A DNA stretch of 64,000 nucleotides from Pseudomonas sp. BGr12. Lineage in GTDB: Bacteria > Pseudomonadota > Gammaproteobacteria > Pseudomonadales > Pseudomonadaceae. Numbering within the stretch: position 1 is the stretch's first letter; the number at the start of each line of letters is the position of its first letter. The position numbers and the translations under genes are program-made. Of the stretch, positions 1 through 64,000 are shown in pieces. Location: the NCBI RefSeq assembly GCF_030272895.1, contig NZ_JALRNF010000013.1, positions 1 to 64,000 on the forward strand. The letters are read 5' to 3'. Under the pieces are notes generated by a model, which did no database searches, had not been told where the DNA came from, and worked only from the letters and a program-made list of their open reading frames with translations.

Positions 1-134
1 GGGGCGGGTGTGATGGGCCGGGGGGGGCGGGGGCGCCCGCCCCGGGGCCACCCGCCGCGTGGGCGGGTCTGTGGGGGCCCCCGCGCGGGGCACCCCCGCA
101 CCTCCCGTTGGCGGGGGCTGGCCCCGCGATGCAT
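1..134. other. G/C-homopolymer-rich window edge, probably low-quality sequence
   Basis: The first ~110 bases are almost entirely runs of G and C, unlike anything else in the window. From about 110 the sequence becomes normal and contains 'GGCCCCGCGATGC', which resembles the end of the REP palindromes found elsewhere here. The likeliest reading is the error-rich end of a contig that broke in a REP element. I see no gene in it. This is inference from composition only. Confidence 0.55.
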
Positions 135-1352
135 TCAGGCCGCGATCAAGCCATCGGCCTTGAGCAAGCTCTCCAGGCAATGTTCCCTGACCCCGTAGAA
201 TTCCTTCAACTGCCGGATCTTCTCCAGCAGCGCCGCCGAATCCCCTGGCGCCTGGCGCTTGACCGCCAAAATCATCTTGTTCTTGTTGGTGTGCTCCAGC
301 GAAATGAACTCGAACACCTTGGTCTCATAACCACAGGCCTCCAGGTACAGCGCGCGCAAGCTGTCGGTGAGCATTTCGGCCTGCTGGCCCAGGTGCAGCC
401 CGTACTGCAGCATCGGCTTGAGCAGGCCCGGGCTGTGCAGCTGCGGACGGATCTGCTTGTGGCAGCACGGCGAGCACATGATGATCGCCGCACCACAGCG
501 AATGCCGGTATGAATCGCATAATCAGTGGCGATGTCGCAGGCATGCAGGGCGATCATCACCTCGATGGCGCTGGGCACCACACTGCGCACGTCGCCACAT
601 TCGAATACCAGCCCCGGATGCTCCAGGCGCCCGGCGGCTGCATTGCACAAATCGACCATGTCCTTGCGCAGCTCGACCCCGGTCACCTGGGCCTCGCGCT
701 GCAGGGTGTTGCGCAGGTAGTCGTGGATGGCGAAGGTCAGGTAGCCCTTGCCCGACCCGAAGTCGGCCACCCGCACCGGCTGATCAGCTGCCAGCGGCGC
801 GGTGTTGAGGGCATGGGAAAACACTTCGATGAACTTGTTGATCTGCTTCCACTTGCGCGACATGGCCGGGATCAGCGCTTGCTGCTTGTCGGTCACGCCC
901 AGGTCGTGGAGGAACGGCCGGCTCAGCTCCAGGTAGCGCTTTTTCTCCCGGTCATGTTCTCCCGCGGGTGCCTCAAGCGCCTGCTTCACCGCGTTGCGGT
1001 GCAGCATCGGCTTGCCCTTCTTGCTGAACTCCAGCTGCGCTTCGTCACTCAGGCTCAGCAGGTGGGCATTGCGAAACGAGCCAGGCAACAACTCGGCCAC
1101 CAGGGCCAGGGCTTCGTCATTGGGCAGGTTACGGGTGATATCGCGGGTCTGGTAGCGGTAGACCAGCGACAGGCACGGCTGGCCCTTGACCGTCAGCGGC
1201 TTGGCGATGATCCGCTGCAAGGCTTCTTCGCTGCCGACATGGCGCGCCAGCACCAGCTTGATCAGGGCGTTCTGTTGCAGGCTGGTGGCGAGCAGGCTCA
1301 AAAACTGCGCACGGGCATCCGGCGCGGCCTGGGCGGTAAGGGTATCGGACAT
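135..1352 (-). CDS. Class I SAM-dependent methyltransferase
   Basis: A 405-residue protein with a Rossmann-type methyltransferase core in its C-terminal half. The glycine-rich SAM-binding motif I is visible as 'VRVADFGSGKGYLTFAIHDY' around residues 192-211, followed by an acidic 'GVELRKDMVD' strand end. The N-terminal half (about 1-180) has no motif I recognise. A later Cys-rich segment 'CGAAIIMCSPCCHKQI' could be a metal or substrate site. The substrate cannot be told from sequence; an RNA-modifying or small-molecule enzyme are both possible. It stands alone, with about 105 bp separating it from the TPM operon. Family assignment is firm, function is not. Confidence 0.8.
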   Translation of the reverse strand: MSDTLTAQAAPDARAQFLSLLATSLQQNALIKLVLARHVGSEEALQRIIAKPLTVKGQPCLSLVYRYQTRDITRNLPNDEALALVAELLPGSFRNAHLLSLSDEAQLEFSKKGKPMLHRNAVKQALEAPAGEHDREKKRYLELSRPFLHDLGVTDKQQALIPAMSRKWKQINKFIEVFSHALNTAPLAADQPVRVADFGSGKGYLTFAIHDYLRNTLQREAQVTGVELRKDMVDLCNAAAGRLEHPGLVFECGDVRSVVPSAIEVMIALHACDIATDYAIHTGIRCGAAIIMCSPCCHKQIRPQLHSPGLLKPMLQYGLHLGQQAEMLTDSLRALYLEACGYETKVFEFISLEHTNKNKMILAVKRQAPGDSAALLEKIRQLKEFYGVREHCLESLLKADGLIAA

Positions 1353-1457
1353 CGGGAGTGGGTGCCTCGGGTTGCGAAGGGAGCGGCTGGGCGCAATGCC
1401 GGCATTTTACGTGGATGACTGCCCCGCGCCCAGCTTTTGTCGATCAGCGCCTGGGGC

Positions 1458-2075
1458 TCAACGCAGCACCACCAGACGGTTGGGCAGCTCATTGCGCTCA
1501 TGGGTCAGGGGCACGTGCTGGCTGAGCAAGCGGCCACTGGCCTCGATGCAATCGACGAAGCCCTGCAGGGTCTGGCCCTTGCGCACCTGCTCGGTAAACC
1601 GCTGGACGATGTCATCCCACACATGGTTGCCCAGGTGCCGGGCAATGCCCTCGTCGACGAGGATTTCCACATAGCGCTCGGCCTCGCTGACGAAAATCAG
1701 CACACCGGTGCCGCCAACCGTGTGGTGCAGGTTCTGTTCGAGAAACTGCCGCCGGGCCAGGTTGGAGGCTCGCCAGTGGCGCACCGCGCGCGGGATCAGG
1801 CGCGTGGTCAGGCGCGGAATGCGAAACAGCAGGCTCAGGACAATGAAGGTCAGCCACTGGGCAATCAACAGGCTGTCGACGCTCAGCCAGCTGCCCAGGT
1901 AATGGACCATGCCGGGCACCAGCAAGGCCAGCAGGCTGGCCCAGAGCAAAGGGATGTAGGCATAGTCGTCGGCACGACTGGCCAGTACCGTGACCAGTTC
2001 GGCATCGGTATGGCGCTCGACCTGAGCAATGGCTTCGGCCACCTGGCGCTGTTCGTATTCACTGAGCAAAGTCAT
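1458..2075 (-). CDS. TPM-domain membrane protein
   Basis: A 205-residue protein. The N-terminus 'LLSEYEQRQVAEAIAQVERHTDAELVTVLASRADDYAYIPL' followed by hydrophobic stretches at about 45-65 and 75-95 is characteristic of the TPM (Psb32/YgcG-like) family. A soluble C-terminal part contains 'FVSEAERYVEILVDEGIARHL'-like residues typical of the fold. It is the third gene of a minus-strand operon lemA - TPM - TPM, 27 bp after the second gene. The family is linked in the literature to membrane-protein quality control, but the bacterial role is poorly defined; the function here is inferred from family only. Confidence 0.75.
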   Translation of the reverse strand: MTLLSEYEQRQVAEAIAQVERHTDAELVTVLASRADDYAYIPLLWASLLALLVPGMVHYLGSWLSVDSLLIAQWLTFIVLSLLFRIPRLTTRLIPRAVRHWRASNLARRQFLEQNLHHTVGGTGVLIFVSEAERYVEILVDEGIARHLGNHVWDDIVQRFTEQVRKGQTLQGFVDCIEASGRLLSQHVPLTHERNELPNRLVVLR

Positions 2076-2102
2076 GCACTGGGGTTCTCGTTGATTGTCG
2101 TT

Positions 2103-2861
2103 CTACCAGCCACCCGACGATCCGCCACCGCCGAAACCGCCGCCACCGCCACTGAAGCCACCGCCGCCTCCACCGCCACCGAAGCCGCCATAGCCACCGC
2201 CAAAGCCGCCCATCCCGCCCATCCCGCCCCTGCCACCCCGCCCGCCTCCGCCGAGGCCCAGGGACTGCCCGGCGAACACCAGGATGATGAGCAGCACGAA
2301 CAGGCCCACGGCCCAGGCCGGCGCCCCCTCGTCGGCCGGGCTGCCCGCAGCCCGCGACGGCTCGGCCAGCGGATTGCCGCCCAGCACCTGGAGGATCGCC
2401 GCCGTGCCCTGGACGATGCCCAGGCTGAACTCGCCACGGCGAAAGGCCGGGGTGATGATGCCATTGATGATCACCGAGGCCTGGGCGTCGGTCAGGCGCT
2501 CTTCGAGCCCGTAGCCCACCTCGATACGCAACTTGCGCTCACGCGGTGCGACGATCAGCAAGGCGCCGTTGTCCTTGCCCTTCTGGCCAATGCCCCAGTG
2601 GCGCCCGAGCTGGAAACCGAAGTCTTCGATGGGCAGCCCCTGCAGATCGTTCAGGGTTACCACCACAACCTGCTCGCCAGTCGCCTGCTCATGGGCGCTG
2701 AGCATGCGCTCGAGCTGGCTGCGGCTGCCGTTGTCGAGCAGGCCGGCGTTGTCCACCACCCGCCCGGTGAGGGCCGGGAAGCTCGGCTCGGCCCGCAGCG
2801 GCGTGACGATCAGCAGCGCCAGCAACAGCGCCAGCAACAGCGCCAGGTGGACCAGGCGCAT
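2103..2861 (-). CDS. YgcG-family TPM protein with glycine-rich C-terminus
   Basis: A 252-residue exported or anchored protein: signal peptide or anchor at about 1-24, a TPM domain at about 30-150 ('TGRVVDNAGLLDNGSRSQLE' opening, 'VGYGLEERLTDAQA' near its end), one transmembrane segment at about 183-203, then a tail of about 40 residues made almost only of Gly with Phe, Ser and Met, ending '...GGGSSGGW'. The Gly-rich tail after a membrane helix is common in YgcG homologues. Its start codon overlaps the lemA stop (TGATG), so the two are translationally coupled. Confidence 0.85.
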   Translation of the reverse strand: MRLVHLALLLALLLALLIVTPLRAEPSFPALTGRVVDNAGLLDNGSRSQLERMLSAHEQATGEQVVVVTLNDLQGLPIEDFGFQLGRHWGIGQKGKDNGALLIVAPRERKLRIEVGYGLEERLTDAQASVIINGIITPAFRRGEFSLGIVQGTAAILQVLGGNPLAEPSRAAGSPADEGAPAWAVGLFVLLIILVFAGQSLGLGGGGRGGRGGMGGMGGFGGGYGGFGGGGGGGGFSGGGGGFGGGGSSGGW

Positions 2862-3463
2862 CAGAACTTCACTTCAGGGGCTTTGTCGGCATCGCTGGCC
2901 GTGGCCTCGAAGTTCTCCCGCAGCGGCAGGCTGCTGTACATCAGGCTGTGCCACAGGCGCCCGGGGAAGGTTCGGATCTCGGTGTTGTAGCGCTGCACGG
3001 CGGCGATGAAATCCTTGCGCGCCACGGCAATGCGGTTCTCGGTGCCCTCGAGCTGCGACTGCAGGGCGAGGAAGTTCTGGTTCGATTTCAGGTCCGGGTA
3101 GCGCTCGGAGACCACCATCAACCGGCTCAGCGCCCCGGTCAGCTGCGACTGGGCCTGCTGGAACTGCTGCAGCTTCTGCGGATCGTCCAGGGTGCTGGCA
3201 TCGACCTGGATCGAGGTGGCCTTGGCGCGCGCTTCGATGACCGCGGTCAGGGTTTCCTGTTCCTGTTTGGCATAGCCTTTGACGGTTTCCACCAGGTTGG
3301 GAATCAGGTCGGCACGGCGCTGGTACTGGTTCTGCACCTGGGCCCAGGCGGCCTTGACCTGTTCGTCGTAGTTGGGAATGTTGTTGATACCGCAGCCGGC
3401 CAGCAGGCTGCCAAGCATCAGCAACAGCCACAGCCTCACGCCCTTGAACTGGATTACCTGCAT
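2861..3463 (-). CDS. lemA: LemA family lipoprotein
   Basis: A 200-residue protein with a lipoprotein signal (lipobox 'LLAGC' at about 20-24) and the long helical LemA domain. The hallmarks 'NYDEQVKAAWAQVQNQYQRR' and 'DLIPNLVETVKGYAKQE' are both present. It is the first gene of the lemA-TPM-TPM operon and faces bglX divergently across a gap of about 184 bp. LemA and TPM/YgcG proteins are often encoded together; the complex they form is not characterised. Confidence 0.9.
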   Translation of the reverse strand: MQVIQFKGVRLWLLLMLGSLLAGCGINNIPNYDEQVKAAWAQVQNQYQRRADLIPNLVETVKGYAKQEQETLTAVIEARAKATSIQVDASTLDDPQKLQQFQQAQSQLTGALSRLMVVSERYPDLKSNQNFLALQSQLEGTENRIAVARKDFIAAVQRYNTEIRTFPGRLWHSLMYSSLPLRENFEATASDADKAPEVKF

Positions 3464-3647
3464 AGTTGCCGCGCTCCTTGATCAGCGTAAATCACTGTAG
3501 ATGAGGCATAATCCGCCACCGTCGCTGGATCGTGACAGCCCAATCGGCTAAAAGATGCCCCAGCAAACTACAACAATAGCCGCTTCCCCAATTTCGGCCG
3601 GGCAGTATCACCGTGAACACTGCCGAGCGCCTCGAGAACTGAACTTA

Positions 3648-5942
3648 ATGAACAAGCTGTGTTTGCTGGGCCTTCTTGTCAGCCTGGCCAGTCAATCGGC
3701 GATTGCCGACACCCCCGCTGCTGCCCCGCTGAAGGATAAACAGGCGTTTATCGCCGACTTGCTCAAGCAGATGACCCTGGACGAGAAGATCGGCCAGTTG
3801 CGCCTGATCAGCATCGGCCCGGAAATGCCCCGGGAGATGATCCGCAAGGAAATCGCCGCCGGCCGCATCGGTGGCACCTTCAACTCGATCACCCGCGCCG
3901 AGAACCGTCCGATGCAGGACGCGGCGGGCAACAGCCGCCTGAAGATCCCGATGTTCTTCGCCTACGACGTGATCCACGGCCACCGCACCATTTTCCCGAT
4001 CAGCCTGGGCCTGGCCGCCAGCTGGGACATGGACGCCATCGCCACGGTCGGCCGGGTTTCGGCGCTGGAAGCGGCTTCCGACGGCATCGACATGACCTTC
4101 GCACCGATGGTCGATATCGCCCGCGACCCGCGCTGGGGCCGCACCAGTGAAGGCTTCGGCGAAGACACCTACCTGGTCTCGCGCATTTCCAAGGTCATGG
4201 TCGAATCCTTCCAGGGCAAGAGCCCGGCCGAGGCCACCAGCCTGATGGCCAGCGTCAAGCACTTCGCCCTGTACGGCGCGGTGGAAGGCGGTCGCGACTA
4301 CAACACCGTCGACATGAGCCCGAGCAAGATGTTCAACGACTACCTGCCGCCCTACCGCGCCGCCATCGATGCCGGCGCCGGTGGCGTAATGGTCGCCCTG
4401 AACTCGATCAACGGCGTGCCGGCCACCTCCAACACCTGGCTGATGAACGACCTGCTGCGCAAGGAATGGGGCTTCAAGGGCGTGACCGTGAGTGACCACG
4501 GCGCGATCGGCGAGCTGGTGCGCCACGGCGTGGCCCGCGATGGCCGTGAAGCGGCAACCCTGGCGATCAAGGCCGGCATCGACCTGAGCATGAACGACTC
4601 GCTGTACGGCGAAGAGCTGGCCAGCCTGCTCAAGGCCGGCAAGGTCGACCAGGCCGACATCGACAATGCCGTGCGCGAAGTGCTCGGCGCCAAATACGAC
4701 ATGGGCCTGTTCGCCGACCCGTACGTGCGTATCGGCAAGGCCAGCGAAGACCCGGCCGACACCTACGCCGACAACCGCCTGCACCGCGCCGAGGCCCGTG
4801 ATGTGGCACGCCGCAGCCTGGTGCTGCTGGAAAACCGCGAACAGACCCTGCCACTGAAAAAAGCCGGCACCATCGCCCTGGTCGGCCCATTGGCCGACGC
4901 GCCGATCGACATGATGGGCAGCTGGGCCGCCGCCGGCCGTCCGCACCAGTCGGTCACCGTGCGCGAAGGCATGCGCCAGGCCCTGGGCGACAAGGCCAAG
5001 GTGATCTACGCCAAGGGCTCCAATGTCACCCATGACAAGGCGATCCTCGATTACCTGAACTTCCTCAACTTCGATGCCCCGGAAATCGTCGACGATCCAC
5101 GCCCCGCCGCCGTGCTGATCGACGAAGCGGTCAAGGCCGCCCGCCAGTCCGACGTGGTGGTGGCCGTGGTCGGCGAGTCCCGTGGCATGTCCCACGAGTC
5201 TTCCAGCCGCACCACCCTGGAAATCCCGGCGGCCCAGCGTGAGCTGATCAAGGCCCTGAAGGCCACCGGCAAGCCGCTGGTACTGGTGCTGATGAACGGC
5301 CGTCCGCTGTCGCTGGCCTGGGAGCGCGAACAGGCCGATGCCATCCTGGAAACCTGGTTCAGCGGTACCGAAGGCGGCAATGCCATTGCCGACGTGCTGT
5401 TCGGCGACTACAACCCGTCCGGCAAGCTGGCGATCACCTTCCCACGCTCGGTCGGGCAGATCCCGATGTACTACAACCACCTGAGCATCGGTCGCCCGTT
5501 CACCCCGGGCAAGCCTGGCAACTACACCTCGCAGTACTTCGAGGAGCCCAACGGCCCGCTCTACCCCTTCGGTTACGGCCTGAGCTACAGCGACTTCAGC
5601 CTGTCGCCAGTGACCCTGTCGAGCAAGACCCTGAAAAAGGGCCAGACCCTCGAAGCCAGCGTGCGCGTGAAGAACACCGGCAAGCGTGACGGCGAGACCG
5701 TGGTACAGCTGTACCTGCAAGACATCGCCGCGTCCATGAGCCGGCCGGTGAAGGAGTTGAAGAACTTCCAGAAAGTCATGCTCAAGGCCGGCGAAGAGCG
5801 CACCGTGCGCTTCCAGATCAGCGAGGATGACCTGAAGTTCTACAATAACCAGCTTAAATGGGCAGCCGAGCCGGGCGAGTTCAACGTTCAGGTCGGACTG
5901 GACTCCCAGGCGGTGCAGCAACAGCGTTTCGAACTGCTGTAA
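3648..5942 (+). CDS. bglX: Periplasmic beta-glucosidase BglX, glycoside hydrolase family 3
   Basis: The ATG at 3648 is chosen because it begins a good signal peptide (MNKLCLLGLLVSLASQSAIA, cut before DTP); the frame is open another 31 codons upstream without a signal. The mature protein has the GH3 N-terminal TIM barrel (to about residue 370), with the nucleophile Asp in 'GVTVSDHGAI' and the substrate loop 'SVKHFALYGA'. The C-terminal alpha/beta sandwich and a fibronectin-III-like domain ('LSPVTLSSKTLKKGQTLEAS' onward) follow. Length (764 residues) is normal for BglX. It hydrolyses terminal beta-linked glucose from oligosaccharides in the periplasm. It lies just upstream of the mifS-like gene, separated by a hairpin. 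Confidence 0.95.
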   Translation: MNKLCLLGLLVSLASQSAIADTPAAAPLKDKQAFIADLLKQMTLDEKIGQLRLISIGPEMPREMIRKEIAAGRIGGTFNSITRAENRPMQDAAGNSRLKIPMFFAYDVIHGHRTIFPISLGLAASWDMDAIATVGRVSALEAASDGIDMTFAPMVDIARDPRWGRTSEGFGEDTYLVSRISKVMVESFQGKSPAEATSLMASVKHFALYGAVEGGRDYNTVDMSPSKMFNDYLPPYRAAIDAGAGGVMVALNSINGVPATSNTWLMNDLLRKEWGFKGVTVSDHGAIGELVRHGVARDGREAATLAIKAGIDLSMNDSLYGEELASLLKAGKVDQADIDNAVREVLGAKYDMGLFADPYVRIGKASEDPADTYADNRLHRAEARDVARRSLVLLENREQTLPLKKAGTIALVGPLADAPIDMMGSWAAAGRPHQSVTVREGMRQALGDKAKVIYAKGSNVTHDKAILDYLNFLNFDAPEIVDDPRPAAVLIDEAVKAARQSDVVVAVVGESRGMSHESSSRTTLEIPAAQRELIKALKATGKPLVLVLMNGRPLSLAWEREQADAILETWFSGTEGGNAIADVLFGDYNPSGKLAITFPRSVGQIPMYYNHLSIGRPFTPGKPGNYTSQYFEEPNGPLYPFGYGLSYSDFSLSPVTLSSKTLKKGQTLEASVRVKNTGKRDGETVVQLYLQDIAASMSRPVKELKNFQKVMLKAGEERTVRFQISEDDLKFYNNQLKWAAEPGEFNVQVGLDSQAVQQQRFELL

Positions 5943-5955
5943 GCCATGCTTCAAG

Positions 5956-5980
5956 GGGAGGCCAGGAGGCCTCCCCCTTT
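5956..5980 (+). terminator. Hairpin between bglX and the sensor kinase gene
   Basis: Perfect 9-bp stem GGGGAGGCC / GGCCTCCCC with loop AGGA, followed by CTTT. It lies 14 bp after the bglX stop and 19 bp before the next ATG. The short T-run suggests a weak or partial terminator that may set the bglX to mifS expression ratio. Confidence 0.5.
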
Positions 5981-5995
5981 GCCGGGACCCGCACC

Positions 5996-7747
5996 ATGCC
6001 TTTTTCCTTCCGCGCCCTGCGTCTGGGCCTGATCGTATTCTTCATTCTCGCCGGCACGCTGTTCAGCGCCGGTTGGGCCATGCACCACGCCCAGCGCCAG
6101 GCGATGGTCGAAGACGCCGGCCGCGCCAGCCAGCAACTGGACCTGTACGCCAACTCGCTGCACACCCTGATCGAGCGCTACCGCGCCCTGCCCGCCGTGC
6201 TGGCCCTGGACCCGGAACTGGTCAGCGCCTTGCGCGGCCCGGTCAACGGCCCGGTCCAGGACGCCCTGAACCGCAAGCTCGAACGCATCAACGGCGCGGC
6301 CAATTCCTCGACCCTGGAGCTGCTCGACCGCACCGGCCTTGCCGTGGCCGCCAGCAACTGGCGCCTGCCCAGTACCTACGTCGGTTCCAACTACGGCTTT
6401 CGCCCCTACTTCAAGCAGACCCGCAGCCAGGGCAGCGGGCGTTTCTATGCCGTGGGCGTGACCAGCGGCGTGCCGGGCTACTTTCTCTCCAGCGCGGTAC
6501 TGGACGAGCACAGCCGCTTTCTTGGCGCCATGGTGGTCAAGCTGGAGTTTCCCGAGCTTGAGCGCGAATGGCGCCAGGGCAGCGATATCCTGCTGGTCAG
6601 CGACGCCCGCGGAATCATCTTCATCGCCAACCAGGACGGCTGGCGTTACCGCGAACTCAAGCCGCTGAGCAGCGCCGACCGTGCCGAGCTGGCCGCCACC
6701 CGCCAGTACGACAAGCAACCGCTGGTGCCATTGCAACACCAGGTGCTCAGCCGCTTCGATGACAACAGCCACCTGATGCGCGTCCAGGGCCCCGAGGGCA
6801 GCACCGACTACCTGTGGGAAAGCCTGCCGCTGGAAGCCGAAGGCTGGACCTTGCACCTGCTGCGCAAACCACAGGTCAGCGACGACGGTCGCAATGCCGC
6901 CCTGGCCGCGGCGGCGGTGTGGTTGAGCCTGGTGTTCGCCCTGCTGTTCATCAGCCAGCGCCTGCGCCTGGCCCGCCTGCGCCAGCGCAGCCGGCAAGAG
7001 CTGGAGCGCCTGGTCGAGGCCCGCACCCGCGACCTGCGCACCGCCCAGGAAGGCCTGGTGCAATCGGCCAAGCTCGCCGCCCTGGGGCAGATGTCGGCGG
7101 CCCTGGCCCACGAGATCAACCAGCCCCTGACCACCCAGCGCATGCAACTGGCGACCCTGCGCCTGCTGCTCGACAACCAGCGCTACGATGAGGCGCGCAA
7201 GGCCCTGGAGCCGCTGGAACAGATGCTGACGCGCATGGCGGCACTCACCGGCCACCTCAAGACCTTCGCCCGCAACAGCCCCAGCGGCCTGCGCGAGCGC
7301 CTGGACCTGGCCACCGTGGTCGACCAGGCCTTGCAACTGCTCGAAGCGCGGATCCGCGCCGAGCAGGTGGACGTCGCCCTGTACCTGGCCCGACCGGCCT
7401 GGGTGCGCGGCGACGCCATCCGCCTGGAACAGGTGCTGATCAACCTGTTGCGCAATGCCCTGGATGCCATGGCCGGGAAAACCTTCAGGCGCCTGGAAAT
7501 CCGCATCGAAATCGACGCCGATCAGTGGCGCCTGAGCGTACTGGACAGCGGCGGCGGTATTGCCGCCGAACACCTGGCCAGCGTCTTCGACCCGTTCTTT
7601 ACCACCAAGCCTGTGGGCGAAGGCCTGGGGCTGGGGCTGGCGATATCCTATGGCATCATTCACGAAGCCGGCGGACGCCTTGCAGTCGACAACCAGCCAG
7701 GCGGCGCCCGTTTCAGTCTTACCCTGCCCTGTGACCCGGAGCCCTGA
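5996..7747 (+). CDS. mifS: MifS/DctB-like sensor histidine kinase
   Basis: Starts at the ATG at 5996, which begins a membrane helix (about residues 8-29); the frame remains open upstream into bglX but that part is not plausible. 583 residues: TM1, a periplasmic double-Cache-type sensor region (about 30-298, including '[12 protein letters not shown]' as in DctB sensors), TM2 at about 300-321, a coiled linker, H-box '[10 protein letters not shown]' with the phospho-accepting His at about 372, N-box '[12 protein letters not shown]', and G-boxes 'DSGGG' and '[11 protein letters not shown]'. Its stop overlaps the start of the regulator gene (TGATG). The adjoining permease points to sensing of a C4/C5 dicarboxylate; alpha-ketoglutarate, as for P. 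aeruginosa MifS, is my inference from context. Confidence 0.85.
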
Positions 7748-9081
7748 TGTTGAATTCGGTAATGGTCGTCGATGATGAAGCCAGCATCCGCACGGCGGTC
7801 GAGCAATGGCTGAGCCTGTCCGGCTTCGAGGTGCAGCTGTTCAGCCGCGCCGAAGAATGCCTGGCGCAGCTGCCCGAGCATTTTCCCGGGGTGATCCTCA
7901 GCGACGTGCGCATGCCCGGTATGGATGGCCTGCAGCTGCTGGAGCAACTGCAGGCGCGCGATGCCGACCTGCCAGTGATCCTGTTGACTGGCCACGGCGA
8001 TGTACCCATGGCGGTCGAGGCCATGCGCAACGGCGCCTACGACTTCCTTGAAAAGCCGTTCAGCCCCGAGGCCCTGCTGGGCAGCCTGCGCCGCGCCCTG
8101 GAAAAGCGCCAGCTGGTGCTGGAGAACCGTCGCCTGCATGAACAGGCCGATCTCAAGGCACGCCTGGAGCTGAACCTGCTGGGCATGTCCCAGGGCATGC
8201 AGCAGCTGCGCCGGCAAGTGCTGGACCTCGCCAGCCTGCCGGTCAACGTATTGATCCGCGGCGAAACCGGCAGCGGCAAGGAACAGGTCGCGCGCTGCCT
8301 GCACGAATTCGGCCCGCGCGCGAGCAAGCCGTTCGTTGCCCTCAACTGCGCCGCGATTCCCGAGACCCTGTTCGAGGCCGAACTGTTCGGCCATGAGAGC
8401 GGCGCCTTCACCGGCGCCCAGGGCAAGCGCATCGGCAAGCTGGAATATGCCAACGGCGGCACGGTGTTCCTCGATGAAATCGAGAGCATGCCCCTGGCCC
8501 AGCAGGCCAAGCTGCTGCGTGTGCTGCAGGAGCAGAAACTGGAGCGCCTGGGGGCCAACCAGAGCATCGCGGTAGACTTGCGCATCATCGCCGCGACCAA
8601 GCCCGACCTGCTGGAAGAGGCCCGCGCCGGTCGCTTTCGCGAAGACCTGGCCTATCGCCTGAACGTCGCCGAACTGCGCCTGGCGCCCTTGCGCGAGCGG
8701 CGCGAAGACATCCCCCTGCTGTTCGAGCACTTCGCCCGCCAGGCCGCCGAGCGCGTCGGTCGTAGCGCCCCGCCGCTCAGCGGTGCGCAGCTGGGACGTC
8801 TGCTCAGCCACGACTGGCCCGGCAACGTCCGCGAACTGGCCAACGCCGGCGAGCGCCATGCCCTCGGGCTCGGCGCACCCGCCGTTGCCGAAGTGGAAAG
8901 TGGACAGTCGCTTGCCGCCCAGCAGGAAGCCTTCGAGGCCCAATGCCTGCGCGCCGCCCTGAGCCGGCACAAGGGTGAGATCAAGGCGGTCATGGAAGAA
9001 CTGCAGATTCCCCGCCGCACCCTCAATGAAAAAATGCAGCGCCACGGTCTGCAACGCGAAGACTTCCTCGGCGCGGACTGA
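7747..9081 (+). CDS. mifR: MifR-like NtrC-family sigma54-dependent response regulator
   Basis: 444 residues in three domains: receiver (phospho-acceptor Asp53 in 'ILSDVRMPGMDG'), AAA+ domain with Walker A 'GETGSGKE', the sigma54-contact loop 'GAFTGA' and Walker B 'GGTVFLDEIE', and a C-terminal Fis-type helix-turn-helix ('GEIKAVMEELQIPRRTLNEK'). It overlaps the sensor gene by one base. It should activate a -24/-12 promoter, and one is present upstream of the adjacent permease gene at 9178-9192. Assignment as MifR rather than DctD rests on the neighbouring alpha-ketoglutarate-type permease. Confidence 0.88.
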   Translation: MLNSVMVVDDEASIRTAVEQWLSLSGFEVQLFSRAEECLAQLPEHFPGVILSDVRMPGMDGLQLLEQLQARDADLPVILLTGHGDVPMAVEAMRNGAYDFLEKPFSPEALLGSLRRALEKRQLVLENRRLHEQADLKARLELNLLGMSQGMQQLRRQVLDLASLPVNVLIRGETGSGKEQVARCLHEFGPRASKPFVALNCAAIPETLFEAELFGHESGAFTGAQGKRIGKLEYANGGTVFLDEIESMPLAQQAKLLRVLQEQKLERLGANQSIAVDLRIIAATKPDLLEEARAGRFREDLAYRLNVAELRLAPLRERREDIPLLFEHFARQAAERVGRSAPPLSGAQLGRLLSHDWPGNVRELANAGERHALGLGAPAVAEVESGQSLAAQQEAFEAQCLRAALSRHKGEIKAVMEELQIPRRTLNEKMQRHGLQREDFLGAD

Positions 9082-9094
9082 CCCAATAAGCGGA

Positions 9095-9129
9095 AATCCG
9101 CCTATCAGCAATCGAGCGATAGGCGGATT
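9095..9129. promoter_or_regulatory. 12-bp inverted repeat upstream of the permease promoter
   Basis: Perfect arms AATCCGCCTATC (9095-9106) and GATAGGCGGATT (9118-9129) separated by 11 bp. A further small dyad, GCGGA-AA-TCCGC, overlaps the left arm. The distance to the -24 element (about 50-85 bp) suits an upstream activator site for a sigma54 regulator such as MifR. It also lies 13 bp after the mifR stop, so a terminator role is possible, but no T-run follows it. Confidence 0.55.
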
Positions 9130-9177
9130 ATTGCTCATCAATTCAAGCAAACCCCTCTAGACCGGGCCTTCCGAACC

Positions 9178-9193
9178 TGGCACAGCTCCTGCT
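9178..9193 (+). promoter_or_regulatory. Sigma54 (-24/-12) promoter of the alpha-ketoglutarate permease gene
   Basis: TGGCAC-AGCTCC-TGCT: the invariant GG (9179-9180) and GC (9191-9192) are exactly 10 bp apart, and the -24 box matches TGGCAC fully. The -12 box is CTGCT against consensus TTGCW. Predicted transcription start is near 9204, about 50 bp before the chosen ATG. Confidence 0.75.
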
Positions 9194-9253
9194 ATAGCCC
9201 TGGCAGGCTGCGTTTCGGCGCGCTCCACAAAAACAACTATGAAGGTCCCTTCG

Positions 9254-10573
9254 ATGGATAACTCCACCACCCTGCCCGCCGGGGCGGCCATTGCGCCCGC
9301 CGCGGAAAAAACCACCCGAAGCCGGCTCAAGTCGATTTTCAGCGGTTCGATCGGCAACATGGTCGAATGGTACGACTGGTATGTTTACGCCGCGTTTTCC
9401 CTGTACTTCGCCAAGGCCTTCTTCCCCGCCGGCGACACCACCGCACAGCTGCTGAACACTGCCGCCATCTTCGCCGTGGGCTTTTTGATGCGCCCGATCG
9501 GTGGCTGGCTGATGGGCCTGTACGCCGACCGCAAGGGCCGCAAGGCCGCACTGATGGCCTCGGTGCTGCTGATGTGCGCAGGCTCGCTGGTCATCGCCCT
9601 GACCCCGGGTTATGAGACCATCGGCGTCGCCGCCCCGATCCTGCTGGTCATCGCCCGCCTGATGCAGGGCCTGTCGGTAGGTGGCGAATACGGCACCTCG
9701 GCCACCTACTTGAGCGAGATGGCGACCAAGGACCGTCGCGGCTTCTTCTCCAGCTTCCAGTACGTGACCCTGATCTCCGGTCAGCTCATCGCCCTGGCGG
9801 TACTGATCATCCTCCAGCAGACCCTGACCACCGAGCAGCTGTATGCCTGGGGCTGGCGCGTACCCTTCGTGATCGGCGCCCTGTGCGCGGTCGTGGCCCT
9901 GTACCTGCGTCGTGGCATGGAAGAAACCGCCTCCTTCACCAAGAAGGAAAAGTCCAAGGAAAGCCTGATGCGCACCCTGATGCGCCATCCCAAGGAACTG
10001 GCGACCGTGGTCGGCCTGACCATGGGCGGCACCCTGGCCTTCTACACCTACACCACCTACATGCAGAAGTACCTGGTGAACACTGTCGGCATGAGCATCA
10101 GCGACTCGACCACCATTTCGGCGGCCACCCTGTTCCTGTTCATGTGCCTGCAGCCGATCATCGGCAGCCTCTCCGACAAGATCGGCCGGCGTCCGATCCT
10201 GATTGCCTTCGGCGTGCTGGGTACCCTGTGCACCGTACCGATCCTGACCACCCTGCACACCATCCAGACTTGGTGGGGCGCGTTCTTCCTGATCATGGCG
10301 GCGCTGATCATCGTCAGCGGCTACACCTCGATCAACGCCGTAGTCAAAGCCGAACTGTTCCCGACCGAAATCCGCGCCCTGGGTGTCGGCCTGCCCTATG
10401 CACTGACCGTGTCGATCTTCGGCGGCACCGCCGAGTACGTGGCACTGTGGTTCAAGAGCATCGGCATGGAAAGCGGTTTCTACTGGTACGTGACCGCCTG
10501 TATCGCCTGCTCGCTGCTGGTGTACGTGTTCATGAAGGACACCCGCAAGCATTCGCGGATCACCACTGACTGA
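9254..10573 (+). CDS. kgtP: MFS alpha-ketoglutarate permease (KgtP-like)
   Basis: 439 residues of the metabolite:H+ symporter family with 12 predicted helices. Diagnostic segments are 'GSIGNMVEWYDWYVYAAFSL' at the N-terminus, 'YADRKGRKAAL' in the loop 2-3 motif, and 'VGGEYGTSATYLSEM'. The ATG at 9254 is preferred over 9239 because AAGG sits 8 bp before it. It is driven by a sigma54 promoter next to the MifS/MifR-like pair, which supports alpha-ketoglutarate (or a close dicarboxylate) as substrate. It is related to, but distinct from, pcaT at 41881-43170. Confidence 0.85.
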   Translation: MDNSTTLPAGAAIAPAAEKTTRSRLKSIFSGSIGNMVEWYDWYVYAAFSLYFAKAFFPAGDTTAQLLNTAAIFAVGFLMRPIGGWLMGLYADRKGRKAALMASVLLMCAGSLVIALTPGYETIGVAAPILLVIARLMQGLSVGGEYGTSATYLSEMATKDRRGFFSSFQYVTLISGQLIALAVLIILQQTLTTEQLYAWGWRVPFVIGALCAVVALYLRRGMEETASFTKKEKSKESLMRTLMRHPKELATVVGLTMGGTLAFYTYTTYMQKYLVNTVGMSISDSTTISAATLFLFMCLQPIIGSLSDKIGRRPILIAFGVLGTLCTVPILTTLHTIQTWWGAFFLIMAALIIVSGYTSINAVVKAELFPTEIRALGVGLPYALTVSIFGGTAEYVALWFKSIGMESGFYWYVTACIACSLLVYVFMKDTRKHSRITTD

Positions 10574-10591
10574 TATCGATCAAGCCGGCAC

Positions 10592-10627
10592 AAAAAGGGG
10601 CGTCCAGCAATGGACGCCCCTTTTTTC
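10592..10627 (+). terminator. Intrinsic terminator of the permease gene
   Basis: Stem GGGGCGTCCA / TGGACGCCCC with loop GCAA, flanked by A5 and T6. It lies about 20 bp after the permease stop and is strong, and the A/T flanks would let it act in both directions. Confidence 0.9.
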
Positions 10628-10690
10628 TTGCTTAACGCCGCATTAATCGCCCGCCTGCATCCTGCTTCCATCGATAGATCGCGTTGCCTG

Positions 10691-10755
10691 TATCGCGGGA
10701 CAAGCCCGCTCCTACAAGAGGTTTCGCATGTAGGAGCGGGCTTGCCCCGCGATGA
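10691..10755. repeat. Paired REP element (REPIN)
   Basis: Two inverted copies of the ~25-bp REP palindrome (10691-10716 and 10729-10755) with a 12-bp spacer. The left copy has GGGACAAG where the others have GGGGCAAG. It is intergenic, between the permease terminator and the repeat-peptide gene. Confidence 0.9.
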
Positions 10756-10889
10756 GGCCATACCTGACGCCGAAAACATCGAATAGATCGATTTTTATAC
10801 GCAGTTTTTTGCGCTTTTTAATCAATTTAATCGGCGTAACATCAAACCCATAGAAACGAACAACCCAACACCACCCCGGAGCAACGACC

Positions 10890-11255
10890 ATGAAAAGCAA
10901 ACTGATCCTGACCCTGGCCTTCTCGGTACTGACTGCCAACGCGTTCGCCGAAGACGGCTTCGACCGCACCAACAGCCACAACTTCGGTGCCGTGCAAACC
11001 CAGTCGGCTACTTATGCAGAAGATGGTTTCGATCGCACCGGTGGCGCCAAATTCGCCGAAGACGGCTTCGATCGCACTGGCGGCGCCAAATTCGCCGAAG
11101 ACGGCTTCGATCGCACCGGTGGCGCCAAATTCGCTGAAGACGGCTTCGATCGCACTGGCGGCGCCAAATTCGCCGAGGACGGCTTCGATCGCACTGGCGG
11201 CGCCCGCTTCGCCGAAGACGGTTTCGACCGCACCCAGGGCCACCGCTTCAGCTGA
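10890..11255 (+). CDS. Small exported protein with seven EDGFDRT repeats
   Basis: 121 residues. The first 20 are a clean signal peptide ending AFA, so the mature protein would start exactly at the first EDGFDRT. After a 15-residue spacer come five near-identical 13-residue units AEDGFDRTGGA(K/R)F (nt 11016-11210) and a divergent last copy ending QGHRFS. The copies differ in DNA mainly at third codon positions (for example GGT/GGC, GCT/GCC), which argues for selection on the peptide. GGAG lies 9 bp upstream of the ATG, and a strong terminator follows, so it is a single-gene unit. I do not know the function. Small Pseudomonas exported proteins with repeated acidic/DR motifs exist but I know of no defined role. 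Confidence 0.85.
   Translation: MKSKLILTLAFSVLTANAFAEDGFDRTNSHNFGAVQTQSATYAEDGFDRTGGAKFAEDGFDRTGGAKFAEDGFDRTGGAKFAEDGFDRTGGAKFAEDGFDRTGGARFAEDGFDRTQGHRFS
11016..11210 (+). repeat. Five tandem 39-bp coding repeats
   Basis: Five in-frame copies of a 39-bp unit, each encoding 13 residues, in the exported-protein gene. Differences between copies are nearly all synonymous except the last (Lys to Arg). Copy number is likely variable between strains by slippage or recombination. Confidence 0.9.
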
Positions 11256-11274
11256 TACCTGAAGCGACGCAGTC

Positions 11275-11304
11275 AGCCCGGCTTCGGCCGGGCTTAATCG
11301 TTTT
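11275..11304 (+). terminator. Intrinsic terminator of the repeat-protein gene
   Basis: Stem AGCCCGGC / GCCGGGCT with a TTCG tetraloop, followed by TAATCGTTTT. It begins 20 bp after the stop codon. Confidence 0.8.
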
Positions 11305-11362
11305 CAGGCGGGCAAAGCCTTGGCACACTAGGCGCTTTCACACAGGGAAGGCCTCAAGGCAG

Positions 11363-11968
11363 ATGTACTACTACGAACCCGCACAAGGCCACGGCCTGCC
11401 CCACGATCCGTTCAATGCCATCGTCGGCCCGCGCCCGATCGGCTGGATCTCGTCCCAGGATGCCGAAGGCCGCCTGAACCTCGCGCCCTACAGTTTCTTC
11501 AACGCCTTCAACTACATCCCGCCGATCATCGGTTTCTGCAGCGTCGGGCGCAAAGACAGCCTGAACAACATCGAGCAGACCGGTGAGTTCGCCTGGAACC
11601 TGGCCACCCGGCCACTGGCCGAGGCCATGAACCAGAGCTGTGCGGCCGTCTCGCCCGAAGTCGACGAGTTCAACCTGAGTGGCCTGACCCCGGTGGCCTC
11701 GAAGGTCATCGCCGTGCCCCGGGTGCAGGAAAGCCCGGTGTCCTTCGAGTGCAAGGTTACCCAGATCATTCAACTGCAACGCGCCGACCAGGCCCTGGTG
11801 CCGAGCTGGTTGATCCTGGGTGAAGTGGTGGCGGTGCACATTGCCGAGCACCTGCTCAAGGACGGTATCTACGATACCGCGGCCGCACAGCCGATCCTGC
11901 GCGGCGGTGGCCCTGCGGACTATTTCGAACTGGGCAACCTGTTCAAGATGGCCCGTCCGCAGGTCTGA
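11363..11968 (+). CDS. Flavin reductase-like FMN-binding split-barrel protein
   Basis: 201 residues of the DIM6/NTAB-type flavin reductase family. The opening 'FNAIVGPRPIGWISSQDAEG' and 'LNLAPYSFFNAFNYIPP' are the typical FMN-binding strand and loop of this family, and 'NIEQTGEFAWNLAT' follows. Probably an FMN-dependent reductase acting with an unknown partner. No monooxygenase partner is adjacent apart from the small ABM-domain gene at 12239-12547, which is on the other strand. Confidence 0.82.
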   Translation: MYYYEPAQGHGLPHDPFNAIVGPRPIGWISSQDAEGRLNLAPYSFFNAFNYIPPIIGFCSVGRKDSLNNIEQTGEFAWNLATRPLAEAMNQSCAAVSPEVDEFNLSGLTPVASKVIAVPRVQESPVSFECKVTQIIQLQRADQALVPSWLILGEVVAVHIAEHLLKDGIYDTAAAQPILRGGGPADYFELGNLFKMARPQV

Positions 11969-11969
11969 A

Positions 11970-12200
11970 CTACCAGACCAGTTCGGCGTCGTCGCTGACG
12001 TCCTGCAGGCGCTCGAGCTCGGCGCAGGCGGCCTCGTCAGCGGCCAGGGCAGTCTTGAACACCTGCCCTTCGAGGACTTTATGAAAACGCGGCGCGCCCG
12101 TGGCACCCAGGCCTTTGACGGCGATTGCCGCGTTGTACCCTTCCTCGCCACGGACGGCTGCCGATACCGCTTCGAACTGCGAAAACTCTCTACGTGCCAT
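11970..12200 (-). CDS. Conserved hypothetical protein, 76 residues
   Basis: A small soluble protein opening MARREFSQFEAVSAAVRGEE, with no recognisable domain. Its codon use is normal for the window. The ATG at 12200 is chosen; an upstream ATG at 12215 (adding MDLKH) is also possible and has AGG at a suitable distance. It ends one base after the convergent flavin reductase stop. Function unknown. Confidence 0.6.
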   Translation of the reverse strand: MARREFSQFEAVSAAVRGEEGYNAAIAVKGLGATGAPRFHKVLEGQVFKTALAADEAACAELERLQDVSDDAELVW

Positions 12201-12238
12201 GTGCTTCAAATCCACATCGATTGCCTGAAACCCGCATT

Positions 12239-12547
12239 CTAACCCGCAGACGGTTCACCGAAGGTATGCAGGTCCAGGCTGGCGACCACTTGGGCCTGGA
12301 CCAGCTCGCCGAACAGCGCCAGGTCCTGCGAGGCAAAGTAGCCGCCCATCGCCTGCTGGTCGCGCCAGAAGCCACTGAGCAGCCACAGGTCGGCATCGGC
12401 CTGGGACTGTTGCAGGTTGAAGTGCAGGCACCCCGGCGCCTGGCGAGTGGGTTCGAGCAGCTGGCGCAGGCGTTCGCCCAGCTCCTGCGAGCGACCGCTG
12501 CTGGCGCGGATGAAAGCCAGGTGAGTGACCGGATTGGGCGAGGTCAT
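12239..12547 (-). CDS. Antibiotic biosynthesis monooxygenase (ABM) domain protein
   Basis: 102 residues forming one ferredoxin-like ABM domain: 'VTHLAFIRASSGRSQELGER' (first strand and helix) and 'PGCLHFNLQQSQADADLWLL' with the characteristic CxxF/Y and E/W strand. The family includes quinol monooxygenases and heme-independent small-molecule oxygenases. It is divergent from an AraC regulator, with a perfect inverted repeat between them, so that regulator probably controls it. Confidence 0.78.
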   Translation of the reverse strand: MTSPNPVTHLAFIRASSGRSQELGERLRQLLEPTRQAPGCLHFNLQQSQADADLWLLSGFWRDQQAMGGYFASQDLALFGELVQAQVVASLDLHTFGEPSAG

Positions 12548-12637
12548 TAGCGATTCTCCTCAAGCTGCCAGATAAAAATCCCAGGCTGCGCAGGTTAGGC
12601 CACGCGCCCGCGCGGCCGTTAGGCGATTCCTGCCGGG

Positions 12638-12678
12638 CGCTTGCCTGATCCTGCGCGGGCGGCAGGATCAGGCAAGCG
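12638..12678. promoter_or_regulatory. Perfect 17-bp inverted repeat in the ABM/AraC divergent region
   Basis: CGCTTGCCTGATCCTGC (12638-12654) and its exact complement GCAGGATCAGGCAAGCG (12662-12678), with a 7-bp spacer. It lies 91 bp upstream of the ABM gene start and 73 bp upstream of the AraC gene start. No T-run follows on either side and it is not a REP. It is either a regulator-binding dyad or a very stable hairpin. Confidence 0.7.
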
Positions 12679-12750
12679 GGCGACAGCTTTCGACTAGCGC
12701 CCGAACTTGCACAAACCTATCCTGCAGGCGTTCTCTGTGGAATTGCCCTT

Positions 12751-13680
12751 ATGTCCTCGATCGACGCCGACCGCCTTGTCCTCGACCCCGCCCTGGAGCT
12801 GCAACGCCAGGAGCTGGCCGAACTGATCCGTCGCCACGCGCCCAGCGAGATGGGTGTGGAGTCGGCCATCGAAGGTTTGTACCTGACCCGGCACGAAAAA
12901 AGCGTGCGATCGATGCCGGCACTGGCCCAACCGGCCCTGTGCATCCTTGCCCATGGCAGCAAGGAAGTCAGTCTGGGGGACGAGCACTATGTCTACGACC
13001 CGCTGCACTACATGGTGGTGTCGGTGGCCTTGCCGATCAGCGGCGTGGTGCTGGAAGCCAGTCCGGAAAACCCCAGTCTGGGCATGCGCCTGGATATCGA
13101 CCCGGCGCAGCTCAACAACCTGATCGCCGATGCCGGCCCCATGGCGGTTCCCGCCTCGCCATCGGGCCGTGGCCTGTATGTGGAGCGCACCGATCCGTTG
13201 CTGCTCGATGCCTTGCTGCGCCTGATTCGTCTGCTCGATTCAGCGAAAGATATTGCGGTGCTGGCGCCGTTGATTCGCCGTGAAATCCTCTACCGCTTGC
13301 TGCGCGGGCCGCAGGGCTATCGCCTGCATGAAATCGCCCTCTCCAACAGCCAGACCCATCGTGTCTGCAAGGCCGTCGAATGGCTGAACCAGCATTTTCA
13401 TCGACCGCTGCGCATCGACGAGCTGGCCCGCGAAGTGAACCTGAGCAGCTCGACCCTGCACCATCGCTTCAAGGCGGTGACCTCCATGAGCCCCTTGCAG
13501 TACCAGAAGCAATTGCGCCTGCAGGAAGCGCGACGGCTGATGCTCAATGACGGGCTGGAGGCGGCGGTGGCCGGATATCGGGTGGGGTATGAGAGTCCGT
13601 CGCAGTTCAGCCGCGAATACAGCCGCCTGTACGGGGCGCCGCCGCTGCGCGACCTGGCGCGCTTGCGCAATGCCCTGTAG
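12751..13680 (+). CDS. AraC-family transcriptional regulator
   Basis: 309 residues. The N-terminal half is the AraC_N-type ligand domain ('IEGLYLTRHEKS...PALCILAHGSKEVSLGDEHYVYDP'), and the C-terminal ~100 residues carry two helix-turn-helices ('LRIDELAREVNLSSSTLHHR' and 'AAVAGYRVGYESPSQFSREY'). Regulators with this N-terminal domain often control adjacent oxidoreductase genes. It is divergent from the ABM-domain gene, its most likely target, and a long inverted repeat lies in the shared promoter region. Confidence 0.88.
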   Translation: MSSIDADRLVLDPALELQRQELAELIRRHAPSEMGVESAIEGLYLTRHEKSVRSMPALAQPALCILAHGSKEVSLGDEHYVYDPLHYMVVSVALPISGVVLEASPENPSLGMRLDIDPAQLNNLIADAGPMAVPASPSGRGLYVERTDPLLLDALLRLIRLLDSAKDIAVLAPLIRREILYRLLRGPQGYRLHEIALSNSQTHRVCKAVEWLNQHFHRPLRIDELAREVNLSSSTLHHRFKAVTSMSPLQYQKQLRLQEARRLMLNDGLEAAVAGYRVGYESPSQFSREYSRLYGAPPLRDLARLRNAL

Positions 13681-13722
13681 CCGCTGCCACCTGGCTGTGA
13701 TCTTAATAGGAGCAACTGGCTT

Positions 13723-13795
13723 TGTGGGAGCGGGCTTGCCCCGCGATTGCCGATCATCAGGCACATCGCAATCGCGGGGCAAGCCCGCTCCCACA
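13723..13795. repeat. Paired REP element (REPIN), perfect 28-bp arms
   Basis: Arms 13723-13750 and 13768-13795 are exact inverted complements over 28 bp with a 17-bp spacer. It sits between the convergent AraC and aldehyde dehydrogenase genes and could form a bidirectional transcription barrier. Confidence 0.93.
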
Positions 13796-13806
13796 GCACA
13801 GGGGGG

Positions 13807-15246
13807 TTACACCGCGCTCAGCACGTGCTTGATTTCCTGGAAGGCACTCAGGTCCCACGGCCCCAGCTCTCGACCGATGCTGCTCTGCTTGTAGCCGCCC
13901 CAGGCAGTCTGCGGGAAGATCACCTGCGGCGCATTGATCCACACAAGACCCGCCTGCAAGGCATTGGCTACCCGCTCGGCCGCCACTCGGTCGCGGCTGA
14001 CCACGCTGGCCACCAGACCGAACTCGCTGTCGTTGGCCAGGGCCACCGCCTCGGCCTCACTGGCCACAGGGCGCACGCACAGCACCGGACCGAAGATTTC
14101 ATCACGCCACAGCGCGCTGTCCAGCGGCACCTCGGTAAACACCGTGGGGCTGATGAAGTACCCGCACGGCAGCTCCGCTGGCCGTGATCCACCGCACAGC
14201 AACTGCGCACCAGCCTTAAGACCCGCAGCGATATGCCCCTGAACGCGCTGGTACTGCAACTGGTTGACCAAGGCCCCCATCTCGCTGTCGCCGACAAAGG
14301 GATCACCGACCCGGATCGCTTCGGCACGCGCCTTGAGGCGCGCGATGAAGTCCGGGTACAAGGCGTCGGCCACCAGCACCCGGCTGGTCGCCGAGCACAT
14401 CTGCCCGGCATTGAAGAAGCCGCCCAGGCACGCCAGCTCGACCGCCAGGTCAAGGTCGGCATCCTCCAGCACCAGCAAGGCGGATTTGCCGCCCAGCTCC
14501 AGGCTCACGCCCTTGATGGTCTCGGCGGCGCGCTGCATGACCTGCACGCCGACGCCGTTGCTGCCGGTAAAGGAGATCTTGGCGATCCGTGGATCGGCAG
14601 CCAGGGCCGCGCCCACGGCGATACCGGTGCCGCACACCAGGTTGAACACACCCGCCGGCAAGCCGGCCTCGGCGATGATCGCCGCCAGTTCCAGCTCCGC
14701 CAGCGGTGTCACCTCGGACGGCTTCAACACCACGCAGCAGCCGGCCGCCAGGGCCGGTGCCAGCTTCCAGGCGGTGGTGACCATGGGGAAGTTCCACGGC
14801 ACGATCAACCCGACCACGCCGCACGGCTCACGGCGCAAGCGGGCGACGAAGTCCTCGCTGGGCAGCGCCACTGCACTGTCCTGCGCGGCATCGAGGCCGT
14901 CGGCCAGTTCGGCGTAGTAGCGGAAGGTGGCGATCACATCGTCGACATCCATCTGCGCTTCGCCCTGGGGCTTGCCGTTGTTGCTGGCCTGCAGGAAAAC
15001 CAGGCGCTCGCGGCGCGCTTCGACGCCTTCGGCGATGGCCCGCAGCACCTTCGCCCGCTCGCTGCCGGTACTGTTGGACCAGCGGCCAAAAGCCTGGCGG
15101 GCAGCCAGGGTGGCGCGATCCACCGCCGCGCCATCGCCCCCGGCCACTTCGGCCAGCAGTTGTTCATTGCTCGGGTTGATCACCATCAACGGGTGTGGAC
15201 CGTGCTGCCAGACACCCTCGATATACACGCCAGGCAGCTTCATCAT
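13807..15246 (-). CDS. NAD(P)-dependent aldehyde dehydrogenase
   Basis: 479 residues of the ALDH superfamily, close to betaine/aminoaldehyde dehydrogenases. Visible are the Rossmann motif 'FTGSNGVG', the catalytic Glu in 'LELGGKSALLV', the catalytic Cys in 'FFNAGQMCSATSRV', the cofactor-site Lys in 'VLKPSEVTPL', and 'EIFGPVLCV'. It overlaps the thiamine-diphosphate enzyme gene by 4 bp. The obvious reading is that the aldehyde made by that 2-keto acid decarboxylase is oxidised here to the acid. The natural substrate is not known. Confidence 0.88.
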   Translation of the reverse strand: MMKLPGVYIEGVWQHGPHPLMVINPSNEQLLAEVAGGDGAAVDRATLAARQAFGRWSNSTGSERAKVLRAIAEGVEARRERLVFLQASNNGKPQGEAQMDVDDVIATFRYYAELADGLDAAQDSAVALPSEDFVARLRREPCGVVGLIVPWNFPMVTTAWKLAPALAAGCCVVLKPSEVTPLAELELAAIIAEAGLPAGVFNLVCGTGIAVGAALAADPRIAKISFTGSNGVGVQVMQRAAETIKGVSLELGGKSALLVLEDADLDLAVELACLGGFFNAGQMCSATSRVLVADALYPDFIARLKARAEAIRVGDPFVGDSEMGALVNQLQYQRVQGHIAAGLKAGAQLLCGGSRPAELPCGYFISPTVFTEVPLDSALWRDEIFGPVLCVRPVASEAEAVALANDSEFGLVASVVSRDRVAAERVANALQAGLVWINAPQVIFPQTAWGGYKQSSIGRELGPWDLSAFQEIKHVLSAV

Positions 15247-16880
15247 GCTGGCACCGCCTGCATCCAGCGGTTCTGGTCGATTTCGATCAGGCTCGGGCCC
15301 TTGCGATCGCAGGCCTGGCGCAGTGCGTCACGCAGCTGCTCGACATTGCCCACCGCTTCGGCGGCGCAACCCAGCGCCTTGGCCACGCCGATGAAGTCCG
15401 GGGTATGGATGTCCACGCCCACCGGCTCGATGGCGCGGTTGACCATGTACTTCTTGATTTCCTCGTAACCCTGGTTGTTCCACAGCAGCACGATCAGCGG
15501 CACCTGCGCTTCGGTGGCACTGGCAAGCTCGGGCAAGGTGAACTGCAGGCCACCGTCGCCGATCAGGCAGACCACCGGGGCGCGGTCTGCAACCGCCTCG
15601 GCACTGCCCAGCCAGGCGCCCATGGCCGCCGGCAAGGCGTAGCCCAGCGTGCCGTAACCGGTGGAGGCATTGAACCAGCGGCGCGGCTGATCCATGTCCA
15701 GGGTCAGGTTGCCGGTGTACACCGGCTGGGTCGAGTCACCGACCAGGATCACGCCCGGCAGGGTATCGACCAGGGTCTTGAGCATGCGGGTCTGGCTGTG
15801 CATCGGCAGGTCCCAGTCGGCCAGCAGCGTTTCGCGCAGGCGAGCGGCACGGCTGGCGCCCCAGTCGCTGCCACGCACCGGTGCCGGCTGCTCGGCCAGG
15901 GCCACCAGCAGGGCCTGGGTCGCGACCGTGGCGTCGGCCACCAGGGCGACTTCCGGCGGGTAGTTGCGTACGGTCTGGTCCGGGTCGATATCGATGCGCA
16001 GCAGGCGGCCGGGAATCTCGAAGCCACCCTTGAAGGTCACGTCGTAGTCGGTTTCGGCAAGCTCGGTGCCGATCGCCAGGACCACGTCCGCTTCGGCCAC
16101 CAGGGCACGGGTCGCCACCAGCGACTGGGTCGAGCCGATCTGCAGCGCATGGCTGGCCGGCAACACGCCCTTGGCGTTGATGGTCAGGGCCACCGGTGCC
16201 TGCAGGTATTCGGCCAGGCGCGTCAGCGCCGCACTGGCGTCGATGGCACCGCCACCGGCCAGGATCAACGGGCGACGGGCGCTGGCCAGCAAGGCTGCCA
16301 TCTGCGCCACCGGGGCCGGGGCCGCACCGGCACGAGCGATGCGTACCGGCGTGCTGGCCAGCAGGTGGTCGGCATCCTCCACCAGCACATCCAGCGGAAT
16401 CTCGATATGCACTGGGCGCGGGCGGGCGCCCTCGAACACGGCGAAAGCCCGGGCCAGCACCATCGGCAGGTCATCCGCGCTCATCAGGGTGTGGGAGAAC
16501 GCCGCCACGCCAGCGACCAGGCCGCCCTGGTTCGGCAGTTCGTGCAGCTTGCCGCGACCACCGCCCAGCTGATTGCGCGACTGCACGCTGGAAATCACCA
16601 GCATCGGGATCGAGTCGGCGTAGGCCTGGCCCATGGCGGTGGTGATGTTGGTCATGCCGGGGCCGGTAATGATGAAGCAGACACCCGGCTTGCCACGGGT
16701 ACGCGCATAGCCGTCAGCCATGAAACCTGCGCCTTGCTCATGGCGCGGGGTGATATGACGGATGGCGGAACGCGCCAGCCCCCGGTAGAGCTCCACGGTG
16801 TGCACGCCGGGGATGCCGAAGACATGGTCAACGCCATAGCCTTCAAGGAGTTTGACCAGTACTTCGCCGCAAGTCGCCAT
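15243..16880 (-). CDS. Thiamine-diphosphate-dependent 2-oxo acid decarboxylase (acetolactate synthase-like)
   Basis: 545 residues with the three-domain layout of the acetolactate synthase/decarboxylase family. The N-terminal PYR domain has the catalytic Glu in 'PRHEQGAGFMADGYA', and the C-terminal PP domain has the ThDP/Mg motif 'GDGG' ending in 'NNQGY'. The ATG at 16880 begins MATCGEVLVKLLEGYGVDHV, the usual family start. No regulatory small subunit is nearby, and the coupled aldehyde dehydrogenase argues against a biosynthetic acetolactate synthase. A decarboxylase such as the AruI type (5-guanidino-2-oxopentanoate) or a relative fits better, by analogy only. Confidence 0.82.
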   Translation of the reverse strand: MATCGEVLVKLLEGYGVDHVFGIPGVHTVELYRGLARSAIRHITPRHEQGAGFMADGYARTRGKPGVCFIITGPGMTNITTAMGQAYADSIPMLVISSVQSRNQLGGGRGKLHELPNQGGLVAGVAAFSHTLMSADDLPMVLARAFAVFEGARPRPVHIEIPLDVLVEDADHLLASTPVRIARAGAAPAPVAQMAALLASARRPLILAGGGAIDASAALTRLAEYLQAPVALTINAKGVLPASHALQIGSTQSLVATRALVAEADVVLAIGTELAETDYDVTFKGGFEIPGRLLRIDIDPDQTVRNYPPEVALVADATVATQALLVALAEQPAPVRGSDWGASRAARLRETLLADWDLPMHSQTRMLKTLVDTLPGVILVGDSTQPVYTGNLTLDMDQPRRWFNASTGYGTLGYALPAAMGAWLGSAEAVADRAPVVCLIGDGGLQFTLPELASATEAQVPLIVLLWNNQGYEEIKKYMVNRAIEPVGVDIHTPDFIGVAKALGCAAEAVGNVEQLRDALRQACDRKGPSLIEIDQNRWMQAVPA

Positions 16881-16994
16881 GATCGTGTGCCTGTTGTTGT
16901 GCTGAAAACAGGCTTTATTGGACCGCTGCACCGCTACCGGCACAATGCAAAAAAGCTCATACTAGCCATGTCCCCAGATCATGGCTCATGCCCG

Positions 16995-17882
16995 ATGAAA
17001 CGCCTGCCGCCACTGCCCGCCCTGCACACCTTCCTGGTCACTGCCCAGTGCTGCAACTTCACCCGCGCAGCGCAATTGCTGCACATCACCCAGGGCGCGG
17101 TGAGCCGGCAGATCGCCGGCCTGGAGGATCATCTGGGCTATGCCCTGTTCCTGCGCCAGGCCCGCGGCCTGAGCCTGACCCGCGAAGGCCAGGACTGGTT
17201 GCCACGGGTGCAGCAGGTGTTCGCCTTGATCGAGGAAGGGGTACAGCAGGTCGGTGCGCGCAGCGCCACCTTGCAGCTCAAGGCGCCCACCTGCGTGATG
17301 CGCTGGCTGCTGCCGCGGCTGATGGAATGGCAGGCATTGCGTCCGGATGTGCCGGTGGAGCTGACCACCACGGTGCAGCACGGTGTCGACTTTCGCCGCG
17401 AGGTATTCGATGCCGCAGTGGTCTATGGCGCAGCGCCCAATCACGGTCTGCACAAGCTCAAGCTGTTCGACGAACAACTGACCCCGGTGTGCGCCCCGCA
17501 ACTGCTGGACGGCGCCCTGCCCCTGCGCCAGCTGGCGGACCTGGAGCAGCACATGCTGTTGCACCCGACCCGCGACCAGCATGACTGGAACACCTGGCTC
17601 AGCGCCGCGGGCGCCAACCTGGCGCGCCAGGGCAAGGGCCAGCATTTCGAGACCCTGGACATGGCCATGTCCATGGCGTCCCAGGGTACGGGCGTGGCCA
17701 TCGGCGACTGGTCGCTGATCGGCGACGACCTCAACAGCGGCCGCCTGGTCACGCCCTTCCCGCTCAAGGTCGGCACCGGCCAGGCGTACTACCTGGTCAG
17801 GCCACAAGGTGCGGGGCAGCCGGCGCTGCTGGAGCTGCTCGACTGGCTGTGCGAGCAGGCCCAGCGGCGCGGCACTCAGTAG
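16995..17882 (+). CDS. LysR-type regulator of the decarboxylase/dehydrogenase pair
   Basis: 295 residues: winged helix-turn-helix in 'NFTRAAQLLHITQGAVSRQI' at about 22-41 and a periplasmic-binding-like effector domain from about 90. It resembles the GcvA subgroup ('LPPLPALHTF' opening). It is divergent from the ThDP enzyme gene across 114 bp, so it probably controls that operon. The start could also be the ATG at 16968; neither has a clear ribosome-binding site. Its 3' end overlaps the convergent NmrA-like gene by 7 bp. Confidence 0.85.
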   Translation: MKRLPPLPALHTFLVTAQCCNFTRAAQLLHITQGAVSRQIAGLEDHLGYALFLRQARGLSLTREGQDWLPRVQQVFALIEEGVQQVGARSATLQLKAPTCVMRWLLPRLMEWQALRPDVPVELTTTVQHGVDFRREVFDAAVVYGAAPNHGLHKLKLFDEQLTPVCAPQLLDGALPLRQLADLEQHMLLHPTRDQHDWNTWLSAAGANLARQGKGQHFETLDMAMSMASQGTGVAIGDWSLIGDDLNSGRLVTPFPLKVGTGQAYYLVRPQGAGQPALLELLDWLCEQAQRRGTQ

Positions 17883-18490
17883 CCGACGGTGAAGCGCTGG
17901 CGCGGGTGAGCGGGCTTCTCCACTTCATCGAGCATGGCGATGGCGTAGTCGGCAAAGCTGATCCAGCTTCTGCCGTCGGCGGCGAACAGCAGGTGGTCCT
18001 GGCCCAGCCTGAAGCTGCCGGTGCGTGCGTCTTCGACGAACTCGGCCGAGGGTGACAGGAAGGTCCAGTCCAGTTCGCCTTCCTGGCGCAGGGCATCGAG
18101 GAACCGGCAGCCGGCGGTGGCTTCAGCCTTGTAGGCCTCGGGGAAGCCGGGGCTGTCGATCACCCGCTGCCCGGAAGGCAACAACAGGCTGCCCGCGCCA
18201 CCGACCACCAGCAGGCGCTTGACCCCGGCCTGCCTGGCCGGCCCGATGATCGCGGCAGCCGGAACCGTGGCGAAGTGCGCCGCGCTCACTACCACATCGC
18301 TACCCTTCAGCGCCTCAAGCAGCGCAGCGCTGTCCAGCACATCCACGGCCTTGACCGTAACGCCTGCGCGCCCTTGCAGCTTGGCAGGGTTGCGGGCGAT
18401 GGCGGTGACGCTGTGACCGCGACGCAGGGCTTCTTCCAGCAACTGGCTACCGGCACGTCCGGTCGCCCCGATGATTGCAATCTTGCTCAT
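17876..18490 (-). CDS. NmrA-like NAD(P)-binding protein
   Basis: 204 residues of the atypical short-chain dehydrogenase family. The nucleotide-binding motif is 'IAIIGATGRAGSQLLEEAL' at the N-terminus, followed by 'RNPAKLQGRAGVTVKAVDVL' and 'LLVVGGAGSLLLPSG'. No catalytic YxxxK is evident, so it may be a quinone/redox sensor or a reductase. It is the second gene after the MBL-fold gene (gap 28 bp), and both are divergent from the LysR gene at 19508. Confidence 0.85.
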   Translation of the reverse strand: MSKIAIIGATGRAGSQLLEEALRRGHSVTAIARNPAKLQGRAGVTVKAVDVLDSAALLEALKGSDVVVSAAHFATVPAAAIIGPARQAGVKRLLVVGGAGSLLLPSGQRVIDSPGFPEAYKAEATAGCRFLDALRQEGELDWTFLSPSAEFVEDARTGSFRLGQDHLLFAADGRSWISFADYAIAMLDEVEKPAHPRQRFTVGY

Positions 18491-18518
18491 ATCAAACTCC
18501 CGTGAGGATTGAGGTCAC

Positions 18519-19403
18519 TTACCACTTCATTTCGCCCTTGGCGACCTTGGCGCCGAGCGCCAGCGAGCTCTGTTCGCCCAGGCCCGGGTAGCGCGCCTGC
18601 ATCGCCGCGATCAGCTCGGCAGCGTTGGCCGCCTTGGCGGTCTGGGCATCGAATGCGCGGATATAGTCGGCGGTGAAACGTACGGCCTGCAGGCCATCGC
18701 CAGGCTGGCCCAGGTAATGACCGGGCACCACCGTCTGCGGCTTGAGCTGTTCGATACGCTCCAGGGTCGCCAGCCAGTCCTTGTGCGATTGCGCGGTCTG
18801 GGTGTCGGCCATCCACACATGAAGGTTCTGGGCGACCACCACGCCACCGACCACCGCCTTGATCGACGGAATCCAGACAAAGCTGCGGTCCGGCTGCGGG
18901 CCATCGAGGCCGAGCACTTCCAGGCGCTGGCCTTCCAGGGTCAGTTCATTACCGTCCAGCACCTGCGGAACGACCAACCGGGCCGGTTTGTCGCTGCCCA
19001 TCTGCGGGCCCCAGTAGGCCAGCTTGGCGTCCATGGTCTGCTTGATGTGCGCAACCGTGGCGGCAGACGCCACGACCTTGGCCTCGGGGTAGGCGTCTGT
19101 CAGGGTCTGCAGGCCGAAGTAGTAGTCCGGGTCGCCATGGCTGATATAGATAGTGGTGAGGTGCTTGCCGCTGGCGCGCAACTTTGCCAGCAGCTGCTCG
19201 GCCTGGCCCTTGCCGAACTGAGCGTCGACCAGGATGGCATCGTGCTCGCCGCTGACGATCACTGAACTGACCGGAAACAGCGCCGCGGTGCCCGGGTTAT
19301 AGACATCCAGCTGCAACGGCTTTTCGGCCGCGCTGGCCTGGGCCATGACGCCGAGGGTGGCGAAGGCCAGCAACAGGCCACGGAGGGAGAACGGACGACG
19401 CAT
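18519..19403 (-). CDS. Exported metallo-beta-lactamase-fold protein with altered metal motif
   Basis: 294 residues; the ATG at 19403 is preferred because AGGAA lies before it and it starts a signal peptide (cut after ASA). The MBL fold is visible in 'VSSVIVSGEHDAILVDAQFG' and 'GKHLTTIYISHGDPDYYFG'. The usual HxHxDH metal motif reads H-G-D-P-D-Y here, so the second His is Asp and the final His is Tyr. A later His is in 'VVPGHYLGQPGD'. It may bind metals differently or only one metal. Probably in an operon with the NmrA-like gene and regulated by the divergent LysR. Substrate unknown. Confidence 0.8.
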   Translation of the reverse strand: MRRPFSLRGLLLAFATLGVMAQASAAEKPLQLDVYNPGTAALFPVSSVIVSGEHDAILVDAQFGKGQAEQLLAKLRASGKHLTTIYISHGDPDYYFGLQTLTDAYPEAKVVASAATVAHIKQTMDAKLAYWGPQMGSDKPARLVVPQVLDGNELTLEGQRLEVLGLDGPQPDRSFVWIPSIKAVVGGVVVAQNLHVWMADTQTAQSHKDWLATLERIEQLKPQTVVPGHYLGQPGDGLQAVRFTADYIRAFDAQTAKAANAAELIAAMQARYPGLGEQSSLALGAKVAKGEMKW

Positions 19404-19507
19404 CAAGGCAATTCCTGTCTGGTAACGATGAGCCACAGCTTAGTTGCACGATCCGTTGCAAAAAATGCGATGCTTGGCATTAGTTTGTTTCTGAAATCGG
19501 GCAAATC

Positions 19508-20416
19508 ATGGATCGTCTGACAGCAATGCGGGTCTTCGTCAGCGTCGTCGACCTCGGCAGCCAATCGGCCGCTGCCGACCACCTGGACCTGTCACGTCCG
19601 GTGGTGTCGCGCTACCTCGCCGAATTGGAAGACTGGGTCGGCGCGCGCCTGATGCAGCGCACCACCCGGCGCCTGAGCCTGACCGCCGCCGGCCAGGAAA
19701 CCCTGCCGCGCTGCCGGCAGATGCTGGAACTGGCCGGTGACCTGCAAGCGGCGGTGAGTGCGCCCGAGGATGCGCCACGGGGTGAATTGCGCATCAGCGT
19801 CAGCACCTCGTTCGGCCAGGCGCAACTGATGGAGGCGGTCGCCGTCTACGTCAAACGCTACCCCGGGGTGAAGGTCGACCTGCAGATGCTCGATCGCACG
19901 GTGAACCTGGTGGATGAGCGCATCGATCTCGCGATCCGCACCAGCAACGACCTTGACCCCAACCTGATCGCCCGGCGCCTGACGGTGTGCCGCTCGGTGA
20001 TCTGCGCATCACCGGCCTACCTGCGCGAGCACCCGGCGCCGCAGCAGGTCCAGGACCTGACCCGGCACAACTGCCTGACCCACACTTACTTCGGTCGCAG
20101 CCTCTGGCACTTCCAGGTGGCGGGCGAGCAGGTCTCGGTGCCGGTCCAGGGCAACATCAGCGCCAACGAGGCCATGACCCTGCAACGCGCCGCCCTGGCC
20201 GGCGCCGGTATCGCCATGCTGCCCACCTACCAGGCGGCGGCCATCCTGCGCAGCGGCGAACTGGTGCGCCTGTTGCCCGAGGCGCAGCCACGGGCACTGG
20301 ACCTCAACGCCGTATACACCTCGCGCAAGCACATGCCCGCGACCTTGCGCAGCATGCTCGACTTTCTCGCCGAGCGCTTCACCGCCGAGCCAGAATGGGA
20401 CCGCGACCTGCTCTAG
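19508..20416 (+). CDS. LysR-type transcriptional regulator
   Basis: 302 residues: an N-terminal helix-turn-helix ('SQSAAADHLDLSRPVVSRYL', about 18-37) and a type-2 periplasmic-binding effector domain ('RGELRISVSTSFGQAQLMEA' onward), of the CrgA/AaeR-like subgroup. It is divergent from the MBL-fold/NmrA-like pair with 104 bp between starts, which makes that pair its likely target. Effector unknown. Confidence 0.88.
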   Translation: MDRLTAMRVFVSVVDLGSQSAAADHLDLSRPVVSRYLAELEDWVGARLMQRTTRRLSLTAAGQETLPRCRQMLELAGDLQAAVSAPEDAPRGELRISVSTSFGQAQLMEAVAVYVKRYPGVKVDLQMLDRTVNLVDERIDLAIRTSNDLDPNLIARRLTVCRSVICASPAYLREHPAPQQVQDLTRHNCLTHTYFGRSLWHFQVAGEQVSVPVQGNISANEAMTLQRAALAGAGIAMLPTYQAAAILRSGELVRLLPEAQPRALDLNAVYTSRKHMPATLRSMLDFLAERFTAEPEWDRDLL

Positions 20417-20488
20417 CCCGGGCATCCCAGGCAAAGCTGACCTATGCTTTAAATAGCACCTGAGTGCGGGTTGAACGAGGTGAGCAAC

Positions 20489-20662
20489 ATGACCCTCAAA
20501 TCCAGAAGATGCGCGGTCGTCTGTGCCATCGCTGCAGTGCTCGGGTTGTATGGAACTGCGGCCTATCGGGTCGAACAGATCCGTCATCAACCCAATTCGG
20601 CGGCCAGTTGCAGCCTGGCCAATTGTGTACCGCACACCGCAACCCTGAGCGGGGTGAAATAG
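20489..20662 (+). CDS. Small putative membrane or exported protein, 57 residues
   Basis: Opens MTLKSRRCAVVCAIAAVLGL: positive residues then one hydrophobic helix (about 8-28), then a short polar tail with two Cys in 'SCSLANCVPH'. A good ribosome-binding site (GAGGTGA) lies 6-7 bp before the ATG at 20489, which supports real translation. It sits between a LysR and an MFS exporter gene, with no clear partner. The two Cys could form a disulphide outside the membrane. Function unknown. Confidence 0.5.
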   Translation: MTLKSRRCAVVCAIAAVLGLYGTAAYRVEQIRHQPNSAASCSLANCVPHTATLSGVK

Positions 20663-20792
20663 CCACCGGGCAGCGTCTGACCAGCGCGGCGCATTGATCG
20701 GGGCAGACGCTTAGCAAGCTATCGAGTACACTGGCCAGCACCCGTTTCCGCGGCGACACGCTGCGGGATAACCCTGCCTTCCGAGCTGGCCC

Positions 20793-22250
20793 GTGACCCA
20801 ACTGAACACTCCGCAACCGGTCCTGCGCAGCGTGCTAGTCGCGTTGATGCTGGCGATTTTCCTCGGGGCCCTGGACCAGACCATCGTCGCCGTGTCGATG
20901 CCGGCGATTTCCGCCCAGTTCAATGATGTCGGCCTGCTGGCCTGGGTGATCTCCGGCTACATGGTCGCCATGACCGTGGCCGTGCCGATCTACGGCAAGC
21001 TGGGCGACCTGTACGGCAGGCGGCGCATGATCCTCACCGGCACCGCCGTGTTCACCCTCGCCTCGCTGTTCTGCGCCCTGGCCCAGAACATGGAACAACT
21101 GGTGCTGGCCCGCGTGCTGCAAGGCATCGGCGCCGGCGGCATGGTCTCGGTCAGCCAGGCGATCATCGGCGACTTCGTGCCGCCCCGCGAGCGCGGTCGC
21201 TACCAGGGCTATTTCAGCAGCATGTATGCCCTGGCCAGCGTGCTCGGGCCGGTGCTGGGCGGCTACCTCACCGAGTACCTGTCGTGGCGCTGGGTGTTCT
21301 GGCTGAACCTGCCGCTGGGCCTGACCGCCTGGTGGGTGACCCGACGCGCCTTGCGCACCCTGGCGGTGCCCCAGGGCCAGGCGCGGGTCGACTACCTCGG
21401 CGCCGCCCTGCTGGTTTTCGGTTTGAGCAGCTTGATGCTCGGCATCACCCTGATCGGCCAGGGCCAGCCATGGAATGGCTCGCACGTCAGCAGCCTGCTG
21501 CTGTGCGCCCTGCTCGGCCTGTGCGTCTTCGTGCTGCATGAGCGGCGCACGCCAGAGCCGCTGTTGCCGCTCAAGCTGTTCGGCAACCGGGTCGCGATCC
21601 TGTGCTGGTGCACCATTTTCTTCACCAGTTTCCAGGCCATTTCCCTGACCATGCTGATGCCGCTGCGTTACCAGAGCATCACCGGCGCCGGTGCCGACAG
21701 CGCCGCCCTGCACCTGCTGCCGCTGGCCATGGGTCTGCCGATCGGCGCCTATTGCGGCGGCCGCCTGACCAGCTTCACCGGCCGCTACAAACCACAGATC
21801 CTCGGCGGTGCGCTGCTGATGCCCTTCGCCATCGTCGGCATGGCCCTGACACCGCCGCAGGCGGCCTGGCTCAGCGGCCTGTTCATGGTCCTCACCGGCA
21901 TTGCCTCGGGCCTGCAGTTCCCGACCTCGCTGGTAGCGACCCAGAGCGCCGTGCAGCCGCGCGATATCGGCGTGGCCACCAGTACCACCAACCTGTTCCG
22001 CACCCTGGGCGGGGCCATGGGCGTGGCCTGCATGTCGGCACTGCTGTTGGCGATGTTGCAGGATGGCGGCCTGAGCCTGGCCGGCGACACCCTGCTCGGC
22101 AGCCTCAAGGCGGGTGAACCGAGCGCGCAAATGCAGGTCGAATTGCTTGAGACCTTCCGTCATTTGTTGCTGGGCAGTGCGCTGGTGTCGCTGTTCGGCC
22201 TGACGGCCGCGCTGACCCTGCCGGACCGGCAGCTGCGCGGCCATCAATAA
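20793..22250 (+). CDS. DHA2-family multidrug MFS exporter (EmrB/QacA type)
   Basis: 485 residues, GTG start. The family signatures are 'GALDQTIVAVSMPAIS' in helix 1, 'GKLGDLYGRRRMILTG' in loop 2-3, and 'RVLQGIGAGGM' in helix 4, with about 14 hydrophobic helices. It likely exports drugs or toxic compounds by proton antiport. It is convergent with ttgR with only 50 bp between stops, and I see no EmrA-like adaptor gene beside it, so it probably works alone in the inner membrane. Confidence 0.88.
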   Translation: MTQLNTPQPVLRSVLVALMLAIFLGALDQTIVAVSMPAISAQFNDVGLLAWVISGYMVAMTVAVPIYGKLGDLYGRRRMILTGTAVFTLASLFCALAQNMEQLVLARVLQGIGAGGMVSVSQAIIGDFVPPRERGRYQGYFSSMYALASVLGPVLGGYLTEYLSWRWVFWLNLPLGLTAWWVTRRALRTLAVPQGQARVDYLGAALLVFGLSSLMLGITLIGQGQPWNGSHVSSLLLCALLGLCVFVLHERRTPEPLLPLKLFGNRVAILCWCTIFFTSFQAISLTMLMPLRYQSITGAGADSAALHLLPLAMGLPIGAYCGGRLTSFTGRYKPQILGGALLMPFAIVGMALTPPQAAWLSGLFMVLTGIASGLQFPTSLVATQSAVQPRDIGVATSTTNLFRTLGGAMGVACMSALLLAMLQDGGLSLAGDTLLGSLKAGEPSAQMQVELLETFRHLLLGSALVSLFGLTAALTLPDRQLRGHQ

Positions 22251-22300
22251 CCGGATTGTGAAGAGTGCGGAAACAGTTCCTCACAAACCTTCACAAAGTC

Positions 22301-22933
22301 TTATTTGCGCAATGCAGGGCTCAAGCGCAGCATATCCAGCCCGGTATCGATCCATTGCTCGGCTTCGCCCAGCAGGTCGAAGCTTTCCGGCAGGAGCAGC
22401 CAGCGGCGGATCAGGCCATCGATATAGGCAAAGATCGCCAGCGCCGCGCGCTCGGGGTCCACATCGGCGGGCAGTTGCCCGCGGTTGACTGCATTGCTCA
22501 ACGACAACACGATGTTGGTATGACATTCGGCCGTCGAAAGCTGCCGTTGCTGGCGGATTTCGCACATATCATCGGTGAACTCGCACTTGTGATGCAGGAT
22601 CTCATTGATTCGGCGGGTTTTCGGATCAAGCACCATCTGCTGCATCAGCTGGACCAGCAACTTGCGCATGCAGCCCAGCGGGTCGACTTCTTCTTCGCTC
22701 TCACTGGCCCTGGCGAGCGCATCAAGGGGCTCACGCAGGCTTTCGAGCATGGCCTCGACCAACTCGGCCTTGTCGTTGAAATGCCAATAGATGGCACCGC
22801 GGGTAACCCCCGCCAGCTTGGCGATGTCGGCCAGTGTGGTTCGCGCTACCCCGCGCTTGTAGAAAGCCTTTTCCGCCGCTTCGAGAATCTGGGCGCGGGT
22901 CTCCTGGGCTTCCTCTTTGGTTCGACGGACCAT
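22301..22933 (-). CDS. ttgR: TtgR, TetR-family repressor of the TtgABC pump
   Basis: 210 residues. The N-terminal helix-turn-helix is '[20 protein letters not shown]' and the opening [16 protein letters not shown] matches TtgR as I remember it. Residues known to line the TtgR ligand pocket are conserved at the same numbers: Asn110, His114 ('[11 protein letters not shown]'), Asp172 and Arg176 ('YIDGLIRRW'). It binds flavonoids, chloramphenicol and other aromatics, releasing the operator between ttgR and ttgA. Divergent from ttgABC, it represses both itself and the pump. Confidence 0.95.
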
Positions 22934-23062
22934 GGCAGTACAACCTCATCAATGCCCAGGCAAGCGTGCAGGCTCCTGGGGGCTAGGCCGGATCAACCTT
23001 CGGGGTTGTTACCGAATGTATAAGTTTCAGGGCTTGCGGCGGCCCGGGGCGATGCCGCACGG

Positions 23063-23092
23063 TATTTACAAACAACCATGAATGTAAGTATA
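23063..23092. promoter_or_regulatory. TtgR operator in the ttgR-ttgA promoter region
   Basis: TTACA (23066-23070) and TGTAA (23083-23087) form the ends of a pseudopalindrome in an AT-rich island. The sequence TTTACAAACAACCATGAATG matches the TtgR operator reported for P. putida DOT-T1E, as I recall it. It lies about 100 bp before ttgA and 130 bp before ttgR. Confidence 0.85.
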
Positions 23093-23190
23093 TTCCTTAG
23101 TAAGCTAAATATCTACTCGACAGCATTTTTTCTCTCGCACCCTTTCCACTATTCTTGAGCGTCTTGTGCTCTTGCGACCCGAGGATCTTC

Positions 23191-24342
23191 ATGCAATTCA
23201 AGCCAGCTGTTACCGCTCTGGTATCCGCCGTCGCCCTGGCAACACTGCTCAGCGGCTGTAAAAAGGAAGAGGCAGCTCCCGCAGCGCAAGCTCCTCAGGT
23301 CGGCGTCGTCACCCTGCAAACCCAGGCCTATACCCTCACCTCCGATCTGCCGGGGCGCACCACCGCCTACCGCATCGCCGAGGTCCGCCCACAGGTCAAC
23401 GGCATCATTCTCAAGCGCCTGTTCAAGGAAGGTACCGAGGTCAAGGAAGGCCAGCAGCTGTACCAGATCGACCCGTCGGTGTACGAGGCGACCCTGGCCA
23501 GCGCCCAGGCCAACCTGCAGTCGACCCGTTCGCTGTCCGAGCGCTACAAGCAGCTGGTGGCCGAACAGGCGGTCAGCCGCCAGGAATACGACGATGCGCA
23601 AGCCAAACGTTTGCAGGCCGAGGCAGCGCTGCGCAGCGCCCAGATCGACCTGCGCTACACCAAGGTCCTGGCACCGCTCAGCGGCCGCATCGGCCGCTCG
23701 GCCGTGACCGAAGGCGCCCTGGTCAACAATGGCCAGGCCGAAGCCATGGCGGTGATCCAGCAGCTGGACCCGATCTACGTCGACGTCACCCAGTCCTCGG
23801 CCGAGCTGCTCAAGCTGCGCCGCGAGCTGGAAAGCGGCCAGCTGCAGAAGGTCGGCGACAACGCCGCCAAGGTCACCCTGACCCTGGAAGACGGCAGCAC
23901 CTACCGCCAGGAAGGTCGCCTGGAGTTCTCGGAAGTCTCGGTAGACCCGACCACCGGTTCCGTGACCCTGCGCGCCGTGTTCCCGAACCCCGAGCACAAC
24001 CTGCTGCCCGGCATGTTCGTGCACGCCCGCCTGAAGGCCGGTGTCAACGCCCAGGCCATCCTGGCGCCGCAACAGGGCATCACCCGCGACCTCAAGGGCC
24101 AGCCAACCGCCCTGGTGGTCAACCAGGAGAACAAGGTCGAGCTGCGTCAGCTCAAGGCCAGCCGCACCGTCGGCAACGAGTGGCTGATCGAAGATGGCCT
24201 GAACGCCGGCGACCGGGTGATCACCGAAGGCCTGCAGTTCGTCAAGCCGGGCATCGAGGTCAAGGCCAGCCCGGCCTCCAACGTCAAGCCTGTACAGCCA
24301 GCCCAGGCCAATGCATCGACTGCAGGGGCCAAAGGGGAGTAA
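23191..24342 (+). CDS. ttgA: TtgA, periplasmic adaptor lipoprotein of the RND pump
   Basis: 383 residues from the ATG at 23191 (GAGG 7 bp upstream). Signal with lipobox 'LLSGC' at about 20-24. Adaptor domains follow: barrel-sandwich ('VRPQVNGIILKRLFKEGTEV'), alpha-hairpin ('LASAQANLQSTRSLSERYKQL'), lipoyl return 'APLSGRIGRSAVTEGALV', and beta-barrel/membrane-proximal parts. It bridges TtgB and TtgC. It is 3 bp from ttgB in the ttgABC operon. Confidence 0.95.
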   Translation: MQFKPAVTALVSAVALATLLSGCKKEEAAPAAQAPQVGVVTLQTQAYTLTSDLPGRTTAYRIAEVRPQVNGIILKRLFKEGTEVKEGQQLYQIDPSVYEATLASAQANLQSTRSLSERYKQLVAEQAVSRQEYDDAQAKRLQAEAALRSAQIDLRYTKVLAPLSGRIGRSAVTEGALVNNGQAEAMAVIQQLDPIYVDVTQSSAELLKLRRELESGQLQKVGDNAAKVTLTLEDGSTYRQEGRLEFSEVSVDPTTGSVTLRAVFPNPEHNLLPGMFVHARLKAGVNAQAILAPQQGITRDLKGQPTALVVNQENKVELRQLKASRTVGNEWLIEDGLNAGDRVITEGLQFVKPGIEVKASPASNVKPVQPAQANASTAGAKGE

Positions 24343-24345
24343 ACC

Positions 24346-27300
24346 ATGTCGAGATTCTTTATCGATCGCCCGATCTTCGCCTGGGTGATCGCCCTGGTGA
24401 TCATGCTGGTCGGCGCCTTGTCGATCCTGAAGTTGCCGATCAACCAGTACCCCAGCATCGCACCGCCGGCCATCGCCATCGCCGTGACCTACCCGGGCGC
24501 CTCGGCGCAGACCGTGCAGGACACCGTGGTGCAGGTGATCGAGCAGCAGCTCAACGGTATCGACAACCTGCGTTATGTCTCGTCGGAAAGTAACTCCGAC
24601 GGCACCATGACCATCACCGCCACCTTCGAGCAGGGGACCAATCCCGACACCGCCCAGGTCCAGGTCCAGAACAAGCTGAACCTGGCCACCCCGCTGCTGC
24701 CGCAAGAAGTGCAGCAACAGGGTATCCGCGTGACCAAGGCGGTGAAGAACTTCCTGCTGGTGATCGGCCTGGTGTCCGAAGACGGCAGCATGTCCAAGGA
24801 CGACCTGGCCAACTACATCGTGTCCAACATGCAGGACCCGATCTCGCGTACCGCCGGTGTCGGTGACTTCCAGGTGTTCGGTGCCCAGTACGCGATGCGT
24901 ATCTGGCTGGACCCTGCCAAGCTGAACAAGTTCCAGCTGACCCCGGTCGACGTGCGTACCGCCGTGGCCGCGCAGAACGTCCAGGTGTCCTCCGGCCAGC
25001 TCGGTGGCTTGCCTGCCCTGCCCGGCAACCAGTTGAACGCCACCATCATCGGCAAGACCCGCCTGCAGACCGCCGAGCAGTTCGAGAACATCCTGCTCAA
25101 GGTCAACCGCGATGGCTCGCAGGTACGCCTCAAGGACGTCGCCAAGGTCGGCCTCGGTGGCGAAAACTATGCAGTCAGCGCCCAATTCAACGGTAAGCCG
25201 GCGTCGGGCCTGGCGGTCAAGCTGGCCACCGGTGCCAACGCCCTGGACACCGCCAAGGCCCTGCGCAAGACCATCAGCGACCTGGAACCGTTCTTCCCGG
25301 AAGGCATGAAGGCGGTATTCCCGTATGACACCACGCCAGTGGTGACCGAATCGATCAGCGGGGTCATCCACACCCTGATCGAGGCGATCGTGCTGGTGTT
25401 CCTGGTGATGTACCTGTTCCTGCAGAACTTCCGCGCCACCATCATCACCACCATGACTGTACCGGTGGTACTGCTGGGCACCTTCGGCATCCTCGCCGCG
25501 GCGGGCTTCAGCATCAACACCCTGACCATGTTCGGCATGGTACTGGCCATCGGCTTGCTGGTGGACGACGCCATCGTCGTGGTGGAAAACGTCGAGCGGG
25601 TGATGGCCGAAGAGGGCCTGTCCCCCAAGGAAGCGACCAAGAAGTCCATGGGCCAGATCCAGGGCGCCCTGGTCGGTATCGCCATGGTGCTCTCGGCGGT
25701 ACTGCTGCCGATGGCGTTCTTCGGTGGTTCCACCGGTGTGATCTACAAGCAGTTCTCGATCACCATCGTCTCGGCCATGGCCCTGTCGGTCGTGGTGGCC
25801 CTGATCTTCACCCCGGCCCTGTGCGCCACCATGCTCAAGCCGATCGCCAAGGGTGAGCATCACGTTGCCAAGCGCGGTTTCTTCGGCTGGTTCAACCGCA
25901 ACTTCGATCGCAGCGTGCGCAGCTACGAGCGTGGCGTGGGCAATATCCTGCGGCACAAGGCACCGTACCTGCTGGCCTATGTACTGATCATGGTCGGCAT
26001 GATCTGGCTGTTCACCCGCATCCCCACCGCCTTCCTCCCCGAGGAAGACCAGGGCGTTCTGTTCGCCCAGGTGCAGACCCCGGCCGGCTCCAGTGCCGAG
26101 CGGACCCAGGTGGTGATCGACGAGATGCGCGCCTACCTGCTGGACAAGGAAGCCGATACCGTTGCCTCGGTGTTCACCGTCAACGGCTTCAACTTCGCCG
26201 GTCGCGGCCAGAGCTCGGGCATGGCGTTCATCATGCTCAAGCCGTGGGAAGAGCGTTCCGCCGAGAACAACGTGTTCAACCTGGCCGCCCGTGCCCAGCA
26301 GCACTTCTTCACCTTCCGCGACGCCATGGTGTTCGCCTTCGCCCCGCCAGCGGTACTGGAGTTGGGTAACGCCACCGGTTTCGACGTGTTCCTGCAAGAC
26401 CGTGCCGGCGTCGGCCACGACAAGCTGATGGAAGCGCGCAACCAGTTCCTCGGCATGGCCGCACAGAGCAAGGTCCTGGCTGCCGTGCGTCCGAACGGCC
26501 TGAACGACGAGCCGCAGTACCAGCTGACCGTCGATGACGAACGTGCCAGCGCCCTGGGCGTGACTATCGCCGACATCAACAACACCCTGTCGATTGCCCT
26601 GGGTGCCAGCTACGTCAACGACTTCATCGACCGCGGTCGGGTGAAGAAGGTCTATATCCAGGGTGAAGCCGGTTCGCGCATGAGCCCCGAGGACCTGCAG
26701 AAGTGGTACGTGCGCAACGCCGCCGGCGAGATGGTGCCGTTCTCTTCCTTCGCCAAGGGCGAGTGGATCTACGGCGCGCCGAAGCTGTCGCGTTACAACG
26801 GCGTAGAAGCCATGGAAATCCTCGGTGCACCAGCCCCTGGCTACAGTACCGGTGAAGCCATGCTCGAAGTCGAGCGCATTGCCGCGCAACTGCCCAAGGG
26901 CATCGGTTACTCCTGGACCGGCCTGTCGTATGAGGAGCGCCTGTCGGGCTCCCAGGCGCCAGCGCTGTACGCCCTGTCGCTGCTGATGGTGTTCCTGTGC
27001 CTGGCGGCGCTGTATGAAAGCTGGTCGATCCCGATCGCGGTCATGCTCGTGGTACCGCTGGGGATCATCGGTGCACTGCTGGCCACCAGCCTGCGCGGCC
27101 TGTCCAACGACGTGTACTTCCAGGTGGGTCTGTTGACCACCATCGGTCTGGCGGCGAAGAACGCGATCCTGATCGTCGAGTTCGCCAAGGAGCTGCACGA
27201 GCAGGGCCGCAGCCTGGTCGATGCCGCCATCGAAGCCTGCCGGATGCGTCTGCGGCCGATCATCATGACCTCGCTGGCGTTCATCCTCGGCGTGGTACCG

Positions 27301-27498
27301 TTGGCTACTTCCAGCGGCGCAGGTTCCGGCAGCCAGCACGCCATCGGTACCGGGGTAATCGGCGGGATGCTGACGGCCACCGTACTGGCGATCTTCTGGG
27401 TACCGCTGTTCTTCGTGACCGTGTCGTCCATGTTCGGCAGCAAGAAGCCCGAAGAAGACGCCACCCCTGAAACTCCACGCTATGAGGCCGGGCAATGA
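24346..27498 (+). CDS. ttgB: TtgB, RND multidrug/solvent efflux transporter
   Basis: 1050 residues, normal for HAE1-type RND pumps. Begins [20 protein letters not shown]; two periplasmic porter/docking halves lie between helices 1-2 and 7-8. The proton-relay Asp pair is visible in '[21 protein letters not shown]' (helix 4), and the matching Lys in '[20 protein letters not shown]' (helix 10). It takes up antibiotics and organic solvents from the inner membrane and periplasm. Its last bases overlap ttgC (ATGA). Confidence 0.97.
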
Positions 27499-28949
27499 GT
27501 AAGTCCCTGTTGTCCCTGGCGGTCACCGCCTTCATTCTTGGCGGCTGCTCGCTGATCCCCGACTACCAGACCCCGGAATCGCCGGTGGCTGCGCAGTGGC
27601 CGCAAGGCCCTGCCTATTCGCCGACCGAGTCGGCGGATGTGGCCGCCGCCGAACAGGGCTGGCGTCAGTTCTTCCATGACCCGGCGCTGCAGCAACTGAT
27701 CCAGACTGCGCTGGTCAACAACCGCGACCTCAAGGTCGCGGCATTGAACGTCGATGCCTACCGCGCGCAGTACCGCATCCAGCGGGCCGACCTGTTCCCG
27801 GCAGTCAGCGCCAATGGCAGCGGCAATCGCCAACGCCTGCCTGCCGACATGTCGCAGACCGGTGAAGCCGGTATCACCAGCACCTACTCGGCCACCCTCG
27901 GGGTGAGCGCCTACGAACTCGACCTGTTCGGTCGCGTGCGCAGCCTCACCGAGCAGCAACTGGAAATCTACCTGTCCAGTGAAGAAGCGCGGCGCTCGAC
28001 CCAGATCGCCCTGGTGGCCAGCGTGGCCAACGCCTACTTCACCTGGCAGGCCGACCAGGACCTGCTCCAGCTGACCGAAAACACCCTCAAGACCTACGAG
28101 GAAAGCTACGCGCTGACCTTGCGCAGCAATGAAGTGGGTGTCGCCTCGGCCCTGGACCTGAGCCAGGCGCGTACCTCGGTCGAGGGCGCCCGCGTGCGCC
28201 TGGCCCAGTACCAGCGCCTGGTGGCCCAGGACCAGAACAGCCTGGCCGTGCTGATCGGCACCGGCCTGCCGGACAACCTGCCAGCAGCCAAGGACCTCGA
28301 CAGCGACCTGCTGGCCGAAGTACCGGCGGGCCTGCCGTCCGACGTGCTGCAGCGCCGTCCGGACATCCAGGAAGCCGAACACCTGCTCAAGGCCGCCAAC
28401 GCCAACATCGGCGCCGCCCGCGCAGCGTTCTTCCCGAGCATCAGCCTGACCGCCAACGCCGGTACCATCAGCCCGGACATGAGCGGGTTGTTCAAGGGCG
28501 GTTCGGGCACCTGGCTGTTCCAGCCACAGATCAACCTGCCGATCTTCAACGCCGGGGCACTGCGTGCCAGCCTCGACTACTCGAAGATCCAGAAGGACAT
28601 CAACGTCGCCAAGTACGAGAAAACCATCCAGACCGCCTTCCAGGAAGTCTCCGATGGCCTCGCCGCGCGCAAGACCTTCAACGAGCAGTTGCAAGCCCAG
28701 CGTGACCTGGTGTCTGCCAACCAGGACTACTACCGTCTGGCCGAGCGTCGCTACCGTATCGGTGTCGACAGCAACCTGACCTTCCTCGACGCCCAGCGTC
28801 AGCTGTTCAACAGCCAGCAGTCGTTGATCACTGACCGCCTGTCGCAGCTGGTCAGCGAGGTCAACCTGTACAAGGCCCTCGGTGGCGGCTGGTACGAGCA
28901 GACCGGCCAGGCGCAGCAGCAGGCGCAAGCCGAGGCGTCGAAAAGCTGA
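27495..28949 (+). CDS. ttgC: TtgC, outer-membrane efflux channel
   Basis: 484 residues of the OprM/TolC family. Lipobox 'ILGGC' is at about 14-18, and there are two repeats of the outer membrane efflux fold ('[20 protein letters not shown]' in the first half, '[20 protein letters not shown]' starting the second). It is the outer-membrane exit of TtgABC. The 4-bp overlap with ttgB means coupled translation, and a strong terminator follows. Confidence 0.95.
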
Positions 28950-28967
28950 TTGACCGTTGCATGAAAG

Positions 28968-28994
28968 AGCCCACCTTCGAGGTGGGCTTTTTTT
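28968..28994 (+). terminator. Intrinsic terminator of ttgABC
   Basis: Stem AGCCCACC / GGTGGGCT with loop TTCGA and a run of seven T. It starts 18 bp after the ttgC stop. Confidence 0.92.
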
Positions 28995-29003
28995 ATGTGT
29001 TCG

Positions 29004-29057
29004 ATCGCGGGGCAAGCCCGCTCCTACAGGTCTGTGGGAGCGGGCTTGCCCCGCGAT
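29004..29057. repeat. Paired REP element (REPIN)
   Basis: Arms 29004-29028 and 29033-29057 are inverted with only a 4-bp spacer. One position differs (CTCCTACA against CTCCCACA complement). It lies between the ttgABC terminator and the porin promoter. Confidence 0.92.
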
Positions 29058-29085
29058 TGCCGTAAAAACTAACCAAACAGTTAAC

Positions 29086-29100
29086 GTTCGATTATCGCCC
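29086..29100. promoter_or_regulatory. PcaR-type operator upstream of the OprD-family porin gene
   Basis: GTTCGATTATCG is identical over 12 bp to the pcaI operator at 46248-46262 and close to the pcaR operator at 48908-48922; it continues CCC instead of AAC. It lies about 160 bp before the porin ATG. I infer that PcaR controls the porin. Confidence 0.65.
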
Positions 29101-29258
29101 AGTTCCGCCTGTAACGAATTGATTCCCCCTGCCCGTCGCCGCACCATCCTTTCTCAGCTGTTCCCAGCTTGTAACCCCAAGATCGATGCCCGGCCTGCGA
29201 CCTTCAACCGTCGCAGCGGATGGCTTCGGCTTACATAAAAACAAGAGACACACACAAG

Positions 29259-30512
29259 ATGACCGCACTCCCACCCGCACGACACCTGCTTCCAGGCCTG
29301 CTGGCCATGACTTGCACCCTGCCCGCGTTCGCGGCCGAAGGGGGCTTTGTCGAAGATGCCAAGGCCAGCCTCAACCTGCGCAATTTCTATATCAACCGCA
29401 ATTTCGTCGACCCGGCCAACCCCCAGGGCAAGGCCGAGGAATGGACCCAGAGTTTCATCCTCGATGCCCGCTCCGGGTTTACCCAGGGCCTGGTCGGTTT
29501 CGGTGTCGATGTGCTGGGCCTGTATTCGGTCAAGCTCGATGGTGGCCGCGGCACGACCAATACCCAGCTGTTGCCGGTGCATGACGACGGTCGCCCGGCC
29601 GATGATTTCGGGCGCCTGGGCGTGGCACTCAAGGCCAAGGTCTCCAACACCGAGCTCAAGGTCGGCGAATGGATGCCGGTGCTGCCGATCCTGCGCTCGG
29701 ATGACGGCCGCTCGCTGCCGCAGACCTTCCGTGGCGGGCAGGTCACCTCCCAGGAAATCGCCGGCCTGACCCTCTATGCCGGCCAGTTCCGCGCCAACAG
29801 CCCGCGCAACGACGCGAGCATGGAAGACATGTCGTTGAACGGCCGGCCGGCCTTCACCTCCGACCGCTTCAATTTTGCCGGTGGCGAATACAGCTTCAAC
29901 GACAAGCGCACACTGATCGGCCTGTGGAACGCCGAGCTCAAGGACATCTATAACCAGCAGTACATCAACCTGGTGCACAGCCAGCCCCTGGGCGACTGGA
30001 CCCTGGGCGCCAACCTCGGTTATTTCATCGGCAAGGAAGATGGCGCCGAACGCGCCGGTGAGCTGGACAACCGCACCGCCTCGGCCCTGCTCTCGGCCCG
30101 CTATGGCAGCAACACCTTCTATGTCGGCCTGCAGCGCGTCAGCGGCGACGATGGCTGGATGCGGGTCAATGGCACCAGCGGTGGCACCCTGGCCAACGAC
30201 AGCTACAACTCCAGCTTCGACAATGCCCGGGAGCGCTCCTGGCAGGTGCGTCACGACTTCAACTTCGCCGGCGTCGGCGTGCCTGGCCTGACCTTGATGA
30301 ACCGCTACATCAGCGGTGACAACGTGCACACCGGGGCGATCACCGATGGCGAGGAATGGGCGCGGGAATCGGAACTGGCCTATGTGATCCAGTCCGGGAG
30401 CCTGAAAAACCTGTCGGTCAAATGGCGCAACTCGACCATGCGCCGCGACTACAGCACCAATGCCTTCGACGAGAACCGCCTGATCATCAGCTACCCCATA
30501 AGCATCCTTTAA
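29259..30512 (+). CDS. OprD-family (BenF-like) outer-membrane porin
   Basis: 417 residues. The ATG at 29259 begins a signal peptide ending 'LPAFAAE'. The OprD family start 'GFVEDAKASLNLRNFYINRN' is followed by alternating beta strands, 'FGRLGVALKAKVSNTELKVG', 'LPILRSDDGRSLPQTFRGGQ' and the C-terminal 'DENRLIISYPISIL'. Such porins take up aromatic or carboxylic acids. Its position matches the BenF-like porin next to ttgC in P. putida. The PcaR-type operator upstream suggests a role in uptake of protocatechuate-pathway substrates. Confidence 0.88.
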   Translation: MTALPPARHLLPGLLAMTCTLPAFAAEGGFVEDAKASLNLRNFYINRNFVDPANPQGKAEEWTQSFILDARSGFTQGLVGFGVDVLGLYSVKLDGGRGTTNTQLLPVHDDGRPADDFGRLGVALKAKVSNTELKVGEWMPVLPILRSDDGRSLPQTFRGGQVTSQEIAGLTLYAGQFRANSPRNDASMEDMSLNGRPAFTSDRFNFAGGEYSFNDKRTLIGLWNAELKDIYNQQYINLVHSQPLGDWTLGANLGYFIGKEDGAERAGELDNRTASALLSARYGSNTFYVGLQRVSGDDGWMRVNGTSGGTLANDSYNSSFDNARERSWQVRHDFNFAGVGVPGLTLMNRYISGDNVHTGAITDGEEWARESELAYVIQSGSLKNLSVKWRNSTMRRDYSTNAFDENRLIISYPISIL

Positions 30513-30515
30513 TGC

Positions 30516-30615
30516 ATCGCGGGGCAAGCCCGCTCCCACAGAGGTCCTGAACTGCCCCCCAGTGTCCAACTTTTGGGGTGCAGTTCATCCTGTGGGAGCG
30601 GGCTTGCCCCGCGAT
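30516..30615. repeat. Paired REP element with an enlarged 50-bp spacer
   Basis: Arms 30516-30540 and 30591-30615 are perfect inverted 25-bp REP copies. The spacer is 50 bp, against 4-29 bp in most other pairs here, because a 40-bp IS-end-like palindrome with a 3-bp duplication occupies it. Confidence 0.92.
30548..30587. mobile_element. 40-bp IS3-like end-to-end remnant inside a REP pair
   Basis: The segment begins TGAACTGCCCCCCA and ends TGGGGTGCAGTTCA, a 13-of-14 inverted repeat. Read on the minus strand it starts TGAACTGCACCCC then AAAAGTTGGACAC, which resembles terminal repeats of IS3-family (IS150-group) elements as I remember them. TCC flanks it directly on both sides (30545-30547 and 30588-30590), as a 3-bp target duplication would. 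No transposase is present. Confidence 0.6.
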
Positions 30616-30620
30616 TGGCC

Positions 30621-31526
30621 TCACACCCCGCGCGTGGTCCGGCTGCGCTGCCCGCCAACGCCAACCGGCACATCGCCCTGCAAGGTCACCCGCCGCACCA
30701 CCCGGCCCTGGGTGCCGTAGTCATCGACGGCGTAATGCTGGGTGGCGCGGTTGTCCCAGATCGCCACGTCGCCCGCCTGCCAACGCCAGCGCACGGTGTT
30801 TTCCAGGCGAGTGACATGGCTCTGCAGCAGGTTGAACAGGTGCGTGGAGTCGAACTGCGAATAGCCCTTCAGGCGTTTGACGAAGTGCCCGAGCAGCAGG
30901 GTTTTCTCGCCGCTGACCGGATGTACCCGCACAACCGGGTGCTCGGTTTCATACACGGTCGAGGTGAAGATCCGGCGGTAGCTTTCCTGCTGCTCCAGCG
31001 TGACATTCGGCTTGGCCCCTGCATAGTCGTACTCGTTGCTGTGCACGGCCCAGAGCTGGTCAGCCAGGGCCTGCAGTTCCGCCGGCAAGTCCTGGTAGGC
31101 CGATGCCGTGTTGGCCCAGACGGTGTCACCGCCCGATTCCGGCGCCACCACCGAGCGCAGGATCGAGGCCTTGGGATAGGCGTCGACGAAGGTCACGTCG
31201 GTGTGCCAGGAGTTGGCCCGGCGCCCTTCGCCGCCGTCCAGTTCCAGCAGAAAGCGCGTGCCGTCGCGCACCGGCACGGTGGGGTGGGCGATCGGCTCGC
31301 CAAGCAGGTGGGCGAAGGCTTCCTGGCCCTGGTCATCGAGGTGGTGCTGGGCGCGGAAGAACACCACCTTGTGCGCCACCAGCGCGGCCTGGATGGCCTC
31401 GATCACCGCGGGCTCGAGGTCGGCGCTCAATTGCACCCCGCGAATCTCGGCGCCGATGCGTCCAGCCACCGGGTGGATGTCCAGCACATGGCTGACGGCT
31501 GCTACGGCGTGTGCGGCATTGCTCAT
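30621..31526 (-). CDS. atsK: AtsK, alpha-ketoglutarate-dependent alkylsulfatase
   Basis: 301 residues from the ATG at 31526 (GAGGG upstream), the same length as P. putida S-313 AtsK as I recall. The iron ligands His108, Asp110 ('NSWHTDVTF') and His264 ('WDNRATQHYAVDDY') and the 2-oxoglutarate-binding Arg275/Arg279 fall at the numbers known for AtsK. It oxidatively cleaves alkyl sulfate esters to aldehyde and sulfate, with succinate and CO2 as by-products. It is divergent from the sftR-like gene and next to the ats transporter, so it serves sulfur scavenging. Confidence 0.93.
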   Translation of the reverse strand: MSNAAHAVAAVSHVLDIHPVAGRIGAEIRGVQLSADLEPAVIEAIQAALVAHKVVFFRAQHHLDDQGQEAFAHLLGEPIAHPTVPVRDGTRFLLELDGGEGRRANSWHTDVTFVDAYPKASILRSVVAPESGGDTVWANTASAYQDLPAELQALADQLWAVHSNEYDYAGAKPNVTLEQQESYRRIFTSTVYETEHPVVRVHPVSGEKTLLLGHFVKRLKGYSQFDSTHLFNLLQSHVTRLENTVRWRWQAGDVAIWDNRATQHYAVDDYGTQGRVVRRVTLQGDVPVGVGGQRSRTTRGV

Positions 31527-31708
31527 GGTACGACCCTCATCTGGCTGCTCTGGGAAAAATGCCGATGAAACACTTGCACTATCAATATGCAAATAAGCTC
31601 TAACAAATTGATACGTGCTTCATTGACGGAATAAGAGCTTGCATTTAAAACCTGAGCCTTCGTGGCGGCAAATACCTTCGCCGTATTTTTGGAATGCCGG
31701 GAAAGCAT

Positions 31709-32635
31709 ATGGATCTTCGCCAACTGCGTTACTTCATCGCCCTCAACGAACACCGCAGCTTCGTGCGTGCCGCCGACGCCATGGGCATCACCCAGCCCGC
31801 CTTCAGCCGCAGCATCCAGGGCCTGGAGCAGGAGTTCGGTTGCGTGCTGGTGGACCGTGGCAACAAGGACCTGCGCCCAACGCCCGAAGGCCAGGTGGTG
31901 CTGCAGCACGCCTTGCGCCTGGTCCAGGGGGCGGCGTTGTTGAGCAGCGAAGTGCTGGAGATGACCAAGCTCGATGCCGGCGAACTGCATTTCGGTTGCG
32001 GGCCCGCACCGGCGGTGCAACTGGTGCCCCAGGCGCTGGCGCAGTTTCTCGACGCCCACCCCAAGGTGCGCACCCGTCTCGAAGTGGATAACTGGGAAAA
32101 GCTCGGCAGGGCGTTGAACCGCGAGGAAATTGAATTCTTCGTCGCCGATATCCGCCAGTTCGAAGCCGATCCCAACTTCCATACCCTGCCCCTGAGCCCC
32201 CGTCGCGGCCTGTTCTTCTGCCGCCCCGGGCATCCCTTGCTGGCCAAGGACAGCCTGTCGACCAACGACATGTTCGACTATCCGCTGGCCACCACCTTGA
32301 TCCCGCCGGGCGTGCGCAAGCTGCTGGCCAACCTGAGCGGCAAGACCGACTTCGTTCCGCAGATACAGACTGAACATTTGCCGACCCTGGTACGCCGGGT
32401 GCTGGGCAGCGACGCCATCGGCATCGGTACCGAGGAAGCCTTCGCCGAAGACATTCAGCAGGGCCGCCTGGTACGTCTGCACTGGCGCAACCTGCCGGCC
32501 AACCTCGACAGCCTCAATGCCCGCTGCGGCATTGTCAGCCGCAGCGGTTATCGCCTGTCGCCCGCGGCGCGGGCGATGATCGATACCCTGGTCAGCCTCG
32601 ATCGGCAGCCAGCGGCGCAGCGGCTGGCTGGATAG
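31709..32635 (+). CDS. sftR: SftR-like LysR regulator of sulfate-ester use
   Basis: 308 residues from the ATG at 31709 (GGGAAA upstream). N-terminal helix-turn-helix 'SFVRAADAMGITQPAFSRSI'; effector domain from about residue 90. It lies between atsK (divergent) and atsR (convergent), the position expected for SftR, the activator needed for sulfate-ester genes in P. putida S-313. An interrupted dyad AAGCTCT ... AGAGCTT (31595-31601 and 31634-31640) in the shared promoter region could be its site. Its 3' end overlaps atsR by 44 bp. Confidence 0.8.
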   Translation: MDLRQLRYFIALNEHRSFVRAADAMGITQPAFSRSIQGLEQEFGCVLVDRGNKDLRPTPEGQVVLQHALRLVQGAALLSSEVLEMTKLDAGELHFGCGPAPAVQLVPQALAQFLDAHPKVRTRLEVDNWEKLGRALNREEIEFFVADIRQFEADPNFHTLPLSPRRGLFFCRPGHPLLAKDSLSTNDMFDYPLATTLIPPGVRKLLANLSGKTDFVPQIQTEHLPTLVRRVLGSDAIGIGTEEAFAEDIQQGRLVRLHWRNLPANLDSLNARCGIVSRSGYRLSPAARAMIDTLVSLDRQPAAQRLAG

Positions 32636-33638
32636 CCTGGGGCGCCAGCCACTGGGCGACCTTGAACGGCTTGCGGATCAGGCGCTGCTCGGCGGCCAGG
32701 TCGACCGACGCCTGGAGCTGGTCGAGGAACGGCTGGTCGAGGCTGGAACGAAAGGTCTGCGCAAGCGGCTCGTCCTGCAGGTCACGCTGCAGGATCACCG
32801 GCGGGTAACTGGCCAGCTCCGACACCAGCTGGATGTAGGCCTGCTTGTTGCCCTCCTCGCTCAACCACTGCACCGCCTGCTGCTGGGCATCGAGCAGGCG
32901 CTCGACCAGCTCGGGGTGGGCATCGACGAAGGCACCGGAACCCACCAGCACCGCCTGGATACTGCCGGCGCCCCCCAGGTCACGGGTATTCAGCGGCAAG
33001 TCCGCCAGGCCGCGCGCCTGCAGGGCGTTCAACCCCGACAGCCCCCAGGTGGCATCGATCTGCCGGGCCGCCAGAGCGGCGATCGAGGCGTTGAAATCGA
33101 GGTTGATGACTTTGAAGTCCTTCTCGCTCAGGCCCTGGCTGGCCAGGGCGGCATCGAAGGACAACTGGCTCGCGGTACCACGGAAGATCGCCACGCGCTT
33201 GCCCTTGAGGTCCTGCAGGGTCTTGATGCCGCTGCCGGGCACCACGCCCAGGTAATGCTTGATGCCGCGCCCGGTGGCGGCCAGCAGGCGCGTGTCGACG
33301 CCGTTGGCCTTGCCGATGATGGCCGCCAGGTCGCCCAGGTAGGCGAAGTCGACCTGGCCGTTGGCAAAGGCTTCGTTGATCACCGGGCCCGCGCCCTTGA
33401 AGTAGTTCCACTGGATCTTGATGCCATCGGCGGCAAAGGCCTTTTCCAGCAACTGCTGATTGCGCAGCACATCGCTGACCCCGCCTCCGGAGTGCTTCGT
33501 GCCGGCACTCAAGTCCGGCACGGCAATGCGGATTTCCTTGACCGCAGCGGCCTGGGCCAGCGGCGGCAGCCAACCGACCACGGCTGCCAGGGCGGGGGCG
33601 GCGAACAGACTGAAAACACGGTTGATCGACAGGTTCAT
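32592..33638 (-). CDS. atsR: AtsR, sulfate-ester/sulfonate-binding protein of an ABC importer
   Basis: 348 residues with a signal peptide ending 'AQAAAV'. The mature protein is an SsuA/TauA-type type-2 binding fold: 'KEIRIAVPDLSAG', 'VINEAFANGQVDFAYLGDLA', 'TLQDLKGKRVAIFRGTASQL'. It would deliver sulfate esters to AtsB/AtsC. It is transcribed divergently from atsB across 279 bp, an unusual split for one transporter but consistent with a shared sulfur-starvation promoter region. It overlaps the end of sftR by 44 bp on the opposite strand. Confidence 0.85.
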   Translation of the reverse strand: MNLSINRVFSLFAAPALAAVVGWLPPLAQAAAVKEIRIAVPDLSAGTKHSGGGVSDVLRNQQLLEKAFAADGIKIQWNYFKGAGPVINEAFANGQVDFAYLGDLAAIIGKANGVDTRLLAATGRGIKHYLGVVPGSGIKTLQDLKGKRVAIFRGTASQLSFDAALASQGLSEKDFKVINLDFNASIAALAARQIDATWGLSGLNALQARGLADLPLNTRDLGGAGSIQAVLVGSGAFVDAHPELVERLLDAQQQAVQWLSEEGNKQAYIQLVSELASYPPVILQRDLQDEPLAQTFRSSLDQPFLDQLQASVDLAAEQRLIRKPFKVAQWLAPQAIQPAAAPLAADRG

Positions 33639-33917
33639 GGCACGCGACTCCTTGTAGTGGTGCGGCCACGCTAACCAGATCCCAAACCGATAAATAAATA
33701 CTAATAAATTACATTTTAATAATAAAAAAACATAAGTACACCCTCACGGGACTCCGCGCCGGGGATGCATTCGGCGCAGGAAAAATATGCCTCGAAGGCA
33801 TTGGATGTCGGTCTGGCGCAGTGCTTTAAATGCAGGCTCTTATCACCTATTCGAATTTATTTTTAGAAAAATATATCCGAAAGGAATATACAAATAGCCA
33901 ATCCACGGAGGTCCGCC
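33639..33917. promoter_or_regulatory. AT-rich divergent promoter region between atsR and atsB
   Basis: A run of about 45 bp made almost only of A and T (33690-33737) and a palindrome ATGCCT-CGA-AGGCAT (33787-33801) lie between the two starts. Nothing coding is seen. Sulfur-starvation control through CysB and/or SftR is expected from the genes; I cannot identify the exact sites. Confidence 0.5.
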
Positions 33918-35504
33918 ATGGCTCAAGTTTCCGTCTCTAGCCTGCCCCTGGCCCCCGCCACGCGGCGCCTGCACACACTGCCATGGCAACGCCTGCAAGG
34001 CTGGATCGTGCCGCTGGGCCTGGCCCTGTTGTGGTGGCTGGCCAGTAGCAACCGGTGGATGAGCGAGCAGATTCTGCCGGCGCCCAGCCTGGTCTGGCAG
34101 AGTGCCCTGGAGCTGAGCCACGGCGAGCTGTGGTCGCACCTGGCAATCAGCCTGCAACGCCTGCTGGTCGGGCTGCTGGCCGGGGTCGCCAGCGGTGCGC
34201 TGCTCGGCGCCTGGCTGGGCTTCAGTCGCCGCGCCGAACGCCTGGTGCTACCGACCTTCAACGCCCTGGCGCAGATTCCGACCCTGGCCTGGGTGCCGCT
34301 GTTCATGGTGCTGTTCGGCATCGGCGAATTGCTCAAGCTGGTGGTGCTGGTCAAGGCGATCATCGTGCCGGTCACCCTGCATACCCTGGTCGGCGTGCGC
34401 GATGCCCAGCCGCGCTTGCGCGAAGCCGCTGCCGTGCTGCAACTCCCCGGACACCTGCTGATCAGCAAACTGATCTTGCCCGCCGCCCTGCCCGCCTTCC
34501 TCGCCGGCGTGCGCCTGGCCCTGGCCACCGGCTGGTCGTCGCTTCTGGCAGTGGAGCTGCTGGCCTCCAGTGAAGGCATCGGCTACCTGATGGTCTGGGC
34601 CCGGCAGTTGTTCATGCTCGATATCGTCTTCGTCTGCATCGGCGTCATCGGTGTGCTGGGCTTTGCCATGGACCGTGGCCTGGGCTGGCTGGACCGGCGC
34701 CTGGTGCACTGGCCGCATCCCCCCGGCGCACAGCTGCGGGTGCAGCGCTTGCAAGGTATCGAACACCTGCAGGCACTGCTTCTGCCCCTGGCACTGCTGC
34801 TGGCCTGGCAACTGGCGAGCCAGTTGCACTGGGTCGATGCCAACATTCTCGTGGCGCCCTGGCAGGTGCTGCTCACCACCTGGCAAGGCGTGCTCGACGG
34901 TTCGTTGATTGCCGCCCTGGTGGTCAGTGTCGGCCGGGCCCTGGGGGGATTGCTGCTCGGTGGCGGACTGGGGTTTGGCCTGGGGCTGTGGCTTGGGCTT
35001 TCAGCGCCTGCCGAGCGCCTGCTGGCGCCCACCCTGGCGGCCCTGCGGCAGATCGCGATCTTCGCCTGGGTGCCCTTGCTCACCGCCTGGTTCGGCCTGG
35101 GCGAACTGGCCAAATGGGTGTTCGTGGGCCTTGCGGCGTTCTTTCCGCTGTTCATCGCCACCCAGCGCAGCGTCGCCCAGCGCTCGGCGCAACTGGACGA
35201 AGCCGCCCGGGTGCTGCACCTGGACCTGCGCCAGCGCCTGTTGCGCCTGGTACTGCCCGGCGCCGCACCGGGCATTTTCGCCGGCCTGCGCGTGGGCCTG
35301 ATCTATGCCTGGCTCGGCACCATCGGCGCCGAGTACTTCATGCCCTCGGGCGGCGGTATCGGCAGCCTGATGATCGGCGCCCAGCAACTGTTGCGCATGG
35401 ACCTGATCATGGCCGGGATGCTCCTGGTCGGCCTCACCGGGGCGCTGTTGGGCGCCCTCGGACAACACATCGAATCGCGTGCCACGCGCTGGAGACGAGC
35501 ATGA
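33918..35504 (+). CDS. atsB: AtsB, fused double-permease of the sulfate-ester ABC importer
   Basis: 528 residues containing two consecutive BPD permease domains: about 1-260 and 275-528, each with the EAA-type loop ('DAQPRLREAAAVLQLPGHLL' in the first, 'RSAQLDEAARVLHLDLRQRL' in the second). Most SsuC/TauC relatives have one domain of about 260 residues, so this is a natural tandem fusion, as reported for AtsB. GGAGG lies 8 bp before the ATG. The stop overlaps atsC (ATGA). Confidence 0.9.
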   Translation: MAQVSVSSLPLAPATRRLHTLPWQRLQGWIVPLGLALLWWLASSNRWMSEQILPAPSLVWQSALELSHGELWSHLAISLQRLLVGLLAGVASGALLGAWLGFSRRAERLVLPTFNALAQIPTLAWVPLFMVLFGIGELLKLVVLVKAIIVPVTLHTLVGVRDAQPRLREAAAVLQLPGHLLISKLILPAALPAFLAGVRLALATGWSSLLAVELLASSEGIGYLMVWARQLFMLDIVFVCIGVIGVLGFAMDRGLGWLDRRLVHWPHPPGAQLRVQRLQGIEHLQALLLPLALLLAWQLASQLHWVDANILVAPWQVLLTTWQGVLDGSLIAALVVSVGRALGGLLLGGGLGFGLGLWLGLSAPAERLLAPTLAALRQIAIFAWVPLLTAWFGLGELAKWVFVGLAAFFPLFIATQRSVAQRSAQLDEAARVLHLDLRQRLLRLVLPGAAPGIFAGLRVGLIYAWLGTIGAEYFMPSGGGIGSLMIGAQQLLRMDLIMAGMLLVGLTGALLGALGQHIESRATRWRRA

Positions 35505-36325
35505 ATGCCATTGCCCATCCCTTGGTCAGCTTCAATCAGATCGGCAAACACTTCGCGGTAGCCGGCGGCGAGCTGGAGGCCATCCGCGACTTCAACCTGC
35601 AGATTGCCGACGGCGAGTTCGTCGCCATCGTCGGCGCCAGCGGTTGCGGCAAATCCACCTTGTTGCGCCTGCTGATCGGCCTGGACAACGACTACCGGGG
35701 GCAGATCCTGATCGACGGCCAGCCACTGACCGGCATCGGCCGCGAGCGTGGCATCGTGTTCCAGGAACATCGCCTGTTCCCCTGGCTGAGCGTGCGCGAA
35801 AACATCGCCCTGGGCCTGGTTAACGAAGCCTTGCCACCCCACGAGCGGGAACAGCGGATCGCCGACTACATCGCCCTGGTGGGCCTTGAGGACTTCACCC
35901 AGGCCTACCCGCACCAGCTCTCCGGCGGCATGGCCCAGCGTGTGGCGATTGCCCGCGGCCTGGTGGCCAGTCCGCGGATCCTGCTGCTCGACGAACCCTT
36001 CGGCGCCCTCGACGCCCTGACCCGCCAGCAGATGCAGGACGAGCTGCTGGCAATCCGCGAGCGGGCGCGGATCACCACCTTGCTGGTCACCCACGATGTC
36101 GAGGAAGCGCTGTTCCTGGCCGACCGGGTCGTGGTGCTCGAACCGCGACCGGGGCGGATCAAGCAGATCAAGCACATCGACCTGCCGCACCCGCGCCAGC
36201 GCGCCAGCCTGGATTTCCATCGCCTGCGCGAGGAACTGCTGCACGAACTGACCGCCGACGCCCGCTACCTGCCGGCCGCGCCGGTACAGATCAACAACCT
36301 GCCCCTGTCCTATCTAGCCTATTGA
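35501..36325 (+). CDS. atsC: AtsC, ATPase of the sulfate-ester ABC importer
   Basis: 274 residues from the ATG at 35501, which overlaps the atsB stop. Walker A 'GASGCGKST', Q-loop 'IVFQEHRLFPW', signature 'LSGGMAQR', Walker B 'ILLLDEPFGALD' and the switch His in 'LLVTHDVEEAL' are all present. It belongs to the SsuB/TauB nitrate-sulfonate subfamily. It energises AtsR/AtsB. It is 9 bp from atsA. Confidence 0.93.
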   Translation: MNAIAHPLVSFNQIGKHFAVAGGELEAIRDFNLQIADGEFVAIVGASGCGKSTLLRLLIGLDNDYRGQILIDGQPLTGIGRERGIVFQEHRLFPWLSVRENIALGLVNEALPPHEREQRIADYIALVGLEDFTQAYPHQLSGGMAQRVAIARGLVASPRILLLDEPFGALDALTRQQMQDELLAIRERARITTLLVTHDVEEALFLADRVVVLEPRPGRIKQIKHIDLPHPRQRASLDFHRLREELLHELTADARYLPAAPVQINNLPLSYLAY

Positions 36326-38615
<2,290 letters not shown>

Positions 38616-38634
38616 AACGCCTCGAAGGTCAACT

Positions 38635-38652
38635 CTGTCGGCTAGCCGACAG
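38635..38652. promoter_or_regulatory. 18-bp perfect palindrome, probable Crp-type operator
   Basis: CTGTCGGCTAGCCGACAG is fully self-complementary. It sits in the 90-bp divergent region, 20 bp before the Crp/Fnr-type gene and 54 bp before the DUF962 gene. Crp/Fnr regulators bind such dyads. Confidence 0.65.
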
Positions 38653-38705
38653 ACAGCCGCAATGCCTGCAGGGCATGCTCAGGCCACCCTACAGGAGGAA
38701 CAATA

Positions 38706-39212
38706 ATGAAAAACCTGGTCGAACACCTCAGTCAATACGCCGCCTACCACCGCGACCCGCGCAACATTGCCACCCACTTCGTCGGCATCCCGATGATCGT
38801 GGTGGCGGTGACGGTACTGCTGTCCCGTCCGGGGCTGGATCTGGCCGGCATGTGGCTGTCGCCGGCAATGCTGGTGGCGATGGTGTCGGCCTGGTTCTAC
38901 CTGCGCCTGGACCAGCGTTTCGGCCTGGTCATGGGCTTGTTGCTGGGCCTGTGCCTGTGGCTAGGCCAGGTGCTGGCGCAGCAAAGCACGATGGTCTGGT
39001 TGAGTGCGGGGCTGGGGCTGTTCGTCGCCGGCTGGGTGATCCAGTTCATCGGTCACCACTATGAAGGGCGCAAACCGGCCTTTGTCGACGATATCAGCGG
39101 ACTGATCATCGGGCCGTTGTTCGTGGTGGCGGAGCTGGCGTTCCTGCTGGGGCTGTGCCCGGAACTGAAACGGGCGATCGAGCGCAATGTGGGGCCGGTG
39201 GCGATCCGGTAG
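38706..39212 (+). CDS. DUF962/Mpo1-like membrane protein
   Basis: 168 residues, with a strong ribosome-binding site (AGGAGGA) before the ATG. The N-terminal motif 'YAAYHRDPRNIATHFVGIPM' with its spaced His residues, plus 'FIGHHYEGRKPAFVDDISGL', is the signature of the Mpo1/YGL010w family. Yeast Mpo1 is an Fe-dependent 2-hydroxy fatty acid dioxygenase. About four hydrophobic helices are present. It is divergent from the Crp-type gene, sharing a palindromic operator. A lipid-related oxygenase role is inference from the yeast protein. Confidence 0.82.
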   Translation: MKNLVEHLSQYAAYHRDPRNIATHFVGIPMIVVAVTVLLSRPGLDLAGMWLSPAMLVAMVSAWFYLRLDQRFGLVMGLLLGLCLWLGQVLAQQSTMVWLSAGLGLFVAGWVIQFIGHHYEGRKPAFVDDISGLIIGPLFVVAELAFLLGLCPELKRAIERNVGPVAIR

Positions 39213-39226
39213 AAGCATTGGGGGTC

Positions 39227-39285
39227 ATCGCGGGGCAAGCCCGCTCCCACAGGTCTGCTCTGTGGGAGCGGGCTTGCCCCGCAAT
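39227..39285. repeat. Paired REP element (REPIN)
   Basis: Arms 39227-39251 and 39261-39285 are inverted, with one change near the end of the right arm (GCAAT for GCGAT) and a 9-bp spacer. It lies between the DUF962 gene and the convergent pcaC end. Confidence 0.92.
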
Positions 39286-39289
39286 TGAC

Positions 39290-39682
39290 TTACTCTCTGG
39301 ACTCGACGCCCAGCTCATCCCACACCGACTCGGCCAGGTGGAAGGTCGCATTGGCCGCCGGGATGCCGCAGTAGATCGCGCTCTGCATCAGCACTTCCTT
39401 GATCTCCTCACGGGTCACGCCATTGTTGGCGGCGGCCCGCAGGTGCAGCTTGAGTTCTTCATTGCGGTTCATGCCGATCAGCATGGCGATGGTGATCAGG
39501 CTGCGGGTATGCCGTGGCAGGCCCGGGCGGGTCCAGATGTCGCCCCAGGCATGGCGGGTGATCATCTCCTGGAACTCGCCGTTGAAGTCATTGAGGTTGT
39601 TCAGGCTGCGCTCGACATGGGCATCGCCCAGCACCGCGCGCCGTACCTTCATGCCCTCTTCATAACGTTGTTTCTCGTCCAC
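39290..39682 (-). CDS. pcaC: PcaC, 4-carboxymuconolactone decarboxylase
   Basis: 130 residues, the usual length of separate PcaC. Recognisable segments are 'YEEGMKVRRAVLGDAHVERS', 'TRPGLPRHTRSLITIAMLIG', and 'NNGVTREEIKEVLMQSAIYCGIPAA' with the family Cys/His residues. It decarboxylates 4-carboxymuconolactone to 3-oxoadipate enol-lactone. Last gene of the pcaT-B-D-C run, 12 bp after pcaD. Confidence 0.95.
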   Translation of the reverse strand: MDEKQRYEEGMKVRRAVLGDAHVERSLNNLNDFNGEFQEMITRHAWGDIWTRPGLPRHTRSLITIAMLIGMNRNEELKLHLRAAANNGVTREEIKEVLMQSAIYCGIPAANATFHLAESVWDELGVESRE

Positions 39683-39694
39683 GAATCGCGCTCC

Positions 39695-40486
39695 TCAGCG
39701 GGCCAGCAGAAAATCGATGACACGGCGGCTGAACGGCTCGCCGACTTCGACGTTGGACAGGTGCGCCGCGCGGAACTCGGCGTATTCGGCACCGACCACA
39801 TGCTCCTGGATGAACAGGCTGCCCGACGGCGGGGTCACCGCATCTTCGCTACCGGCAATCGCCAGCAGCGGTACGCGAATTTCGCCCAGTTGGTCACGGA
39901 AATCGGCATCGCGCACGGCGCCGCAGTTGGCTGCGTAGCCCTGGGGCGAGGTGGCCGCCAGCATGTCGGTGATGCGCTTGGCCTGGTCCGGATGGGCCGC
40001 CGCGTAGTCAGGCGTGAACCAGCGCTGGATCGAGGCGTCACGCAGGTCGACCATGGCTTTCTGGCCATCGCGCAGGACTGTCTCGATGCGCGGGTTCCAG
40101 GTCTCCGGGCCACCGATCTTCGCCGCCGTGTTGCAAACGATCAGCCGGTTCAGGCGCTCACCGGCATTGATCCCCAGCCACTGGCCGATCAGGCCGCCCA
40201 TGGACAGGCCACAGAAGTGCGCACGTTCGATCTTCAGGGCATCGAGCAATGCCAGCACATCCCGGCCCAGCTGTTCGATGCTGTAGGGGCCTTCGGTTAC
40301 CAGCGAGCCGCCATGGCCACGGGTGTCGTAACGCAGCACGCGAAAGTGCGCGGCGAAGGCCGGCACCTGGGTGTCCCACATGTGCAGGTTGGTGCCCAGG
40401 GAGTTGGACAGCACCAGCACCGGCGCGCCTTCAGGGCCGTCGAGTTGATAGTTGAGTACGCCACCTTCGAGTTGTACCTGTGCCAC
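39695..40486 (-). CDS. pcaD: PcaD, 3-oxoadipate enol-lactonase
   Basis: 263 residues of the alpha/beta hydrolase fold. I choose the GTG at 40486 because GGAGG lies 5 bp upstream; the ATG at 40504 would put that site inside the coding region. Nucleophile elbow 'GLSMGGLIG', oxyanion region 'LSNSLGTNLHMWD', and catalytic His in 'AAHLSNVE'. It hydrolyses the enol-lactone to 3-oxoadipate. It starts 10 bp after pcaB. Confidence 0.93.
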   Translation of the reverse strand: MAQVQLEGGVLNYQLDGPEGAPVLVLSNSLGTNLHMWDTQVPAFAAHFRVLRYDTRGHGGSLVTEGPYSIEQLGRDVLALLDALKIERAHFCGLSMGGLIGQWLGINAGERLNRLIVCNTAAKIGGPETWNPRIETVLRDGQKAMVDLRDASIQRWFTPDYAAAHPDQAKRITDMLAATSPQGYAANCGAVRDADFRDQLGEIRVPLLAIAGSEDAVTPPSGSLFIQEHVVGAEYAEFRAAHLSNVEVGEPFSRRVIDFLLAR

Positions 40487-40496
40487 TTCAGCCTCC

Positions 40497-41861
40497 TCAG
40501 GCATTGGATTGGTGATGTTCGGCCAGCGCCCGCTCGACCCAGGCGCGAGCCTGGCCGAGGTAATGGGCGGGATCGAGCAGGCGATCGAGTTCGTCCGCCG
40601 AGAGTTCGGCGTTCACCTGCGGATCGTCGCCGAGCACGGCGCGCAGGTGACGGTGTTCGGCCACTGCACGCTTGCAGCAGGTTTCCAGCAAGTGATGGGC
40701 GTGGTCGCGGCCCAGGCGCTGGGCCAGGACGATGCTGACCGCTTCGGCCAGCACCAGGCCCTGGGTCAGGTCGAGGTTGTGGCGCATGCGTGCGGCATCC
40801 ACCTGCAGGCCATCGGCGATGACCTGGGCCTGGCGCAAGGCGCCGGACACCAGGCAGCAGATCTCCGGCAGGGTTTCCCACTCGGCATGCCACAGGCCCA
40901 GGCTGCGTTCGTGCTCCTGGGGCATGGCCGCGAGCATCGTCGACACCAGCCCCGGCACCCGCGTCGCGGCGCCGATCAATACCGCAGCGCCCACCGGGTT
41001 GCGCTTGTGCGGCATGGTCGAGGAACCGCCCTTGCCCGGGGCCGAGGGTTCGAACACTTCCGCCGCCTCGGTCTGCATCAACAGGCTGACATCGCGACCC
41101 AGCTTGCCCAGGCTACCGGCGATCAGGCCCAGTACTGAAGCGAACTCCACCAGGCGATCGCGCTGGGTGTGCCAGGGTTGTTCCGGCAGGTGCAGGTCCA
41201 ACTCTTTAGCCAGTGCTTCGGCCACCGGCAGGGCCTGGTCGCCCAGGGCCGCCAGGGTGCCGGAAGCGCCACCGAATTGCAGGGTCAGCAGGCGCGGCTT
41301 GAGCTCCTGCAGGCGCTGGCGATGGCGGGTCAAGGCGCCCAGCCAGCCGGCGATCTTCATCCCCAGGGTGACCGGCGTGGCATGTTGCAGCCAGGTGCGT
41401 CCGGCCAGCGGTGTATCGACATGGGCCTGGGCCTGACGCGCCAGCGCATCGGCCAGACGTTGCACATCGGCTTCGATCAGCGCCAACGCCACCCGCAATT
41501 GCAGGACCAGGCCAGTGTCCATGGCATCCTGGCTGGTAGCGCCCAGGTGCACATAACGTTCGGCCTCGGGCACGTCGCTGGCGATCACCTTGCCCAGCGC
41601 CTTGACCAGCGGAATCGCAGAGTTGCCGGCAATGGCGATGGCCTCTGCCAGGGCGGCGAAATCGAAGTGCCCGGCCCGGCAGGCGGTCTCGATCGGCGCC
41701 ACCGCCAGCTGGGGAATCACCCCGACGGCGGCTTCGGCACGGGCCAGGGCGGCCTCGAAATCGAGCATGCCCTGCACCCGGCCACGGTCGGAAAACACCT
41801 CGCGCATGGCGGGCGCGGTGAAGTAGGCATCGAACAGCTGATTGCCCGGTCTCGGGTTCAT
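40497..41861 (-). CDS. pcaB: PcaB, 3-carboxy-cis,cis-muconate cycloisomerase
   Basis: 454 residues of the fumarase/aspartase superfamily. The signature 'GSSTMPHKRNP' and the earlier 'GATSQDAMDTG' and 'GRTWLQHATPVTLG' loops are present. It cycloisomerises 3-carboxymuconate to 4-carboxymuconolactone. It is co-transcribed with pcaT (gap 19 bp) and pcaD. Confidence 0.95.
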   Translation of the reverse strand: MNPRPGNQLFDAYFTAPAMREVFSDRGRVQGMLDFEAALARAEAAVGVIPQLAVAPIETACRAGHFDFAALAEAIAIAGNSAIPLVKALGKVIASDVPEAERYVHLGATSQDAMDTGLVLQLRVALALIEADVQRLADALARQAQAHVDTPLAGRTWLQHATPVTLGMKIAGWLGALTRHRQRLQELKPRLLTLQFGGASGTLAALGDQALPVAEALAKELDLHLPEQPWHTQRDRLVEFASVLGLIAGSLGKLGRDVSLLMQTEAAEVFEPSAPGKGGSSTMPHKRNPVGAAVLIGAATRVPGLVSTMLAAMPQEHERSLGLWHAEWETLPEICCLVSGALRQAQVIADGLQVDAARMRHNLDLTQGLVLAEAVSIVLAQRLGRDHAHHLLETCCKRAVAEHRHLRAVLGDDPQVNAELSADELDRLLDPAHYLGQARAWVERALAEHHQSNA

Positions 41862-41880
41862 CTACAAGTCCTTCAACAGG

Positions 41881-43170
41881 TCAATGATCGTTGTACAGGT
41901 AGGCCGCTTGCTTGGGCAGACGCAGGCTGAACAGGAACGCAATGGCCATCATGGCGGTAACGTACCAGTAAAAGGTGTTTTCCATCCCCAGTGATTTCAG
42001 CCCCAGCGCCACGTACTCGGCCGAGCCACCGAACATCGCGTTGGCCACCGCGTAGGCCAAACCCACACCCAGGGCTCGGACCTGCGGCGGGAACATCTCG
42101 GCCTTCACCAGGCCGCTGATCGAGGTATAGAAACTGACGATGCACAGCGCCAGGGTAATCAGCACGAAGGCCAGGAACGGGCTGCTGACCGTCTTCAGGG
42201 CCATCAGGATCGGCACGGTGAACACAGTGCCCAGGGCGCCGAACAGCAACATCGAATTACGCCGGCCGATGCGGTCGGAGAGCATGCCGAAGAACGGCTG
42301 CATGCACATGTACAGGAACAGCGCGCCGGTCATGATGAAGCTGGCAGTCTTGGCGTTCATGCCCGCGGTGTTCACCAGGTACTTCTGCATGTAGGTGGTG
42401 AACGTATAGAAAATCAGCGAACCGCCGGCGGTGTAGCCAAGCACTGTGATGAACGCTGCGCTGTGATGTCGGAACAATCCGGCCACGCTGCCGGCTTCCT
42501 TGTCGTTGCGGGTTTCGGCGCTGCTGGTTTCTTCCAGCGAACGGCGCAGGTACAGCGAGATCACGGCTGCAACCGCCCCGACCACGAACGGAATCCGCCA
42601 GCCCCAGGCGCGCAGTTCATCCTCGCTGAGCAGTTGCTGGAGGATGACCACCACCAGCACCGCCAGCAACTGGCCGCCGATCAGGGTCACGTACTGGAAC
42701 GAGGCGAAGAAACCGCGCTGGCCGCGCAGGGCCACTTCACTCATGTAGGTGGCCGTGGTGCCGTATTCACCGCCCACCGACAGGCCCTGGAACAGCCGCG
42801 CCAACAACAGCAGCGCCGGCGCCCAGGCGCCGATCGAGGCGTAGGTCGGCAGGCAGGCGATGACCAGCGAGCCTGCGCACATCATCAGGATCGAGATCAC
42901 CATCGAATTCTTGCGGCCATGTCGGTCGGCCACCCGGCCGAACAGCCAGCCACCGATGGGTCGCATCAGGAACCCGGCGGCGAATACCCCGGCGGTGTTG
43001 AGCAACTGCACGGTCGGATCGTCGGAAGGAAAGAACGCCGGGGCGAAGTAGATGGCGCAGAAGGCATAGACATAGAAGTCGAACCACTCCACCAGGTTGC
43101 CCGAAGAGGCACCGACGATGGCGAAGATACGCTTACTGCGCTCCTCACCGGTGTAATAGGCTGTTGTCAT
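41881..43170 (-). CDS. pcaT: PcaT, MFS dicarboxylate/beta-ketoadipate transporter
   Basis: 429 residues of the metabolite:H+ symporter family, with '[20 protein letters not shown]', '[11 protein letters not shown]' and '[15 protein letters not shown]'. It is a paralogue of the permease at 9254-10573 but sits in the pca cluster, where PcaT imports beta-ketoadipate and related dicarboxylates. About 120 bp separate it from pcaF, so it may have its own promoter. Confidence 0.9.
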
Positions 43171-43291
43171 GGCATTTCACTCCTGGAGAGGGTTACTGGA
43201 GTCTAGACACATTCAGTAACACTCTCGTTCCACAAACAATCACCCCGGACGAGTGACCCTGCGTGGGGGCCACCCGACCGGAGTCATTGGT

Positions 43292-44494
43292 TCACACTCG
43301 CTCGATGGCCAGGGCCAGGCCCTGCCCTACGCCGACGCACATGGTCGCCAGGCCCTTGCGACCGCCGGACTTCTCCAACTGGTGCAAAGCGGTGAGGATC
43401 AGGCGTGCGCCACTCATGCCCAGGGGGTGGCCCAAGGCAATGGCGCCACCGTTGGGGTTGACCTGCGGCGCATCGTCGGCCAGGCCCAGTTCGCGCAGCA
43501 CGGCCAGGCCCTGGCTGGCGAAGGCTTCGTTGAGCTCGATGACATCGAAGTCGCTGACCGCCACGCCCAGGCGCTCGGTCAGCTTGCGTACCGCAGGCAC
43601 CGGACCGATACCCATGACCCGCGGCGCAACGCCGGCACTGGCCATGCCCAGGACCCGGGCACGTGGGGTCAGGCCGTGTTTTTTCACTGCCTCGGCCGAA
43701 GCCAGGATCAGCGCCGCAGCACCGTCGTTGACGCCCGAGGCATTGCCGGCGGTGACGGTCTTGTCCGGGCCGTTGACCGGCTTGAGCCGGGCCAGGGCTT
43801 CGAGGGTGGTGTCAGCCCGTGGGTGCTCGTCGTGTTCGACCAGGGTCTCGCCTTTTTTGTGGGCGATACGCACCGGCACGATTTCTTCGGCGAAGAAACC
43901 GGCGGCCTGGGCCACCGCCGTGCGCTGCTGGCTGCGCAGGGCGAAGGCGTCCTGGTCGGCGCGCGAGACCTGGTAGTCGTCAGCCACGTTGTCGGCGGTC
44001 TGCGGCATGGCATCGACGCCGTACTGGGCTTTCATCAACGGGTTGATGAAGCGCCAGCCGATGGTGGTGTCTTCCAGCTTCATGTTGCGCGAGTAGGCGC
44101 TGTCGGCCTTGCCCATGACAAACGGTGCACGGGACATCGACTCGACACCGCCGGCAATCGCCAGCTCCATCTCGCCGCTGGCGATGGCTCGGAACGCCGT
44201 ACCGACGGCATCCATGCCCGAGGCGCAGAGGCGGTTGAGGGTCACGCCCGGCACGCTGTCCGGCAGGCCGGCCAGCAGCAGCGCCATGCGTGCGACGTTG
44301 CGGTTGTCTTCACCGGCCTGGTTGGCGCAGCCGAGGAACACTTCGTCCAGCTGCTCCCACTGCACCTGTGGGTTGCGCTCGATCAGCGCCTTGATCGGCA
44401 CCGCCGCCAGGTCGTCGGCGCGTACGCCGGCCAAGGCGCCGCCGAAGCGGCCGATGGGGGTGCGAATGGCGTCGCAGATAAATACGTCACGCAT
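43292..44494 (-). CDS. pcaF: PcaF, beta-ketoadipyl-CoA thiolase
   Basis: 400 residues. The acyl-enzyme Cys is in '[12 protein letters not shown]', the catalytic His in '[10 protein letters not shown]' and the second Cys in '[12 protein letters not shown]'; '[12 protein letters not shown]' is typical of this thiolase class. It splits beta-ketoadipyl-CoA into succinyl-CoA and acetyl-CoA. Its ATG overlaps the pcaJ stop by one base. Confidence 0.95.
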
Positions 44495-45273
44495 CAGGCT
44501 TCTCCTGGCGCTTGGCCGTGGGCGGCGGCGGTGCGCGCTTCCAGGTCACGCAAGGCGCTGAGTTCGACCTCGGTCGGTTCGGCGGTGGTCTCGACGTTGT
44601 CGGCAAAGCGGATGGCCCAGCCGGTCGCTGCGATGATCTGCTCGCGGGTCACGCCCGGATGGATCGCGGTGACGATGAACTCGTTGGTGCCGGCTTCCGG
44701 CTCCATGATGCACAGGTCGGTGATGATGCCCACCGGCCCCTGGCCTGGCAGGCCCAGGCGCTGACGCGAATCGCCACCCTCGCCATGACCGACCGAGGTG
44801 ATGAAGTCGAGCTTGTCGACGAAGGCGCGGTTGGACTGTTTGAGGATGATCAGCACCTGCTTGGCGGAACCGGCAATCTCCGGCGCCCCGCCGGCACCTG
44901 GCAAGCGCACCTTCGGTTGATGGTAGTCACCGACCACGGTGGTGTTGATGTTGCCGAAGCGGTCGACCTGGGCAGCACCGAGGAAGCCCACGTCGATGCG
45001 TCCGCCCTGCAGCCAGTAGCGGAAGATCTCGCCGGTCGGCACCACGGTGTCGGCGGTTTCGGCCAGCTCGCCATCACCGATGGACAGCGGCAGCACGCTC
45101 GGCTTGGCACCGATCGGACCGGATTCGTAGATCAGTACCACATCCGGCGAGGACGTCAGGCGGGCCAGGTTGGCAGCCTTGGACGGCAGGCCGATGCCGA
45201 CGAAGCATACGGCACCATTGCGCAGACGACGGGCTGCGGCGACGGTCATCATTTCATTGGTGGAGTAGCTCAT
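44494..45273 (-). CDS. pcaJ: PcaJ, 3-oxoadipate CoA-transferase subunit B
   Basis: 259 residues of the CoA-transferase beta family. The active-site Glu is in '[10 protein letters not shown]', with '[15 protein letters not shown]' upstream. It pairs with PcaI to move CoA from succinyl-CoA to 3-oxoadipate. It overlaps pcaI by 4 bp and pcaF by 1 bp, so pcaI-J-F is one coupled unit. Confidence 0.95.
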
Positions 45274-46130
45274 TGTGCAGCCTCCGAAGCGCTGGCCAGT
45301 TTTGCCTTGAATTCGTTGAAGTCGGCGGTGCCGCGAATGTAGGTGTCGATCCAGGCGCTGAAGGTTTCGCGACTGCGGGCAATCGGGTCCCAGGCCTGGT
45401 AGAAGCGGTTGTCACGCTCGTAGTAACCGTGGGCGTAGGACGGGTGGGCGCCGCCAGGCACCAGGCAGACCGCCGACAGTGCCCAGGTCGGCAGTACGCA
45501 GGCGTTCATCGGTGCATTGAGGTCATCGACGATCTCTTCGACGGTGACGATGCAGCGCTTGGCCGCCAGGGCCGCTTCCTTCTGCACCCCAAGGATGCCC
45601 CAGAGCAGCACGTTGCCCTTGCGGTCGGCTTTCTGCGCGTGGATCACGGTGACGTCCGGGCGTACCGAAGGCACGGCGGCGAGCACTTCACCGGTGAACG
45701 GGCAGGTAACGCTCTTGATCAGCGGGTTGACCTTGGGCAGGTCGGAGCCGGCGTAGGCACGCAGCACCGCAAACGGCAGGCCCGAGGCACCGGCAACGTA
45801 GGCGTTGGCCAGGTCCGCGTGGCTGTGCTCCTCGATTTCCATCGCGTGCGGCCACTGTTTCTCTACCGCGTCGCGCAGGCGGTGCAGCGAGCCGACGCCA
45901 GGGTTGCCACCCCAGGAGAAAATCAGTTTGCGGGCACAACCGGCGCCGATCAGCTGGTCGTAGATCAGGTCAGGCGTCATGCGTACCAGGGTCAGCTCTT
46001 TCTTGCCCTGACGGATGATTTCATGCCCTGCGGCAGTGGGAATCAAGTGGGTGAAGCCTTCGAGGGCGACGCTGTCACCGTCGTGGACGAACTGCTTCAC
46101 GGCGTCGTGGAGCGAGAGGATTTCAGCCAT
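45270..46130 (-). CDS. pcaI: PcaI, 3-oxoadipate CoA-transferase subunit A
   Basis: 286 residues of the CoA-transferase alpha family, with 'SVALEGFTHLIPTAAGHEII' and 'LIFSWGGNPGVGSLHRL'. First gene of the pcaI-J-F operon. Two PcaR-type sites lie 100-132 bp before its ATG, one a perfect 15-bp palindrome, which fits PcaR-dependent induction by beta-ketoadipate. Confidence 0.95.
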   Translation of the reverse strand: MAEILSLHDAVKQFVHDGDSVALEGFTHLIPTAAGHEIIRQGKKELTLVRMTPDLIYDQLIGAGCARKLIFSWGGNPGVGSLHRLRDAVEKQWPHAMEIEEHSHADLANAYVAGASGLPFAVLRAYAGSDLPKVNPLIKSVTCPFTGEVLAAVPSVRPDVTVIHAQKADRKGNVLLWGILGVQKEAALAAKRCIVTVEEIVDDLNAPMNACVLPTWALSAVCLVPGGAHPSYAHGYYERDNRFYQAWDPIARSRETFSAWIDTYIRGTADFNEFKAKLASASEAAQ

Positions 46131-46227
46131 TGCAGACTCCTGGATATGCTGAGTCGAGGTCGGTGTGCAAGGCGCCTTGGGCGGCGCCGGTATGGGTTCC
46201 AGATTAAGGCGGGGTTTGGGTCGCTAC

Positions 46228-46262
46228 AATCCGATAATCGACTAACTGTTCGATTATCGAAC
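46228..46262. promoter_or_regulatory. PcaR operators upstream of pcaIJF
   Basis: GTTCGATTATCGAAC (46248-46262) is a perfect palindrome, and CCGATAATCGACT (46231-46243) is a second, degenerate copy about 10 bp away. Both match the PcaR recognition sequence (GTTCGATAATCGCAC-like) as I remember it. Confidence 0.8.
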
Positions 46263-46276
46263 AAAATGTAATTCCT

Positions 46277-46348
46277 TGTGGGAGCGGGCTTGCCCCGCGA
46301 CTACGATGTTTCTGGCACAACGCTATCGCGGGGCAAGCCCGCTCCCAC
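46277..46348. repeat. Paired REP element (REPIN)
   Basis: Inverted arms 46277-46300 and 46326-46348 with a 25-bp spacer, between the pcaK stop and the pcaI operator region. It could limit read-through from pcaK into pcaIJF. Confidence 0.92.
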
Positions 46349-46375
46349 GGAAGGCAAATCGAGCGTCGGGGTGGA

Positions 46376-47722
46376 TCAGGTCGCGTCGGCGTGGCTGACG
46401 ACGCCTTTGACGATCACCGCCACGGTGGCAAGCCCGGCCGGGATCACCAGCGCGGTCAGCACCTGCTCGAAGTTCCAGCCCAGGCCCAGCAGGGTCGCGC
46501 CCATCCAGGCACCGAGGATCGCGCCGAAACGACCGATGCCGAGCATCCAGGAAACGCCGGTGGCACGCCCTTGGGTCGGGTAGAAGCGCGCGGCCAGCGA
46601 GGGCATGGCCGACTGCGCACCGTTCACGCACATGCCGGCAATCAGCACCAGGGTCGCCAGCAGGGTGATGTTGCCCAGGCTCTGGCCGACCGCGTAGGCG
46701 AACACCCCGGCCAGCAGGTAGAAGGTGCCGATGACTTTATGCGGGTTGTAGCGGTCCATGGCCCAGCCCACCGCAACCGCGCTGAGCACGCCGCCGAACT
46801 GGAACAACGCACCGATGAAAGCCGCCTGCTCCATGCTCGCGCCGCTATCACGCATCAGCGTCGGCAGCCAGCTGGTCAGCAGGTAGACGATCACCAGGCC
46901 CATGAAATAGGTCAGCCACAGCAACAAGGTGCCGACGCTGTAGGTGCCGGAGAAGATCACCGCAAAGACGTTGCGCGCCTTGACCGTTTTCTGCTCCGGC
47001 ACGCTGAAGCTCGAGGCCTGGCCGACAATGGCCGGCGCGATCGGTGCCAGGGTCTTGCGTACTTTGTCGGTGCCGCGGTTGCGCACCACCAGGTAGCGCG
47101 CCGACTCCGGCAGCCAGACCATCAGCACCAGGGCCAGCAGCAACGGCAGCACGCCACCGATCAACAGCAGGCTGTGCCAGCCGAAGGCCGGGATCAGCTT
47201 GGCGGAGATAAAGCCGCCGCCGGCCATGCCCAGGTTGAAGCCGCAGAACATGCTGGTGACCAGTAGCGACTTGAGCCGCTCGGGGGTGTATTCGGAGAGC
47301 AGCGTGGTGGCATTGGGCATGCCGGCGCCCAGGCCCAGGCCGGTCAGAAAGCGCAGCACCAGCAACTGGTCGACATTGGTGCTGTAGGCCGAGGCCAGGC
47401 TGAAGGCGCCGAACACCACCACGGCCGCCACCAGTACGATCTTGCGTCCGAAGCGGTCAGCCAGAGGCCCGGAACCCAAGGCGCCGAACACCATGCCGAT
47501 CAACGCGGCACTCATGACCGGGCCCAGGCTGGCACGGTCGATACCCCAGTCCTGGGACAGCGCCGGGGCAATGAAGCCCATGGCCGCGGTATCCAGGCCA
47601 TCGAGGAAAACGATCAGGAAACAGAGGATCACCACCCGCCACTGATAGCGCGACAGGGGTTGGTTATTGATGAAGGACTGCACATCAAGGCAGTTTCCGA
47701 CAGCAGCTTGCGGACTGTTCAT
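46376..47722 (-). CDS. pcaK: PcaK, MFS 4-hydroxybenzoate/protocatechuate transporter
   Basis: 448 residues of the aromatic acid:H+ symporter family. It shows 'LDGLDTAAMGFIAPALSQDW' in helix 1 (the DGxD motif of PcaK), 'GPLADRFGRKIVLV' in loop 2-3 and 'LGLGAGMPNATTLLSEYTPE'. It imports 4-hydroxybenzoate and protocatechuate. Between its ATG and pcaR lie 283 bp with a hairpin CGGTCAG-TGCGGG-CTGACCG (47901-47920) and a PcaR-like dyad, so it has its own long leader. Confidence 0.92.
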   Translation of the reverse strand: MNSPQAAVGNCLDVQSFINNQPLSRYQWRVVILCFLIVFLDGLDTAAMGFIAPALSQDWGIDRASLGPVMSAALIGMVFGALGSGPLADRFGRKIVLVAAVVVFGAFSLASAYSTNVDQLLVLRFLTGLGLGAGMPNATTLLSEYTPERLKSLLVTSMFCGFNLGMAGGGFISAKLIPAFGWHSLLLIGGVLPLLLALVLMVWLPESARYLVVRNRGTDKVRKTLAPIAPAIVGQASSFSVPEQKTVKARNVFAVIFSGTYSVGTLLLWLTYFMGLVIVYLLTSWLPTLMRDSGASMEQAAFIGALFQFGGVLSAVAVGWAMDRYNPHKVIGTFYLLAGVFAYAVGQSLGNITLLATLVLIAGMCVNGAQSAMPSLAARFYPTQGRATGVSWMLGIGRFGAILGAWMGATLLGLGWNFEQVLTALVIPAGLATVAVIVKGVVSHADAT

Positions 47723-47958
47723 TATTTTTATCCAGTGGGAGCGCGCGGGAGTGCGGGTGCGCGGTTGAACGGCACGGACGACAGGGTGCGGGGGGCGACG
47801 CGGCAGTCAGCCGCTATGCAGTCCGTGCTCGGACAAGTGCGGGCGGTGCATCGAAGGGAAGTGGGTCATGGGGCGTACGCCTCTCGCTCATTATTATTGG
47901 CGGTCAGTGCGGGCTGACCGGTGCGAGCGACATTAATAAGGCACCCAAAGCGGCGCAA

Positions 47959-47990
47959 TTCGATAAACGCAACTGTGTGCGTTTATCGAA
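47959..47990. promoter_or_regulatory. Variant PcaR-type dyad upstream of pcaK
   Basis: Perfect 13-bp arms TTCGATAAACGCA (47959-47971) and TGCGTTTATCGAA (47978-47990) with a 6-bp spacer. The half-site differs from the other PcaR sites (GATAAACG for GATAATCG). A plausible minus-strand promoter follows (TTGCGC, 17 bp, TAATGT). It lies 15 bp downstream of pcaR in the direction of transcription. Confidence 0.6.
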
Positions 47991-48005
47991 CAGGAAAGTG
48001 CAACA

Positions 48006-48881
48006 TCAGACGAACAACTGGGCACTCAGGTCGCGACTGGCCGCCAGCATGATCGGCAGGAAGCGTTGCTCAAGCTCGGTACGGCTGACCCGTCCGGCGT
48101 GGGTACTGACATTGAGCGCGGCCAGTACCTGGCCGGAAGCGTCGTACACCGGCACGGCAATCGAACGCAGACCCTGTTCCAGCTCCTGGTCGACCACGCA
48201 CCAGCCCTGCTGGCGAACCTGCTGAAGGCATTCGAGCAAGGCCACAGGATCGTGAATGGTACGGCTGGTCTTGGCCTGCAGGTCGGCATGCTCCAGGTAC
48301 TCGTGCAGCGTCGCATCGTCCAGCGCCGCCAGCAGGATCCGCCCCATGGAGGTGCAATAGGCCGGCAACCGGCCACCCACCGAGAGGTCGACCGAAATCA
48401 GGCGCTGCACCGTGGCCGAGCGGGCGATATACAGAATGTCATCGCCTTCCAGGGTCGCCATGTTGCAGGCCTCGTGGAGCTGGTCGCTCATGCGGTCCAG
48501 GTACGGCTGGGCCGACACCGCCAAGGGTGTCGACGACAGGTAGGCATGCCCCAGGGTCAGGACCTTGGGCAACAGCGAGTAAGTCCGTCCGTCGGTCGTG
48601 GCATAGCCCAGCTTGATCAGGGTGTGCAGGCAACGACGTACGGCAGCGCGGGGAATTTCCGTACGGTGGCTGATCTGCGCGATGGTCAGGTGCCGCTTGC
48701 GTTCCTGAAACGCCTGCACCACTGCCAGGCCACGGGCCAGCGAGGTCATGAAATCCGGGTCTCCGGTGAACGCCTGGATACGCCTGGCCGGTGACGCAAC
48801 GATAGGCGGCGCCAAGGAGGCAAACGAGCTGCGCACCTGATCGCTCAATCCAGATCCTTTGGGCTGTGTTTCTTCTGTCAT
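48006..48881 (-). CDS. pcaR: PcaR, IclR-family regulator of the pca regulon
   Basis: 291 residues: an N-terminal IclR helix-turn-helix ('LTIAQISHRTEIPRAAVRRC') and a GAF-like effector domain ('GRLPAYCTSMGRILLAAL', 'CVVDQELEQGLRSIAVPVYD'). It activates pca genes with beta-ketoadipate and represses its own gene. Two PcaR sites overlap the -35 and -10 of its own promoter, as expected for autoregulation. Confidence 0.95.
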   Translation of the reverse strand: MTEETQPKGSGLSDQVRSSFASLAPPIVASPARRIQAFTGDPDFMTSLARGLAVVQAFQERKRHLTIAQISHRTEIPRAAVRRCLHTLIKLGYATTDGRTYSLLPKVLTLGHAYLSSTPLAVSAQPYLDRMSDQLHEACNMATLEGDDILYIARSATVQRLISVDLSVGGRLPAYCTSMGRILLAALDDATLHEYLEHADLQAKTSRTIHDPVALLECLQQVRQQGWCVVDQELEQGLRSIAVPVYDASGQVLAALNVSTHAGRVSRTELEQRFLPIMLAASRDLSAQLFV

Positions 48882-48907
48882 GGTTCACCTCGGCAACACG
48901 GTCACTG

Positions 48908-48941
48908 GTGCGATTATCGAACCAACGACCGATAATCGCAA
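48908..48941 (-). promoter_or_regulatory. pcaR promoter overlapped by two PcaR operators
   Basis: On the minus strand, -35 TTGCGA (48941-48936), 17-bp spacer, -10 GATAAT (48918-48913). Operator 1 GTGCGATTATCGAAC (48908-48922) covers the -10; operator 2 CGACCGATAATCGCA (48926-48940) covers the -35. This arrangement suits repression by PcaR. Confidence 0.8.
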
Positions 48942-49066
48942 TTGACCGATACCCTCAATTACTTATACCTTTCTACCGCCACCACGTGGCTTCTTGGAGA
49001 GACTGGTCAGGTACCCACCGTAGAAGTCCCAGGCACGGCCTTGCCCACGAAGCGAGGCCGTTTTTA
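48942..49066 (+). ncRNA. Candidate small RNA with own promoter and terminator next to pcaR
   Basis: Plus-strand promoter TTGACC (48942-48947), 16-bp spacer, TATACC (48964-48969), predicting a start near 48975. The transcript would open with hairpin GCCAC-CAC-GTGGC (48978-48990), carry a GGA motif at 48996-48998, and end with a 10-bp stem ACGGCCTTGC / GCGAGGCCGT and T5 (49035-49065). That gives about 90 nt. No plus-strand gene lies upstream that would need this terminator, and no convincing ORF fits. The promoter starts 2 bp beyond a PcaR operator. I do not recognise it as a named RNA. Confidence 0.5.
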
Positions 49067-49216
49067 TTCCCCTTCGTTTCATCCCCTGGCAAAAGTGTGT
49101 GCAGGCAGGCTTCCAGCGACAATGGCGGGTGAATGCCGATCCAACCCGGGCTGTAACAAACGACATCTTTTGTTGTCATTGATCGAGCAATAGCGGCAGA
49201 TACGCTGATACAACTT

Positions 49217-49235
49217 GCTTGCTATACTGAACATT
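49217..49235 (+). promoter_or_regulatory. Extended -10 promoter for the 66-residue protein gene
   Basis: TGCTATACT (TATACT at 49223-49228 with TG one base before) makes an extended -10; the -35 is weak. The predicted leader is about 95 nt. The rest of 49067-49330 shows no gene. Confidence 0.45.
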
Positions 49236-49330
49236 CAAATCCACAGCCCGACAGGCCGTGTGCAAGTTGCGCATCGCGCGCCCGTGCACGCATTAATGCC
49301 CGGGTCCATTTATTACATACAGGTAGTACT

Positions 49331-49531
49331 GTGACGAAAGATGAACTGCGCGCGGAACTTGAGCGCCAGGAACAACGCTACAAGGAAGTTTACGGCGGGG
49401 AAGTCACCACCTACGCCGCGCAACCCGACCCTGAACGCAAGCCGTGGCGCAAACGCGCAAGTATTCGCGACCAGGCCTTCGCCCAGGAGCTGCAAAAAAT
49501 AGAGAAAGAACTGAAGGGCGACGAGGCTTAA
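49331..49531 (+). CDS. Small conserved hypothetical protein, 66 residues
   Basis: GTG start. A very charged, mostly helical protein with two helices: '[20 protein letters not shown]' at the N-terminus and '[20 protein letters not shown]' at the C-terminus, joined by a basic '[11 protein letters not shown]' segment. There is no membrane helix or known domain. Codon use is native. Function unknown; the basic linker between acidic helices could suit nucleic-acid or protein binding, which is speculation. Confidence 0.65.
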
Positions 49532-49872
49532 CCTGCCTTCGCCCCTCCCCACCGCTTGCCTGTGGCAGGTGGAATGGCGGTTTTTTGCACAGAAAACCGC
49601 GTGCCGATCATTACCGTGTCGGCAGCAGGTCGAAACGGAATCTCACAAATTTCATACAATCGTTTGAATTTTTTCCCACAGACGACGAACGGCCTAAACC
49701 GTTAAATTTTCTCGATTTTTTCCGATTTTAGCCGGCATTTTCCTGATTCTTGCCGGTACATGCCCCTCGCACAAAGCGCTCGAACGCTCAGCACCGGTCA
49801 GCAGCAAGTGCATCGATTAGCAGGGATTTCTGGCATAATCGCGCCCCCTTATGACCGGGTCAGAAAACCTTC
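49532..49872 (+). promoter_or_regulatory. Promoter region of the PiT phosphate transporter gene
   Basis: 341 bp without a gene. T-rich tracts lie at about 49660-49750. An extended -10 (TGGCATAAT, 49831-49839) predicts a start near 49846, 27 bp before the ATG. I see no clear Pho box. Confidence 0.5.
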
Positions 49873-51345
49873 ATGATCGATTTATTCAGCGGACTTGATG
49901 CCTGGGTACTGGTGAGCCTGCTGCTCGCTTTGACCTTCGTACTCGCCTTCGAGTTCATCAATGGCTTTCATGACACCGCAAACGCGGTCGCGACAGTCAT
50001 CTATACCAAAGCCATGCCCCCGCACCTGGCGGTGTTCTTCTCCGGGGTGTTCAACTTCCTTGGCGTGCTGCTCGGCGGTGTCGGGGTGGCCTATGCCATC
50101 GTTCACCTGTTGCCGGTGGAGTTGCTGATCAATGTGAACACCGGTCATGGACTGGCCATGGTTTTCTCCTTGCTGGCCGCCGCCATCGCCTGGAACCTGG
50201 GCACCTGGTACTTCGGTATCCCGGCCTCCAGCTCCCACACCCTGATCGGCTCGATCCTCGGGGTTGGCCTGGCCAACGCCCTGATCAGCGACATCCCACT
50301 GGGTGAAGGGGTCAACTGGCAGAAGGCGATCGACATCGGCATGTCCCTGGTGCTGTCGCCCATGGCCGGCTTTGCCGTGGCTGCGCTGGTGCTGATCGGC
50401 CTGAAATGGTGGCGCCCGCTGTCGAAGATGCACAAGACGCCAGAACAGCGCCGCAAACTCGACGACAAAAAGCACCCACCGTTCTGGAACCGCCTGGTGC
50501 TGGTGATGTCGGCCATGGGCGTGAGTTTCGTGCACGGCTCCAACGACGGCCAGAAGGGTATCGGCCTGATCATGCTGGTGCTGATCGGTATCGTACCGTC
50601 CCAGTTCGTCCTCGACCTGAACAGCACCACCTACCAGATCGAGCGGACCCGCGACGCCACCCTGCACCTGAGCCAGTTCTACCAGCGCAACGAGGCGACC
50701 CTGGGTGAGTTCCTGGCCCTTGGCAAAGCCAAGGACACCGACCTGCCCGAGCAGTTCAGCTGCAACCCGCAGCAGACCGAGCCGACCATCGCGGCCCTGC
50801 TCGACTCGCTCCAGGGTGTGGCCGACTACCGTTCGCTGACCCCGGAAAAACGCGTTGAAGTGCGTCGCTACCTGCTCTGCCTGGACGACACCGCGAAGAA
50901 GGTCGGCAAGCTGCCGGGCCTGGAGAAGCGCGAGAAGGCTGACCTGGAGAAGCTGCGCAAGGACCTGACCGCCACCACCGAGTACGCGCCGTTCTGGGTG
51001 ATCCTGGCCGTCGCCCTGGCCCTGGGCCTGGGTACCATGGTCGGCTGGAAGCGTGTGGTACTGACCATCGGCGAGAAGATCGGCAAGCAGGGCATGACCT
51101 ACGCCCAGGGCATGTCGGCGCAGATCACCGCAGCCTGCGCCATCGGCATGGCCAACATCTTCAGCCTGCCGGTATCGACCACCCACGTATTGTCGTCGGG
51201 TGTGGCCGGTACCATGGTGGCGAACAAGAGCGGCCTGCAAGGCGGCACCGTCAAGACCATCCTGCTGGCCTGGGTCCTGACCCTGCCGGCAACCGTGGGC
51301 CTGTCGGCAACCTTGTTCTGGCTGGCGACCAAGTTCGTCGGCTGA
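49873..51345 (+). CDS. pit: PiT-family inorganic phosphate transporter
   Basis: 490 residues. The N-terminal repeat has 'FEFINGFHDTANAVATVIYT', the PiT signature, and the C-terminal repeat has 'QITAACAIGMANIFSLPVST'; 'SSSHTLIGSILG' also matches. A hydrophilic insertion at about 260-370 ('LHLSQFYQRNEATLGEFL' onward) separates the halves, as in PitA-like proteins. It is a low-affinity metal-phosphate/H+ symporter in the inner membrane. Confidence 0.93.
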   Translation: MIDLFSGLDAWVLVSLLLALTFVLAFEFINGFHDTANAVATVIYTKAMPPHLAVFFSGVFNFLGVLLGGVGVAYAIVHLLPVELLINVNTGHGLAMVFSLLAAAIAWNLGTWYFGIPASSSHTLIGSILGVGLANALISDIPLGEGVNWQKAIDIGMSLVLSPMAGFAVAALVLIGLKWWRPLSKMHKTPEQRRKLDDKKHPPFWNRLVLVMSAMGVSFVHGSNDGQKGIGLIMLVLIGIVPSQFVLDLNSTTYQIERTRDATLHLSQFYQRNEATLGEFLALGKAKDTDLPEQFSCNPQQTEPTIAALLDSLQGVADYRSLTPEKRVEVRRYLLCLDDTAKKVGKLPGLEKREKADLEKLRKDLTATTEYAPFWVILAVALALGLGTMVGWKRVVLTIGEKIGKQGMTYAQGMSAQITAACAIGMANIFSLPVSTTHVLSSGVAGTMVANKSGLQGGTVKTILLAWVLTLPATVGLSATLFWLATKFVG

Positions 51346-51360
51346 AACACGCCCCCATGA

Positions 51361-51389
51361 AAAAGGCGCCTACGGGCGCCTTTTTTTTT
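51361..51389 (+). terminator. Intrinsic terminator of the PiT gene
   Basis: Stem GGCGCC / GGCGCC with loop TACG, preceded by five A and followed by nine T. It starts about 15 bp after the stop and may work in both directions. Confidence 0.9.
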
Positions 51390-51460
51390 GTGGGAGCGGG
51401 CTTGCCCCGCGATTGCGGTCTGTTTGCAACATCGCATCGCGGGGCAAGCCCGCTCCTACA
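51389..51460. repeat. Paired REP element (REPIN)
   Basis: Arms 51389-51416 and 51434-51460, inverted, with one T/C difference near the outer end. It lies between the PiT terminator and the convergent HerA-like gene. Confidence 0.92.
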
Positions 51461-51462
51461 GG

Positions 51463-52941
51463 TTACCGACGCTTGCTGCCACCGAGCAGCGACCCCATCA
51501 GGCCTCGCACCAATTGGCGACCGAACTGGTTGGCCGCCTGGCGCACCGCCGACTTGATCGCTTGCCCCGCGGCACTCTGGAGAAATTCTCCAGCCTTGTC
51601 GGCCAGGCTTTCCTCGGCGGCTGCAGGCGCCTGCTCCGGCGCCTGTGCCCCACCCTTGCGCGCCATGAGCATTTCATAGGCCGACTCGCGGTCCACCGCC
51701 TTGTCATAACGTCCGGCCAGCGGTGAAGCCGCGATCAATGCCGCACGCTCGGCCTCGCTCAGCGGCCCGATTCTCGACTGGGGCGGTGCAATCAACACAC
51801 GCTGGACCATACCGGGCGTGCCCTTTTCCTGCAGAATTCCCACCAGCGCTTCGCCGATACCCAGTTCGGTCAACACACTCAAGGTGTCGAAATCCGGGTT
51901 CGGACGGAAGCCCTCGGCCACTGCTTTGAGCGACTTCTGTTCCTTGGCGGTGAAGGCGCGCAAGCCGTGCTGAATGCGCAAGCCCAGTTGCGCCAGGACA
52001 TCGTCGGGCAAATCGCCCGGCGACTGGGTGACGAAGTACACCCCCACCCCCTTGGAACGGATCAGGCGCACCACCTGTTCCAGCCGGTCCTGCAGCGCCT
52101 TGGGCGTACCGTTGAACAGCAGGTGCGCTTCATCGAAGAACAACGCCAGCAACGGCTTGTCGGCATCGCCCCGCTCGGGCAGTTGCTCGAACAGTTCGGC
52201 CAGCAGCCAGAGCAGGAAGGTGGCATAGACCTTGGGCGCCTCATGCACCAGGCGGCTGGCATCGAGCAGGTGAATGCGTCCACGGCCATCGGCATCAGGG
52301 CGCAGGATATCTTCCAGCTGCAGGGCCGGCTCGCCGAACAACGCCTCGGCGCCCTGCTGCTCCAGGGTCGCCAGGCGTCGCAACAGGGCCTGGCTGGAGC
52401 CGCTGGTCATCAGCGCACTGTCTTCGCCAAGCAGTTGCGGGTTGTCCTTGAGGTGCGCAAGCAGGGCCTTGAGGTCCTTGATATCGAGCAATAGCAGGCC
52501 TTCACGGTCGGCCACCTTGAACGCGGCATAGAGCGCGGCCTGCTGACTGTCGGTCAGCTCCAGCAGGTTGCCCAGCAACAGTGGGCCCATTTCGCTCAAG
52601 GTGGTGCGCAAGGGATGGCCGGACTGACCGTTCACATCCCACAAGCTGACCGGATACGCCTTGGGCCGGTGTTCAAGCCAGGGCATGCCGGCAATGCGTT
52701 CGGCCACCTTGCCCTGAGGGTTGCCCACCGCGCCCAGGCCACACAGGTCGCCCTTGACGTCGGCGGCGAACACCGCCACGCCGGCATCGCTGAAGGCCTC
52801 GGCCATGTGCTGCAGGGTCACGGTCTTGCCGGTGCCGGTGGCGCCAGCGACCAGGCCATGGCGGTTGGCCAGGCGCATGGCTTGGCCGACCGGCTGACCA
52901 CTGAGGTCCGCACCGAGAATGAACTGCGAAGAATCAGGCAT
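51463..52941 (-). CDS. HerA/YjgR-like P-loop ATPase (DUF853)
   Basis: 492 residues. Walker A 'GLVAGATGTGKTVTLQHMAE' lies near residue 30-50, Walker B 'KPLLALFFDEAHLLF' in the middle, and 'FVTQSPGDLPDDVLAQLG' is a sensor segment; the C-terminus is low-complexity Ala/Glu and basic ('GGSKRR'). These features fit the DUF853/YjgR branch of HerA-FtsK ATPases. The cellular role is not settled. No NurA nuclease or defence partner is adjacent, so a housekeeping role is more likely than defence. Confidence 0.85.
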   Translation of the reverse strand: MPDSSQFILGADLSGQPVGQAMRLANRHGLVAGATGTGKTVTLQHMAEAFSDAGVAVFAADVKGDLCGLGAVGNPQGKVAERIAGMPWLEHRPKAYPVSLWDVNGQSGHPLRTTLSEMGPLLLGNLLELTDSQQAALYAAFKVADREGLLLLDIKDLKALLAHLKDNPQLLGEDSALMTSGSSQALLRRLATLEQQGAEALFGEPALQLEDILRPDADGRGRIHLLDASRLVHEAPKVYATFLLWLLAELFEQLPERGDADKPLLALFFDEAHLLFNGTPKALQDRLEQVVRLIRSKGVGVYFVTQSPGDLPDDVLAQLGLRIQHGLRAFTAKEQKSLKAVAEGFRPNPDFDTLSVLTELGIGEALVGILQEKGTPGMVQRVLIAPPQSRIGPLSEAERAALIAASPLAGRYDKAVDRESAYEMLMARKGGAQAPEQAPAAAEESLADKAGEFLQSAAGQAIKSAVRQAANQFGRQLVRGLMGSLLGGSKRR

Positions 52942-53109
52942 GTTTTTTCACCCTCTGTTTAAGCTTTGGCTCGAATCGGCCGATATCACATTAGCGATAG
53001 ACCACCAGAAAGACAGGAAAAGCCCGACAAGGACAGGGGACCTGCACTGCTTTCAACTGCTCTTTGTGCGAAAGACCCGGATAATAAGACCTTAGCGGAC
53101 CGACACGTT

Positions 53110-54990
53110 ATGAACAAAAGCCTCCGATTCAGCCACAAGATCCTGCTGGCCGCTTCCTTGATCGTCATGATCGCGTTCACCCTTTTCACTTTGTACAACG
53201 ACTTCCTGCAACGCAATGCAATTCGCGAAGACCTGGAAAGTTACCTCGCACAAATGGGTGATACCACTTCGACCAACATCAAGAACCTGTTTGATGGCCG
53301 CATCATGCTGGTCCAGAACGTGGCGCAGAACATTGCCGCATTCCCGGAAAAAGAGCAGATCGGTACCCTGCTGGGCCAACAGTCCCTGGTGTCGAGCTTT
53401 TTGACTATTTACCTGGGGGACGTCGACGGCGGCTTTACCATTCGTCCGCAGACCAAGATGCCTGATGGCTACGACCCGCGAGTACGCCCCTGGTACAAGG
53501 ACGGGATGGCCGCCAACGGGCCGATCCTGACCGAGCCCTATGTGGACGTCAGCACCGGCAAAATGGTGATTTCGGTGGTCACCACTGCCGCGCGCAACAT
53601 CGGCGTAGTGGGCGGCGACCTGGCACTGGACGGCCTGACCGAGATCATCAACTCGCTGAACTTCGGTGGCATGGGCTATGCGTTCCTGGTCAACGACCAG
53701 GGCAAGATCCTGGTCCACCCGGACAAGAACCTGGTGATGAAGTCGCTGTCGGACCTGTTCCCGCAGAACACCCCGCGCCTGAGCAAGGACCTGAGCGAGG
53801 TTGAGCTCAATGGCGAAACCCGCCTGCTGACCTTCGCCCCGGTCAAGGGCCTGCCTTCGGCCAACTGGTACATCGGCCTGTCCGTAGACAAGGACAAGGC
53901 CTACGCAATGCTCAGCACCTTCCGCACCTCGGCTGTGATCGCCACCCTGGTTGCCGTGGTCATCATCATCGCCCTGCTCGGCCTGCTGATCCGCGTCCTG
54001 CTGCAGCCGCTGCACACCATGACCCGGGCCATGGAAGACATCGCCGAAGGCGAAGGCGATCTGACCAAGCGCCTGACTCTGCACAGCCAGGATGAATTCG
54101 GCATTCTCGGCACGGCATTCAACCGTTTCGTCGAACGTATCCACGGCTCGATCCGCGAAGTGTCCTCGGCTACCGAACAGGTCAACGAAGTTGCCCTGCG
54201 GGTGGTCAGCGCCTCCAACTCGTCGATGGTCAACTCCGACGAGCAGGCCAACCGCACCAACAGCGTTGCCGCGGCGATCAACCAGCTCGGTGCCGCTGCC
54301 CAGGAGATCGCCCACAACGCAGCGCAAGCCTCGCAACAGGCGAGCTCGGCACGCCACCTGGCCGAAGAAGGCCAGCAAGTGGTCGATCGCAGCATCCAGG
54401 CGATGAACCGTCTGTCGGACCTGATCTGCACCTCCAGCTCGCACATCGAGACCCTCAACAGCAAGACCGTGAACATCGGCCAGATCCTTGAGGTCATCAC
54501 CAGCATCTCCCAGCAGACCAACCTGCTGGCCCTCAACGCGGCCATCGAGGCAGCGCGGGCCGGTGAGGCTGGTCGTGGTTTTGCCGTGGTCGCCGATGAA
54601 GTACGCAACCTGGCGCACCGTACCCAGGAGTCGGCGCAACAGGTGCAGAACATGATCGAGGAGCTGCAGGTCGGCGCCCGCGAGTCGGTCGACACCATGA
54701 GCCAGAGCCAGCGCCACAGCCAGGACAGCGTGGACATCGCCAACCAGGCCGGCGAGCGCCTGGGCAGCGTGACCTTGCGTATCGGCGAGATCGACGGCAT
54801 GAACCAGTCGGTGGCCACCGCCACCGAAGAGCAGACCGCCGTGGTCGATTCGATCAACATGGACATCAACGAAATCAATATGCTCAACCAGGAAGGGGTC
54901 GAGAACCTGCAGTCGACCCTGCGCGCCTGCGCCGACCTTGAGCAACAGGCCAGCCGCCTGAAACACCTGGTCGGCAGCTTCCGTATCTGA
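53110..54990 (+). CDS. Methyl-accepting chemotaxis protein with dCache sensor (McpG/PctC-like)
   Basis: 626 residues from the ATG at 53110, which begins [20 protein letters not shown]; the frame is open upstream but non-membrane there. TM1 about 10-32, a periplasmic double-Cache domain about 35-270, TM2 about 275-297, HAMP about 298-350 and a cytoplasmic signalling domain with tip '[20 protein letters not shown]'. The ligand motif '[12 protein letters not shown]' marks amine/amino-acid sensing Cache domains. Synteny with P. putida McpG suggests GABA as ligand; this is inference. Confidence 0.88.
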
Positions 54991-55140
54991 GCCCCCGGGC
55001 AGCGGCGCCCGCCGCTGCCCCTCCCCTGCATCGCGATCGAACAAACTATCCTTAATAGAGGTCAACCTTAGGGCGCGTCATTCCGTGCACAACTGTGGCG
55101 GCGGACGCACCCTGAAGACGATCTCGGAGGGATGCTGATC

Positions 55141-56253
55141 GTGCACATCGCTGACATCACCATGTTCTACGCCCCGGCCAGTGGCGGTGTGCGTACCTAT
55201 CTTGATGCCAAACATCGCCGCCTGGGACAGACGTCCGGTGTACGCCACAGCCTGTTGATCCCCGGCGCCAGTGCCCGCCACGCCAATGGCATCTACCAGG
55301 TGCCGGCGCCGGCCCTGCCCTTCGGCAACGGCTATCGCTTTCCACTGCGCCTGGCCCCCTGGCGCAACGTGCTGCACGACCTGCAACCGGACCTGATCGA
55401 AGTCGGCGACCCCTACCTGACCGCCTGGGCCGCCCTGGACGCACGGCGCCAACTCGATGTGCCGGTGATCGGTTTCTATCATTCCGACCTGCCGCTTTTG
55501 GTCAGCAACCGCATGGGCAACTGGTTCACGCCCAACGTCGAGGCCTACGTCAGCAAACTGTATGGCAATTTCGACCGTGTCCTTGCCCCAAGCCAGGTCA
55601 TGGCCAACAAGCTGCGCAGGCTGGGCATCGGCAATGTGCATGTGCAACGCCTGGGTGTGGACCTGTCCACCTTCCATCCGCGGCACCGCGACGACACCTT
55701 GCGCCAGCAGTTGCAGCTTGCCGACAGCACGCGCCTGCTGGTGTTTGCCGGTCGCGGCTCGCGGGAAAAGAACCTGCCGGTTTTGCTCGACTGCATGCAG
55801 CGACTGGGCAGGCACTATCACCTGTTGCTGGTCGGTTCGCACATGCCAACCAGCGTCCCGGCCAATGTCACAGTCATCGACCACTTCTGCCCCGCCCATG
55901 AGGTCGCCCGGTTGCTGGCCAGCGCCGACGCCCTGGTGCATGCGGGCGATCAGGAAACCTTCGGCCTGGTCATCCTCGAAGCCATGGCCAGCGCGACTCC
56001 GGTGATTGCCGTCGCCGCCGGCGCGTTCGTAGAGATCATCGACCCGCGTTGCGGCCGCCTGTGCCGGCCCAATGACGGCCAGGCCATGGCCAGTGCCGTG
56101 CGCGAGGTGTTCGACCAGGGCGCAGAGCAACTCGGGCTGCAGGCGCGCCATCACGCCGAACAGCACTACGCCTGGGACACCGTGGTCAACGGCCTGCTTG
56201 CCCATTACCGGGCCGTGCTCGGCCACGGCCTGCCGGTACGTGCCCATGCCTGA
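55141..56253 (+). CDS. Glycosyltransferase family 4 protein
   Basis: 370 residues. I choose the GTG at 55141 because GGAGG (55126-55130) is 10 bp upstream; the ATG at 55132 leaves only 1 bp. GT-B fold: the N-terminal acceptor domain has 'MFYAPASGGVRTYLDAKHRR', and the C-terminal donor domain has 'LLVFAGRGSREKNLPVLLDC' and the E-x7-E motif in 'DQETFGLVILEAMASATPVI'. It transfers a sugar from a nucleotide-sugar to a lipid or glycan acceptor. First gene of a coupled three-gene operon. Confidence 0.87.
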   Translation: MHIADITMFYAPASGGVRTYLDAKHRRLGQTSGVRHSLLIPGASARHANGIYQVPAPALPFGNGYRFPLRLAPWRNVLHDLQPDLIEVGDPYLTAWAALDARRQLDVPVIGFYHSDLPLLVSNRMGNWFTPNVEAYVSKLYGNFDRVLAPSQVMANKLRRLGIGNVHVQRLGVDLSTFHPRHRDDTLRQQLQLADSTRLLVFAGRGSREKNLPVLLDCMQRLGRHYHLLLVGSHMPTSVPANVTVIDHFCPAHEVARLLASADALVHAGDQETFGLVILEAMASATPVIAVAAGAFVEIIDPRCGRLCRPNDGQAMASAVREVFDQGAEQLGLQARHHAEQHYAWDTVVNGLLAHYRAVLGHGLPVRAHA

Positions 56254-57004
56254 CCCGGCCGTTGGGCGCAGCCTGTTGCTGGTGCTGCATGACGTGGCGC
56301 CGCAGACCTGGCCGGATTACCAGCCCTTTGTCGAAGCCGTCGATAGACTGGGCAATATTCCCATGACCTGGCTGGTGGTCCCGGACTTTCACCAGCATGA
56401 TCCGCTGGTGCTGGCCGCAGGCTTTCGGCAGATGCTCGACCGGCGCGTGCAACGCGGTGACGAACTGGCCCTGCATGGCTATTACCATGCCGACGACAGC
56501 CCGCCGCCCCACTCGCCCCGCGACTACTTCATGCGCCGCATCTATACCCACGAAGGCGAGTTCTACAGCCTCGACCGCGCTGTCGCCCTGGAGCGCCTGC
56601 AGGCCGGGATGGATCTGTTCCAGCGCTTCGGCTGGCCGCTGGCCGGCTTCGTCGCCCCGGCCTGGCTGATGAGCGAAGGCACCCGCCAGGCACTTCAATC
56701 CCTGCCCTTGCAGTACACCAGCGATCCCGGGCACCTGTACCGCTTGCCGGATTTCACCCCGATCTGCGCCCCAGGGCTGGTCTGGAGCGCCCGCAGCGCC
56801 TGGCGCCGGGGCTTGTCACGGCTGGCCTGTGACTGCCAGGCCGTGCGCCTCGAACAGGCGCCGGTGATACGCCTGGGCCTGCATCCGGTGGACATGCGTC
56901 ATGGTTTCGCCCGCCGCTACTGGATGCATACCTTGCAGCAGCTGTTGCAGCAGGGCCGCACGCCCCTGACCAAGTCCGCCTGGCTGGCCGGCAGGCAGGC
57001 GTGA
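56246..57004 (+). CDS. DUF2334 polysaccharide deacetylase-like protein
   Basis: 252 residues. 'LLLVLHDVAPQTWPDYQPFV' with the metal-binding Asp, and 'GDELALHGYYHADDSPP' with spaced His residues, are the motif 1 and 2 positions of the polysaccharide deacetylase barrel. There is no signal peptide. Its ATG overlaps the glycosyltransferase stop by 8 bp, and its stop overlaps the next gene. It may remove an acetyl group from the sugar added by the glycosyltransferase. Confidence 0.82.
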   Translation: MPDPAVGRSLLLVLHDVAPQTWPDYQPFVEAVDRLGNIPMTWLVVPDFHQHDPLVLAAGFRQMLDRRVQRGDELALHGYYHADDSPPPHSPRDYFMRRIYTHEGEFYSLDRAVALERLQAGMDLFQRFGWPLAGFVAPAWLMSEGTRQALQSLPLQYTSDPGHLYRLPDFTPICAPGLVWSARSAWRRGLSRLACDCQAVRLEQAPVIRLGLHPVDMRHGFARRYWMHTLQQLLQQGRTPLTKSAWLAGRQA

Positions 57005-58008
57005 TGAGGCGCGCGCTCTGGCTGCTGCTGGCGTTATTGATGGCGCTGCTGGTGCCTGCGCTACTCGGCGGAACGGATTTGCCGGCACGTTTGCGCGCCT
57101 TCGCCCCCGGCCTGTTGCTGGGGTTGCTGGGCATGATCCTGCTGTGCTGGGTCATCAATGCCATTCGCCTGCGCCTGTTGTTGGGCAGCCAGGGTAGCAA
57201 CCTGGGCCGGATCAGGAGCCTGGGCGTGATCATGGCCACCGAGTTCGCGATCTGCACCACGCCTGGCGGCAGCGGCGGACCGTTGACCCTGATGGCGCTG
57301 CTGGCCCGCGACCGCATCGGGCCGGCGCGCAGCGGTGCAGTGTTCGCCGCTGACCAGATCAACGATTTGCTGTTCTTCCTTTGCGCCCTGCTGGGGATCG
57401 CCGGCTACGCCCTGTTCCACAGCCTGAACCGCAGCCTGGAGGAAATGCTCGCCGGCAGCGTCTTGCTGATGCTGGGCGTACTGGCAGGTACGGTGGCACT
57501 GGTCAGCTGTCGACGGCGACTACTGCGGCTCAATGGCCGACTGCTGCGCAAGCTGAGGGTATCCGCTGCCCGGCGCCGACGCTGGACGCGTAAAGCGCTG
57601 CATTTCTTCCGCGCCCTGGCCGACACCTGGCGCCTGCCCAAGCGCACCCTGGCCCTGGTGTTCGCCTTGACTTGCGTGCATTGGGGACTGCGCTACAGCG
57701 TGCTGTACCTGGCCCTGCGCGGGTTGGGCGTGGACCTGCAATGGATACTGAGCTTCCTGGTGCAGGTACTCTCGCTCAGCGCCGGACAGTTCAGCCTGCT
57801 GCCCGGAGGTGCCGGCGCCGCCGAACTGACGTCGGCCAGCCTGCTGACGCCGCTGGTGGGCAAATCCACGGCTGCGGCGGCCATCGTGATCTGGCGGGCA
57901 GTGACCTACTACTTTTACCTGATCGCCGGTGGCCCGGTATTTCTTTGCCTGCTCGGCCGCCCATTGCTTGAGCGTTGGCGCCTCAATCAGGCACGGGTGC
58001 GTCGCTAG
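57004..58008 (+). CDS. YbhN/AglD-like integral membrane protein (LPG synthase TM family)
   Basis: 334 residues from the ATG at 57004 (a GTG at 57001 is the only alternative). About eight hydrophobic helices. Family marks are 'ATEFAICTTPGGSGGPLTL' near helix 3 and 'LSAGQFSLLPGGAGAAELTS' near the C-terminus. Relatives include the flippase domain of MprF and YbhN. With the glycosyltransferase and deacetylase it probably handles a glycolipid. The start overlaps the upstream stop by 1 bp. Confidence 0.85.
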   Translation: MRRALWLLLALLMALLVPALLGGTDLPARLRAFAPGLLLGLLGMILLCWVINAIRLRLLLGSQGSNLGRIRSLGVIMATEFAICTTPGGSGGPLTLMALLARDRIGPARSGAVFAADQINDLLFFLCALLGIAGYALFHSLNRSLEEMLAGSVLLMLGVLAGTVALVSCRRRLLRLNGRLLRKLRVSAARRRRWTRKALHFFRALADTWRLPKRTLALVFALTCVHWGLRYSVLYLALRGLGVDLQWILSFLVQVLSLSAGQFSLLPGGAGAAELTSASLLTPLVGKSTAAAAIVIWRAVTYYFYLIAGGPVFLCLLGRPLLERWRLNQARVRR

Positions 58009-58156
58009 GCCCCTGCAATTGCTCCCACAACTGGGCGGCACCGGGGAAATCGGTGCCGTCGTCTGTGTCCAGCGCAGCCGGGTCGTAGCGGCTCAGGCAG
58101 CCCTCGCCGAGGGTCGGCGGGGCCTTGGAGGTTGCTCTGTCGAAGGGATCGGCCAT
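57983..58156 (-). CDS. Small hypothetical protein, 57 residues
   Basis: Begins MADPFDRATSKAPPTLGEGC. GGAGG lies 7-8 bp before the ATG at 58156, good support for translation. It is acidic, with no membrane helix. It overlaps the convergent YbhN-like gene by 26 bp and ends 24 bp upstream of nothing else on its strand; purU lies just upstream on the same strand. No known function. Confidence 0.6.
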   Translation of the reverse strand: MADPFDRATSKAPPTLGEGCLSRYDPAALDTDDGTDFPGAAQLWEQLQGPSDAPVPD

Positions 58157-58179
58157 GCTGCAACCTCCTGCCACGGTGC

Positions 58180-59031
58180 TTAGTTGAACACCACGGTCTT
58201 GTTGCCGTGTACCAGCACGCGGTCTTCCAGGTGATAGCGCAGGCCACGGGCCAGGACCATCTTCTCGACATCACGGCCGAAGCGGACCATGTCCTCGATG
58301 CTGTCGCTGTGGCTGACGCGCACCACGTCCTGCTCGATGATCGGGCCGGCATCCAGTTCTTCGGTCACGTAGTGGCAGGTGGCACCGATCAGTTTCACCC
58401 CGCGCAGGGAAGCCTGGTGATACGGCTTGGCGCCGACGAAGGACGGCAGGAAGCTGTGGTGGATGTTGATCACCTGCTGGGCATACTCCTGGCACAGTTG
58501 CGGCGGCAGGATCTGCATGTAGCGGGCCAGCACCACGACGTCGGCACCGTGCTCCTTGACCAGGCGCGAGACTTCGGCGAACGCCGGTTGCTTGTCTTGC
58601 GGATCGACCGGAACGTGGAAGAACGGGATGCCATGCCACTCGACCATGCTGCGCAGGTCATTGTGGTTGGAGATCACGCACGGGATGTCGCACTCCAGCT
58701 CCTTGGCGTGCCAGCGGTGCAGGAGATCGGCCAGGCAGTGGGATTCACGGCTGGCCATCAGCACCACGCGTTTTTTCTGGTCGGTATCGGTAATGCGCCA
58801 GACCATGGAAAACTCTTCGGCAATCGGCGCGAACGCCTCGCGGAACGCCTCGATGCCGAAGGGCAGGCTCTCGGCGCGAATTTCGTGGCGCATGAAGAAC
58901 CAACCGCTCTGCTCATCGGAGTGATGGCTCGCTTCGTTGATCCAGCCGTTATAGGACGCCAGAAAATTACTGACTTTGGCGACGATGCCAACGCGGTCGG
59001 GGCAAGCAATCACCAGCCGGTAGGTGCGCAT
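58180..59031 (-). CDS. purU: PurU, formyltetrahydrofolate deformylase
   Basis: 283 residues from the ATG at 59031. An N-terminal ACT domain ('YRLVIACPDRVGIVAKVSNF') is followed by a formyltransferase-fold domain with 'CVISNHNDLRSMVEWHGIPF', 'NIHHSFLPSFVGAKPYHQA' and 'GATCHYVTEELDAGPII' (active-site Asn, His and Asp). It hydrolyses 10-formyl-THF to formate and THF, balancing one-carbon pools for purine synthesis. Confidence 0.95.
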   Translation of the reverse strand: MRTYRLVIACPDRVGIVAKVSNFLASYNGWINEASHHSDEQSGWFFMRHEIRAESLPFGIEAFREAFAPIAEEFSMVWRITDTDQKKRVVLMASRESHCLADLLHRWHAKELECDIPCVISNHNDLRSMVEWHGIPFFHVPVDPQDKQPAFAEVSRLVKEHGADVVVLARYMQILPPQLCQEYAQQVINIHHSFLPSFVGAKPYHQASLRGVKLIGATCHYVTEELDAGPIIEQDVVRVSHSDSIEDMVRFGRDVEKMVLARGLRYHLEDRVLVHGNKTVVFN

Positions 59032-59345
59032 GAAAGAGACTCCAGAAACTTCGCAAAGGCGCACATTCTAGCGAGTGCCCGGAAAAACTGCAGTAGGCAA
59101 TGCAGGCGTCCTGTCGCCCGCGTCTGCCGGGCGTGATTGACGGGGCAAGGCCACAGACCGTACCGGGTGACGGCCAAGTTGGGTGTTATCGGAGCGCATT
59201 AGTTTGTAAATTTTTCTTAATGTTTTTTATCGAAACGATTAACTCATGCCCGGTTAATTGCCCAGTTTAATGTTTACTTGGCACTACGCTCTGACTATTA
59301 TTGGGCCCACTGTCTACCTGACACCTCATTCCCAAGGAATAGCCA

Positions 59346-59723
59346 ATGTCCCTGATCAACGAATATCGCGCCACAGAAGAAGCCATCAAAGAACTGCAAG
59401 CCCGCCTGGCCAACCTGTCGAATGACGACAAGCTGAAGAAAGAGCTGGAGTTCGAAGGCAAACTGCGCAACCTGATGGGCGAATATTCGAAATCGCTGCG
59501 CGATATCATTGCGCTGCTTGACCCAGAAGCCAAATCGGTGAAAGCACCACGTGGCGCTGTTAAAACTACCGGCACCAAGCGTGCACGCAAGGTCAAGCAA
59601 TACAAGAACCCGCACAACGGTGAAGTCATCGAGACCAAAGGCGGCAACCACAAGACCCTGAAAGAGTGGAAAGCCAAATGGGGTGGCGATGTGGTTGAAG
59701 GCTGGGCAACCCTGCTGGGTTAA
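59346..59723 (+). CDS. turA: TurA, MvaT-family H-NS-like regulator
   Basis: 125 residues. N-terminal coiled-coil oligomerisation region (about 1-62), a flexible linker with 'SVKAPRGAVKTTG', and a C-terminal DNA-binding domain with 'RARKVKQYKNPHNGEVIETK' and 'GGNHKTLKEWKAKWG', the MvaT-type minor-groove reader. TurA silences AT-rich DNA, for example the TOL Pu promoter. It has a long AT-rich upstream region of 281 bp and a strong terminator, consistent with a highly expressed autoregulated gene. Confidence 0.93.
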   Translation: MSLINEYRATEEAIKELQARLANLSNDDKLKKELEFEGKLRNLMGEYSKSLRDIIALLDPEAKSVKAPRGAVKTTGTKRARKVKQYKNPHNGEVIETKGGNHKTLKEWKAKWGGDVVEGWATLLG

Positions 59724-59759
59724 TCGCCTGCCAGCGCAACCTGATGTTGCACTGATAAA

Positions 59760-59790
59760 AAAACGCCAGCTTGCTGGCGTTTTTTTATTG
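59760..59790 (+). terminator. Intrinsic terminator of turA
   Basis: Stem AACGCCA / TGGCGTT (with GC-TT-GC at the top) flanked by A7 and T7. It lies about 38 bp after the stop and is likely bidirectional, facing sbcB. Confidence 0.92.
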
Positions 59791-59801
59791 TCACTTGCCG
59801 C

Positions 59802-61232
59802 TCAAAGCCCAAACTGCAACTTCAGCCCCTGGGCATGGGTTCGCCACTGCCCGAGCAACTCCCGCTGCGCGGCATCGGCGCTGTCCCAGCAGCCCTGCAG
59901 GGCCTGCTCGAAATCCCCCAGGGTGTTCGGTGCGCCCATCTGCGGATCGCAAAGGCGCTGCTGGCAGAACAATTGCCAGCGTTGCAGCTCCTGCTCATTC
60001 AAGGTCTCGATGAAATTGCGCGCACGGTAGCGAAACAGCAATTCAGGCAATCGTTCATCATCGAACATCCAGTGTCCCTGGCCCAATTGCTGCGGGTCGA
60101 CACTGCGGACTTGTTCGCACAGGCGTCTATCCCGATCGCCGATAAAGCCGTCATACAACTGCTGCTCAGGATCCTCACACGGGGCAAACTCTTCCTCGCG
60201 ATAGATTGCCTGCAGTTTGTCTTGCCAGAGGGATTGAGCCGCACTCAGGTTCAATGCCCGCGCTTTCAGCAAGGACATATCCAGGCCCAGGCGTTGCTGA
60301 TCTTGTTCACGCAATACGGCCAACGGCGCAACCACCGGGCAGCGATTGATATGCACCAACTTCAAGGGCACCGGTAATTGTCCCTCAAGCATTTCATCAC
60401 GTCGGCTGTATAAACGCTGACGTAACGTATCGCCTTCTTCCTGCAACAATGGCTGCGGGTCCAGGTGCAGGTCACAGACAATCAGGGCATTGCGGTTACG
60501 TGGGTGCCAGGCTAATGGCAAAACGACACCTAGGTAGTTGCGCTCAGCAGAGAAACGCCCGGAAATATGCACCAGCGGCTGAAGCAGGCGAATCTGATCC
60601 AGAACTTTCTGTTTACTGCGTAATTGAATCAACCAGTCATAGAGTTTCGGCTGTTTCTGTCGAATCAAACGTGCGAGGGCGATGGTAGCCCGCACATCGC
60701 TGAGCGCTTCGTGCGCCTGGCCATGGTCGATGCCGTTGGCGGCGGTCAGCAACTCCAGGCGCAGGCTGGTCCGCCCGTCCTGCTGCGGCCAGACGATGCC
60801 ATCGGGGCGCAGGGCATAGGCTGCCCGCACCACATCGATCAGATCCCAGCGGCTGTTGCCGCCTTGCCATTCGCGGGCATAAGGATCGAAAAAGTTGCGG
60901 TACAGGCTGTAGCGGGTGACCTCGTCGTCGAATCGCAGGCTGTTGTAGCCGGCCCCACAGGTGCCCGGGCGGGCCAGCTCGGCATGCACCCGGGTCATGA
61001 ATTCGGCTTCACGCAAACCGCGACTGGCCAATTGCGCCGGCGTGATTCCGGTGACCAGGCAGGCGGCCGGATGGGGCAGGATGTCATCGCTGGGTTGGCA
61101 ATACAGATTGACCGGGGCTTCGATCTCGTTGAGGTCGAGATCGGTGCGCACCCCGGCCACCTGCAGTGGCCGGTCATTGCGTGGGTTGATACCGGTGGTT
61201 TCGTAGTCGTGCCAGAAGATGCTGGAGCTCAC
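59802..61232 (-). CDS. sbcB: SbcB, exodeoxyribonuclease I
   Basis: 476 residues, normal for ExoI. The DEDDh nuclease motifs are visible: Asp9/Glu11 in 'FWHDYETTGINP', 'YNSLRFDDEV' and the His/Asp pair in 'AHEALSDVRATIALA'. The SH3-like and C-terminal helical domains follow. It degrades single-stranded DNA 3'-5' in recombination and mismatch repair. Confidence 0.95.
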   Translation of the reverse strand: MSSSIFWHDYETTGINPRNDRPLQVAGVRTDLDLNEIEAPVNLYCQPSDDILPHPAACLVTGITPAQLASRGLREAEFMTRVHAELARPGTCGAGYNSLRFDDEVTRYSLYRNFFDPYAREWQGGNSRWDLIDVVRAAYALRPDGIVWPQQDGRTSLRLELLTAANGIDHGQAHEALSDVRATIALARLIRQKQPKLYDWLIQLRSKQKVLDQIRLLQPLVHISGRFSAERNYLGVVLPLAWHPRNRNALIVCDLHLDPQPLLQEEGDTLRQRLYSRRDEMLEGQLPVPLKLVHINRCPVVAPLAVLREQDQQRLGLDMSLLKARALNLSAAQSLWQDKLQAIYREEEFAPCEDPEQQLYDGFIGDRDRRLCEQVRSVDPQQLGQGHWMFDDERLPELLFRYRARNFIETLNEQELQRWQLFCQQRLCDPQMGAPNTLGDFEQALQGCWDSADAAQRELLGQWRTHAQGLKLQFGL

Positions 61233-61296
61233 GGGGTCGTCCTGAACAGAAGATCGACCAGAGTCTAGGGCCAGTCGCCGGTCACGGCCAGCCTGA

Positions 61297-61656
61297 TCAG
61301 GCCGAGGCGTTCAACGGATGGAAGCTGAAATAGCCGCGCAGGGCGTGCACCAATTGCTCGTACTCACGAGGGGCCTGCAACAGCATGAAGCCGGAATCGT
61401 AATGGCCCGGGGTCTGGTCTTCGTGGCACCACAGGCAACTGGCGGTGAGGTTGATCAGGTGCACGCCACCCCGGCGGACCGGTACTTTGAGTTGCAACTC
61501 GAAATCCGGGCCGACCAGCATGGGCAGCTGGCTGATCAGCATCAGGCCGTCTTCGGACACGTTACCCAGGTAGCCGATGGGCTGATCGGTATAGCGGTTG
61601 AAGACTTTGAGGAAGTAAGGGAGCTGATGACGCTCGATGTGGCGCTCGTCAAACAT
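61297..61656 (-). CDS. PilZ-domain protein
   Basis: 119 residues. The c-di-GMP-binding RxxxR-like segment is 'DERHIERHQLPYFLKVFNR' and the second motif is 'GNVSEDGLMLIS' (N-x-S-x-x-G). A single PilZ barrel with no other domain. It likely works as a stand-alone c-di-GMP receptor. Partner unknown. Confidence 0.85.
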   Translation of the reverse strand: MFDERHIERHQLPYFLKVFNRYTDQPIGYLGNVSEDGLMLISQLPMLVGPDFELQLKVPVRRGGVHLINLTASCLWCHEDQTPGHYDSGFMLLQAPREYEQLVHALRGYFSFHPLNASA

Positions 61657-61781
61657 GGTCGGTATCGCTGTCGGAGACCCTTTAGCAGGGTCGCGCTAGT
61701 GCTGCTGATTTACCTGTGCTTCAGCAACAAGATTAGCGCAACCTGTCCCCTGCGTCACAATGCGTCTCATGCTCTTTAGTA

Positions 61782-62168
61782 TTAACGCCAAGGCGTGGTG
61801 GTGGCCGGTCGGGCTATGGCCGCTTCGCCACTACGCAGATGGCCCAGTTGCTCCAGGGTCTGCAGGCGGGCACGGGCGCGGTAGGCGTATTCGTTCTGCG
61901 GGTAGCGGGCGATGATGTACTGGTAGGTCTGGGCGGCATCGACGTAGAGCTTCTGGCGCTCCAGGCACTGGCCGCGCAGCATCGAGACTTCCGGGTGGAT
62001 GAACGGTCGTGCGCGGCTGGTGCGGTCGACCTGCGACAGTTCGAGCATGACGCGCTCGCAGTTGCCACGGTCGTAGGCGCGGTAGGCGTTGTTCAGATGA
62101 TGGTCCATCGACCAGCGGGTGCAGCCGACGACACTGGTCGCCAGGGCTAGAACGATCAAGGCTCGCAT
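61782..62168 (-). CDS. Putative TPR-like lipoprotein
   Basis: 128 residues from the ATG at 62168 (GGAG upstream). A lipobox 'SVVGC' follows a short hydrophobic signal. The mature part is helical, with a YbgF/TPR-type repeat pattern 'LYVDAAQTYQYIIARYPQNEYAYRARARL'-like in the C-terminal half (quoted in part: 'AAQTYQYIIARYPQNEYAY'). It is probably an outer-membrane-attached adaptor. Function unknown. Confidence 0.75.
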   Translation of the reverse strand: MRALIVLALATSVVGCTRWSMDHHLNNAYRAYDRGNCERVMLELSQVDRTSRARPFIHPEVSMLRGQCLERQKLYVDAAQTYQYIIARYPQNEYAYRARARLQTLEQLGHLRSGEAAIARPATTTPWR

Positions 62169-62280
62169 GGGGGGATCTCCTTTAATGAGCAGTGTATCGG
62201 CGTTTGCTGGCAAATCTATAGGTGGGCCTGGTTCTGTGGTGGCTTGTGATGGTTTGTGAAGGCTTCCAGTTCTGGGGGCT

Positions 62281-62892
62281 TATCCATTTGCCATGGCGGC
62301 GCTGATTCACCTTTCCGCCCTTACGGCGGGCTACTTTGTCGTGGCAAAGTAGCCAAACCGTGCGTCCCTGCATACGGCCCTACGCTGCGCTTCGGGTCCC
62401 TTCCCTCCGGCATTGCTCCCGCTGGGGCGCACCGACGGGCCGTCCCTGGCCCGACGGTGCTTGCAGGCCATCCATGGCCTGCACCCAGCTCCGCAATACC
62501 TCCGCTCAGCCTCCTGAAGGGACGAATCGTGTCGTCTGGACTGACGATGTACGATCAGCAAAAGCAAAAGCAAAGAAGAACCATCGCTTCGCTCCGCTAT
62601 TGCTCTTGCTTCTGAGCACGCGATATTCCAGGCGCCACCAATCGTCCCTTCAGGAGGCCGAGTGGAACCCTTGCGTAGTGGGGCGACGGCCATGGATGGC
62701 CGGCGAGCGCCGCAGGGCCAGGGACGGCCCTTCGGCGCGCCCCCGCGGGAGCAAGGGTGGAAGGAGGGAACCCGAAGCGAAGCGTAGGGCCGGATGCAGG
62801 GACAGGGCGTTTTTGGTTACTTTTGCCGCCAAGCAAAAGTGACCCGCCGTAAGGGCGGAAAGGTGAATCAGCGTCACCCTGGCAAATGGATA
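62281..62892. repeat. 612-bp inverted-repeat element with conserved hairpins
   Basis: The ~247-bp left arm (62281-62527) and ~250-bp right arm (62641-62892) are inverted, diverged copies of one sequence, around a ~113-bp centre. Each arm carries hairpins: CCGCC-CTTAC-GGCGG; GGCTACTTTG / CAAAGTAGCC (62329-62354) against GTTACTTTTGC / GCAAAAGTGAC (62816-62843); and GCACCG.CGGGCC / GGCCCG.CGGTGC (62429-62460) against GCGCCG.AGGGCC / GGCCCT.CGGCGC (62707-62738). Paired bases change together between arms. No credible ORF. It fills most of the 880-bp gap between the lipoprotein gene and pyk. Confidence 0.85.
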
Positions 62893-63047
62893 AAACCACC
62901 ACTCAACTGCCAACGTTCTACCCGCCCAACCGACTCGCGCCCCGTTCAAACGCCCCACGTCCCCTCGAGCAGGTAGTGCAAAGGAACAATGACTACAGCG
63001 AAATTCCAGAGTAGCCTTTCGCTGCGCTTCACTATAGGAGTCTGTGC

Positions 63048-64000
63048 ATGACCATCCGCCGTACCAAAATCGTCGCCACCCTTGGCCCCGCCAGCAACTC
63101 GCCGCAAGTCATCGAACAACTGATCCTTGCCGGCCTGGATGTCGCCCGCCTGAACTTCTCCCACGGCACCCCCGATGAGCACAAGGCCCGCGCCCGCCTG
63201 ATCCGCGAAATCGCGGCAAAACTGGGTCGCCACGTAGCACTGCTCGGCGACCTGCAAGGCCCGAAGATCCGTATCGCCAAATTCGCCAACAAGCGCATCG
63301 AACTCAAAGTCGGTGACCGCTTCACCTTCTCCACCGCCCACCCCCTGACCGAAGGCACCCAGGACATCGTCGGTATCGACTACCCGGACCTGGTCAAGGA
63401 CTGCGGCGTCGGTGACGAGCTGCTGCTCGACGACGGCCGCGTGGTCATGCGCGTAGAGACCGCCACCAGCGATTCCCTGCACTGCTCGGTCCTGATCGGC
63501 GGCCCGCTGTCCGACCACAAGGGCATCAACCGCAAAGGCGGCGGCCTGACCGCCCCGGCCCTGACCGAAAAAGACAAGGCCGACATCAAGCTGGCCGCGG
63601 AAATGGACCTGGACTACCTGGCTGTTTCGTTCCCGCGTGACGCCAGCGACATGGAATACGCCCGTCGCCTGCGCGACGAAGCCGGCGGCAGCGCCTGGCT
63701 GGTGGCCAAGATCGAACGCGCCGAAGCCGTGGCCGACGACGAGACCCTCGATGGCCTGATCGCCGCCAGTGACGCGGTGATGGTTGCCCGTGGCGACCTG
63801 GGCGTGGAAATCGGCGACGCCGAGCTGATCGCGATCCAGAAGAAAATCATCCAGCACGCCCGCCGCAACAACAAGGCCGTGATCGTCGCCACGCAGATGA
63901 TGGAATCGATGATCCAGAATCCGATGCCGACCCGCGCCGAAGTGTCCGACGTGGCCAACGCCGTGCTGGATAACACCGATGCGGTGATGCTCTCGGCCGA
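63048..64000 (+). CDS. pykA: Pyruvate kinase, 5' part (cut by window end)
   Basis: 317 codons are present; the gene runs off the window. AGGAG lies 9 bp before the ATG at 63048. Catalytic barrel features: '[20 protein letters not shown]', '[16 protein letters not shown]', '[14 protein letters not shown]', a B-domain (about 70-170), '[20 protein letters not shown]', the catalytic Lys in '[12 protein letters not shown]' and '[13 protein letters not shown]'. It makes pyruvate and ATP from phosphoenolpyruvate. The II-type sequence suggests pykA rather than pykF. Confidence 0.95.

Follow-up and report, generated by a model that had tools for sequence, protein, structure and literature searches.

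The DNA analysed here (the window) is a 64,000-nucleotide stretch of Pseudomonas sp. BGr12 in which a lipoprotein gene and pyk lie divergently, with their starts 877 bp apart. The gap between them contains an inverted repeat of 614 bp (62280–62893), delimited by self-blastn of the window. Its long arms align over 622 columns with 78% identity, the centre counted in, and the element ends in exact 14-bp terminal inverted repeats (Table 1). A sequence-only reading of this locus had described two such arms around a centre of about 113 bp; the arms were recovered, while the centre measures 88 bp. The stems quoted in that reading, including the swapped base pairs, the mismatch between them and the loop, are present in hairpins 1 and 2 of both arms. 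The ORFs across the element had been dismissed as shadows, and we likewise rejected protein coding, as none of the five ORFs tested, out of seven listed (≥60 aa), had a Pfam match at E 0.01. Related single arms carry hexanucleotide runs (GGCTTT or GGCTCT) directly upstream, e.g., L035 at 1395–1460; runs of at least two units were found in 10 of 63 upstream stretches versus 0 of 63 downstream. Runs of AAAAGC or CAAGAGC occupy the same place in the window centre and in related elements.

Table 1. Features of the inverted-repeat element, in window coordinates.
Feature	Position	Strand	Description
Left arm	62280–62539	-	TwoAYGGAY-type unit with minus-strand sense
Right arm	62628–62893	+	TwoAYGGAY-type unit with plus-strand sense
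Centre	62540–62627	none	88 bp, AAAAGC-type short repeats
Left arm hairpin 1	62463–62482	-	Loop AUGGAU
Left arm hairpin 2	62429–62460	-	Loop AGGGAC, internal mismatch kept
Right arm hairpin 1	62687–62702	+	Loop AUGGAU
Right arm hairpin 2	62707–62738	+	Loop AGGGAC, internal mismatch kept
Left arm 3' hairpin	62329–62354	-	CTTTG/CAAAG stem
Right arm 3' hairpin	62815–62844	+	CTTTTG/CAAAAG stem
Left terminal repeat	62280–62293	none	TTATCCATTTGCCA
Right terminal repeat	62880–62893	none	Perfect reverse complement of the left terminal repeat

The arms resemble TwoAYGGAY RNA (RF01731), the sole Rfam family to reach its cut-off in the whole window. The left arm scored 45.9 bits on the minus strand, above the curated cut-off of 43 bits, and the right arm scored 41.5 bits on the plus strand, 1.5 bits under it; the matches cover only positions 46–112 and 49–108 of the 168 in the model. 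The sense direction of each matching arm leads away from the centre, and the two arms use opposite strands. Weak Rfam matches such as those to mir-503 and PtaRNA1 were below their own cut-offs and were discarded. The family was originally listed from the human gut, gamma-Proteobacteria and Clostridiales (PMC2864571), and Gardner and Eldai matched it to a model of the CsrA site and suggested, for Clostridia, RNAs that bind CsrA (PMC4333381). Both the family and its CsrA-binding hypothesis are thus already published, and were overlooked when the repeat was said to have no described function.

In the predicted folds, each arm displays two apical-loop GGA sites, two being the minimum for a sponge-type RNA. 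The loops, AUGGAU and AGGGAC, are closed by C-G pairs, i.e., CANGGANG, the recognition shape of RsmA/CsrA. The first fits AYGGAY; the second deviates at Y, with the GGA retained. Proteins of the CsrA family target short hairpins with a GGA loop, two per dimer (PMC7366521). A preference of RsmA for AUGGA has been described (PMC11882435), and an RsmZ-2 hairpin with AAGGAU is bound by RsmA with a Kd of 276 nM (PMC4066749). Three CsrA-family genes are present in the genome that contains the window. When the lists of csrA-bearing and TwoAYGGAY-positive genomes were compared by eye, csrA was found in 35 of 35 positive genomes versus 220 of 398 in the phylum sample overall, which is weak evidence, uncorrected for kinship; within the class, the comparison (13 of 13 versus 159 of 185) was uninformative. 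A scan of 62150–63060, a weak test in itself, found no sigma-70-like promoter.

Folded alone, either arm is predicted to form an outer stem that encloses two adjacent hairpins, followed by more hairpins on the 3' side. The left arm had a z-score of -3.9, with none of 200 shuffles equally good, and the right arm one of -2.6, with 2 of 200 equally good. As a single RNA, the whole element reached -470.7 kcal/mol (z -24.7; 20 shuffles), and its most stable fold pairs arm with arm.

The conservation of the loops was assessed in copies retrieved by their flanks, and counts made with a pattern that itself contained GGA were set aside as biased. Flank sequence free of the GGA hairpins served as the query against nine genomes, and 60 stretches from four of these genomes yielded 63 arms. 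Both CANGGANG loops were retained in 57 of the 63 arms and one in two arms, and both hairpins were lost in four. The latter (L338, L374, L383 and L389), all retrieved by the 3' flank, appear to have undergone a clean deletion of both GGA hairpins. A second collection, comprising 36 arms of the P. putida group, was retrieved by whole-arm similarity. Here, GGA was present in 71 of 72 loops (35 of 36 first loops and all 36 second loops), over loop lengths of 4 (AGGA), 5 (AGGAC, AGGAU) or 6 nt; the stems change and the GGA stays. In other families, loci (L128, L133, L135, L138 and L143) were seen to combine one GGA hairpin with a second hairpin of another kind, for example with an ACGAC loop or as a perfect palindrome.

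Covariation was evaluated in two alignments. Set A1 comprised 57 rows, after exclusion of the four hairpin-less arms and two arms with an insertion (L362 and L377), and set A2 comprised 36 rows of 38 arms, after exclusion of L005:1719-2003, which was off register, and L297. In the 57-arm set, changes on both sides were found in 18 of 64 pairs (233 cells), a level matched by none of 500 shuffles, and 97.8% of cells pair, versus 40–52% with the partners slid; the count of further pair types was unexceptional (71 of 500 shuffles). In the 36-arm set, 27 of 49 predicted pairs had changed on both sides. Hence the hairpins are kept by compensatory change, as had been proposed from the sequence of the two arms. 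The sequence-only reading had also stated that an absence of copies in relatives, or of covariation beyond chance, would count against it; copies and covariation were both found.

With the sense-strand structure of the 57-arm set, G-U exceeded A-C by 97 to 18 cells (23 to 7 columns, p = 0.005), and in the 40 pairs shared by the predictions for the two strands by 24 to 4 cells (14 to 2 columns, p = 0.004). In the 36-arm set, the corresponding values were 59 to 12 cells (14 to 6 columns, p = 0.12) and, for both-strand pairs, 16 to 10, neither of which was significant. The G-U asymmetry speaks for one working strand, and by itself would fit RNA and single-stranded DNA alike.

Copies of the repeat are abundant, in line with the earlier suggestion of a common Pseudomonas intergenic repeat family. 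The right arm had at least 47 matches in its own genome (40 candidates scored), and a search of this genome with RF01731 gave at least seven. TwoAYGGAY was found in 20 of 25 genomes labelled as Pseudomonas (own included), with listed matches reaching at least 60 per genome, in none of 14 control genomes and, in wider samples, in 13 of 185 genomes of the class and 35 of 398 of the phylum. The counts per genome are lower bounds, since 73, 14 and 6 candidates per genome were scored in the genus, class and phylum surveys, respectively. Arm matches were present in 14 of 15 P. putida-group relatives. Among 182 matches listed outside the genus of the window, neighbouring pairs less than 1 kb apart were outward-facing in 14 cases, tandem in five and inward-facing in one; the 14 outward pairs were spread over eight genomes, three of them outside the family of the window, and such pairs are seen again in distant Gammaproteobacteria. 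Outward pairs also prevail at the P. putida-group loci, where inward ones exist and the same place is sometimes listed under two ids.

Many related repeats of this genome share the frame of the element with different contents. Of the 47 own-genome matches listed, nine extend into the stretch of the GGA hairpins and 38 align only outside it. Six outside-only elements (L010, L011, L012, L013, L016 and L023) agree in their ends, in the outer portions of the arms and in the short-repeat centre, and differ in their inner hairpins, among which a GGA loop was seen in none of the six; in three of them, the fold of a common 3' stretch has an AGGA loop. A match to sRNA P14 of Pseudomonas (RF01669, 89.2 bits) lies near L010, at 2530–2663 on the minus strand. 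Judged by their sequences, the related repeats are a common frame with exchangeable inner inserts. Since related elements have spread with other inner hairpins, the GGA pair would not be needed for spread, and it has the look of an optional cargo, retained where present. The retention of the GGA loops along with the stems, the outward sense of the arms and the many related repeats whose flanks are the same but whose inner hairpins differ go beyond what the sequence-only reading had described.

We compared the best 80 of 264 relatives of the lipoprotein gene, all of which have pyk as a neighbour. The start-to-start distance in these relatives is about 160–310 bp, and the element was missing between the two genes in 80 of 80. 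One of the 80 sites contains a 25-bp match to the REP-like centre of a related type, and two of the relatives carry related elements at other places in the DNA retrieved. The window copy is, from this comparison, a lineage-specific insertion, because all 80 orthologous sites lack the element. Next to pyk, the sequence is conserved, and this part is not included in the element. We therefore rejected a conserved cis leader of pyk, and cis control of pyk is unlikely, because the window copy is outside the conserved leader. By the lipoprotein, the closest relatives among the matches listed were Pseudomonas sp. BBP2017, P. vranovensis and P. putida 31303. One genome (G017) carries the same species label as that of the window (G000), yet the compared pyk stretch is just 80% identical; the label looks doubtful, and by protein the near relatives belong to the P. 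putida group.

The placement of arms relative to genes was counted in a related group that consists mainly of single arms, with genes called by a simple ORF/GC3 script. The 122 arm-bearing gaps included 68 convergent, 53 co-directional and one divergent, versus 22, 83 and 59, respectively, for arm-free gaps, so that arms are depleted in divergent gaps (Fisher p about 1e-15). The window copy is an exception to this distribution. Sense-strand placement in host mRNAs was considered and dropped: an initial ratio of 15:7 became 31 sense versus 21 antisense for single arms between co-directional genes in the larger set (p = 0.21).

We consider it somewhat more probable than the contrary (roughly 0.55) that a chromosomal repeat of dispersed type is present here as a lineage-specific copy, that both arms are TwoAYGGAY-type units facing outward, and that each arm, if transcribed, is predicted to form two GGA-loop hairpins likely bound by one dimer of RsmA/RsmE, of the CsrA family. 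The sequence itself shows the arms, the loops, the covariation, the numerous copies and the empty sites in relatives; transcription and Rsm binding are inferred. Transcripts of the repeats would then titrate Rsm protein, and the Gac/Rsm network would be tuned by the number of copies. The Rfam matches, the retained loops, the covariation, the G-U excess in the 57-arm set, the empty sites and the presence of csrA speak for this reading. Weighing against it, 38 of the 47 own-genome matches are confined to sequence outside the GGA hairpins, the six such elements read have other inner hairpins, sense and antisense placement do not differ significantly, the G-U asymmetry is not significant in the 36-arm set, the promoter scan was negative, and the most stable fold of the whole element joins the two arms. 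In a through-transcript, which has a sense arm together with its complement, the arms could snap into a long hairpin, and this pairing could mask the GGA sites.

The same element could be a selfish, MITE-like one, whose hairpins serve its own mobility or protection as single-stranded DNA and whose GGA loops belong to that signal rather than to an Rsm site. The exact terminal repeats, the lineage-specific insertion and the related elements that combine these flanks with different inner hairpins all accord with such an origin, and the strand asymmetry is also compatible with transposition of one DNA strand. However, retention of the CANGGANG loops in 57 of 63 arms, and of GGA over loops of 4 to 6 nt, is what is expected of RsmA/CsrA sites. 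Moreover, distant blastn gave no plasmid match to the window element and no plasmid or phage match to one related arm. At the empty sites, the insertion point is too diverged to define a target-site duplication. We regard this explanation as unlikely.

A role at mRNA ends, in which strong hairpins terminate or shield transcripts, chiefly between convergent genes, seems quite improbable to us. It would explain the convergent bias of the related group, and a similar bias of P. fluorescens repeats was termed the least-worst location by Silby 2009 (PMC2718517), but avoidance of promoters accounts for the placement equally well, the window copy itself lies between divergent genes, and a terminator has no need of conserved GGA loops. 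The paired changes might also have arisen by palindrome correction during replication, with the template switched from one hairpin arm to the other, rather than by selection on the fold. Nested palindromes are substrates of this process, and the G-U asymmetry is not significant among the P. putida-group arms; nevertheless, the internal mismatches and loops have been kept and not corrected, and G-U exceeds A-C in the larger, 57-arm set, making this a very improbable source of the pattern.

The arms can be set beside several known systems. With TwoAYGGAY RNA they share two adjacent GGA-loop hairpins, but here the arms belong to a dispersed, outward-facing inverted pair and match the model only in part. 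CsrB and RsmX/Y/Z are sponge RNAs, whose GGA-loop hairpins are of the same CsrA/RsmA-titrating kind; the repeats differ in that their copies are numerous and dispersed, each arm has two main sites, and the scan showed no promoter. MITEs and REP/REPIN elements are likewise dispersed, intergenic, palindromic and non-coding, without the long arms, nested hairpins and conserved loops found here, and no partner transposase with the same ends was seen in the loci read. The R178, R200 and R26 repeats of Pseudomonas, of 101–352 bp, are intergenic with a bias toward convergent genes (Silby 2009; PMC2718517), a likeness by description. In the open PMC literature, we found no account of a dispersed, back-to-back repeat form with exchangeable inner hairpins.

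Less probably, a dispersing family may spread RsmA/CsrA decoys through Gammaproteobacterial chromosomes, with back-to-back units that would yield binding-competent RNA from either strand and a repeat load that would rewire Gac/Rsm by lineage. Should transcribed copies bind RsmA/RsmE, RsmX/Y/Z could face competition from tens of dispersed loci in each genome. The output of Gac/Rsm would then depend on repeat load and could differ among strains with identical rsm genes, and the orphan RNA family TwoAYGGAY would gain a genomic context in which it could be tested directly.
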